This document shows positions 1 to 37,390 of a DNA stretch of 37,390 bases, piece after piece. Positions within the stretch are counted from its first letter, which is position 1. The number at the start of each line of letters is the position of its first letter. Source of the stretch: Nitrospiraceae bacterium (GTDB lineage Bacteria > Nitrospirota > Nitrospiria > Nitrospirales > Nitrospiraceae); the NCBI GenBank assembly GCA_005799365.1, contig SYGV01000086.1, positions 1 through 37,390 on the forward strand. Reading direction: 5' to 3'. The notes beneath the pieces are model-generated. The model did not search any database, was not told the DNA's origin, and worked only from the letters and a program-made list of their open reading frames with translations. The translations under genes were made by a program, and so were the position numbers.

Positions 1-269
1 CGCGTGCGGATCGGATTCTGGTCAACGCCTCCAAATCCTTGATCGGACATACCCTCGGTGCCGCCGGCGCCATGGGCGCCATTGCCTCTTCCTTGGCGTT
101 GGAAACGGGGCAGGTGCATCCGACCGCGAATTACGAGCACCAAGATCCTGCCTGCGCCTTGGCTGGCATCTCGCGGGACACGCAAGAGCGACCGCTCAAG
201 GTGGCCCTGCTCAATGCATTCGGGTTCGGCAGCAACAACGCCGCGCTGGTCTTGAAACGCTTCGCCTGA
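1..269 (+). CDS. Beta-ketoacyl-ACP synthase (FabF/KS family), C-terminal part, truncated by window edge
   Basis: Frame open from the window edge: RADRILVNASKSLIGHTLGAAGAMGAIASSLALETGQVHPTANYE...NAFGFGSNNAALVLKRFA*; KxxxGHTxGAAG and NxFGFGGxN-like KS C-terminal motifs. Confidence 0.92.
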   Translation, partial: RADRILVNASKSLIGHTLGAAGAMGAIASSLALETGQVHPTANYEHQDPACALAGISRDTQERPLKVALLNAFGFGSNNAALVLKRFA

Positions 270-319
270 GCGGCGCGGGCCGGACCCTCGGGCTTCACTC
301 TTTCGCCAAAGGATTCAGC

Positions 320-640
320 ATGGGAGCCTCTTCCGCGATTGCGCCCCGCATTCACCAAGCACTGGCCGACTATTTGAAGCGGGACGTGCAGACGATCAAA
401 CCAGACCAGGCCTTGCGCGAGGACCTGGGCTTGGATTCCATGGCCACCATCGAACTCTTGTTTCGGATCGAAGAAGCGTTTGACCTGCAGATTCCGGACG
501 GAGACCTGCAGAAACTCGTAACGGTCGCCGATGTCACCGCCTATGTCGAAGGCAGGCTCACGCCTGCGGCTCCCGCTACGCCCCGCAAGCCGTCCCCCAA
601 ACAAGCAGCAGCCAAGCCGGCAAAAAAGAAAAAACGCTGA
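320..640 (+). CDS. Acyl carrier protein with Lys/Pro-rich C-terminal tail
   Basis: DLGLDSMATIELLFRIEEAF phosphopantetheine (DSM) motif; tail PAAPATPRKPSPKQAAAKPAKKKKR. Confidence 0.9.
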   Translation: MGASSAIAPRIHQALADYLKRDVQTIKPDQALREDLGLDSMATIELLFRIEEAFDLQIPDGDLQKLVTVADVTAYVEGRLTPAAPATPRKPSPKQAAAKPAKKKKR

Positions 641-649
641 CCGGAAAGG

Positions 650-1738
650 ATGCGTTCCATGGCGATCTCCCCCTTACAGCGGCTTCGTTTGGATGCGATC
701 AGCGAAGCGGTCGGCGGCCGGCTGACCGGCCAGCCGGAGCTGCTCATCACCGGCGCCTCCAGCTTGGAGCAGGCAGGCCCAGGCGAGCTGACCTACGTGG
801 AGGGAGACAAGCATCTCAAGGCTGCGCTGGCCTCGCGGGCCGCCGCCTTCGTCGTGGTCCGCCATTTTCCGGAGCTGGCCCGTCCCCAGATCGTTGTCCC
901 CAGTCCGAAATACGCCTTTGCCCTCATCCTCCAGCGGTTTTTTGTCGCCCCCTACCAACCCCGCGGCATCGCCGAACAGGTTTACCGAGGCCAGGACGTC
1001 CGGATCGGCTCCGACGCATCGATCTGGCCCTTTGTGACGTTGGGCCACCGAGCGAAAATCGGCTCCCGTGTCACGCTCTATCCGGGCGTGTTCGTGGGAG
1101 ACGATTCGGTCGTGGGGGATGACTCCATCCTCTACCCCAATGTGACCGTGCGGGAAGGCTGCGTCATCGGCAAACGGGTCATCGTTCACAGCGGTACGGT
1201 GATCGGCAGCGACGGGTTCGGGTATGTGTTGCACGAAAGCCGCCACTGCAAGATCCCCCAACTCGGCGGCGTCACGATCGAAGACGACGTGGAGTTGGGC
1301 GCCAACGTGACGGTGGATCGGGCCACCTTCGGCCACACCATAGTCAAACGCGGCGCCAAAGTAGACAATCTCGTGCAAATCGCCCACAACGTCACGATCG
1401 GAGAGGACACGCTCCTGGTTGCGCAGGTCGGCATCGCCGGCAGCACGACCTTGGGGCATCACGTGATCGTCGGAGGACAGGCAGGGCTGGCAGACCACAT
1501 CGCAATCGGAGATCAGGTGCTCATCGCCGCCCGCTCGGGGGTCAACCGCAGCCTCACCTCGAACCAGATCGTCTCCGGCGCCCCCGTCATGCCGCACGAA
1601 ACGGCAATCAAGGCCCAGGCAGTCATTCCACGCCTGCCGGAACTTCGTCAGCAGGTGCGCGACCTGGAGCAACGGGTCCGGTCCTTGGAAGCTGCCAAGC
1701 CGGCGATGAAAAATGGGAAGCGGAGAAAGAAAAAATAA
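650..1738 (+). CDS. lpxD: UDP-3-O-(3-hydroxyacyl)glucosamine N-acyltransferase
   Basis: Left-handed beta-helix hexapeptide repeats, GSDGFGYV, HNVTIGEDTLLVAQVGIAGST; start may be 659 (MAISPLQ). Confidence 0.95.
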   Translation: MRSMAISPLQRLRLDAISEAVGGRLTGQPELLITGASSLEQAGPGELTYVEGDKHLKAALASRAAAFVVVRHFPELARPQIVVPSPKYAFALILQRFFVAPYQPRGIAEQVYRGQDVRIGSDASIWPFVTLGHRAKIGSRVTLYPGVFVGDDSVVGDDSILYPNVTVREGCVIGKRVIVHSGTVIGSDGFGYVLHESRHCKIPQLGGVTIEDDVELGANVTVDRATFGHTIVKRGAKVDNLVQIAHNVTIGEDTLLVAQVGIAGSTTLGHHVIVGGQAGLADHIAIGDQVLIAARSGVNRSLTSNQIVSGAPVMPHETAIKAQAVIPRLPELRQQVRDLEQRVRSLEAAKPAMKNGKRRKKK

Positions 1739-1760
1739 AACCTGTCCGCACGTTTGCCGT

Positions 1761-2297
1761 TTACGTTTTCATGTCCCCCTGAGGGATCACTCCCTGCCAA
1801 CCATACATCTTCGCCCAAAAGAACCCGGCCCAGGGCAGCAGCAGCGCCGCCATATAGTAGACATGGCCGAAGATTGAGCTGACCGCCGCGGTGCCGACCA
1901 ACAGTCCCACCCCGCCCAAGTACAGCCAGGGTACATAGCGCTGCCCTGGGTGTTCAGGCGGTTGTGCGGCTGACTCTTTCTTGGGTCGCTTGGGTCCGGT
2001 CTTCGAAAATGTCTTCAGTCGGCCAGCAAAATACCCGGGATGTTCCCGGAGCAGGTAGCGGTGATATCTCGTCTGCCCCCATCCGACCGATCCGCCCAGC
2101 AGCAGCAAACCGGTGCTCTCAAGAAAGGTCTGCCAGCCATAGGTCTCCACCATAAACTGATAGATGAGCGAGGCACTCCCGGCCAGCAGCATGATGAAGC
2201 CTAGGAGCACCGACGGAAAAAGAATATGGGTCTTGACGTACTGCCTCGCCAGTTCAGTTTCGTTCTCGACACGTCTGGATGAAATAAGTTTTGGCAT
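1761..2297 (-). CDS. Hypothetical membrane protein (several predicted TM segments)
   Basis: 178 aa ORF with hydrophobic segments; C-terminus (MKT*) lies in heptad-like repeat sequence. Confidence 0.65.
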   Translation of the reverse strand: MPKLISSRRVENETELARQYVKTHILFPSVLLGFIMLLAGSASLIYQFMVETYGWQTFLESTGLLLLGGSVGWGQTRYHRYLLREHPGYFAGRLKTFSKTGPKRPKKESAAQPPEHPGQRYVPWLYLGGVGLLVGTAAVSSIFGHVYYMAALLLPWAGFFWAKMYGWQGVIPQGDMKT

Positions 2298-3210
2298 GAT
2301 TCTGGCTTGAGCTCCAACGGTTATTGCGCCTCGGCATCAATCAATACAACGACGCATCGTGAGCCAGCCCCCACCAATCGGCTGGTTAGGCACAGGACGT
2401 GGGGATGGAGACACATTTTAGCAAGCAGGACGCGGAAGAGATGCCTGCTCGCGTCGCGCACCAGCGTCAGTTGAGCCGATCCCCTCCCTGTTCTCGCAAA
2501 ATCTCACGCCTGCAAGGCCTCGCAAGCTCAACGGCGGCAAGCACCGCATCTGCTCTGTTCTTCGGGGGCCTCATCGCTGAATCCACGCATCGTCATTGAG
2601 GACCGGACACCGACGCCGTCGTACCCCCTGTTTCCCTGTCCACAAAAATTGTGGACAACATGGGGGCCGTCTTGTGAATCAAGTGAGCGCCTTGCGGTTG
2701 CCACGCAGGGCCAGCAGTCTGCACAAATTTTAGGCTGCCACTCACATTTATTATCATATGGTTAGGTGTCTTGTTGGCCCTTTATTGATATCCCCAAGAT
2801 ATGGGGTCCAGCCTACAATTTTGACGATGCCTGAGTAAGGTCCGCAGCCTGTGGGTGAACGGCCAGGTAGATAGGCTATCAGCCTATCGTTTTCGGAATG
2901 GCGAGAGCGTTCGCACCAACCAATTTCAACCAGGCGTGCGCCCCAAACCCAACATGGTCAAGAAATACGCAGGCGCCTCGTCCCCTCGATCATGCAGATC
3001 CAGGCCATGTCAGAATCTTACCTCGACGCGGGGCGAATCCCCGCCGGATCAACGGCATGCAGCGTCGGAATCTCGGCATCGAGGATGTCAGCGCTGCAGT
3101 CGTTGCGCAGAAGCACGAGATCATTCCGGAAAACTTTGCCGCTCACGCAGTGCGAACATGAGGCCTTATGCTACAAGGATTCACCCTGTGCCGCAAGCGG
3201 GAACGATCTT

Positions 3211-3963
3211 TCACAGCGGCCTATCGGTCGTCTCGGCACACTTCCGCTTCGACCACCGCTCCGATCGTTTCAACCCCTCGGTCACGCCCCGCATGACCAG
3301 CCGGCCGATCAGCTCTCCCACCTTGGTATGGGTCCCGCTGTAACGGAGCTGCGGCCCATCCCGTCCGGCTCCGCAGGCAACGACCACCGCGTCGGTGCCG
3401 GTCCCGGTGGCTCCCCGGCGGCCGGTCCAACTGGGGACGCCGGCGGCCAGCAACACAGCCGCCTTGCTTTCCGTCACCACTTGCACCGCCCCCACCATCG
3501 CCGACTCCCCCAGACGCGCGTTGGTGACCAAGATCACGTTGATCGTGCCAGGCGACGCGCGCCGGCGCCCCTCAGCCGACCGCACCGGCTCCCCGGCCCG
3601 CACGGCATTGGTCACGCCGACGGTGATAAACCCTTCGACCCACAGATTGTCCGCTGCTGCACGCAACGTCACGAGTTGTTTCATCGGGACTGCGGTCATA
3701 AGCGCCACTGCCTCGCCGGTCACTCCCATTTCACCGGCCACTTGTTTCAAATACTTCGCCGGATCAGTCCACCGGCGCGTAGGAAGCGTGGCGGACGCCG
3801 CGACAGGGTTGGCCGGAACTTGATGGTTCATGATGTACCGGGCCTTGACCAGCCCGCCGTGACAGGCGGCGGAAGACAAGACCTTCAGCCGTTTCTCCAG
3901 GTCGATCAGGAGTGTCCGGCCCTCCACCAGGAAGCGGGTATCGAGGGACGATCGCCGGTTCAC
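3211..3963 (-). CDS. cbiZ: Adenosylcobinamide amidohydrolase (CbiZ family)
   Basis: GTG start overlapping the cobD stop (GTGA); VGVTNAVRAGEP, GTINVILVTNARLGESAMVGAVQVVTESKAAVL, GTGTDAVVVACG, YSGTHTKVGELIG are CbiZ-type motifs. The upstream extension in the supplied ORF 3211..4473 is out-of-frame cobD antiframe. Confidence 0.9.
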   Translation of the reverse strand: MNRRSSLDTRFLVEGRTLLIDLEKRLKVLSSAACHGGLVKARYIMNHQVPANPVAASATLPTRRWTDPAKYLKQVAGEMGVTGEAVALMTAVPMKQLVTLRAAADNLWVEGFITVGVTNAVRAGEPVRSAEGRRRASPGTINVILVTNARLGESAMVGAVQVVTESKAAVLLAAGVPSWTGRRGATGTGTDAVVVACGAGRDGPQLRYSGTHTKVGELIGRLVMRGVTEGLKRSERWSKRKCAETTDRPL

Positions 3964-5054
3964 GCTTGCCCTCCGAGCCACTGGCGCAGGGCGGCCGTCA
4001 GGCGTCGATTCTGAACCAGCCGGCGCACCGCCACTCGGACCGTCCGCCGGTTCAATCCCGGCACCGAAGAACAGTCCCGAATCAACAGCCCTTGCCGCGC
4101 CAGCGTCGCGGCGCAGACGCGAGCGGAACGCGATGCCGGCAGTTCCAGCAAGAGGAAGTTGGCCTCCGAAGGATAGACCCTCACTCCGGGCAGGGCCATC
4201 AGGTTCATGACGAAGCTGGTTCGCTCCCGCTGCATATAGGCCAGACTGCGGCCGACATAGCGTCGATCCCCCAGGGCGGCCACGGCATATGCCTGAGCCG
4301 GCATATTCACCGACCAGGGAGGCTGGAGTGAACGGATCAGCTGAATGAGCGGCGCAGCCCCGACCAGATAGCCGAGGCGCAGGGCCGGCATGGCGTAGAA
4401 CTTCGTGAAGCTGCGCAGCACCAGCAGATTGGCCGAGCGCCGGGCGTCGCACAGCACCGACCGGTCCGCGCAATACTCGACGAAGGTTTCATCCACGACG
4501 ACCCGCAGGCGGCGCCGCGCCGCCGCCTGCACCAGTTTACGCACCGACTCAGCAGGGACGGCCTGGCCCGTCGGGCTGTTGGGATTGCAGAGGAAGATGG
4601 TATCCACGGGCCGCCGGCTGCGACGGACCGCTTGCAGCACCAGCTCAAGCGGCGGGCGATAGTCCTCGCTCCGCCTGGCATGCAGATAGCTGACCTTCCC
4701 TCCCGCCAACGCCACCGCGCGCGCATATTCCGAAAAGGTCGGACCGATGAGCAATGCATGACGAATCCCCAAGGCGCGCGGGAGGAGATGGATCAATTCG
4801 CTCGACCCGTTCCCGACCACAATCTGGTCGGACGCCAGGCGCCAACGCTCGGCCAGGGCCAGCCGGAGCGTCACACAATCGGGATCGGGATAATGGATGA
4901 GCTGCGGCAACGAATGCCGCAAGGCGCGGACGGCAACCGGCGATGGGCCCAACGGATTGATACTCGCGCTGAAATCCACAAACCGATTGCTCGCACGCCC
5001 GCTCGTGCGAGCGGCCTCGTACACATTGCCGCCATGGACAAAATCAGCCGTCAT
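3960..5054 (-). CDS. cobD: Threonine-phosphate decarboxylase (class I/II PLP aminotransferase fold)
   Basis: HGGNVYEAARTSG...DFSASINPLGPSP, RSFTKFYAMPALRLGYLVG PLP-Lys region. Confidence 0.92.
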   Translation of the reverse strand: MTADFVHGGNVYEAARTSGRASNRFVDFSASINPLGPSPVAVRALRHSLPQLIHYPDPDCVTLRLALAERWRLASDQIVVGNGSSELIHLLPRALGIRHALLIGPTFSEYARAVALAGGKVSYLHARRSEDYRPPLELVLQAVRRSRRPVDTIFLCNPNSPTGQAVPAESVRKLVQAAARRRLRVVVDETFVEYCADRSVLCDARRSANLLVLRSFTKFYAMPALRLGYLVGAAPLIQLIRSLQPPWSVNMPAQAYAVAALGDRRYVGRSLAYMQRERTSFVMNLMALPGVRVYPSEANFLLLELPASRSARVCAATLARQGLLIRDCSSVPGLNRRTVRVAVRRLVQNRRLTAALRQWLGGQA

Positions 5055-6004
5055 GCGAATCGCACCCAGGCCGCCAGCGCGGTAGCCAGGACCGAAGCCG
5101 CCACCATCAGGACCAAGGCCTGTCGGATGTGGTCCGCCTGCAATGCCTGACCTGGATTCCCGAGGCTGGGTCGCTTGATCACCATCCCCTCGTAGACGTT
5201 CCAGCCGCCGAGCTGGACATGTAGCACCCCTGCCATAGCCGACTCAGGCCAGCCGCTGTTGGGACTCTCATGCTTGCTCGCGTCGCGCATGACAATGGAC
5301 CAGGCTCGCGCGAGTAGGTCGGCGCTGAATTGCATAAGCCCTCCGGCCAGAACCAGCAAGCAGGCCGCGAGGCGTGCCGGGATCCAATTGGCCGCGTCGT
5401 CCAGGCGGGCTGAGCCCCAACCGAAATCACGATACCGTTCATCGCGGTGGCCGACCATGGAGTCCAGGGTGCTGATGGCCTTAAAGGCCAGCGCCAACGG
5501 CGCCCCGCCCAACGCCAGATAAAAAAGCGGCGCGACAACCCCGTCCGCCGTGCTTTCGGCGATGGTCTCCACCGTGGCCCGGACAATTTCCCCTTCCGGC
5601 AACGCCTCCGTATCCCGCCCGACAATATGGGAGAGCGCCGCCCTCGCTCGGTCCAGCCGGCCGGCGTTCAACGCGCGCAAGACCGAGGCCCCATGGTCGG
5701 CCAAGTCCCTAGCCGCCAACGTCGTATAGGCCAGCAGGATTTCCGCGCCGGTCGCCGCCAGCGGATGAACCAGCCAGGCCAGTCGGATCAGGCCCCACCC
5801 GGCAGCCCAAGCGCCGATCGGCAAACCGATCACCAGCGCCAGACCGGCCATGCGAAGTCCAGCCGGTCCCTGCGTGACCCGCCGGACCGTCCGCTCATAC
5901 CAGGCGGCGCACTGGCCCATGAGCCGAACCGGATGGGGCAACCAACGGGGATCGCCCACCAACGTATCCAGCAGGCACGCGAGCAGCAGCGCCGACGCGG
6001 TCAC
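5051..6004 (-). CDS. cbiB: Adenosylcobinamide-phosphate synthase CbiB
   Basis: LLDTLVGDPRWLPHPVRLMG, DGVVAPLFYLALGGAPLALAFKAISTLDSMVGHRDERYRDFGWGSARLDDAANWIPAR; GTG start overlaps cobS stop. Confidence 0.95.
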   Translation of the reverse strand: MTASALLLACLLDTLVGDPRWLPHPVRLMGQCAAWYERTVRRVTQGPAGLRMAGLALVIGLPIGAWAAGWGLIRLAWLVHPLAATGAEILLAYTTLAARDLADHGASVLRALNAGRLDRARAALSHIVGRDTEALPEGEIVRATVETIAESTADGVVAPLFYLALGGAPLALAFKAISTLDSMVGHRDERYRDFGWGSARLDDAANWIPARLAACLLVLAGGLMQFSADLLARAWSIVMRDASKHESPNSGWPESAMAGVLHVQLGGWNVYEGMVIKRPSLGNPGQALQADHIRQALVLMVAASVLATALAAWVRFA

Positions 6005-6768
6005 GGCAAGCCGAGGAACAGGGGAGCCGCCAGCAGAAATAGGACTTCCGCGATTTCATTGACCGCGCCCAACGTGTCGCCGGTGATGCCGCCGAAGAGC
6101 CGACGGGCGAAGAGGGTCATGGCATAGGCTGCGATCCCCAGGACGACCAGGCAGCACAAGGAGCCGATGGGACCGAGGGCCCAGAGCAATGCGAGGCCCA
6201 GGAGGAGACTCGCCCCCAGCACATGCCGCGCGGAAAGAGACGATAAAAACGGCTGGGCTAGGCCCCCCTCCGATCGCGCATAGGGGGCCGAAATGGCGCT
6301 CACCACCATGGCCCATCGTCCGACCGCCGGGAGGCAGAGCAACATGGATGACCGCCCCTCGTCGGGCAAATCCACCAGCCCCGCATACTTGAGCCCCAAG
6401 GCCAGCACAAGCCCCGTGGCTCCGATCGCGCCGATCCGGCCGTCGCGCATGATGGCCAGCCGATCGGATGGAGTCCGCCCGCCCGCCAACCCGTCGAGGG
6501 CGTCGGCCAAGCCGTCCTGATGCAGGCCTCTGGTCAAGACGACCAGCAAGACGATGAGCAGCCCGTTGACCGCCTTGTCCGAGAAGACCTGGATGAGCAG
6601 GAAATCGCCCGCCACCAGGATCACGCCCAGGATCAAACCAACGAGCGGGTACCAGCCCATCGACGAAGCCAGCTCCCCCGGCTCCGGATCGTGGCAGGAC
6701 CGGCTCACCGGGATCGCGGTCAGGAACTGCCAGGCGATCGCGAACGGCCGCAGAAGCGACCGGCTCAC
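6001..6768 (-). CDS. cobS: Adenosylcobinamide-GDP ribazoletransferase
   Basis: FLTAIPVSR, LVVLTRGLHQDGLADALDGLAGG, RDGRIGAIGATGL; GTG start overlaps cobT stop (GTGA). Confidence 0.94.
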   Translation of the reverse strand: MSRSLLRPFAIAWQFLTAIPVSRSCHDPEPGELASSMGWYPLVGLILGVILVAGDFLLIQVFSDKAVNGLLIVLLVVLTRGLHQDGLADALDGLAGGRTPSDRLAIMRDGRIGAIGATGLVLALGLKYAGLVDLPDEGRSSMLLCLPAVGRWAMVVSAISAPYARSEGGLAQPFLSSLSARHVLGASLLLGLALLWALGPIGSLCCLVVLGIAAYAMTLFARRLFGGITGDTLGAVNEIAEVLFLLAAPLFLGLP

Positions 6769-7847
6769 GATGACCGCTCCGACACGCCGGCTTCGTCGAA
6801 CGTGGCCATCTGGGTCAGAATTTTGAGGCTGGCCTGCACCAGACTGATCCCGATGCACGCGCCGGTTCCTTCGCCGAGACGAAGATCAAGATTCAGCAAC
6901 GGCGTGAGGCTGAGGTGGCGGAGCGCCATCTGATGCCCTCGTTCGACGGACAGATGCGAAGCCATCATGTATTCCCGGCAGAGCGGCTGACAGGCAGCGG
7001 CAATCAGCGCCGCCGCGCCGGAAATGAACCCGTCCAGCACGACCGGCATGCGATGGGCAGCCGCCCCGATCATCAGCCCGGCCAGCCCGGCGATTTCAAA
7101 CCCGCCCACCTTGGCCAGCAGATCCAACGGATCGCGCGGATCCGGCCGATGCAGCGCCAACGCCCGTTCGATAACCGCCACTTTCCGCCTGTACCCCTCG
7201 TCGTCGATGCCGGTCCCGCGACCGGTGACGACATCCACCGACGAACCGGTCAGCAGGGCCGTGATGGCGGCACTGGGCGTCGTGTTGCCGATGCCCATAT
7301 CGCCCGTACCGATGAGCCCGAGGCCTTCTCGCGCCGCGTGCGCCGCTAGCTCGACGCCGACCAACAAGGCGCGCTCGGCCTCGGACCGGCTCATGGCCGG
7401 TTCGACGGAGAAATTTTTCGTCCCACGGGCGATCTTGCGATCAATCAAGCCGGGGACGGAACCGAAATCATGGGCCACCCCGATGTCCACGACCCGGACC
7501 TCCGCCCCCGCGTGACGGGCCAGGACATTCACCGCCGCGCCTCCCCGAAGAAAATTCAACACCATTTGCGGCGTCACGGAACTGGGGTAGGCGCTGACCC
7601 CCTCCCCCGTAATCCCATGATCGGCGGCAAAGGTAAACACCGCGGCGCGTGGAATCTCAGGCGGGACCTTGCCCGTGATCGAGACATACTGAGCGGCCAA
7701 TTCTTCCAGCCGCCCCAGGCTCCCGACCGGCTTCGTGAGCCGATCCAGCCGAGCCTGCGTGCGAGCCCTGGCCTCCCGATCAACCGGACGGATCAATGCG
7801 ATGGCTTCCTGCAGGGTCACTTCGTTCCCCTTTGGCGCGATAGACAC
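6765..7847 (-). CDS. cobT: Nicotinate-nucleotide--dimethylbenzimidazole phosphoribosyltransferase
   Basis: LTKPVGSLGRLEELA, FAADHGITGEGVSAYP, GTGDMGIGNTTPSAAI, HLSVERGHQMAL, RLGEGTGA. Confidence 0.97.
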   Translation of the reverse strand: MSIAPKGNEVTLQEAIALIRPVDREARARTQARLDRLTKPVGSLGRLEELAAQYVSITGKVPPEIPRAAVFTFAADHGITGEGVSAYPSSVTPQMVLNFLRGGAAVNVLARHAGAEVRVVDIGVAHDFGSVPGLIDRKIARGTKNFSVEPAMSRSEAERALLVGVELAAHAAREGLGLIGTGDMGIGNTTPSAAITALLTGSSVDVVTGRGTGIDDEGYRRKVAVIERALALHRPDPRDPLDLLAKVGGFEIAGLAGLMIGAAAHRMPVVLDGFISGAAALIAAACQPLCREYMMASHLSVERGHQMALRHLSLTPLLNLDLRLGEGTGACIGISLVQASLKILTQMATFDEAGVSERSS

Positions 7848-7878
7848 GCTCGGACTGTCAGCCCCCAGCAGTGACGCG

Positions 7879-8487
7879 CTACTTGAGCCGCAGCGGCATC
7901 CCGCTGACGATGAAATAGACTTCGTCGGCCTCTTTGGCCACCTGCTGATTCACCGATCCGGCCAGGTCGCGGAACCGTCGCGAGGAGGCCTCCGTCGGCA
8001 CCAGCCCCAGCCCCAATTCGTTGGTGACGACGAGGACCCGGGCCTTGACGCTCCTGATGGCGCGCAACAGTTCGGAGACCAGCGCCGGCACCTTCGCGTC
8101 GGGAACAGCGCGGCCCTGCAGATTACTCAGCCAGAGGGTCAAGCAATCCACGAGGATGGTCCGATAGGCTCCCCCCTGCTTGTCGAACCAACCGGCCAGG
8201 TCCACCGGCACCTCTTCGGTCCGCCAATCAGCCTGCCGCGAGGCCTGGTGCCGGCGGATACGCAAGGCCATCTCGTCATCCAAGGGCTGACCGGTTGCCA
8301 CAAAGACTCTGGGAGCGACGTGACCAGCCATGGCAAGGGCCGCATCGCTCTTGCCGGACGCGGCCCCTCCCAGCACGAGGACCAGCCGCCCGGACGTGAG
8401 CCGTGAGGCCTCAGGCGTCGGGCGAGAAGCTCCGATCCTTTTCCTTTTACTCCTCACGCCTACCCCCTTACGCCTTACGGGCTTCAC
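7879..8487 (-). CDS. cobU: Adenosylcobinamide kinase / guanylyltransferase (start uncertain; N-terminus lies in repeat)
   Basis: LVLGGAASGKSDAALAMA P-loop, VDCLTLWLSNL, VVTNELGLGLVP; first ~30 aa of the ORF are encoded by repeat-like sequence. Confidence 0.92.
   Translation of the reverse strand: MKPVRRKGVGVRSKRKRIGASRPTPEASRLTSGRLVLVLGGAASGKSDAALAMAGHVAPRVFVATGQPLDDEMALRIRRHQASRQADWRTEEVPVDLAGWFDKQGGAYRTILVDCLTLWLSNLQGRAVPDAKVPALVSELLRAIRSVKARVLVVTNELGLGLVPTEASSRRFRDLAGSVNQQVAKEADEVYFIVSGMPLRLK
8395..8482. repeat. Heptad (period-7) repeat block at cobQ/cobU junction
   Basis: GTGAGCC GTGAGGC CTCAGGC ... ACTCCTC ACGCCTA ... ACGCCTT ACGGGC. Confidence 0.65.
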
Positions 8488-8489
8488 CT

Positions 8490-9986
8490 CTACAGCCCCC
8501 GCTCAAGAATCGCATCAATGGCCGCCAGGTCCAGATGCTTGGCCGTAAAATCGGCGAGCCGGTCGATCTGCTCATCCAGAGACCTCCCCGGCTGCACCGG
8601 CAAGGGGGCCCAGCCATGCCGCTCGCGGAGCCCGTTGAGAAAAACCCGCCGAAACTCAGGGGCATCAAAGAGACCGTGGACATAGGTGCCGAGCACAAGA
8701 CCGTCCTCCGAGCTGGCCCCTTCCTGCCTCACGGCTGCCTCACCGGGCACCCGGACTTCCAGCCAGGGAACAGCTCCCGCTTCCAGACTGGTTCGGCCCA
8801 TGTGCACCTCGTAGCCCTCCACCGGACAGTTGCTCGCTAAGTGGCGCCCGCTCACCCCCACCGTGACTTTGTCCCGGGCAAAGCTAGTCGTCACATCCAG
8901 CAGCCCCAGGCCTTCAAGCGCGACCGCCGACGATTCGACCTGGTCCGGGTCGAGAATCCGCCTGCCCAGCAGCTGAAACCCTCCGCAGAGTCCCACGACC
9001 TTGCCGCCCGCTTCCAACACCTGCCGGGCGACCAGATGGAGCTTCCGTTCCTTCACGAAGCGCAGGGCGTCGGCCGTATGCTTGGTGCCAGGAAAGATCA
9101 ACGCCTCGAGTCGGTGGGTGATCGGTCCGGCGACCCGGACCAGGCGGACATCCGGTTCACAGGCCAGCGCGTCGAAGTCGGTGAAGTTCGAAATGGCCGG
9201 CAGGTCCACGACTCCGATCGTCAGGGTATCCGCTCGCCGGAACGTGGCGTCATGCCGGTCTTCCCATCCCAGCGAGTCTTCCTGCGGCACCTGGAGATCG
9301 CGCCAATGGGGGACTACGCCCAGGCAAGAAATCCCGCACCGGGCTTCCACCATCTTCACGCCCGGCGCCAACAGATCCGCATCGCCGCGAAACTTGTTGA
9401 TCAGAAATCCTTTGACGTGAGCGCGATCCTCCGGTTCGAGCAAGGCCAAGGTGCCCACCAAGGCCGCGAAGACCCCGCCCCGATCAATGTCGCCGGCCAG
9501 GATAACCGGAGCCCGCGCCTCCTGCGCCATGGCCATGTTCACGATGTCCCGATCGCGCAGATTGATTTCGGCCGGGCTGCCGGCCCCTTCGAGAATGACC
9601 AGGTCGAATTCCCCGGCCAGCCGGGCAAAGGCCTCGCACACGACAGGCCAGTGGTCGCGCTTGATGCGCCCGAAATCGGAGGCCTGCAGGTGACCGGCCA
9701 CCTGCCCGTTCACCACCATCTGGGCGGTCTGCTCGCCGGAGGGCTTGATCAGCACGGGATTGAAGTCGGTGCGCGGAGCGAGCCGGCAGGCCGCCGCCTG
9801 CACCGCCTGGGCGCGCCCGATTTCCCTCCCGTCCGGCGTGACGAAGGAATTGTTGGACATGTTCTGCGCCTTGAAGGGCGCGACCTTGACGCCGCGCCGC
9901 GCGAATAACCGGCAAAGGGCCGTCACGAGCACGGACTTGCCCACGTGGGACGCAGTGCCCTGGACCATGAGTGTTTTCGTCGGCAC
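8490..9986 (-). CDS. cobQ: Cobyric acid synthase
   Basis: MVQGTASHVGKSVLVTALCRLFARRGVKVAPFKAQNMSNNS...; GLCGGFQLLG glutamine amidotransferase motif; GTYVHGLFD. Confidence 0.97.
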   Translation of the reverse strand: MPTKTLMVQGTASHVGKSVLVTALCRLFARRGVKVAPFKAQNMSNNSFVTPDGREIGRAQAVQAAACRLAPRTDFNPVLIKPSGEQTAQMVVNGQVAGHLQASDFGRIKRDHWPVVCEAFARLAGEFDLVILEGAGSPAEINLRDRDIVNMAMAQEARAPVILAGDIDRGGVFAALVGTLALLEPEDRAHVKGFLINKFRGDADLLAPGVKMVEARCGISCLGVVPHWRDLQVPQEDSLGWEDRHDATFRRADTLTIGVVDLPAISNFTDFDALACEPDVRLVRVAGPITHRLEALIFPGTKHTADALRFVKERKLHLVARQVLEAGGKVVGLCGGFQLLGRRILDPDQVESSAVALEGLGLLDVTTSFARDKVTVGVSGRHLASNCPVEGYEVHMGRTSLEAGAVPWLEVRVPGEAAVRQEGASSEDGLVLGTYVHGLFDAPEFRRVFLNGLRERHGWAPLPVQPGRSLDEQIDRLADFTAKHLDLAAIDAILERGL

Positions 9987-10001
9987 CCGTAATCTCCGCT
10001 C

Positions 10002-10072
10002 GGCAGAAAGCAGTAAGCAGAAGGCAGCCGTTGTTCTGTCGCTGCCTCCCGCCTACTGCCTTTTGCCTTCCT
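10002..10072. repeat. Heptad inverted repeat, pduO/cobQ gap
   Basis: GCAGAAA GCAGTAA GCAGAAG GCAG ... CTGCCTC CCGCCTA CTGCCTT TTGCCTT. Confidence 0.85.
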
Positions 10073-10649
10073 GACCGGTCCGTTCCCAGAAAAACTCCGG
10101 CTCCCCCTGCATCTTGGCGGCCCAGCGGGCCAGCACGAAGAGGGCATCGCTGAGGCGATTCACAAACTTCACGATGACGGCATCCACCGGCTCTTCCTTG
10201 GCCAGCCTCACACAGAGCCGTTCGGCCCGCCGGCAGACCGTCCGGGCTTGATGCAAGTGGCCGGACACCTGGCCGCCCCCCGGCAGGATAAACTCCTTGA
10301 GCGGCGCCAGATCTTTCTGGCAGGCGTCGATCATCCGCTCCAGCCTCGTCACATCCTGCGCGGTCACCTGCGGCATGTTGGCAAACGTCTGGCCCGGGGC
10401 CGTGGCCAAAATGCCCCCGGCGTTGAAGAGCTTGTTCTGCACCCACCGAAGATAGTCTTCAAGGACCCGCCCGGTCTTGGGCTCGGCAGCCTCGGCATTG
10501 AAGACCCGCACCAGGCCGATCAACGCGTTGACTTCATCCAGCGTACCGTAGGTCTCCACGCGCAGACTGTCTTTCCAAACCTGTTGCCCGCCCGCCAGAC
10601 GGGTTTTGCCTGCATCGCCGGTGCGTGTATAGACCTTGGTGATGCGCAT
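10053..10649 (-). CDS. PduO-type cob(I)alamin adenosyltransferase
   Basis: ITKVYTRTGDAGKTRLAGG...VETYGTLDEVNALIGL; ARTVCRRAER, VNRLSDALFVLARW. Confidence 0.95.
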   Translation of the reverse strand: MRITKVYTRTGDAGKTRLAGGQQVWKDSLRVETYGTLDEVNALIGLVRVFNAEAAEPKTGRVLEDYLRWVQNKLFNAGGILATAPGQTFANMPQVTAQDVTRLERMIDACQKDLAPLKEFILPGGGQVSGHLHQARTVCRRAERLCVRLAKEEPVDAVIVKFVNRLSDALFVLARWAAKMQGEPEFFWERTGQEGKRQ

Positions 10650-10694
10650 CTTGTTCTCCTCACGACGAACGCCGAAGGATGCATGCTGAGCGAA

Positions 10695-10859
10695 CAGGAT
10701 GTCGGAAAAGTCCGCCAGCGTCGTTCTCGCGCCACTTCCCAGGAGTTGTCAGTTATCAGTATTCCGTTCGCAGTTCTCGGAACTGACGACTGCACACTGA
10801 CAACCGAGAACGAAAATGCCTCGCTGCGGCCTCGCTGGACGGCCTTTTAGACCATCCTG
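10695..10859. mobile_element. Palindromic MITE-like element copy 1, split by heptad block
   Basis: Terminal inverted repeats CAGGATGTCGGAAAAGTCCGCCAGCG (10695 on) vs CGCTGGACGGCCTTTTAGACCATCCTG (to 10859). Confidence 0.72.
10744..10812. repeat. Heptad inverted repeat nested in MITE-like element
   Basis: GTTGTCA GTTATCA GTATTCC GTTCGCA GTTCTCG / GA / ACTGACG ACTGCAC ACTGACA ACCGAG. Confidence 0.85.
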
Positions 10860-10957
10860 CGGGGGATTTTCTGTCATCTCGGGCCGGCGAGCCATTGGCA
10901 TCCGAGTGGTTCCACAATAATGTGTCACAGCTTGCCAAGGAAATGATCCCTCTTTCT

Positions 10958-11898
<941 letters not shown>

Positions 11899-11921
11899 TC
11901 AGCGCGCCTTTCACAAAACGG

Positions 11922-12512
11922 CTAAGCTGTCTCCCTATATTGCGCGCCCTTCGTCCCCGCCCAGACGCTCGCCGCGCCGAGCACCAGGTGCATGACCGCT
12001 GCGACGCCGACATAGAACAACAGGGACGAGAGGGACTGCGGAAAGTATTCTGCGAATCGCGAGGCAAACTGCGCCACGCTCGCCTGCTCGAAGCGACCGG
12101 GGAGAAAATAAAAGCTGCCGCTCGAGATCAGCTCGCACGCCGCCGCGCCGGCAAACAAGCCCCCTGTCAGCGGGAATAACGTAGCAACCCTGTCCTGGTG
12201 ACGCCCCGCATACCAGCGGCCGGCCAACCACAGCGCACCGTAGGCGGGCAGCAAGAAGCCACAGGCAGGGCTGACACAGAAGCTGTCCGCCCCGCCCCAG
12301 GTGACGGCGGCAAAGTCGAGCCCTGCCGCCTCGGTCAGCAGCGCGGGGAAAGCCCAGAGAGACCGCAGATACACGCCGGCGATGAAGAACACCGCCCAGG
12401 ATGTGCTCGGCAGGTGTTCGATGGCGCCGAAATGGTGGCCCCGTGTCGCCCCCATGAGGGTGGCCAGGACAAGGCCGACCATGATCTGGGTCCGGGGAGA
12501 AAGTGATGGCAT
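11922..12512 (-). CDS. btuM: BtuM-like putative B12 transporter (integral membrane)
   Basis: 196 aa hydrophobic protein, ATRGHHFGAIEHLPSTSWAVFFIAGVYLR...TWGGADSFCVSPACGFLLPAYGALWLAGRWYAG; Cys79/Cys84 near the position of the BtuM cobalt-ligating Cys (Cys80 in the Thiobacillus denitrificans protein, from memory); inside B12 operon. Confidence 0.72.
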   Translation of the reverse strand: MPSLSPRTQIMVGLVLATLMGATRGHHFGAIEHLPSTSWAVFFIAGVYLRSLWAFPALLTEAAGLDFAAVTWGGADSFCVSPACGFLLPAYGALWLAGRWYAGRHQDRVATLFPLTGGLFAGAAACELISSGSFYFLPGRFEQASVAQFASRFAEYFPQSLSSLLFYVGVAAVMHLVLGAASVWAGTKGAQYRETA

Positions 12513-12608
12513 GGTTATGTACCTCTTGCGTGATTGATGGGTCTGTTCGCAACATCCGCAAGCGTCGGTGACTGGCCCCCTTATCCGACCTTAAATCAAT
12601 TTCTCCAT

Positions 12609-13208
12609 TCAAAACTCAATGCCTTTTTGCGCTTTGATGCCCTTTCGAAACGGATGCTTCACCTGCTTCATCTCTGTAACAAGGTCCGCAGCCTCCATCA
12701 ACTCAGGCGAAGCCCCTCGTCCCGTGATCACCGCATGTTGCATGGGCGGTCTGGCCTGGAGCACCGGCAATACGTCGGCGAGCCGGACGTAGCCGTGCTG
12801 GAGCGCGATGTTGAACTCGTCCAGAATGACCATCGCATAGGCCGGGTCGCGAAGCAATGCGGTCGCGGCGGCCCAGGCTTTTTGCGCCATCTCCGTATCC
12901 CTTGCTCGATCCTGCGTCTCCCAGGTATAGCCTTCGCCCATCCGCAGAAAGACGAGTTGCTCGCCGAAGCTTTTCAGCACCCGCTCCTCCGCCGTATCGA
13001 TCGCGCCTTTGATGAATTGCACGATGGCCACGTTCATCCCGTGGCCGATGCAGCGCAGGGCCATGCCCAAGGCGGCGGTGGTTTTTCCCTTCCCCGCGCC
13101 TGTGTAGACGATCACCAGCCCCCTTTCCTCCTGGGCCGCCTCAATGCGCTGGTCCACGGAGGCCTTCAGGCGCTGCATGCGGGCCTGATGCTCGGCATTG
13201 TCCGTCAC
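12609..13208 (-). CDS. cobO: Corrinoid adenosyltransferase, CobA/BtuR (CobO) type
   Basis: GLVIVYTGAGKGKTTAALGMALRCIGHGMNVAIVQFIKG, VILDEFNIAL, VITGRGASPELMEAADLVTEM; GTG start overlaps cobB stop. Confidence 0.95.
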   Translation of the reverse strand: MTDNAEHQARMQRLKASVDQRIEAAQEERGLVIVYTGAGKGKTTAALGMALRCIGHGMNVAIVQFIKGAIDTAEERVLKSFGEQLVFLRMGEGYTWETQDRARDTEMAQKAWAAATALLRDPAYAMVILDEFNIALQHGYVRLADVLPVLQARPPMQHAVITGRGASPELMEAADLVTEMKQVKHPFRKGIKAQKGIEF

Positions 13209-14665
13209 GACGCCACCCCCTTCCCCTCCGCACCCTGCGTGCGCCAAGCCCTTGCCGATGCCACCAGCGCGCGTGCCACGGCCGGCTGGCTGGAAAAATG
13301 GAGATGGGCATAGAGGGCCACCGTGTTGCCCCGCACCAGCCCGTCCGGCGTCCGTGGCTGTGCCTTCGCATCCGTCACGGCGCAGGCATAGTCGAGCGGC
13401 CCTTTGGAGACGAGCGAGGAGTAGTGAAACTCATGCCCCCGCGCTTTGAGGCCGACCGACCCGATCACGCAAGGCTTCGTGATCTCGATTTCACGATAGC
13501 CCAGGGTCAGGCCAGGTTTGCGCATCACGGCTTCGGCCGGAAACAGCCCGACCATCTCGTGGGCCAGCCCCTCGAAATCGCGGATCGCCTGGGTCAGGTA
13601 CATCATGCCCCCGCATTCGGCGTAGATCGTTCCTCCCCTCTCGGCAAAGTCCCGGATCGCGCCGCGCATGGAACTGTTTTTGGCAAGCGCTTCGCCGTAC
13701 AGCTCCGGATAGCCCCCGCCCAGGTAGAGCAGATCAACCTCCGGCAGGACCCGATCTCGAATCGGCGAGAATGTGACCAGTTCGGTCCCCTCCGCTTCCA
13801 ACAGTTCCAGATTCTCCCGGTAATAGAAACAAAAGGCCGGATCGTAGGCGACGCCGACGCGCACCGGCCTGAACGCGGAACGCGGAACGCTGCATGATAA
13901 ACGGGAAGATCCTTCCGCTCCGCATGCAAGTAATTCATCATTCATCATTCCGCAATCTGCATTGAGTTCGCCGGCCGTCCGCGCCAGGGCTTCCACCTTG
14001 TCCAAATCCACGGTTTCGGCCACCGCCTGCCCCAGCTTGTCGTAGAGATCGGTCGAGCCCTGTTCGATGGCCGTCCGTAATCCAAGATGCCGGTCGCCGA
14101 TCGTCAGAGTTGTGTCCGGCTTCAGGTAGCCGACCACCGACACCTTGCTCTCCGTCTCCACCGCTTCTTTGAGCAACTGAAAGTGGCCCTCGCTGCTTAC
14201 CCGGTTGAAGAGGACACCGGCCACGGTCAGGGCCGGATCGAAGGTGCCGTAGCCGTTGACCATCGCCGCGGCCGATCTGGCCATGGAACTCCCGTCGATC
14301 ACGAGGAGAACCGGAGCCCCAAGCAGCTTGGACATCTCGGCTGTGCTGCCGGTCTCGCTGGTCGGCGAACTGCCGTCGAAGAGCCCCATCATGCCTTCGA
14401 TGATCGCGATGTCCGCCTCGGCGGCAGCCCGTCCAAAAATCTTCCGGTTCACGACCTGAGTCAGCATCCACCCGTCCAGATTGCGAGACGGCCGGCCTGC
14501 CGCCATCGTATGGTGGCCTGGGTCAATATAATCTGGTCCGGCCTTGAAGGGCTGGACGGTCCGGCCCCGCTGCCGCAAGGCGGCCAGCAGGGCCAGGGTC
14601 ACCGTGGTCTTGCCGACATTGCTGCCGGTTCCGGCGATGACGAGCCGTGGGATCACCATTAGCAT
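13205..14665 (-). CDS. cobB: Cobyrinate a,c-diamide synthase
   Basis: VIAGTGSNVGKTTVTLALLAALRQRGRTVQPFKAGPDYIDPGHH; YLGGGYPELYGEALAKN; AECGGMMYLTQ; unusual interdomain linker (see findings). Confidence 0.96.
   Translation of the reverse strand: MLMVIPRLVIAGTGSNVGKTTVTLALLAALRQRGRTVQPFKAGPDYIDPGHHTMAAGRPSRNLDGWMLTQVVNRKIFGRAAAEADIAIIEGMMGLFDGSSPTSETGSTAEMSKLLGAPVLLVIDGSSMARSAAAMVNGYGTFDPALTVAGVLFNRVSSEGHFQLLKEAVETESKVSVVGYLKPDTTLTIGDRHLGLRTAIEQGSTDLYDKLGQAVAETVDLDKVEALARTAGELNADCGMMNDELLACGAEGSSRLSCSVPRSAFRPVRVGVAYDPAFCFYYRENLELLEAEGTELVTFSPIRDRVLPEVDLLYLGGGYPELYGEALAKNSSMRGAIRDFAERGGTIYAECGGMMYLTQAIRDFEGLAHEMVGLFPAEAVMRKPGLTLGYREIEITKPCVIGSVGLKARGHEFHYSSLVSKGPLDYACAVTDAKAQPRTPDGLVRGNTVALYAHLHFSSQPAVARALVASARAWRTQGAEGKGVAS
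13871..13965. repeat. Heptad repeats inside cobB coding sequence (interdomain linker)
   Basis: GAACGCG GAACGCG GAACGCT ... ATTCATC ATTCATC ATTCCGC AATCTGC ATT. Confidence 0.82.
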
Positions 14666-14671
14666 CTGCCC

Positions 14672-16615
14672 TCAGGAAAACAAACCATGACTCAGCCGGA
14701 TGCCGAAATAGATCGAACGGACCGGCGTGCCCGCGTTGAGAATTTCCTGGTACCGCTGGTTGAACAGATTATCCGCACGGATATAGGCTTCCATGTGCTT
14801 GGTGACTGTATAGTTGGTGGTCAGGTTCCACACGTCGAAGGCCTGCATCCCCTGACGGTCGGCGGTCGTATTGAACCGCGAACCCACAAAGCGGCCAGCC
14901 AGAATGATGCGCAAGGGATCGATGGGCTGGTACCCGGCCTGGAGGCTCCACTGGTCCACCGGCTGACGCGGCAACCGGCTCCCGTTGCTCATATCTCTCG
15001 TCATCGTGTTAGTGTACTGGCCTTGTACGTCGAAAGCCTTGAGGAGGGGCAGGTCCAGGGTCTGCTTATAGGCGAAGCTGGCCTCAAAACCTTTTGTCGA
15101 GGAATTGCCGACGTTGAGTGGACAATAACCGCTGGTACTGAAGGGCGTACAGACCACGGGATCGTACGTCGTCACAATTTGATTACTATACCGGTTCCAG
15201 AAATAGCCACCGCTGAGTTTCAACCGCTTGCCGAACAGTTCCTGGTCCACCCCCGCGTCGAAACTCTGACTCTTTTCCGGCTTGAGGTTGGGATTGCCGA
15301 AGTCGACAAAATACAGTTCATTGATCGACGGAGCCCGGAACCCTGTCCCATAGCTGGTCCGGAGCTTCGTGTCCGTTTCCTTATGGAGATACCCGCCACT
15401 CAACCGGTAGGTCGTGGCATTTCCGAACACGTTATAGTTGTCCTGGCGGATGCCGGCCGTGCCGAAGACCCGATCCCACAGATTCAACTGGGCCTGGGCA
15501 AACCCCGCGTTCGACGAGACGATTCGCTGCGCAAGCGTATCATTTTTCCCCTGTTGTTCGCGGAATTGGTAGCCGAAGGTGAGTAACAGGGGGTCGGCGA
15601 CTTGCATATTGTGCTGCCACTCAAGACGGTTGCTGAGCGTCTGCGTGGTGTTCGGCGATCCGAATGGGACACTCGTCGCACCGGTGCGCAGATTGCGTTG
15701 GAGATTGCCCGGCCAATAGGGAGCATCTTCTTCGCCACGCGCCAACGTCACTTTCTGATTCCACCAATGGGTAATGGCTTGGTCGTAGCTGCCGCTAAAG
15801 ACAAACTGCTGGCTCTTGTTCTTGGCATTAAACACATCGGCTGGCGTCCCGATGTTGTCGATATTGGTCGAGCCGTTCATCCAACGAAAATTGAACTCGA
15901 GCCGGCCGTCCTTAGGCAGATCCACGCCCAACCGCGAGGAGGCGGTCCAGTTCCTGAAGGAATCCCGCTCCGTCGCGCCGAGCCGGGAATCCGCCGTGGA
16001 AAATCCGGCAAAATCCCACCGCGACAGATCCACGGAAAAGTCCACGGGACCTTTCTTGCCGCTGATCTGGCCCCCTTCTCGAATGGAATTGAAGGAGCCG
16101 TATTCGAAGAACGAACTGGCGGTCGTGCCCCCCGCGCCTTTCTTGGTGACGATATTGATGACCCCGCCCATGGCGTCCGACCCCCACAACATGCTTTGGG
16201 CGCCGCGCAGGATTTCCACCCGCTCGATATTGTCGGTCGTCAAATTGGCAAAATTGTAGGCGCCGGTCGTGGCGCTGTTGACGATGGCCCCGTCGATGAG
16301 CACCAGGGTCTGCGTCACACCGCCCCCACGAATCCGAACGTTCGTATCGGCTCCAGGCCCGCCGCTGGAAAAGACCGCGATGCCTTGCGCCAGCCGCAAG
16401 GCATCGGCCACGGTCTTGAATTTTTGCCGCTGCATCTCCTCGCCAGTGATAACCTCCACCGCGCTGGTGAGGTGACTCACCGGCATAGGCGTCTTGGTGG
16501 CCGAGGTCACCACTTCCTCGGTTTGCACAACCGGCTGCGCATCTTCCGCATGGCCGACTCCGAATCCCCACAACAACACAAACGACAGACCAAGCCCAAT
16601 GACAAACTTCCGCAC
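14672..16615 (-). CDS. btuB: TonB-dependent outer membrane receptor, BtuB-like vitamin B12 receptor
   Basis: VVTSATKTPMPVSHLTSAVEVITGEEMQRQ plug domain, RGGGVTQTLVLIDGA, GAQSMLWGSDAMGGVINIVTKKG, C-terminal beta-barrel; directly downstream of a cobalamin riboswitch; GTG start. Confidence 0.93.
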   Translation of the reverse strand: MRKFVIGLGLSFVLLWGFGVGHAEDAQPVVQTEEVVTSATKTPMPVSHLTSAVEVITGEEMQRQKFKTVADALRLAQGIAVFSSGGPGADTNVRIRGGGVTQTLVLIDGAIVNSATTGAYNFANLTTDNIERVEILRGAQSMLWGSDAMGGVINIVTKKGAGGTTASSFFEYGSFNSIREGGQISGKKGPVDFSVDLSRWDFAGFSTADSRLGATERDSFRNWTASSRLGVDLPKDGRLEFNFRWMNGSTNIDNIGTPADVFNAKNKSQQFVFSGSYDQAITHWWNQKVTLARGEEDAPYWPGNLQRNLRTGATSVPFGSPNTTQTLSNRLEWQHNMQVADPLLLTFGYQFREQQGKNDTLAQRIVSSNAGFAQAQLNLWDRVFGTAGIRQDNYNVFGNATTYRLSGGYLHKETDTKLRTSYGTGFRAPSINELYFVDFGNPNLKPEKSQSFDAGVDQELFGKRLKLSGGYFWNRYSNQIVTTYDPVVCTPFSTSGYCPLNVGNSSTKGFEASFAYKQTLDLPLLKAFDVQGQYTNTMTRDMSNGSRLPRQPVDQWSLQAGYQPIDPLRIILAGRFVGSRFNTTADRQGMQAFDVWNLTTNYTVTKHMEAYIRADNLFNQRYQEILNAGTPVRSIYFGIRLSHGLFS

Positions 16616-16649
16616 AACCCACCTCCCCTTTGACTCGAAGGGCAGAGTG

Positions 16650-16895
16650 AACTGGCTCGACAGCCGGGTGTCCTGACTCGCGGATCGTCGCTCTCCCGCG
16701 CCTTCCCATCTTCAGAAGTTGACAGTCTTGAGTTCTCAGTGTTCAGTTTTCGACTGACAACTGATAACTGTCAACGTCTTCGCGACAGTGGCATTCGTGC
16801 GGGATCACTCCTCGTTTACAGTGGCGGTACCGTGATGGCCTTGCACCATCTTCCCCGTTCTGTCTGCCTCTTCTCTCGACCTATCCTCCCTGTTG
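16650..16895 (-). ncRNA. Cobalamin riboswitch 1 (upstream of btuB operon)
   Basis: Minus strand reads GGGGAAGATGGTGCAAGGCCATCACGGTACCGCCACTGTAAAC...GCCACTGTCGCG...GATGGGAAGGCGCGGG...GAGTCAGGACACCCGGCT (B12 box). Outer boundaries approximate. Confidence 0.93.
16718..16775. repeat. Heptad inverted repeat within cobalamin riboswitch 1
   Basis: GTTGACA GTCTTGA GTTCTCA GTGTTCA GTTTTC / GACTGAC AACTGAT AACTGTC AAC; outer arms GTTGACAG/CTGTCAAC perfect. Confidence 0.88.
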
Positions 16896-16955
16896 CGTGC
16901 CCCCATCCGCCTCAACGAGGAATGGGCACATCTTCCTCGTCGCCATCCAGACGCG

Positions 16956-17016
16956 ATCAGCTTTCAGCCTTCAGCTCTCAGCCTTGATCTCCGAGCTGAC
17001 TACTGACTGCCAGCTT
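16956..17016. repeat. Heptad repeat overlapping btuD 3' end
   Basis: ATCAGCT TTCAGCC TTCAGCT CTCAGCC TTGATCT ... GAGCTGACTACTGACTGCCAGC. Confidence 0.75.
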
Positions 17017-17859
17017 CCGGCCCGGCAGCGTCACCCGCGGCAAGCCGGACTGGGGGTGCCGGTCTACCAGGACTCGGCAGCGATAGACCTCCTCCAGCAC
17101 CTCCGGCGTCATCACCTCCTCCGGCGACCCCAGGCGCACGGTTCGCCCCCTGTCCAACAGCAGCAAGCGATCGCAGTGTTGGCCAGCCAGATTCAGATCA
17201 TGAGACACCAGGACCACGGTCAATCCCCGTTCTTCGTTGAGCCGGCTCAGGATCGAGCAGATATCCAATTGGTGATGGAGGTCCAGAAAGGCGGTCGGCT
17301 CGTCCAAGAGCAGCACCTTCGGTTCCTGGGTCAGCGCGCGGGCGATCACGGCCCGCTGGCGCTCCCCGCCCGATACATCGGTGATGGAACGGTGGGCCAG
17401 GTGCAGCACGTCGGTCTCCCGCATCGCCGCCTCCGCCGTACGGATATCCTCCGGCCCTTCCCAACCAAGACCGCTCAGTCCGATGTTCCGCCGATGGTGG
17501 GGAAACCGCCCCATCAGCACCATTTCGGTGATCGAAAATGGAAAGGCGATGGGGCTCTCCTGCGGAACCAGGGCCACCGATCTGGCCACCTCATGCTGCG
17601 GCATGCCGATGAGCTCGCAGCCAAACAACTTCACCGAACCTTCCTGCTGACGCAGCACCTTTGCCAGGATTTTCAGCAGCGAGCTCTTCCCCGACCCGTT
17701 CGGACCCAACACCCCCAGGATCTCGCCCGGACGCACCTCGAAGGTCAGGCCATCAAGGACCCAGCCGTTGCCCGACCGGCTCCCCGCTGGATGGCCGTAG
17801 GAGAACCGGAGCCCGTCCACCGAGTAGGCGGCTCCTCCTGTCAGCTCCTTGATGCTCAT
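16978..17859 (-). CDS. btuD: B12/cobalt-chelate ABC transporter ATP-binding protein
   Basis: LGPNGSGKSSLLKILAKVL Walker A, VSGGERQRAVIARALTQEPKVLLLDEPTAFLD signature/Walker B. Confidence 0.92.
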   Translation of the reverse strand: MSIKELTGGAAYSVDGLRFSYGHPAGSRSGNGWVLDGLTFEVRPGEILGVLGPNGSGKSSLLKILAKVLRQQEGSVKLFGCELIGMPQHEVARSVALVPQESPIAFPFSITEMVLMGRFPHHRRNIGLSGLGWEGPEDIRTAEAAMRETDVLHLAHRSITDVSGGERQRAVIARALTQEPKVLLLDEPTAFLDLHHQLDICSILSRLNEERGLTVVLVSHDLNLAGQHCDRLLLLDRGRTVRLGSPEEVMTPEVLEEVYRCRVLVDRHPQSGLPRVTLPGRKLAVSSQLGDQG

Positions 17860-19010
17860 GCCAGCCGGCCCTTCCGCAAAGTCAGGAGATAGATGAAGAA
17901 CGGCCCTCCGGCCAGGGCGGTCACCACGCCCACCGGAATCTCCGTCGGGGCCAGCAACGTCCGCGCGATCGTATCCGCCGCCATCAGATACATGCCCCCC
18001 ACTAGGGCGGAGGCAGGCAAGAGCAGCCGGTGGTCCGCGCCGGCGAGCAGGCGCAGGGCATGCGGAATGACCATGCCGACGAACCCGATCATTCCGCTGA
18101 CCGACACGACTGCGCCCGTCAGCAGCGCCGACGTAAAAAAGACGGTCTGTTTGACTGCCTCGACCTCGACTCCGAGCGCGCGGGCCGACTCTTCCCCGAG
18201 CGTGAGCAGGTTGAGCGAGGCCGCCTGACGGAACAAGACGAGCAGGCCGGTCAGGAGATAGGCGGCCAGCACCAGCATGGCCGGGTAGTCCGGCGCGGTC
18301 AGCGTCCCCATCAGCCAGGACATCATGCCGAACGAGCGATTCGGCTCCATGATCGACGTCACGAACATGACCAGCGCGGAGAAGACGGCGTTGAGAATCA
18401 CCCCGGCCAGCAACAGGGTATGGATGGGCAGATATCCGTACGCGGTCGCAATACGGTAAACCACGAGCACGGAGAGCAACCCTCCGGCCATGGCGCAGAG
18501 AGAGAGCGCCGAAAAGGCCAGGGCCGTGCCCGTCAACCCGAACAGGATCGCCAGCCCGGCGCCCAGCGCCGCCCCGCTGGAAATACCGAGCACATAGGGA
18601 TCGGCCAGCGGATTCCGAAACAGGGCTTGAAGCCCCACGCCGACGGCTGCCAGACAGCCTCCGACCATGAAGGCTAGCAGCACCCGCGGCAATCGCACTT
18701 GCAATAAAATGACGCCGCTTGCGCCGGCCGATTCAAGACCTGCCGGGCCCGCGCCGATGGCCAGACTTACGATGCGAATCTCTTCGGCAAGCCCGATGCG
18801 CTCCGCGCCGAACTGCAGGCAGATTAGCAGCACGAGGACGGCGGCCGCAGCCAAGGCCGATAGGGTGAGCAGCCACCGCAAGGGCGACAGCCTGGATGAC
18901 CCGACCGGCGCGACACATGACGGCCTTGCGGCTTCTCCTGCCGGCGCCACAAACGCAGTCGCGACGGCCTTTCGTTCTTCCGATCGGGTCTGTCCGGCCA
19001 TGAGTCCCAT
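17856..19010 (-). CDS. btuC: B12 ABC transporter permease (FecCD family)
   Basis: RLPRVLLAFMVGGCLAAVGVGLQALFRNPLADPYVLGISSGAALGAGLAI; SGMIGFVGMVIPHALRLLAGADHR. Confidence 0.93.
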   Translation of the reverse strand: MGLMAGQTRSEERKAVATAFVAPAGEAARPSCVAPVGSSRLSPLRWLLTLSALAAAAVLVLLICLQFGAERIGLAEEIRIVSLAIGAGPAGLESAGASGVILLQVRLPRVLLAFMVGGCLAAVGVGLQALFRNPLADPYVLGISSGAALGAGLAILFGLTGTALAFSALSLCAMAGGLLSVLVVYRIATAYGYLPIHTLLLAGVILNAVFSALVMFVTSIMEPNRSFGMMSWLMGTLTAPDYPAMLVLAAYLLTGLLVLFRQAASLNLLTLGEESARALGVEVEAVKQTVFFTSALLTGAVVSVSGMIGFVGMVIPHALRLLAGADHRLLLPASALVGGMYLMAADTIARTLLAPTEIPVGVVTALAGGPFFIYLLTLRKGRLA

Positions 19011-20011
19011 TACGGCCCTGGCCCCTGTTCAAACGCCTCCGGGTGGATGATCCGGGCCAACGCCTCCAGCCCCTGGGCAATCCTGGGACCGGGCCGGTTC
19101 AGCAGATCGGCGGCAATCTGATGGAACCGCTGATGCTTGACGGCCGAGAGCGTGGTCCATCGCCGCCACTGTTGCTGCTCGCCCTCGGAAACGCTCTCGG
19201 CGCCGCCGACGGGAAAGATCAGGACCTCCGGGTCCTCCTTCAGCACCTCTTCCAGGCTCAGTCGGGGGTACGGAGCCTGCGCACGGCCGGCGACATTGAC
19301 GCCGCCGGCCAGCTCGATCATCTGATGGATAAAACTCCCGGGCCCGACCGTGATGAGCGGCTGGCTGTTCAGGACGTACAGCACGCGCAAACGCGGACGT
19401 TCCTGCACCCTGGCCCTGATCGCCGCAATCTGCCGCCGCATCTCGGTGGCCACCCGATCGCCAGCCTGGGAACGGTCCATCATCCGTCCGATGATCTGGA
19501 CGTGGGAGGGAATCTCCTCCATGGCCTTGGCCTCCAGAATGAAGGTGGGAATTTTAAGCTGTTCGAGCTTGGCCAGGGTATCCGCCCGAAGGAACGTACT
19601 GGGGGCCAGGACCAGGTCCGGCCTCAACGCGACGATGGACTCCAGATTCGGATTCGAATATCCGACTTTCGGTTTGGCGCGGGCCTGCGGCGGATAGTCG
19701 CAATAATCGGTCACCCCGACGATTTCCTCGTCGAGCCCGAGGCTGTAGAGGATTTCCGTCATGCTGGGCGCCAGCGACACTACCCGGGCCGGTCGTTTGG
19801 CCAGGTAGAGCTTGCGGCCCAAGTCGTCCAGAAAGGTCCGCTCAGCCAGATTGGCCATGAACGGCATGCCCGTGAGGATGCCTTGCTGCCGCCGATTCAG
19901 AGCCATATCATCACTCTCACCGGCCTGCGCAACGCCGGTGGTCCATAGCAACGCCAGGCAGAAGCACCAGGCTCCAACCAGGGCGCAACCCTGCGGTCGA
20001 CGGTTCCGCAA
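19010..20011 (-). CDS. btuF: B12 ABC transporter substrate-binding protein (proposed TTG start)
   Basis: PARVVSLAPSMTEILYSLGLDEEIVGVTDYCDYPPQAR...; signal peptide MRNRRPQGCALVGAWCFCLALLWTTGVAQA if TTG at 20011 is the start; the ORF-track start 20035 lies inside a terminator-like hairpin. Confidence 0.9.
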   Translation of the reverse strand: MRNRRPQGCALVGAWCFCLALLWTTGVAQAGESDDMALNRRQQGILTGMPFMANLAERTFLDDLGRKLYLAKRPARVVSLAPSMTEILYSLGLDEEIVGVTDYCDYPPQARAKPKVGYSNPNLESIVALRPDLVLAPSTFLRADTLAKLEQLKIPTFILEAKAMEEIPSHVQIIGRMMDRSQAGDRVATEMRRQIAAIRARVQERPRLRVLYVLNSQPLITVGPGSFIHQMIELAGGVNVAGRAQAPYPRLSLEEVLKEDPEVLIFPVGGAESVSEGEQQQWRRWTTLSAVKHQRFHQIAADLLNRPGPRIAQGLEALARIIHPEAFEQGPGP

Positions 20012-20013
20012 AT

Positions 20014-20050
20014 AAAAAATCCCCAAGGCCTGCAAAAGACCCTGAGGATT
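20014..20050 (-). terminator. Rho-independent terminator-like hairpin between riboswitch 2 and btuF
   Basis: Minus strand AATCCTCAGGG-tcttttgcagg-CCTTGGGGATT followed by TTTT; 11-bp stem with two G-U pairs. Confidence 0.72.
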
Positions 20051-20104
20051 GCACCCGCTTCTTCACCCTCACTCTTTCCCCAGCCCACGAGGGAAAGACG
20101 GCCA

Positions 20105-20360
20105 TGCTCCGGGGAGGTCTTCTGGCTTAGGGTTCGACTCTACTCCCCGCGCCTTCCCATCTCTTTAAACCGTGATCTGTGATGTGTGATACGTGATGCG
20201 TCAGAGGAGTTTCTGGTTCACCTCTGAACCCATTACTGATCACTCGTCACTTGTCACCGTCGCCAAGACAGTGGCTTCCGCGGGTTTCGTCCCCATTACA
20301 GCGGCGGGACCGCGAGGGAGTTGCACCCTCTTCCCTTGACCCGGAGGTATGATTTGTAGA
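20105..20360 (-). ncRNA. Cobalamin riboswitch 2 (upstream of btuFCD)
   Basis: Minus strand GGGAAGAGGGTGCAACTCCCTCGCGGTCCCGCCGCTGTAATGGGG...GAAGCCACTGTC...GATGGGAAGGCGCGGGG...TAAGCCAGAAGACCTCCCC (B12 box). Confidence 0.93.
20172..20258. repeat. Heptad inverted repeat within cobalamin riboswitch 2
   Basis: GTGATCT GTGATGT GTGATAC GTGATGC GTCAGAG ... CTCTGA ... ACTGATC ACTCGTC ACTTGTC AC. Confidence 0.88.
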
Positions 20361-20670
20361 CCCACTCTAGGGGAGGCCTTGATCCCCTGTCAAGGCTAAT
20401 TTCCAGGACCTGTGCTTCGTCCGCCGCAGCGGCGCTGCCGCTGTTTCACTTAAGCGGCCACTGCGTCTGAGTCGTTTCTCGGCGCCGCGACAGAACGCCC
20501 ACCTTCTCCTGCTGTGATTTTCGGCCGGTTCTTAGGCCGCCCCCCTGCACGTCGACCATGACATCTGGGTGGAAGCCAAAAGCGACCGCGACATCCCGAT
20601 TACGCTCTTCCCGCCCCAGGCCGGGTAACCTTCCCAGCCCTGACCTCACGAACGCCCCCGCGCATGGGTC

Positions 20671-20925
20671 TCATCCGTATTTGATTTTGAGCGCCAAAAT
20701 GGCGCCGGCCAGAATCAGCGTGACGATGTTGGCCACGATGACTGGAATGGAATGGATGAGCAGGCCGTAGACCAGCCACAGGAATACGCCCGTACAGAAC
20801 GTCGCCAGCATCCCGAACGACATGTCCCGCGCCGACTTGGTTTTCCAGGTCTTGATCAGTTGTGGGCAAAACGCAATGGTGGTCAATGCGCCGGCCGCCA
20901 GGCCGAGAACCATGATCGGGTCCAT
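20671..20925 (-). CDS. SemiSWEET-type sugar transporter
   Basis: 84 aa, GLAAGALTTIAFCPQLIKTWKTKSARDMSFGMLATFCTGVFLWLVYGLL; GAGG Shine-Dalgarno just upstream. Confidence 0.9.
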   Translation of the reverse strand: MDPIMVLGLAAGALTTIAFCPQLIKTWKTKSARDMSFGMLATFCTGVFLWLVYGLLIHSIPVIVANIVTLILAGAILALKIKYG

Positions 20926-21005
20926 AACCTCCTCTTCCCGCCGCTGCGCGTGAGAATGCCTCGCGGGAGAATAGAGGGTTTTCACTCGCTGCACAAGCGG
21001 TGAGA

Positions 21006-21419
21006 CTAGACGTCCTTGGAAGATCCCTGCGAAGGAACCCGGCCGAAGAGGCGGTACCGGTAGCGGGCCACGACGCGGTAGAGGAGCCAAGCCACGGGGC
21101 GCACGAGCGGAACCTTGAGCAAGGCCAGCCAGAAACGCCCGCCTCGCAAACCGGGAATCAACGGGAGGAACGCATCGAGCCCCCGCCTGATCCGCCCGTC
21201 CTGCTCGACTAAAAACGCCACATCCGGCCGGCCCGGCTTGTAGTCGGCGCCGAGACAGCAGGCCGCCTCCTCGCTCTGATAGGGAATAAAACGAACCGTT
21301 GGCGTTCCGCCCAGCCGTTCCAGCCCGGCTTTTGCGGTCACGCAGAGATGACAGGCCCCATCATAGATCAGGGTATGCTCCAGCCGGCTCAAGCTATCCT
21401 GCTGAACGATCCCCGCCAT
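21006..21419 (-). CDS. Thiol-disulfide oxidoreductase DCC family protein (DUF393)
   Basis: LIYDGACHLCVTAKAGLERL motif; RFIPYQS; start MAGIVQQ or 21440. Confidence 0.82.
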   Translation of the reverse strand: MAGIVQQDSLSRLEHTLIYDGACHLCVTAKAGLERLGGTPTVRFIPYQSEEAACCLGADYKPGRPDVAFLVEQDGRIRRGLDAFLPLIPGLRGGRFWLALLKVPLVRPVAWLLYRVVARYRYRLFGRVPSQGSSKDV

Positions 21420-21512
21420 GGCTTCCTCACACAAAGGCATTCACACTAGCAGTAGAGCTACCATCAGGCAACTATTGCCGCATGGTCAGCGATATCTTGC
21501 CTCAAGACCCCA

Positions 21513-21636
21513 CAGGATGGTCAAACAGGCAGGCCAGCGAGGCCGCAGGAAGCGAGGCCCCCAAGGCGCACTGAAGAAGTACGTTGAGGGGTTCGAGCGA
21601 CCGAGAACAAAGCTGGATGCCTGTTTCAACATCCTG
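21513..21636. mobile_element. Palindromic MITE-like element copy 2
   Basis: TIRs CAGGATGGTCAAACAGGC / GCCTGTTTCAACATCCTG (18 bp, 2 mismatches); shares GCCAGCGAGGCCGCAG core with copy 1. Confidence 0.75.
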
Positions 21637-21649
21637 CTATAGTCGCCCC

Positions 21650-22048
21650 ATGTCCATCCAGCGCATCATGGCCGTCCTGCTCGCCATCCTGATCGCATTG
21701 GCTTCCCTCTCGTCATCGGGATTGGGAACCGGCGGGCACATCATCCGAAGCGGATTTTTGTACGGCCTGCCGCTGATCCTGATGGGCTTGCTGCTGGCTC
21801 ACGTCCGCTGGGCCTTGATGGCGGGGGTGATGTACGGAACTGTGGGCTTGGCGCTAGACATCTCGACGGCGGTGCAAGACCTGACCAAGACCGGCGCCGG
21901 GGCTGAGGCGCTGCTGATCAGCGGCGTGAGCGGGCTGGTGAATTTCTTGTTGATCGTCCTCGGCGGGCGCGGGTTCCTTGACGTCGGGACGGCAGAACGG
22001 CCTCAAGAATCCCCCCCTCCCAATCCCCTGTCCCCGCCCGGAGCCTGA
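21650..22048 (+). CDS. Small hydrophobic membrane protein
   Basis: MSIQRIMAVLLAILIALASLSSSG... several TM segments; convergent with the methyltransferase gene. Confidence 0.65.
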   Translation: MSIQRIMAVLLAILIALASLSSSGLGTGGHIIRSGFLYGLPLILMGLLLAHVRWALMAGVMYGTVGLALDISTAVQDLTKTGAGAEALLISGVSGLVNFLLIVLGGRGFLDVGTAERPQESPPPNPLSPPGA

Positions 22049-23030
22049 CCGGCCCGACTCGAGCAAATCCGGCCAAGCGCAGCCAGGTCGTGGTCTCGCG
22101 GATGCCGTAAGTGTTCCCTCGCTCCGTGAACAGGAGCATGGTGACAGCGAACAAGTTGGCTTCCTGCGGATAGAGGCCGTCGGCATCCAGCAGGAAGGCA
22201 TCCTGGATCAAGAGACGCCCGCCGGGATTCAACGCGGCGGCGGCCCGGCGAAAGACTTGCCGGTTCTCCTCCGGCGAGTAGATGTGCAGCACGTTGGAAT
22301 ACCAGATCACGTCGTACTTGCCCGGGATCGGCTGCTTCACGAAATCCACCGGCACATAGGACAGCCGCTTCCCCTGAGGAACCCCGGCCGCGATCTCCCG
22401 CGCCACCTCCAGCGCCGGAGTCCGATCGGCCACCGTCGCCCGCAGCCTGGGGTTCTGTGCCAGAAACGCCAGCGCATAGGTGCCGGGGCCTCCGCCCAGG
22501 TCCAAGAAGGTCTTCGTGCCGCCGATATCGACTTGAGCCGCGACCTTAGGGGCCACCTCCATCGAACGGTGGTGCATGGCCCAGGTAAATTCCCGCCGAT
22601 AGGCAACCGCATCCGGCTCGTCGTCCTCCAGCGGCTTGCCGGACCTGACCTGTTCGGTCAAGTGCGACCAGTCGGCCCAGTGATTTTTCAGAAGGCGGAG
22701 ATAGGCGCCGCGATATTGTGGGCTCTTGGCATTGAGCTCGCCTGATCCGAGCGGCCCGTTGCGATAGCCGTTCCCCTGTTTCTTGAGCAGACCGACGCAG
22801 GCCAAATTCCGGCAGAGGATGTCGAGCCCCCGCCGGCTTGCGCGGAGCCGCCGGGCCAGGGTCGGGATCGTCCAGACCCGCCCGCCCATCACCGTAAAAA
22901 GATCCAGTTCTAGGGCGGAGATCAAAATCCTGGGCAGCCGATAGGCGGAGACCGCGTCTCGGAAGTCTTCGAAGTCGCAGATGGATGAATGTGCGGCCCG
23001 TTGGGCACTCCCCAGTTTTGCCTTTTTCAT
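21918..23030 (-). CDS. SAM-dependent O-methyltransferase (dimerisation plus methyltransferase domain)
   Basis: TFLDLGGGPGTYALAFLAQNP SAM motif, DVIWYSNVLHIYSPEENRQVFRRAAAALNPGGRLLIQDAFL. Confidence 0.85.
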   Translation of the reverse strand: MKKAKLGSAQRAAHSSICDFEDFRDAVSAYRLPRILISALELDLFTVMGGRVWTIPTLARRLRASRRGLDILCRNLACVGLLKKQGNGYRNGPLGSGELNAKSPQYRGAYLRLLKNHWADWSHLTEQVRSGKPLEDDEPDAVAYRREFTWAMHHRSMEVAPKVAAQVDIGGTKTFLDLGGGPGTYALAFLAQNPRLRATVADRTPALEVAREIAAGVPQGKRLSYVPVDFVKQPIPGKYDVIWYSNVLHIYSPEENRQVFRRAAAALNPGGRLLIQDAFLLDADGLYPQEANLFAVTMLLFTERGNTYGIRETTTWLRLAGFARVGPVRLRAGTGDWEGGILEAVLPSRRQGTRARRGRSTRNSPARSRR

Positions 23031-23032
23031 TT

Positions 23033-23461
23033 TTACGTTTTACTTGCGGAAAACTGCTGCTGGCACCAGCGGACGGTTGCCGTCACATCCTCCAATTTGG
23101 CCAGGTCCAGCGGTCGTTGAAACGTGACTGCCACATATGCGTCGGTCATCTTGGTCGCTTCCTCGAATCCGGCGCTCAGGAAGGCCTTGCGGACCTTGGC
23201 CACCATCGGCTGCAGATAATACTTGGCTTGCTTGGCCAGTTCATCGCTACCCAAATCCTCGGGCGTGCCGTCGGACAAGAGGCTTTTAACGTCGTCCATA
23301 TCAATGCCCGTCTGGCAAATCACGCGACCGTCAGGGGTCAGCTCCAGCATCCAGTTTTCGTCGGCCAGCGCCAACGCCAGGGCTCCACCCGGCTCCAGCT
23401 CATAGAAGGCCGGGTCCTGCCGGCACAACTGCGCGCGCGTTTCCGCCCAGTCTCCGCTCAT
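23033..23461 (-). CDS. Hypothetical protein (142 aa)
   Basis: ORF coupled by ATGA overlap to upstream TPR gene. Confidence 0.65.
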   Translation of the reverse strand: MSGDWAETRAQLCRQDPAFYELEPGGALALALADENWMLELTPDGRVICQTGIDMDDVKSLLSDGTPEDLGSDELAKQAKYYLQPMVAKVRKAFLSAGFEEATKMTDAYVAVTFQRPLDLAKLEDVTATVRWCQQQFSASKT

Positions 23462-24276
23462 GTCCGCCTCTCACCCGACATCACCCAGCTGTGCCCGCCT
23501 GGCAAGCAGGCCTGCAACTGCTCCAAGCGCTTCGTATTTTCTTCCAGCTTGGGCAGCCGGTACTTACGATCCATCTGCACCACCAACGCCAGCAACTCGG
23601 CCGCTTCTTTGAGTCGCCCCAGTTCTTCGTAACACTGGGTCATCACGTACCTCGCGCCCCCCGTCCGCAATTCGTCGCCGCTCCGCTCCGCCACCGCCTG
23701 ACTCGTCTGGCAACAGGCGAGGGCTTCCTCATAGTGCTTCTGCACCAGATGCGTTCTGGCCATCATGCGCCAGGCATCCGCCACGCCGCCCTGATCGTCC
23801 AATCGGCGCATCAAGGCCAGGGACTGCTCGTAATAGCGCAGGGCTTCTTCGATCTGGCCGGTTTCACGGGCCACCAATCCCAAATCCGAGAACAGCACGG
23901 CTAGGCCCTGCTCATCGCGGGACCGCCGCATAATGTCCAAGGCCTCCAGATAGTAGGCGCGGGCCCGATCCCATTCTCCGGCATCGGCGCGCAGGTTGCC
24001 CAAGTTGGCCAGGGTCGTGCCGATGCCCCGGTCGTCTCCCAGGATCTTTTGCAATTCGAGCACTTCCTGGTAGTAGGCCTGGGCCTGCTCCCGCCGTCCG
24101 CTCACCGCGCAAATGTTCCCCAGATTGCCGAGCGTCGCGACCAGCGCCCGGCGGTCCCCGGTGATCCGGTCATAGTCCAGGGCCTTGGCATAGCAGACAT
24201 AGGCCTCGGTGTAATGGCCGTGCGAGAAAAAATCGTTGCCCTGGCGATTGAGCTGCTCGGAGTGAGTCGGCTGCAT
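23458..24276 (-). CDS. Tetratricopeptide repeat protein
   Basis: Repeated ALDYDRITGDRRALVATLGNLGNICAVSGRREQAQAYYQEVLEL TPR units. Confidence 0.9.
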   Translation of the reverse strand: MQPTHSEQLNRQGNDFFSHGHYTEAYVCYAKALDYDRITGDRRALVATLGNLGNICAVSGRREQAQAYYQEVLELQKILGDDRGIGTTLANLGNLRADAGEWDRARAYYLEALDIMRRSRDEQGLAVLFSDLGLVARETGQIEEALRYYEQSLALMRRLDDQGGVADAWRMMARTHLVQKHYEEALACCQTSQAVAERSGDELRTGGARYVMTQCYEELGRLKEAAELLALVVQMDRKYRLPKLEENTKRLEQLQACLPGGHSWVMSGERRT

Positions 24277-24278
24277 GG

Positions 24279-24875
24279 TCAGCCTAGCAAGGTCCGTTCG
24301 ACGGCCTGTTTGGCGCCGGTGAGGATCGAGGCCCCGTCTCCCGCGAGGAGGGTCTCAAAGTTGTACTTCAGCAGTCGCGTGAGCCCTTCCCTGGCCTTGG
24401 CCGGATCGGCATACTTCTCGGCCGACAGCATGGAAAGCGAGCCGGGCGGCTTCCCGATCAATGCATCGCCCAGGATCAAGATTCCCTTCCCCTGCTGCAG
24501 GAAGAGCGCGGACTCGCCGGGCGATTTCTGATCCTGGAGCTGAATCGCCCAGATGCCGCCCGGCAGCAATTCCCCATCTTTATAGGTCTTGTTGGCCTTG
24601 ATCGTCATCTGCGGCGCATCGGCCTCCGGCACCATGACCTGGGAGCCGAACTCGGCCTGGCAGGCGGCGGCGTCCCGCTCGTGGTCCCGGTTCGTGAGCA
24701 GGATGTAGTCCAGCTGGCCGCTTTTCCTGATTTGGAGTTTATCCTCCGACGCCATGGGCGGTGGGTCCACCAGTACCCGATGCTCCCCGACGAGCATAAA
24801 CAGGCCGTTGAAGTCCAACTGCTTCTCTTCCGAGAACCAGGACCATTGCCAGATGCCGGACAGAAGTTGTTTCAT
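24279..24875 (-). CDS. MBL-fold (metallo-beta-lactamase-like) protein with non-canonical metal motif
   Basis: VDPPPMASEDKL...DYILLTNRDHERDAAACQAEFG; GKGILILGDALIGKPPGSL. Confidence 0.7.
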   Translation of the reverse strand: MKQLLSGIWQWSWFSEEKQLDFNGLFMLVGEHRVLVDPPPMASEDKLQIRKSGQLDYILLTNRDHERDAAACQAEFGSQVMVPEADAPQMTIKANKTYKDGELLPGGIWAIQLQDQKSPGESALFLQQGKGILILGDALIGKPPGSLSMLSAEKYADPAKAREGLTRLLKYNFETLLAGDGASILTGAKQAVERTLLG

Positions 24876-24892
24876 AAAAAAAGAGCTTATGG

Positions 24893-24914
24893 CCTATGGC
24901 TGATGGCTGCCGGC
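24893..24914. repeat. Short heptad repeat
   Basis: GCTTATG GCCTATG GCTGATG G. Confidence 0.65.
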
Positions 24915-24968
24915 GAAGAGCGAGGCCGCCCGCCTTTTGTATTCACTCGCGCGTCGCGCCTCAGGTCG

Positions 24969-25208
24969 CTACAGAGCGGCAATGGCATCGCCCAAGACCT
25001 TCGTCACTTTCGCGAGAATGTCGGCTTCGTTGGGCAGGTCCAAGATATCGTCTTCCGGCACGGTGATGAACTTCCGATTGGCCCCCTTGGTGAGCGAGAT
25101 CAGAAACATGCTGTTCGAGGGAGTCACCGGAATCACCACCTGAACGGCCGCGTCGATCTCCTTGATCAGGCCGAGAAACTTCTGCTTCCCCGCTTCTATC
25201 TCATCCAT
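24969..25208 (-). CDS. Small hypothetical protein (79 aa)
   Basis: MDEIEAGKQKFLGLIKEIDAAVQVVIPVTPSNSMFLISLTKGANRKFITVPEDDILDLPNEADILAKVTKVLGDAIAAL; coding-like composition. Confidence 0.6.
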   Translation of the reverse strand: MDEIEAGKQKFLGLIKEIDAAVQVVIPVTPSNSMFLISLTKGANRKFITVPEDDILDLPNEADILAKVTKVLGDAIAAL

Positions 25209-25254
25209 CGAGCTGTATCCCTTCTCTGCAACGAACCGTAACCCCAGCAGGCTG

Positions 25255-25794
25255 TTACATGCTGCCCTTGCCGGCTCCGCCGGCCAGCAGCTTGTTCACT
25301 TCCTGCAGGATCAGGTCTGCGCCGGCTAGGGCCATGTTCCCGACCCGCTGCCAGCGGATGACCCCCTCCTGGTCGATGATGTAGACGTTGGGGATGAACT
25401 TCCCCCCGCCATACAGCTTGTCGGTGGTTTTCTTCGGATCGATCAAATAGGGATAGGTCACCTTGACCGGAAAGGCCGACAAGAACTCCAGCACGTTCTC
25501 CTTTGAATCGCCCGAGGAATTCACCCCGATGATCGCCACCGGCTTGCCTTGGGTCGCCTCGGCGACCTTCTGTAAGTTGGTCCCTTGCATCATGCAGGGC
25601 TCGCAGATATGGAACAGCCCCAGCACGATCACCTTGCCTTTGAAACCGTCCAGCGACAGGGTCTCGCCGCCGATGGAGGTCAAGGTAAAGCCGGGCGCCT
25701 TCTCCCCGATCTTAAAATAGCTCTTGGCCATGACCGACGCAGCCAGGACGACAACCAACATCGGCGCCAACAACAAAGCCAGGGTCCGTTTCAT
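25255..25794 (-). CDS. TlpA/redoxin-family thioredoxin-like protein, exported
   Basis: N-terminal signal peptide; GLFHICEPCMMQGTNLQKV CxxC; FIPNVYIIDQEGVIRWQRVG. Confidence 0.87.
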   Translation of the reverse strand: MKRTLALLLAPMLVVVLAASVMAKSYFKIGEKAPGFTLTSIGGETLSLDGFKGKVIVLGLFHICEPCMMQGTNLQKVAEATQGKPVAIIGVNSSGDSKENVLEFLSAFPVKVTYPYLIDPKKTTDKLYGGGKFIPNVYIIDQEGVIRWQRVGNMALAGADLILQEVNKLLAGGAGKGSM

Positions 25795-25816
25795 CGCAGC
25801 CTCCTTCTCAAAACCA

Positions 25817-25914
25817 GGAGCTGATGGCTGATGGCGTATGGCAGGAATGGATAAGAGAGCGGAAAAAGATTTCTCGCTCGGAGCCGTCAGCTATCGGCCA
25901 TCGCCATATGCTCC
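25817..25914. repeat. Heptad inverted repeat upstream of the redoxin gene
   Basis: GGAGCTGATGGCTGATGGCGTATGGC ... GCCGTCAGCTATCGGCCATCGCCATATGCTCC. Confidence 0.75.
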
Positions 25915-25982
25915 ATCTTCTGCGGCTATCCTAGCACGCGGGAATTTTCAGGGGCAACTGCAATGCTGGCGGGACAATCGCG

Positions 25983-27389
25983 TCAGAAAAGGCCCAATTG
26001 CATTTCTTCGGCCTTTGTGAACGGGATGGGATACTTCTCGGTAAAGCAGGCGTTACAGTAGTGCCCGGGAATCCCCGGCGAGGCGTTCAACATTCCCTCC
26101 AGGCTCAGATAGGCCAGGCTGTCCGCCGTGATGTATTTGCGAATTTCCTGGATCGTATGGCTGGAGCCGATCAATTCCTTCTTGGTCGGCGTATCGATCC
26201 CGTAAAAACAGGGTGAGACGATCGGCGGCGAGCTGATCCGCATGTGCACTTCGCGCGCCCCCGCGTGGCGGAGCATTTTGACGATCTTCCGGCTGGTCGT
26301 CCCCCGCACGATCGAATCGTCCACCACCACCACCCGCTTCCCCTCTAGCACCTCGGACACGGCGTTCAGCTTGATCTTGACGCCGAAGTGGCGGATGGCC
26401 TGTTCCGGCTCGATAAAGGTCCGGCCGATATAGTGGTTCCGGATCAACCCGTTCTCGAAGGGAATGCCCGAGCCTTCCGCAAAACCCAACGCGGCCGGCA
26501 CGCCCGAGTCCGGAACCGGGATCACGATGTCGGCCTTGACCGGCGCCTCCTTCGCCAATTGCCGCCCCAGCGCCTTGCGCGTCAGATAGACCGCCTTGTC
26601 GCCGAAAATCTTGCTGTCCGGACGGGCGAAATAGATATACTCGAACACGCACTTGGCCGGCTCGGTCTTGGTGAAGGGCATATAGCTCTTCACCCCATCC
26701 TGATTCAGCACCACCAGTTCGCCCGGCTCGATCTCACGGACCGCTTCGGCCCCGATCAGGTCGAACGCGCAGGTCTCGGACGCCACCAGCCAGCTGTCCT
26801 TCAGCCGGCCCAGGCACAGGGGGCGGAACCCGTGGGGGTCCCGGCAGGCGATCACCGCGTCGTCCGTCAACAGCACCACCGAGAAGGATCCCCGCACCTG
26901 GCTCAACGCATCGATGATCCGCGACAAGAGCGTATCGCCGCGCGAGTGGGCCATCAGGTGAATCATCACCTCGCTGTCGGTCGAGGACTGGAAGATCGCG
27001 CCATACGCTTCCAGCTCATTCCGCAGCATCTGGGCATTGATGAGATTACCGTTGTGCGCCAGGGCCAGATTGCCGAAGGCGAAGTTCACGGTCAGGGGCT
27101 GGACGTTCTTGAGGTTGTTCCCGCCCGCGGTCGAATAGCGATTATGGCCGATGGCCCTTGGCCCGGGCAGACGCTTCAGCACCGATTTGGTGTAGATGTC
27201 GGCCACCAGGCCCATGCCTTTTTCCTGGTGGAAGTGCTCGCCGTCGGACGAGACGATGCCGGAGCCCTCCTGCCCCCGATGTTGCAGGGCATAGAGACCA
27301 AGATAGGTGAGATTGGCCGCTTCCTTGTGGCCGTAGATGCCGAAGACCGCACACTCGTCGTGGAATTTATCGGGGGTGATCAGGTGCAT
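25983..27389 (-). CDS. purF: Amidophosphoribosyltransferase
   Basis: [61 protein letters not shown]. Confidence 0.98.
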
Positions 27390-27400
27390 CAGAATCGCTC

Positions 27401-27474
27401 AACGATGAGTGATAAACGATGAATGATGAATTTCCGCGCCCGGCCGTTCATCATTTCATATTCTGCATTCATCA

Positions 27475-27479
<5 letters not shown>
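27401..27479. repeat. Heptad inverted repeat between purL and purF
   Basis: ACGATGA GTGATAA ACGATGA ATGATGA ... TTCATCA TTTCATA TTCTGCA TTCATCA. Confidence 0.82.
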
Positions 27480-29718
<2,239 letters not shown>

Positions 29719-29730
29719 CGATCGGGCACC

Positions 29731-30060
29731 CTAGACATGGCAATCACAGCCCTTGCTCCTCAAAATTCGAACTTGTTCTTTCGGCCAATCCACATAAACC
29801 GACTGCCGCCCAAGCCCCTTTGCCTGCCAGGCCGGGAGCGGACTACGATGCCTGTAGCCCCGCCCCGTCATCTCTCGGACTAGAGCCTCATGCCGCCCAT
29901 ACAGGGCCTTCAACTTTCCCCGCCAGCGCAGCGTTTCCGGATGGCACGCATAGCCCTTCTTGCCCTTGGTGATCACGCTCCAGATCGCATGCAGCTCGCG
30001 ATGCTCGCCCAACAAATGGGCTCGGCAGAGTTTCTTCGGAGGCAGATCCCAGATACGCAT
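29731..30060 (-). CDS. Pyrimidine dimer DNA glycosylase / endonuclease V-like (DenV family)
   Basis: MRIWDLPPKKLCRAHLLGEHRELHAIWSVITKGKKGYACHPETLRWRGKLKALYGRHEALVREMTGRGYRH. Confidence 0.7.
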   Translation of the reverse strand: MRIWDLPPKKLCRAHLLGEHRELHAIWSVITKGKKGYACHPETLRWRGKLKALYGRHEALVREMTGRGYRHRSPLPAWQAKGLGRQSVYVDWPKEQVRILRSKGCDCHV

Positions 30061-30069
30061 GGGTCACCG

Positions 30070-30504
30070 CACTGCCGCCATACTGCGTGGCCTGGCGGCT
30101 GATCTCCTTACCATCCACCGTGCGGGCCAGCATCACCTGGCCTGTGTAAGTTCCGACTGGCCAGCCATTGGTCTTCAGGCGTGCTCCGGCGAAAGCAACC
30201 CGGCGGGACTGGATCTGCTAGTTGCCCTCATGGTCCATCACGACGCCGTTGCCTCATTCCCGTCCAGCAATGCGGTTGCGCGAGGCTTCGTCGGTCAACG
30301 CGACATCCTGCATGCCGTCCCGCACGTTCTTCACCCGGCCCGACGCGCCAGCCACCACCGGCACCCCATAGGCCATCACCAGACCATCACCGCCAAATCG
30401 CGGATGGCGAAGTCCGTTCCGTCATGACCGTCATAGGTCCGCCGATTGCAGCGGAAGTCTCGCGCTTCCACGGAAGGGTCCATATCCACGTAGTTCGCCA
30501 TCCA
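30070..30504 (-). pseudogene. Decayed M23-family metallopeptidase remnant (frameshift plus two in-frame stops)
   Basis: Minus strand: WMANYVDMDPSVEARDFRCNRRTYDGHDGTDFAIRDLAVM / MAYGVPVVAGASGRVKNVRDGMQDVALTDEASRNRIAGRE*GNGVVMDHEGN*QIQ; Hx3D M23 motif retained. Confidence 0.78.
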
Positions 30505-30515
30505 GCAGGTTGGGC

Positions 30516-31232
30516 CTATGCCAGGACCGCCTTGAGTTTGGCTTTCTGCAGCGCGTCCAGCATGGAAAGAAAGATCAGGCGCCCGTCATCGTTCCCCAGA
30601 AGTGCTTCCGCGCTGCGCTCCGGATGAGGCATCATGCCCATCACGTTGCCCGCCGCGTTCCTGATGCCGGCGATATTGTCCAGCGACCCGTTGGGGTTGG
30701 CTTCCGACGTAACTTTTCCTTCCGCCGTGCAGTAGCAAAAGACGATCTGCGCCGCGGCCTTCATCTGGGAGAGGGCGACATCGTCCGTGTAGTAGTTGCC
30801 GTCCGCATGGGCGATGGGAATTTTCAGGACCTGGCCCGGCCGGCACAAGCCAGTGAAGGGCGTCGCCGCATTCTCAACCGTCACATGAACATCCTTGCAA
30901 ATAAACGACAGCGACCGGTTCCGCAACATGGCGCCGGGCAGGAGGCCCGCTTCCAGCAGGATTTGGAAACCGTTACAGATGCCCAGGACCATCCCGCCTT
31001 CATGGGCGAACTGTTGCACCGCGCCCATGACCGGCGAGAACCGCGCGATCGCCCCGGTCCGCAAGTAATCGCCGTAAGAAAATCCGCCTGGCAGGATGAT
31101 CGCATCCAGGCCGTCCAGCTTGCTTTCCTTGTGCCAGACCGGGATGGCCTTGTGACCGAGCACATCCGAGAGGACGTGGATGCAATCGTGATCGCAGTTG
31201 CTGCCGGGAAAAACGATGACGCCGAAGTTCAT
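30516..31232 (-). CDS. purQ: Phosphoribosylformylglycinamidine synthase subunit PurQ
   Basis: [53 protein letters not shown]. Confidence 0.98.
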
Positions 31233-31325
31233 GGACGAGTTCTCGGTTAACAGTGATCAGTACTCAGTTGAGTGATGGTCGGCGCCGACTTTACGTTCAT
31301 CGTTCAGCATTCATCGTTCATCACT
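31233..31325. repeat. Two heptad blocks between purS and purQ
   Basis: GTTCTCG GTTAACA GTGATCA GTACTCA GTTGAG; GTTCATC GTTCAGC ATTCATC GTTCATC ACTG. Confidence 0.82.
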
Positions 31326-31560
31326 GCAATTCAAACCGATATTCTTCGATGATCGTATTGGCCAGCAATTTCTCGCACATGGCCTTGACCTCAGCCTCAG
31401 CCTTCGCCTTGTCTTTTTCCGCCAGGTCCAGTTCCACATACTTGCCCACCCGCACGTTGCCGGCCGACTTGAACCCCAAGGTCTCCAAGGCATGTTCGAT
31501 GGCCTTTCCCTGCGGATCGAGAATGCCTTGCTTCAGCGTCACATGAATCTTCGCCTTCAC
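31321..31560 (-). CDS. purS: Phosphoribosylformylglycinamidine synthase subunit PurS
   Basis: IHVTLKQGILDPQGKAIEHALETLGF...VGKYVELDL. Confidence 0.96.
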   Translation of the reverse strand: MKAKIHVTLKQGILDPQGKAIEHALETLGFKSAGNVRVGKYVELDLAEKDKAKAEAEVKAMCEKLLANTIIEEYRFELQ

Positions 31561-31569
31561 GCCTTCCTC

Positions 31570-31872
31570 CTACCGACTCTCTTCTTTCTGCTCTTGTGCC
31601 ATCAGCACCAGTTTTTTCCTCGCCCAGTTGATGACCGCCGCCAGGACCAGCCCCCCCGCCGACAAGGCCAGAAACGACCAGCGCCAGAACAGGTCGGCCG
31701 TGTTGATCGCCATCAAGGCTACGGCCGCCGCCCAGACGACGATGGCCCAGATCAACCCGTGTTCCATGAACTTCAGGACCAGGCGCTTCACCCTTCTCAC
31801 TTCCCCCCAAAGACCGGGCAGTTCCCAGGGGATGCGGCGGCTGGCCGCACCTGCGCGCATCGAGTGATACAC
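31570..31872 (-). CDS. Small membrane protein (two predicted TM helices; N-terminal extent uncertain)
   Basis: LIWAIVVWAAAVALMAI...WSFLALSAGGLVLAAVINWARKKLVLMAQEQKEESR. Confidence 0.6.
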   Translation of the reverse strand: MYHSMRAGAASRRIPWELPGLWGEVRRVKRLVLKFMEHGLIWAIVVWAAAVALMAINTADLFWRWSFLALSAGGLVLAAVINWARKKLVLMAQEQKEESR

Positions 31873-31924
31873 ATTGTCATTGCGCGTTCTGCGAGCAAGA
31901 GACCGACTGCCGCGTCCCCCATCT

Positions 31925-32635
31925 TCATCCGCACACCCGCTTCAGCACCTCTTGATAGGCCTCTTCGATCTTTCCCAAATCCTTCCTGAAGCGGTCTTTG
32001 TCCATAGATTCTTTGGTCTTCTGGTCCCAGAACCGGCAGGTGTCCGGCGAAATCTCGTCGGCCAGGATCAGACGCCCCTTGTGCCGCCCGAACTCCAGCT
32101 TGAAGTCCACCAGAATCATGTTCCGTTCCTGAAAGAAGGGTGTCAGGATCCGATTGATCGTGAACGCCAGCTCCTTGATCTGGCCGACCATCGCCGGTTC
32201 GGCTAGGTTCAACAGGCGAATATGCTCCTCGGTGATCAGCGGATCGCCCAGCGCATCGTGCTTGTAATAAAACTCGACGATCGGCGGCGCAATCGCCTCC
32301 CCTTCCTTCAGCCCGAGGCGTTTCGCCAGGCTCCCGGCGATGATATTCCGCACCACCACTTCGATCGGCACGATCCGGACCTTCTTCGTCAACATCTCCC
32401 GGTCGTTGAGCCGTTCGATGAAATGAGTCGGCACGCCGCCGGCATCCAAGAGGCGAAAGAGCTTCTCGGAGACCTTGTTGTTCACCACGCCTTTTTCGAC
32501 GATCGTCCCCTTCTTCTGCGCGTTGAAGGCCGTCGCGTCGTCTTTGAAATATTGAATGACCCGATCCGGGTCCACCGTTTCAAAAATCTTCTTCGCCTTG
32601 CCCTCATAGAGCATCGAGCCTTTCATCAAGGTCAT
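31925..32635 (-). CDS. purC: Phosphoribosylaminoimidazole-succinocarboxamide synthase
   Basis: LYEGKAKKIFETVDPDRVIQYFKDDATAFNAQKKGTI; VDFKLEFGRHKGRLILADEISPDTCRFWD. Confidence 0.98.
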   Translation of the reverse strand: MTLMKGSMLYEGKAKKIFETVDPDRVIQYFKDDATAFNAQKKGTIVEKGVVNNKVSEKLFRLLDAGGVPTHFIERLNDREMLTKKVRIVPIEVVVRNIIAGSLAKRLGLKEGEAIAPPIVEFYYKHDALGDPLITEEHIRLLNLAEPAMVGQIKELAFTINRILTPFFQERNMILVDFKLEFGRHKGRLILADEISPDTCRFWDQKTKESMDKDRFRKDLGKIEEAYQEVLKRVCG

Positions 32636-33963
32636 GAGCGCCCTCTTCCCGTCCGCTTTGTGCCGGCTCCCCTGCCGAAGACCCGCTGGAAAATCTTGTC
32701 CAGGTGCCGCAGGTAGTACGTGGGGGCGAAACAGGCGGCAATCTGCGCCTTGGTCAGCGCCTTGCTGATCACCGGGTCCTTGCCAACCAAGTCCTGGAAT
32801 CCGGCCCTCCCCTTCCAGGCCTCCATGGCGCAGCGCTGCACCGCCTCGTAGGACTCTTTGCGTTGGGCACCCCGCTCCACCAGCTCCAGCAACAGCCGCT
32901 GCGAATAGACCAGCCCGCCGGTCAGGGCCAGGTTCCGCCGCATCCGCTCCGGATAGACCAGGAGGTTCTTGATCAGGCCGGTCAACCGGACCAGCATGTA
33001 GTCCAGCAGGATCGTGCTGTCCGGCATGATCACCCGTTCGACGGAGGAGTGGCTGATATCCCGCTCGTGCCAGAGGGCCACATTCTCCAGCGCCGCTAGG
33101 CTGTTGGCCCGCACAACGCGGGCTAGGCCGCAGAGGTTTTCCGAGGCGATGGGATTCCGCTTGTGCGGCATGGCGGAGGAGCCCGTCTGCCCGGCGGAGA
33201 AATAGTCCTCCGCCTCCAGCACTTCCGTCCGCTGCAAGTGCCGGATCTCGGTGGCGAACTTCTCGATGCTGGCCGCCAACAGGGCCAGGGCCGAGAGGTA
33301 AGCGGCATGCCGATCCCGCTGCACCACTTGATTGGACACGGGGTCCGGCTGGAGCCCCAGCTTTTTGCAGACATAGGCTTCGACGTGCGGGCCCTGATGC
33401 GCGAACGTTCCCATCGCGCCGGAGAGCTTCCCGACCGCGATCTCCTCCCGCACCGCCTTCAGCCGAACCTGATGCCGCTTCGCCTCCTCATACCAGACGG
33501 CCAGCTTGAACCCGAAGGAAATCGGCTCGCCGTGAATCCCGTGGGACCGTCCGACCATGATCGTGTCGCGATGTTCGAGCGCCCGCTTTTTGAGCACGGC
33601 CAGCAGACCCTCCACATCCTTCAGAATCAGGTCCAGGGCCTCGGTCATCTGCACGGCCAACGAGGTGTCCACGATGTCGGAGGAGGTCAGCCCGATGTGC
33701 AGGAACCGAACTTCCTTCCCCACCGGCAGGGCCAGGGATTCGAGAAACGCGATCACGTCGTGCTTGGTGACCTTTTCGAGTGCGGCAATCCGAGCCGGAT
33801 CGATCTTGGCTCTGCGCCGGATGCGGGCCGCCACGCCTCGCGGCACCTCTCCGGCCCGTTCCAGGGCTTCGCAGGCCAGCAACTCGACCTCCAGCCAGAT
33901 CTCATACTTGTGCCGAAGATCCCAGATGGCTTTCATGCCCGGCAGGGTATAACGCTCAATCAT
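32632..33963 (-). CDS. purB: Adenylosuccinate lyase
   Basis: GLTSSDIVDTSLAVQM; GRSHGIHGEPISFG; GQTGSSAMPHKRNPIASENLCGLAR signature. Confidence 0.98.
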   Translation of the reverse strand: MIERYTLPGMKAIWDLRHKYEIWLEVELLACEALERAGEVPRGVAARIRRRAKIDPARIAALEKVTKHDVIAFLESLALPVGKEVRFLHIGLTSSDIVDTSLAVQMTEALDLILKDVEGLLAVLKKRALEHRDTIMVGRSHGIHGEPISFGFKLAVWYEEAKRHQVRLKAVREEIAVGKLSGAMGTFAHQGPHVEAYVCKKLGLQPDPVSNQVVQRDRHAAYLSALALLAASIEKFATEIRHLQRTEVLEAEDYFSAGQTGSSAMPHKRNPIASENLCGLARVVRANSLAALENVALWHERDISHSSVERVIMPDSTILLDYMLVRLTGLIKNLLVYPERMRRNLALTGGLVYSQRLLLELVERGAQRKESYEAVQRCAMEAWKGRAGFQDLVGKDPVISKALTKAQIAACFAPTYYLRHLDKIFQRVFGRGAGTKRTGRGRS

Positions 33964-33989
33964 AGCTTTCTCATCATTCCTGAAGAGTG

Positions 33990-34083
33990 ATTCGGTTATC
34001 AGTTTTCAGTTTCCGGAACCGATCACTGAGAACTGGATACCGACAACCCCGTTCCCACGCGTCACGCATCACGCTTCACGCCA
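33990..34083. repeat. Two heptad blocks between nusB and purB
   Basis: GGTTATCA GTTTTCA GTTTCCG GAACCGATCACTGAGAACTG; CGCGTCA CGCATCA CGCTTCA CGCCAAC. Confidence 0.82.
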
Positions 34084-34511
34084 ACCAGTTCGGCCCGCTT
34101 GACCTCCAGTCGCGGGTCTGACTTGAGCACCTGGTCCAGAATCCCGTTGACAAACTTTTTCGTCTCCTCATCCGCAAATCGTTTGGCCAGCTCGAGCGCT
34201 TCATTGACCGTGACCTTGGCCGGCACGTCGGGCATATAACAGAGCTCATAAAGAGCCGCCCGCAGAATGTTGCGGTCCACGATCGGCATGCGGCTCACTT
34301 TCCAATTCGCCGCATGGGCACCGAGCAGCTTGTCTAGTTCCGGTCGGTTCGTCAGGACCCCCTCGACGAGTTGCTCGGCAAACCGCTTCACCTCCGGCTC
34401 GACCTGGTGCTGGGCCTCGAAATCGGCGAGCCAATGTCCGCCCTTTCCATGGACGTCCCATTGGAAAAGGATTTGCAACGCACGTTCGCGGGACTGTCGG
34501 CGAATGCCCAT
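34062..34511 (-). CDS. nusB: Transcription antitermination factor NusB
   Basis: RRQSRERALQILFQWDVHG; ILRAALYELCYMPDVPAKVTVNEALELAKRFADEETKKFVNGILD. Confidence 0.96.
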   Translation of the reverse strand: MGIRRQSRERALQILFQWDVHGKGGHWLADFEAQHQVEPEVKRFAEQLVEGVLTNRPELDKLLGAHAANWKVSRMPIVDRNILRAALYELCYMPDVPAKVTVNEALELAKRFADEETKKFVNGILDQVLKSDPRLEVKRAELVGVKRDA

Positions 34512-34543
34512 ATGACCTTCGGCTTATGTTCCCTCAACCGGAT

Positions 34544-35083
34544 TCATCGTTTCCTGCGGCTGCGAGGACGTCCCGCGCGGTTTCCGGCGGCCCGGCGCGC
34601 CGGTTGCTTCACACCCAGGGCCTTCATTTGCTTCAATAGATTTGCCATTTCAATGGCGGTTCTGACCGCGTCGGCGCCTCGGTTGCGCTCGGCGCTTCCC
34701 GACCGTTCCAGCGCCTGTTCCACATTCTCCGTCGTCAACACGCCGAACACGACCGGAATGTCCGATTCCCAGGCAGCCTGGGCGATGCCCCGGCTGGCTT
34801 CCGCGCTGATGTATTCGAAATGGGGGGTCTCCCCGCGAATGACCGCGCCCAGACAGATAACGGCGTCGAAGCGTCCGGAGCGGGCCATGCGGCGTGCCAC
34901 CAGCGGAATCTCGAAGGCACCCGGCACCAGGACCACCTGGATCGCCGGCTCGGCCGTGCCGGCTTTGCCGAGCGTCTCCAGAGCCCCGGCCAAGAGCCGG
35001 TCGGTGACGAACTCGTTGAACTTGCTGACGACCAAGCCGAATCGCAGGTCCTTGGCGTCGAGCTGTCCTTCGAGCGGCTTCAT
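34544..35083 (-). CDS. ribH: 6,7-dimethyl-8-ribityllumazine synthase
   Basis: LVVSKFNEFVTDRLLAGALETL, VPGAFEIPLVARRMA, CLGAVIRGETPHFEYIS, PVVFGVLTTENVEQAL. Confidence 0.97.
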   Translation of the reverse strand: MKPLEGQLDAKDLRFGLVVSKFNEFVTDRLLAGALETLGKAGTAEPAIQVVLVPGAFEIPLVARRMARSGRFDAVICLGAVIRGETPHFEYISAEASRGIAQAAWESDIPVVFGVLTTENVEQALERSGSAERNRGADAVRTAIEMANLLKQMKALGVKQPARRAAGNRAGRPRSRRKR

Positions 35084-35209
35084 GCAAAGACCTTCAGCCG
35101 GACCGAGCCGGTGGTGTGGCGGCATTCCGTGAACAACTGATGAGGCAAGTCCGGACGCACCTTAGCAGGTTCGCCCAAAAGCTGGCAAGAATAAGATGGG
35201 CGGAGAGGG

Positions 35210-36418
35210 TCAAACTTTATTGAGAATATGGCCGAGCTTGTGCTTCTTCGTGCGCAGGTAACGTTCGTTGGCCGCGCGGGGAGCGATTTCGGTCGGCACA
35301 CGCTCGGTCACCTTGAGCCCATAGCCTTCGATGCCGACGATTTTGCGCGGGTTGTTGGTGACGAGGCGGATCTTCTGGAGCCCCAAGTTGACCAGGATCT
35401 GGGCGCCGATCCCATAGTCGCGCAGGTCCGGTTTGAAGCCCAGTTGCAGGTTGGCTTCGACCGTGTCGCTGCCTTCATCCTGAAGCTTGTAGGCCCGGAT
35501 TTTATTGAGCAGCCCGATCCCCCGTCCTTCCTGGTTCAGATAGAGGAGGACGCCGCGGCCTTCTTTCTCGATGATTTGCATGGCGCTCTGCAATTGGTCG
35601 CGGCAATCGCACCGCAGCGATCCGAACACGTCGGCCGTCAGACAACCGGAATGAACCCGCACCAGACAGGGGGAGCCGTCCTCCACCCTCCCCTTCACCA
35701 GGGCGATGTGGGTGCCGCCGTCCACCTCGTTCTCGAAGACCACCGCCTCGAACTCGCCGAAAAGCGTCGGGAGCTTCGCGCTCGCGATCCGCTTGATGAA
35801 TGTTTCGCGATGCATGCGGTATTCGATCAGGGATTTGATCGTGACCAGCTTGATCTTGTGCCGCCTGGCGAATTCCATGAGTTCCGGCACCCGCGCCATG
35901 GTCCCGTCTTCGTTCATGATCTCGCAGATCACCCCGGCCGGGTAGAGTCCGGCCAGTCTGGACAAGTCCACCGAGCCTTCGGTCTGCCCCGCCCGTTTGA
36001 GCACCCCGCCCTTCTGGGCTTTCAGCGGGAAGATGTGCCCCGGCCTGGCCAGGTCGGCCGGCTTGCTCTTGGGATTGATGGCCGTATGGATCGTGGTGGC
36101 ACGGTCGGCCGCGGAAATGCCGGTGGTGATGCCCTTCCGCGCATCGATGGACACGGTGAAGGCCGTCCCAAAACTGGCCGTGTTCTCGGCCGCTTGCGGC
36201 GGAAGCTGAAGGTCCTCGACCCGTTCCGGTGTCAGCGCCAGACAGATCAAGCCGCGGGCGTGTTTCGCCATGAAATTGATGGACTGCGGGGTGATCTTTT
36301 CAGCCGCCATCACCAGGTCCCCTTCGTTCTCCCGATCCTCGTCGTCCACGAGGATCACGAAGCGGCCCTTTTTGATGTCCTTGATCGCCTGTTCGATCGT
36401 GTCGAATTCCTGCGCCAT
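35210..36418 (-). CDS. ribBA: Bifunctional DHBP synthase / GTP cyclohydrolase II
   Basis: [64 protein letters not shown]. Confidence 0.97.
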
Positions 36419-36533
36419 GCCCGCCATTCCCCTTACGCTCATTCCGGACCGATGTGCAGCCCATTATAGGGGGTCGGTTTGAAAAACGCCACTGCGCGGC
36501 CTTCCGGATGGGTATCGGCTCCCGCTTCCCGTT

Positions 36534-37390
36534 TCATTCTGCGCGGCTCCTTCGAATCGCAACGACGACGCTCGCCAACGCCATGAGGCCCACACCGCCG
36601 AATATCACGAACCCTATCCCGTAGCTGCCGGTGTGGTCCTTCAGCAGACCGAAGGAGAGGGGAATCACCATTCCGCCGAATCCGCCCGCCGCCCCGATGA
36701 CGCCCGACGCCAGGCCGATCTGCTTGGACAGCCGCTCGGAGACCACCTGAAACACCACCCCGTTGCCGAATCCCATGCAGGCCAGCGCCGCCACCATCAA
36801 CGGACCGGTCCACACCAGACCAGGCAAGGACGCCAGCGCCATGGCGAGGAGCGATAGAACCGGAAACAGCCCCCGCAGCACCGCCAGGCCGCCGACACGA
36901 TCCGCCACATAGCCGCCGAACGGCCGGGCCAAGCTCCCCGCCAACCCGCAGAGCGCCGCCCAGGAACCGGCCAGCACCAGATCCAACCCGTATTGATCAT
37001 GGAGGAACAGGGGCAGGAAACTGCAAAACCCGACAAAGCCGCCGAACGTCACCGCATAGATGAAGCACAGCCAGTAGACCGAGGGCAGCCGGCCGATATC
37101 CTTCAGCCTGCTCCACCAACCGGCGCCCCGTTCCACACGCCAGGCGCCTCCGTCTCCGCGCACCAGCAAGGCGAATCCAGCGGTCGTCGCCAGCACAGGG
37201 ATCGCCATGAACCCGAAGACTCCGTGCCACCCGACCGCTTGCGCCAACCGAGGGGCGAAGAACGTCGCCAGCACCGTCCCGCTGTTGGCCGACGCGGCGA
37301 TGCCCATGGCCAGGCCCTGGTAGGCCGGCGGATAGGCGCGGCTGGCCAGGGGCAGCGCCACCGCGAAACTCGCTCCGGCCGTGCCGAGCA
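36534..37390 (-). CDS. MFS transporter, nitrate/nitrite NarK-type; N-terminus beyond window
   Basis: LPLASRAYPPAYQGLAMGIAASANSGTVLATFFAPRLAQ; GFGNGVVFQVVSERLSKQIGLASGVIGAAGGFGG. Confidence 0.85.
   Translation of the reverse strand, partial: LGTAGASFAVALPLASRAYPPAYQGLAMGIAASANSGTVLATFFAPRLAQAVGWHGVFGFMAIPVLATTAGFALLVRGDGGAWRVERGAGWWSRLKDIGRLPSVYWLCFIYAVTFGGFVGFCSFLPLFLHDQYGLDLVLAGSWAALCGLAGSLARPFGGYVADRVGGLAVLRGLFPVLSLLAMALASLPGLVWTGPLMVAALACMGFGNGVVFQVVSERLSKQIGLASGVIGAAGGFGGMVIPLSFGLLKDHTGSYGIGFVIFGGVGLMALASVVVAIRRSRAE

Follow-up and report, generated by a model that had tools for sequence, protein, structure and literature searches.

The window is a stretch of 37,390 nucleotides from a Nitrospiraceae bacterium, contig C60 of a 1.63-Mb assembly (G000) that is 77% complete. 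It carries cobB, the gene for cobyrinic acid a,c-diamide synthase, whose open frame encodes 486 amino acids. Pfam places CbiA at residues 7-186 and GATase_3 at residues 268-459, giving the window protein both the CbiA-type nucleotide-binding domain and the GATase_3 domain by which CobB/CbiA is recognized. Two arrays of seven-base words (heptads), GAACGCG in 2.9 copies at 13871-13890 and ATTCATC in 2.6 copies at 13933-13950, fall between the two domains, and the heptad tract is therefore placed in the interdomain linker. The original prediction had located both arrays here, inside a genuine cobB frame, and was right; each consists of 100% matches. The AlphaFold model of CobB has a mean pLDDT of 90.1, with residues 237-262 below 50 and so disordered. 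A search by sequence returned no PDB match for a solved CobB structure.

Table 1. Heptad elements of the window and the features that contain them
Feature	Position	Strand	Context and remarks
cobB (cobyrinic acid a,c-diamide synthase), gene carrying the insert	13205-14665	minus	CbiA and GATase_3 Pfam matches; orthologs 60-85% identical
Heptad hairpin element, in frame	13866-13965	minus	codes for about residues 233-265 (~33 residues) of the CobB linker
Arm 1, GAACGCG x2.9 plus variants	13866-13899	plus	3' arm in the mRNA
Arm 2, ATTCATC x2.6 plus variants	13930-13963	plus	5' arm in the mRNA
Cobalamin riboswitch	16645-16900	minus	RF00174, 81.9 bits, 71-nt insertion; heptad arms TCAGTT/AACTGA at 16724-16777 in the variable stem
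Cobalamin riboswitch	20095-20360	minus	RF00174, 86 bits, 101-nt insertion; heptad arms GTGATGT/ACATCAC at 20165-20259 in the variable stem
Heptad element, GTGAGGC/CCTTACG words	8392-8481		gene edge
Heptad element, GCAGAAG/CTGCCTT words	10000-10071
Heptad array, TCTCATT/ATTCATC words	10957-10994		intergenic
Heptad element, GCTGATG words	25817-25905
Heptad element of the GATGAAT/ATTCATC word family, inverted arms	27401-27476		intergenic
Heptad element, CGTTCAT/ATTCATC words	31239-31326		intergenic; given as 31233 in the original prediction
Heptad arrays, TTCAGTT and CACGCAT	33990-34086

On the mRNA strand, the two cobB arrays are complementary arms. This was overlooked by the original prediction, which treated the tract as a captured repeat, a reading that stands, but did not recognize the arrays as the inverted arms of a single hairpin element. 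The corresponding insert of the sister species (L002) is predicted to form a stem of about 30 pairs (-38.4 kcal/mol, z -4.2). Six of seven CobB inserts are predicted to be more stable than their shuffles (z -2.4 to -4.7), the remaining values being -4.7 for L003, -4.0 for L034, -3.5 for L005, -3.2 for L009 and -2.4 for the window copy; L011, at -0.9, is not. These scores depend on the segment chosen, longer flanks weakening them, and the window copy then falls to -0.9.

Within the window, arrays detected at 16/20 matches over periods 3-15 have only period 7 (seven arrays) or its harmonic 14 (two). The ATTCATC word lies far above chance: ATTCATCATTCATC, allowing up to two mismatches, occurs eight times where 0.21 would be expected, and eight occurrences are not attained in any of 100 shuffles. 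Recurrence of the cobB words at 10958, 27401 and 31233, as originally proposed, accordingly holds for the ATTCATC/CGTTCAT family. It fails for GAACGCG, which we discarded as a recurring word: the exact double word is found once in the whole 1.63-Mb assembly, and its near-matches in the window are at chance level. The GAACGCG copies are best read as drifted GAACGCT, since GAACGCT occupies this position in the sister species.

Alignment of 98 dereplicated CobBs, mainly from Nitrospiraceae, bears out the expectation of an enlarged linker: it measures 44 residues in the window protein and 25-31 in nearly all of the set. The excess is smaller than the 25-30 residues predicted, the linker being only some 15-18 residues longer than usual, while the heptad-derived part amounts to about 33. 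Nor is the insertion species-specific, as had been supposed, for the insert is shared by a second species of the genus (G001), whose CobB is 85% identical. Because G001 is a separate genome, an assembly artefact, which would have undone the original proposal, is unlikely.

Heptads, judged by a period-7 score and by eye, are present in ten of the 98 CobBs (L001, L002, L003, L005, L009, L011, L024, L031, L034 and L138). Their words differ: GATGAAT/GAACGCT in L001 and L002, GTGAAAG in L003, GTGAGGN/GTTAGNN in L005, L009, L034 and L138, and CACGCAT in L024, where one arm has been lost. The linkers of the other 88 show no sign of structure (mean z -0.60). A tree built without the linker spreads the heptad CobBs over about four separate branches, including one nested deeply in a group with 25-26-residue linkers; this number, counted by eye on a tree of mixed branch support, is approximate. 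Three linker states occur among four species of one genus, G000 and G001 sharing a word, G003 having another and G002 none. This repeated occupation of the CobB linker by different words had also escaped the original prediction. A different palindrome, CCCTCCCC/GGGGAGGG, is found at the same site in three further CobBs (L008, L033 and L036, Nitrospira moscoviensis), so that the linker has been a site for repeats of at least two classes.

The same kind of element is found in other protein linkers and in both cobalamin riboswitches of the window, hosts likewise missed at the outset. A HerA-like ATPase of the window's genome (L203, positions 393-2837, contig C15) contains a similar heptad tract, and most of its orthologs, in 15 genomes, have inverted heptads in the equivalent linker, with differing words: GTGAGGC in G000 and G003, GGGCAAG in G001 and CGTCANN in G015, the last being also the dominant word among the other arrays of G015. 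The mean folding z of these linkers is -2.5, against -0.3 for control coding segments. In one of them (L224), a palindrome similar to CCCTCCCC...GGGGAGGG stands together with heptads. In-gene arrays also occur between the molybdopterin domains of a NuoG-like protein, directly past the catalytic domain of an M1 aminopeptidase and within the N-terminal linker of a copper-type P-type ATPase, with one case each in another P-type ATPase and a Cas6. Some in-gene matches, being GC-rich, may be due to chance.

RNase P RNA was considered as a further host and set aside: its loci and their surroundings have few, weak period-7 matches and no clear heptad hairpin. In cyanobacteria, Vioque reportedly described in 1997 a heptameric STRR repeat inside RNase P RNA, the nearest RNA case.

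Of the window's riboswitches, the one at 16645-16900 lies upstream of a gene for a BtuB-like receptor (14672-16615) and that at 20095-20360 upstream of a gene at 19010-20035. Alignment to the Rfam model puts both insertions in the stem flanked by GCCACTG and GGGAAGG. The length of this variable stem is bimodal among 27 riboswitches from 16 genomes, being either 9-15 nt (seven cases) or 78-110 nt (twenty), and 18 of the 20 long stems have a period-7 score of at least 13. The riboswitch nearest cobB has a CAGTTNT word in G000, GTGANNN in G001 and TCAGCNN in G003, with a 9-nt stem in G002. The GTGANNN elements of the two G001 riboswitches are homologous, loop included. In two riboswitch stems (L338 in G013, L337 in G011), GCGTCNATA-type units measure about nine bases, not seven. 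These hairpins have several fixed permissive sites, the CobB linker among them, which they have occupied repeatedly; at one and the same site related species have the element, lack it or have it with another word.

The elements are abundant, mainly intergenic and coherent in word between their arms. Contig stretches totalling 1.43 Mb from eleven genomes, searched at a cut-off of 15/20 matches, yield 186 period-7 arrays, 165 of them outside genes or at gene edges and 21 inside, in DNA that is 80% coding; the gene calls come from a custom caller, and some of the arrays listed as in-gene are GC-rich chance matches (e.g. L202 and L265). Periods 6, 9 and 12 have the opposite distribution, mainly inside genes, and period 8 gives 12 arrays. 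Of 108 neighbouring array pairs in the sampled genomes, 89 share a 6-mer in inverted and 15 in direct orientation. Per strand, an average of 0.46 of the three frames stays open through an intergenic element, compared with 1.70 of three for random DNA of equal length; a given frame is open in about 15% of cases, compared with about 57% in random genomic DNA. Most insertions into a gene would therefore stop it, and the in-frame copies are a filtered minority.

The words appear to track the genome in which they are found. When linker k-mers are used to rank eleven genomes by their arrays, the linker's own genome comes at a mean of 3.1-3.6 (permutation p 0.0002-0.0024 with genome totals normalised; weaker without normalisation, p 0.04). 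Support for this sequence-based trend is moderate, since genomes from the same genus do not count as independent. Particular 16-mers are also repeated across genomes: GTGAGGCGTTAGGCGT, for example, has 56 occurrences spread over 26 of 172 genomes, and a reversed control has none. Among loci of one genome, 16-31% of arm 8-mers are shared (outside G015), compared with 0-1.5% of loop 8-mers, a segmental duplication excepted. The latter is in G015 (L117), where identical heptad elements at 5104-5201 and 14267-14364 lie in copies 9 kb apart. Since arms are common to loci and loops are not, the elements have not simply been moving as intact copies, or at any rate not recently.

Taken together, these observations suggest, with a probability of about 0.6, that the cobB tract is one of many dispersed, neutral or selfish hairpin elements that settle at permissive sites in Nitrospiraceae genomes, in the manner of the Rickettsia palindromic elements (RPE). 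The original idea of an intergenic-type repeat held in frame at a tolerant linker is upheld by a linker longer than in orthologs, disordered in the model and with words matching its own genome's arrays. Each element consists of two inverted arms of 2-5 copies of a degenerate seven-base word around an unrelated loop. Such units, about 70-110 bp long, would settle wherever an additional hairpin or disordered peptide can be tolerated, as between genes, in protein linkers or at the tip of a riboswitch stem. The word would then spread along an arm by seven-base slippage and be transferred to the other arm by template switching during replication, which is documented elsewhere as giving rise to hairpins (PMC8794818; also PMC8604942), and the two processes together would keep the hairpin paired while its word changes. 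Within genes only in-frame, stop-free copies would survive, and the cobB element may have been retained because it is both and lies in a disordered joint. We infer the spreading mechanism and the arrival of the same words at many loci; slippage with template switching fits the paired change of words, but alone does not explain the same words at many loci. Entry as a unit is likewise something that we infer, since the genomes compared show the inverted arms but neither an empty/filled pair of near-identical strains nor a target-site duplication.

Alternatively, slippage during replication of the native linker might have generated the arrays on the spot, with nothing copied from elsewhere. According to Mrazek 2007, as cited in PMC4679880, slippage-type repeats in many bacteria most often have a unit of seven bases; loops that differ from locus to locus also speak for this origin. 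Slippage should produce direct repeats, whereas neighbouring arrays are predominantly inverted; it also sits poorly with the lack of intermediate riboswitch stem lengths, with specific 16-mers scattered over many genomes and with words that match their own genome, and we consider this origin rather unlikely. Still more doubtful is a REP- or MITE-like element moved by a transposase, RAYT or other. Inverted arms, dispersal and intragenic copies are all features of REPs (PMC3733652), and both G001 riboswitches have a homologous element, loop included, but loops and ends are otherwise not common to loci, target-site duplications were not seen and no transposase for the elements was identified. In particular, a Y1_Tnp/RAYT gene is missing from three heptad-rich genomes, G000 (77% complete), G001 and G003 (both 99-100% complete); such genes are present in G002, G005 and G008. 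RAYT was rejected as the mover, being found within the window's genus only in G002.

A further proposal is that selection maintains the hairpin, whether as a regulatory site or as an mRNA structure at the domain boundary, where it might pause translation to aid co-translational folding or affect transcript stability. The stability of the predicted hairpins and the persistence of pairing through changes of word speak for it, as does the low fourfold-site divergence of inserts common to two species (2/14 and 1/15, with flanks at 70/218 and 82/201; pooled, 3/29 versus 152/419, from small counts of sites). Against this, the host proteins are unrelated, 88 of the 98 CobBs do without both insert and structure, L011 folds no better than its shuffles, L024 is down to one arm and pairing is weaker in L001 than in L002; selection is thus an improbable explanation. 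The fourfold-site divergence is the sole hint of constraint on the insert. Judged from sequence comparison, this low divergence could reflect constraint and hence function; it could also reflect copying between elements. Most likely, the insert does nothing for CobB and is carried along as a neutral passenger. Returning to the dispersed-element reading, we tentatively extend it to an ongoing, transposase-independent process in Nitrospiraceae that may write paired heptad hairpins into permissive sites and rewrite their words over time, so that linkers and riboswitch stems at fixed positions would come to exchange paired words between sister species.

The components of this picture are already known separately, in-frame palindromes from RPE and heptameric repeats from STRR, TAACTGA and GGGAATC. 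In the literature searched, which covered sources outside subscription journals, we found no description of their combination, recurring at fixed sites with changing words, and no paper on heptads in Nitrospira. Since the sites are fixed and the words variable, they offer a natural series for studying the origin, the spread and the continued pairing of short inverted repeats, as well as the way in which these add disordered peptide to enzymes. For annotation, the message is that differences in linker length among Nitrospira proteins may represent repeat insertions.

Among known systems, the heptameric tandem repeats, STRR of cyanobacteria and TAACTGA of Beggiatoaceae (PMC4679880) and GGGAATC of Xanthomonas and Nostoc (PMC4692102), share with the present elements period 7, low copy number per array and a mostly intergenic location with occasional copies in genes. 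They are mainly direct repeats of one word, lying in genes mostly at protein ends, whereas here the arms are inverted, each genome uses many words, and the hosts are interdomain linkers and riboswitch stems. REP and REPIN sequences with their RAYT (PMC3733652, PMC3116915) are likewise short, dispersed inverted repeats, some in coding regions, but the seven-base periodicity and the three heptad-rich genomes without a RAYT gene set the present elements apart. Template-switch mutation at quasipalindromes (PMC8794818, PMC8604942) makes or perfects inverted repeats, coding sequence included; it is known as a local event, unlike the dispersed family with a seven-base unit described here. The closest parallel is with the Rickettsia palindromic elements (Ogata 2000, 2002). 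As portrayed in a review (PMC10969869), these too are palindromic, occur also between genes and lie in frame in unrelated, housekeeping proteins; each family has one sequence and a conserved peptide, whereas the Nitrospiraceae elements are built of seven-base tandem words that vary by locus and species and encode no conserved peptide. In-frame palindromic repeats in proteins have long been regarded as a peculiarity of Rickettsia. A free-living phylum displays a related phenomenon, with a seven-base unit, in which many species have the same linkers and the same riboswitch stem occupied by different words.

Follow-up and report, generated by a model that had tools for sequence, protein, structure and literature searches.

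STRR heptanucleotide repeats were reportedly described by Vioque in 1997 (NAR 25:3471) in the RNase P RNA of heterocyst-forming cyanobacteria. In the tRNA-Leu(UAA) group I intron of Nostoc, the P6b stem is formed by pairing degenerate heptanucleotide repeats of two motif classes, which repeatedly replace one another, and the entire region is also exchanged (PMC4476775, PMC3488679). Dispersed heptads are known in Xanthomonas and Nostoc (PMC4692102), in Geobacter metallireducens, where class 3 sites, for example, hold five MTYCTGA units in tandem and one class is drawn as strand-to-strand looping sequences (PMC2700814), and in Beggiatoaceae and cyanobacteria, as abundant intergenic TAACTGA heptamer repeats (PMC4679880). 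In pneumococcus, a BOX element is found between two T-box riboswitches (PMC3049150).

The window analysed here (the whole stretch of DNA, 37,390 nt) is contig C60 of a bin (1.63 Mb, 145 contigs, 77% complete) whose closest named relatives are Nitrospira MAGs. The cobalamin riboswitches of the window and its relatives resemble P6b in carrying a peripheral stem of heptads whose classes are swapped, yet they are riboswitches rather than introns, belong to Nitrospirota rather than cyanobacteria, and use different motifs (GTTnTCA, GTGAnnn, CGTnnnn and TCAGCnn, as against TDNGATT and NNTGAGT in P6b; PMC4476775). Arms are moreover exchanged between Nitrospira riboswitches that are paralogues within a genome, which is not reported for P6b. 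The Geobacter metallireducens heptads are likewise tandem and dispersed, but were read as regulator binding sites and not reported in riboswitch arms (PMC2700814); TAACTGA is a single invariant heptamer, directly repeated and frequently placed immediately 5′ of start codons, whose predicted RNA is nearly unstructured (PMC4679880); and the BOX element, although likewise a repeat that is dispersed, structured and attached to riboswitch RNA, lies between riboswitches and not inside an arm (PMC3049150). A literature search, with most subscription papers outside its scope, returned no report of riboswitch heptad arms or of Nitrospira heptad hairpins. The cyanobacterial RNase P repeats are reportedly also short tandem repeats within a structured RNA gene, in a different RNA and phylum.

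Results

Two cobalamin riboswitches with heptad arms

Two matches to RF00174, both on the minus strand, were found in the window by cmscan. These riboswitches, their downstream genes and their arms are as follows:

16645-16900, minus strand: RS1, predicted cobalamin riboswitch aptamer, 5′ of btuB (RF00174, 81.9 bits, E 7.2e-19, model positions 1-189)
14672-16615, minus strand: btuB-like gene for a TonB-dependent vitamin B12 receptor, 3′ of RS1 (TIGR01779 best, E 1.1e-74, under the curated cutoff)
20095-20360, minus strand: RS2, predicted cobalamin riboswitch aptamer, 5′ of btuF-btuC-btuD (RF00174, 86 bits)
16978-20035, minus strand: btuF-btuC-btuD-like B12 ABC transporter genes, 3′ of RS2 (BtuF, BtuC and ABC ATPase family matches, under the curated cutoffs)
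16708-16785, minus strand: RS1 apical arm, 78 nt, between CCACTG and GGGAAGG (cmscan insert; lag-7 z 3.7; MFE z -3.0)
16718-16775, minus strand: 58-nt heptad hairpin GTTGACAGTTATCAGTTGTCAG...CTGTCAAC inside the RS1 arm (sequence; fold)
20159-20268, minus strand: RS2 apical arm, built of GTGAnnn / nnnTCAC heptads, 110 nt in length (RF00174 insert; lag-7 z 5.3; MFE z -2.6)

Membership of RF00174 is indicated by score, both matches being well over the gathering cutoff of 31.5 bits with positions 1-189 covered, and by context, B12 genes (btuB-like and btuF-C-D-like) lying downstream. In RS1 and RS2 alike, the model skips one long insert at the apical loop (CCACTG-GGGAAGG). A preliminary description of RS1 had pointed to a heptad hairpin of ~58 nt between GCCACTG and GGGAAGG with complementary outer arms, and this hairpin was found on the minus strand at 16718-16775, within the 78-nt insert that the RF00174 alignment maps to 16708-16785. 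Its letters, from 16775 down to 16718, are GTTGACAGTTATCAGTTGTCAGTCGAAAACTGAACACTGAGAACTCAAGACTGTCAAC; the outer arms GTTGACAG/CTGTCAAC are present, with full pairing in the outer stem only and internal loops in the middle. The RS1 arm is an apical extension with 7-base repeats: it matches itself at lag 7 with a score of 0.48 (z 3.7, p ~0.002; 500 dinucleotide shuffles), and its MFE is −26.6 kcal/mol (z −3.04 versus shuffles). The RS2 arm, which that description had not mentioned, occupies the identical model position with a different heptad. The core was said to be undisturbed by the arm, and appears so from the RS1 score, which is still far over the Rfam cutoff.

In addition, a hairpin at 16620-16655 (CCCTTCGAG..AAAGGG(G)) overlaps the btuB Shine-Dalgarno and is kept in aligned relatives; the expression platform may include it.

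Heptad arms across Nitrospirales relatives

Riboswitch arms of relatives were extracted by anchored patterns. In Nitrospirales, arms fall into plain hairpins of ~15 nt (9-16 nt) and long ones of 63-118 nt, in proportions that do not represent population frequencies because long-arm riboswitches were preferentially fetched. Three apparent long arms were false positives: L052, L076 (143 nt) and L143. Among the 76 genuine ones, the mean match was 0.44 at lag 7 versus 0.19-0.25 at lags 3-6 and 8-13, and the best autocorrelation lag was 7 or 14 in 73, the exceptions being one L043 arm and the sister arms L112 and L121. Orthologue arms lacking lag-7 structure had been named as evidence against the preliminary description; the relatives' long arms are instead nearly all heptad-built.

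The dereplicated, strand-register, rest-of-riboswitch and modulo-7 analyses were based on a set of 73 long arms that still includes L143: with similar arms removed, lag 7 or 14 was best in 56 of 60 arms (p<0.01 in 51; mean MFE z −4.3); complementarity between the arm strands was 0.67 at the best register, ~0.55 at shifts of 7 and 14 and 0.38 otherwise; no lag-7 peak was found in the remainder of the same riboswitches, outside the arms; and long-arm lengths showed no modulo-7 preference. By lag 7, register and folds, the arm is a stem of mutually pairing degenerate 7-nt repeats, as in trnL P6b.

The btuF-side sister riboswitches L112 and L121 have arms of 78-81 nt without heptad periodicity, which are perhaps decayed heptads or of another source. 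Long arms at the same riboswitch site also exist outside the order, and the confidently placed ones are not heptad-built. Other Nitrospirota lineages (L266, L272 and L278) carry different palindromes, CCCTCTCCC...GGGAGAGGG, in the same arm, and the 58-nt arm of a distant relative, L265, has period 9, not 7.

Block replacement and copying between paralogues

In alignments of close relatives, change is limited to the arm, with flanks nearly constant up to CCACTG and from GGGAAGG on; orthologues with near-identical cores carry unrelated heptad arms, or none. Complete replacement of the arm, with flanks aligned to the arm base, was seen in L079/L087, L105/L101 (with BtuB end branches of only ~0.01), L077/L081 and window/L075/L073. 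The window, for example, has 78 nt of the GTTnTCA type, whereas its closest relative (88% BtuB identity) carries a GTGA arm of 108 nt and the second closest an arm of 9 nt. With btuB-side arms sorted, partly by eye, into four states ((i) short, (ii) TCAG/GTTnTCA, (iii) CGTnnnn and (iv) GTGAnnn), at least 17 changes of type were counted on the BtuB protein tree (56 tips), of which 10 are between short and long. On tree and alignments alike, motif classes swap between close relatives as they do in P6b.

The preliminary description had the variable peripheral helix acquired in RS1. Acquisition holds for the apical extension, but the helix position itself is apparently ancestral, as a hairpin of 14-15 nt is present in many relatives, and therefore only the extension is acquired; likewise, the RS1 arm has been replaced, but such replacement is not peculiar to RS1 and recurs across the family.

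Arms also resemble one another within genomes. In three genomes the riboswitch pairs share 89, 87 and 82% identity in their arms and 75, 72 and 73% in their cores (G001, G062 and G038, respectively), against a background arm identity of 59%, which argues that arms are copied between riboswitches. The RS2 arm of G001 also matches the RS2 arm of the window (89% identity), so that in G001 copying of the RS2 arm into RS1 would be the parsimonious reading.

We therefore propose, with a probability of about 0.72, that the cobalamin aptamer has an apparently ancestral, dispensable peripheral helix with the arm as its apical part, and that in Nitrospira and its kin this arm serves as a recurrent acceptor of hairpins made of two inverted heptad arrays. 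A purely local origin, in which a short ancestral hairpin grew in place by 7-nt slippage without other loci, is unlikely. It would suit the two G010 arms, which differ by a one-sided 7-nt indel, the shifted-register pairing possible in heptad stems and the polymerase-slippage ideas quoted for heptamers (PMC4679880, PMC4692102), but it does not explain unrelated heptad types on nearly identical flanks in close relatives, and is strained by paralogue arms that are more alike than their cores.

Dispersed heptad hairpins and other RNAs

The arm had also been suggested to be built from, or invaded by, a heptad element dispersed in the genome, and like-built GTTnTCA hairpins do occur elsewhere in the same genome: the RS1 arm matches such hairpins in contigs C128, C51, C94 and C22 and at 33980-34029 of the window. 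Heptad elements outside the riboswitches of the window, none assigned to a strand, are:

8388-8486: dispersed heptad hairpin, intergenic, GTGAGGn type (fold MFE −43.5)
9992-10070: dispersed heptad hairpin, GCAGAAA/AGGCAG type
16957-17017: TCAGCnn heptad array just 5′ of RS1, at the end of btuD
27393-27476: dispersed heptad hairpin, GATGAnn type
33980-34029: dispersed GTTnTCA hairpin, of the RS1-arm heptad type (75% identity, E 0.002)

Non-riboswitch intergenic heptad islands were clearly enriched, numbering 51 at lag 7 versus 5-9 at lags 5, 6, 8 and 10, and 25 at lag 9, the genome-wide counts for the window's genome resting on stretches and searches. Many of these islands are hairpins built like riboswitch arms. 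Averaged across all intergenic bases outside riboswitches, the lag-7 excess is negligible, and thus the heptads are discrete islands and not a general composition effect. Genomes hold several heptad types, the best copies being ~75-78% alike, and for none of the arms was an identical donor copy found outside riboswitches. Genomes with GTGA arms had more GTGA-type matches elsewhere (p 0.011), a weak test because it compares related genomes by a single query and with hand-assigned types. In L073 (G002), where the btuB riboswitch has an arm of only 9 nt, that riboswitch is directly preceded by a long tandem array of CGTGAAG heptads.

Among other RNAs, the TPP riboswitch of a relative, G020 (L251:158-344), has an 84-nt CGT-type heptad hairpin in its variable arm, just before CUGAGA; the TPP riboswitch of the window's own genome has no heptad arm. 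None was seen in the RNase P RNAs of the screened Nitrospirales relatives, where the two flagged cases (L167 and L253) have the appearance of normal, conserved RNase P sequence, nor in the tmRNA of relatives scanned.

That this RNA hairpin is a preferred insertion site of a transposable hairpin (REP or MITE-like, moved by a transposase of the Y1/RAYT or a similar kind) is still less probable than local growth. The dispersed copies, the recurrent use of one site, its sharp boundaries and the G020 TPP hairpin fit such an element. PF01797 (Y1 transposase), however, although present in 13 of the 31 genomes searched, was not found in the window's own genome (G000, 77% complete), G001 or G003, all of which carry heptad hairpins, and what the copies have in common is a consensus heptad, not one sequence. 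A link to REP/BIME elements moved by RAYT was not supported by the same PF01797 result; as to REP/BIME identity, each genome holds several heptad types in place of one conserved palindrome.

Discussion

In the recurrent-acceptor reading, heptad hairpins with short repeated words in common would replace one another through recombination or gene conversion, and slippage would add or remove 7-nt units. The replacement route is inferred, since neither an identical donor copy outside riboswitches nor an enzyme was identified. The two strands of an arm bear complementary heptad consensus words and can pair not only at a shift of 0 but also at 7 and 14, so that an arm in which one strand gains or loses a heptad, as between the two G010 arms, would still have a stem. 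Compensatory change within the GTGA type was limited (double change in 2 of 33 pairs; covariation term +0.57), and paired positions within one arm type are mostly invariant heptad letters; hence the stem is maintained by conservation of the heptad word and not by pair-by-pair covariation. The riboswitch probably tolerates turnover of the arm because of its place at the end of a peripheral helix, and any effect on B12 sensing would be expected to be slight and might concern folding rate or RNA stability.

It is very improbable that the long arm is instead a functional, conserved helix of the riboswitch, kept at its length by selection for, say, tertiary docking or folding kinetics: stems are strong across types and a type change alters both strands together, but many orthologues, close sisters included, have a hairpin of 9-16 nt in its place, and arms vary widely in length and sequence. 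An assembly artefact of metagenome bins can practically be dismissed, since, although the window comes from a fragmented and incomplete bin, heptad arms occur in the complete chromosomes FP929003.1 (Ca. N. defluvii) and CP092081.1 and in many independent assemblies, and the RS2 arm recurs in G001 at the identity given above.

Beyond acceptance of hairpins at this one helix, heptad hairpins may tentatively be viewed as a mobile, recombining pool of RNA modules, copied directly from one riboswitch to another within a genome and also into further structured RNAs (cobalamin and TPP), with gene conversion or targeted insertion reshaping riboswitch architecture; we hold this broader view to be possible, at rather less than even odds.

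The heptad-arm phenomenon of cyanobacterial introns and RNase P is here extended to riboswitches of another phylum. With the rest of the riboswitch fixed, the numerous independent swaps of its arm constitute a natural experiment, in which the entry of dispersed repeats into a functional RNA, their exit from it, and the tolerance of a riboswitch to peripheral structure are directly testable, while the copying of arms between paralogues offers a handle on how heptanucleotide repeats spread.

Follow-up and report, generated by a model that had tools for sequence, protein, structure and literature searches.

Long heptad hairpins in cobalamin riboswitches of Nitrospirota, probably replaceable arms from a dispersed repeat class

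Two cobalamin riboswitches of one B12 uptake locus, found in a 37,390-nt stretch of a Nitrospiraceae genome (here referred to as the window), carry at the same site long hairpin arms with a period of 7 nt. The best overall explanation, which we regard as probable, is that such an arm is a replaceable, self-folding hairpin that comes from a dispersed class of heptad hairpins and is tolerated in an otherwise ordinary cobalamin riboswitch. Judged from sequence, the heptads follow a 5+2 design (a 5-nt core and a 2-nt spacer), the hairpins are dispersed, are replaced between intact flanks and are shared by paralogous riboswitches, and the cores rather than the spacers are paired. We infer that the arms originated by insertion.

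RESULTS

Two ordinary cobalamin riboswitches with unusual arms. The window is part of a 1.63-Mb draft genome (77% complete, 145 contigs), and its minus strand encodes a B12 uptake locus in the order riboswitch, btuF-like, btuC-like and btuD-like genes, another riboswitch, and a btuB-like gene (Table 1). Both riboswitches match the Rfam covariance model RF00174 over its full length (model positions 1 to 189) and above its gathering score of 31.5, the B12 box is present, and genes for BtuF/C/D-like and BtuB-like proteins lie downstream. By these features, they appear to be ordinary cobalamin riboswitches with an extraordinary peripheral arm. In the RF00174 alignment, a large insert separates GCCACTG from GGGAAGG in both of them, at the place where an earlier note on this DNA had located the arm. 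The words listed in that note for the btuF riboswitch were also placed correctly, with GTGATCT GTGATGT GTGATAC GTGATGC at positions 20172 to 20199 and ACTGATC ACTCGTC ACTTGTC AC at positions 20235 to 20257 of the plus strand; the two sets are opposite strands of one hairpin, and the RNA corresponds to the minus strand. The arms of the two riboswitches indeed differ in their words at the equivalent site, with GTGAY cores in the btuF arm and TCAGT cores in the btuB arm. The notion of a "heptad word" held up in part: the period of 7 is real, but the unit is a 5-nt core with a free 2-nt spacer, and there is no fixed 7-mer. Lag-7 identity is 0.485 for the btuF arm, a value that 0 of 5,000 dinucleotide shuffles reach at any of the lags 3 to 20, and 0.479 for the btuB arm, which 0.4% of dinucleotide shuffles reach over this range of lags (P = 0.004).

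Table 1. Positions of the riboswitches, arms and genes of the window, with the TPP riboswitches that carry comparable arms
Feature	Position	Strand	Basis
Cobalamin riboswitch aptamer, btuF-like gene downstream ("second riboswitch" of the earlier note)	20095..20360	-	RF00174, 86.0 bits, E 4.8e-20
Invariant box GCCACTG, 5' border of btuF-riboswitch arm	20269..20275	-	Sequence
110-nt heptad hairpin arm, GTGAY-NN words	20159..20268	-	Lag-7 identity, fold, pair counts
5' heptads of btuF arm, GTGACAA GTGACGA GTGATCA GTAATGG (RNA sense)	20230..20257	-	Sequence, alignment A2
Apical non-heptad hairpin of btuF arm (GTTCAGAGG...CCTCTGAC)	20200..20229	-	Alignments A1, A2
3' heptads of btuF arm, GCATCAC GTATCAC ACATCAC AGATCAC (RNA sense)	20172..20199	-	Sequence, pair counts
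Invariant box GGGAAGG, 3' border of btuF-riboswitch arm	20152..20158	-	Sequence
B12 box (AGCCAGAAGACC), btuF riboswitch	20116..20127	-	Rfam alignment
btuF-like periplasmic binding protein, downstream of btuF riboswitch	19010..20035	-	PF01497, E 3e-32
btuC-like permease	17856..19010	-	PF01032, E 1e-82
btuD-like ATPase	16978..17859	-	PF00005, E 1.9e-30
Cobalamin riboswitch aptamer, btuB-like gene downstream ("first riboswitch" of the earlier note)	16645..16900	-	RF00174, 81.9 bits
78-nt heptad hairpin arm, TCAGT-NN words, member of dispersed hairpin family	16708..16785	-	Lag-7 identity 0.479, dispersed relatives
btuB-like TonB-dependent receptor, downstream of btuB riboswitch	14672..16615	-	PF00593 and PF07715
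Non-riboswitch relative of btuB arm, TCAGTNN hairpin between two genes	33995..34047	+	75% identity over 53 nt, E 0.0024 (weaker than the relatives at E < 1e-3)
TPP riboswitches with 91- to 99-nt hairpin arms	L411 and L412 (G020), L413 (G033), L414 (G006)		G006 weak by lag test

A common 5+2 design across the family. Cobalamin riboswitches are present in 98 of 101 relatives; 100 candidate arms were excised and sorted by downstream gene, and the final count was 54 short (≤30 nt) and 45 long arms. Arm length ranges from 9 to 110 nt at one fixed site among relatives, so that the insert is nonconserved and its site fixed and permissive, as in a riboswitch variable insertion. The earlier note had proposed a survey of the clade for a lag-7 signal in this arm, and held that an absence of such arms from other riboswitches of the clade would speak against its reading. 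About half of the btuF and btuB riboswitches of the family have long heptad arms, with 9- to 29-nt hairpins in the others, and the pooled identity of 41 long arms is 0.467, 0.435, and 0.384 at lags 7, 14, and 21, compared with 0.21 to 0.24 at the other lags from 3 to 20. In 34 arms that were phased by the direct repeat alone, conservation is 0.80, 0.91, 0.88, 0.83, and 0.79 along the core and 0.33 and 0.28 in the spacer, the latter being close to chance. In the same 34 arms, Watson-Crick pairing with the opposite strand is 0.71 to 0.91 for cores and 0.43 to 0.47 for spacers. A selection of spacers to mispair, as a way of avoiding RNase III or SbcCD, was considered and rejected, since this spacer pairing is above chance and hence is not avoided. 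In many predicted folds, 2-by-2 loops alternate with short stems (about 5 bp), the apical hairpin often is a plain stem, and the core word varies by locus (GTGAY, CGTGA, CGTTA, CGTCA, or TCAGY). Nitrospira moscoviensis, whose genome is complete (CP011801.1), has heptad arms in both riboswitches, and such arms are also found in other single-contig genomes. When a collection of 85,462 species was scanned, no GTGA-heptad cobalamin riboswitch outside Nitrospirota was confirmed among the matches listed; the riboswitches confirmed among them are all titled Nitrospira, Nitrospirae, or Nitrospirota, and the remaining matches are unconfirmed.

The lineage of the btuF arm comprises the arms of the window, G001 (twice), G010, L211, and G014. 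Core pairing in this lineage amounts to 92.5%, and in four pairs both partners have changed; nine core cells covary, a number reached by 0 of 500 shuffles, with 0 cells in the spacers. As the sequences are few and related, the counts are to be read as a sign that pairing is maintained and not as a measure of it. The apical hairpin is kept in orthologous arms from other genera, and the GTGAY arm together with this hairpin persists, its cores invariant, in three or more genera (alignments A1 and A2), which could reflect more than neutrality. Within the genus, no full-length relative of the btuF arm was found outside cobalamin riboswitches, the only matches being heptad matches of 14 to 32 nt. 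Growth in place is therefore as possible as insertion for this particular arm.

Arms turn over and are shared between riboswitches. Replacement is illustrated by the btuB riboswitches of the sister species G030 and G046, in which both flanks are 99% identical and the arm is a 101-nt heptad hairpin in one and a 14-nt hairpin in the other. A similar difference between a long and a short arm separates G026 from G035, with flanks 87 and 97% identical, and the btuF riboswitches of the near relatives G036 and G049 have different heptad words. A BtuCD tree, quickly built and with some long branches, requires no fewer than 9 (btuF) and 11 (btuB) changes between long and short arms within the family. 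Changes of word class number 15 and 18 on the same tree; these are soft counts, because some GTGA arms (e.g., that of the G001 btuF riboswitch) were scored as "other," and they were set aside in favor of the long/short counts. Related arms also differ by whole heptads on one strand only (+14 nt in the G003 btuB arm and +7 nt in the G002 btuF arm; alignment A3), and the 25-nt arm of the G045 btuF riboswitch looks like a remnant.

In the genus of the window, the 5' and 3' flanks group strictly by gene, with identities of 0.86 to 1.00 within and 0.65 to 0.73 between genes, whereas the arms do not. The btuB arm of G001 shows an identity of 0.85 to the btuF arm of G000 and of 0.89 to that of G001 itself, so that both riboswitches of G001 carry the same arm on aptamers that remain distinct. 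Likewise, the btuF arm of G002 and the btuB arm of G003 have an identity of 0.80; the btuB arm of G002 measures 9 nt. Together, the replacement within near-identical flanks and the similarity confined to arms indicate that arms turn over, and pass from one riboswitch to the other, without the aptamer following suit. The earlier note had argued from the different words against a simple duplication of one riboswitch. This stands for the aptamers, which are not recently duplicated, but not for the arms, which can be shared (the G001 btuB arm being 85 to 89% identical to btuF arms); since the G001 riboswitches have the same arm despite distinct aptamers, the argument against duplication does not hold in full, and copying of arms between the two riboswitches has to be part of the account. 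Of the alternatives that the note offered, recurrent change at a tolerated site is supported by the 101- and 14-nt arms in 99% identical flanks, by the numbers of changes on the tree, and by relatives of the btuB arm at other loci.

A dispersed class of heptad hairpins. In 1.04 Mb of family sequence, triples of identical 5-nt cores at lag 7 formed 52 clusters outside cobalamin riboswitches and 16 in their arms, at least 2 of the 52 being G014 arms that were missed by the riboswitch mask. The control lags 5, 6, 8, 10, 11, and 13 gave 1 to 5 clusters, and the codon lags 9 and 12 gave 10 and 15, respectively. Although open reading frames (ORFs), from a greedy set that over-calls, cover 89% of the sequence, 24 of the 52 clusters lie outside them; an exact inverted partner was present for 15 of 51 clusters. 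Of 296 genomes of the phylum, 138 have GCTGANN triples, as counted from sampled stretches and pattern searches, with the highest numbers in G224; the reversed-pattern control is near zero in most genomes. Cluster density is estimated at about 0.2 per kb of non-ORF sequence and about 2 to 3 per kb in arms, which exceeds what a simple tolerance of random insertion would predict and, to this extent, counts against our preferred explanation. In G224, a 6-Mb genome from another family of the phylum, GCTGANNGCTGANNGCTGA has 260 forward and 245 reverse matches (control, 0), and many other genomes of the phylum have no GCTGANNGCTGANNGCTGA matches; G000 and G003 show a smaller excess at lag 14 beside that at lag 7, as heptads would give.

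The btuB arm has relatives (E < 1e-3) at several non-riboswitch loci of the genus, most of them intergenic. Many of these share a AGTTCCGGAA-type tip, and they are about 75 to 83% alike over about 40 to 70 nt, compared with the near-identical copies expected of REP or MITE elements.

Heptads were also seen elsewhere. At window positions 33995 to 34110, the TCAGTNN hairpin is followed at the end of a gene by CACGCNN heptads (from about 34056), so that two words adjoin. Further runs lie at 10958, 13870, 16956, 24888, and 25823 (TCATT, GAACG, TCAGC, and ATGGC cores), some overlapping ORFs; the one at 16956 is at the end of the btuD-like gene, directly before the btuB riboswitch. Upstream of the btuB riboswitch of G002 there is a run of about 10 CTTCACG heptads (L063, 2394), and G001 has a run of about four heptads at a similar place (L062, 5080).

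Predicted folding. In the long-arm riboswitches, 3% of arm bases are predicted to pair with the aptamer, compared with 19% when the arm is shuffled, and the value is lower for the native arm in 44 of 45 cases. The arm alone has a mean predicted folding z-score of -4.6 (45 long arms). As far as structure prediction goes, the arm thus forms a stem-loop of its own and stays clear of the aptamer, as described for variable insertions, and it presumably is neutral or nearly neutral to B12 sensing. The functional role that the earlier note had offered as one reading of the long arm found no support beyond the maintained base pairing of the cores.

Heptad arms in TPP riboswitches. At least three TPP riboswitches of Nitrospiraceae, both copies of G020 and that of G033, contain 91- to 99-nt CGTTA/CGTGA heptad hairpins between AGCTAGGGGAGC and GGCTGAGAGTCCG, a site that by position is the P3a region. 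The pooled lag-7 identity of the TPP arms is 0.447 with G006 included, and three of the four pass individually; the G006 arm looks heptad-like but fails the any-lag test (P = 0.43) and was not accepted as a heptad hairpin. The TPP riboswitches L415 (G035) and L416 (G010) have non-heptad hairpin arms of 188 to 190 nt, and L418 (G022) has a 50-nt near-perfect hairpin at the arm site. No lag-7 core triples were found in 30 Nitrospiraceae RNase P loci. Two heptad triples were counted over the tmRNA loci, their position relative to the tmRNA itself being unassigned.

DISCUSSION

The explanation that we consider probable can be outlined as follows. The long arm would be a replaceable hairpin that folds on itself and has been inserted where a peripheral helix ends, and it would belong to a class of heptad hairpins that have about four to five units (5-nt core and 2-nt spacer) per strand, use locus-specific cores, and are dispersed in Nitrospirota. 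Such hairpins would enter riboswitches at permissive arms, might then lengthen or shorten by whole heptads, and would be retained because their pairing is internal and does not engage the aptamer. The segment between GCCACTG and GGGAAGG could further be copied into, or replaced from, other riboswitches. The simplest copying route would be a gene conversion in short tracts that span the invariant boxes, its partners being the btuF and btuB copies, which lie about 3.4 kb apart; this suggestion is based on identities from four species, and transfer from other species would look alike.

It is possible, but in our opinion unlikely, that the arms instead arise in place, a short ancestral hairpin being enlarged by tandem heptad duplication through slippage or template switching in the hairpin, with no mobile or dispersed donor. 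The whole-heptad differences on one strand of the G003 btuB and G002 btuF arms would be expected from such a process, as would the frequent plain-stem apical hairpin and the lack of a full-length dispersed copy of the btuF arm. However, growth in place does not readily account for unrelated words that swap within near-identical flanks, for the long relatives of the btuB arm at other loci, or for word classes that many genera have in common and that reappear in TPP riboswitches. A broader idea, which we put forward tentatively and hold to be rather doubtful, is that in Nitrospirota an active and hitherto undescribed process writes 5+2 heptad hairpins of varying word at hairpin tips and that permissive riboswitch arms of several classes are repeatedly colonized, homogenized, and exchanged as modules. 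If true, this would give riboswitches a fast-evolving periphery that may tune regulation.

A selected function of the long arm, be it protein binding, slowing of RNA polymerase, or stabilization of the leader, by which the B12 response would be tuned, seems improbable to us. It is true that cores remain paired despite changes on both sides, that one arm lineage persists over genera, that heptad arms reach a far higher density in riboswitches than in the rest of the non-ORF sequence, and that they occur in two riboswitch classes. However, maintained pairing is equally expected if selection is for harmless folding only, the arm is absent from the same riboswitch in close relatives with 99% identical flanks, the freely varying core words offer no common recognition sequence, and the G045 btuF arm likely is a decayed remnant. 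Duplication of one ancestral long-arm riboswitch, followed by divergence of the arms without exchange, would explain why both riboswitches belong to RF00174 and have the arm at the same site, but it is very improbable given that flanks group by gene and arms do not, that similarity between btuF and btuB riboswitches can be confined to the arm, and that many orthologues have 9- to 29-nt arms. The incomplete, fragmented draft from which the window is taken might raise the suspicion of chance or an assembly artifact; with no shuffle reaching the lag-7 identity of the btuF arm, and with arms of the same kind in independent genomes, including both riboswitches of the complete N. moscoviensis genome, this can be dismissed for practical purposes.

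Searches of open-licence papers returned no prior report on heptad arms in Nitrospira riboswitches and no description of the heptad design, the dispersed source class, replacement between intact flanks, or sharing by paralogs. Several known systems are similar in part. REP/BIME and MITE-like elements are short intergenic hairpins dispersed in genomes, and the heptad hairpins resemble them in these respects but differ in that no sequence is conserved over the class and the word varies by locus. STRR heptanucleotide repeats, which Vioque is said to have reported in 1997, reportedly occur in the RNase P RNA of heterocyst-forming cyanobacteria and presumably consist of heptads of fixed words. As in that case, short tandem heptads of a class dispersed in the genome are found within a structured RNA. 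However, the phylum and the RNA are different, the Nitrospiraceae RNase P loci are free of heptads, and the riboswitch arms have core words that differ by locus and free spacers in place of a fixed unit word.

The TAACTGA heptamers of Beggiatoaceae and cyanobacteria (MacGregor 2015, PMC4679880) are direct repeats that also have a heptad period and form short intergenic arrays. They consist of one exact word, of which single-base variants are rare as repeats, and lie mostly just upstream of start codons, whereas the riboswitch arms are inverted pairs with many words and free spacers inside riboswitches. A period of 7 has been described as favored among simple repeats in the intergenic DNA of some bacteria, with polymerase slippage proposed as the cause (Rehm 2015, PMC4692102, citing a 2007 survey); unlike the window arms, those repeats are G-rich quadruplex units with no link to riboswitches.

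The closest precedent is the variable insertions of riboswitches, among them two optional elements, the P8-P10-P11 domain of the AdoCbl aptamer and P3a of TPP riboswitches (Barrick and Breaker 2007, PMC2258182). The heptad arm is of this known kind, being a long nonconserved insert at a fixed site that forms a stable stem-loop and spares the aptamer core. It differs from the variable insertions described in that paper in having one two-strand 5+2 design, in belonging to a dispersed repeat class, and in being exchanged between paralogous riboswitches. Two questions thereby become testable, namely, by what means structured RNAs gain and accommodate large domains at their periphery and which process generates repeats that have a period of 7 but a changing word. 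N. moscoviensis offers a named species with a complete genome. Variable insertions have usually been regarded as having no features of their own; in the present case, it appears possible to trace where they come from and how they turn over, with a dispersed 5+2 repeat class that would supply the arms and with paralogous riboswitches that share arms and retain their own aptamers.
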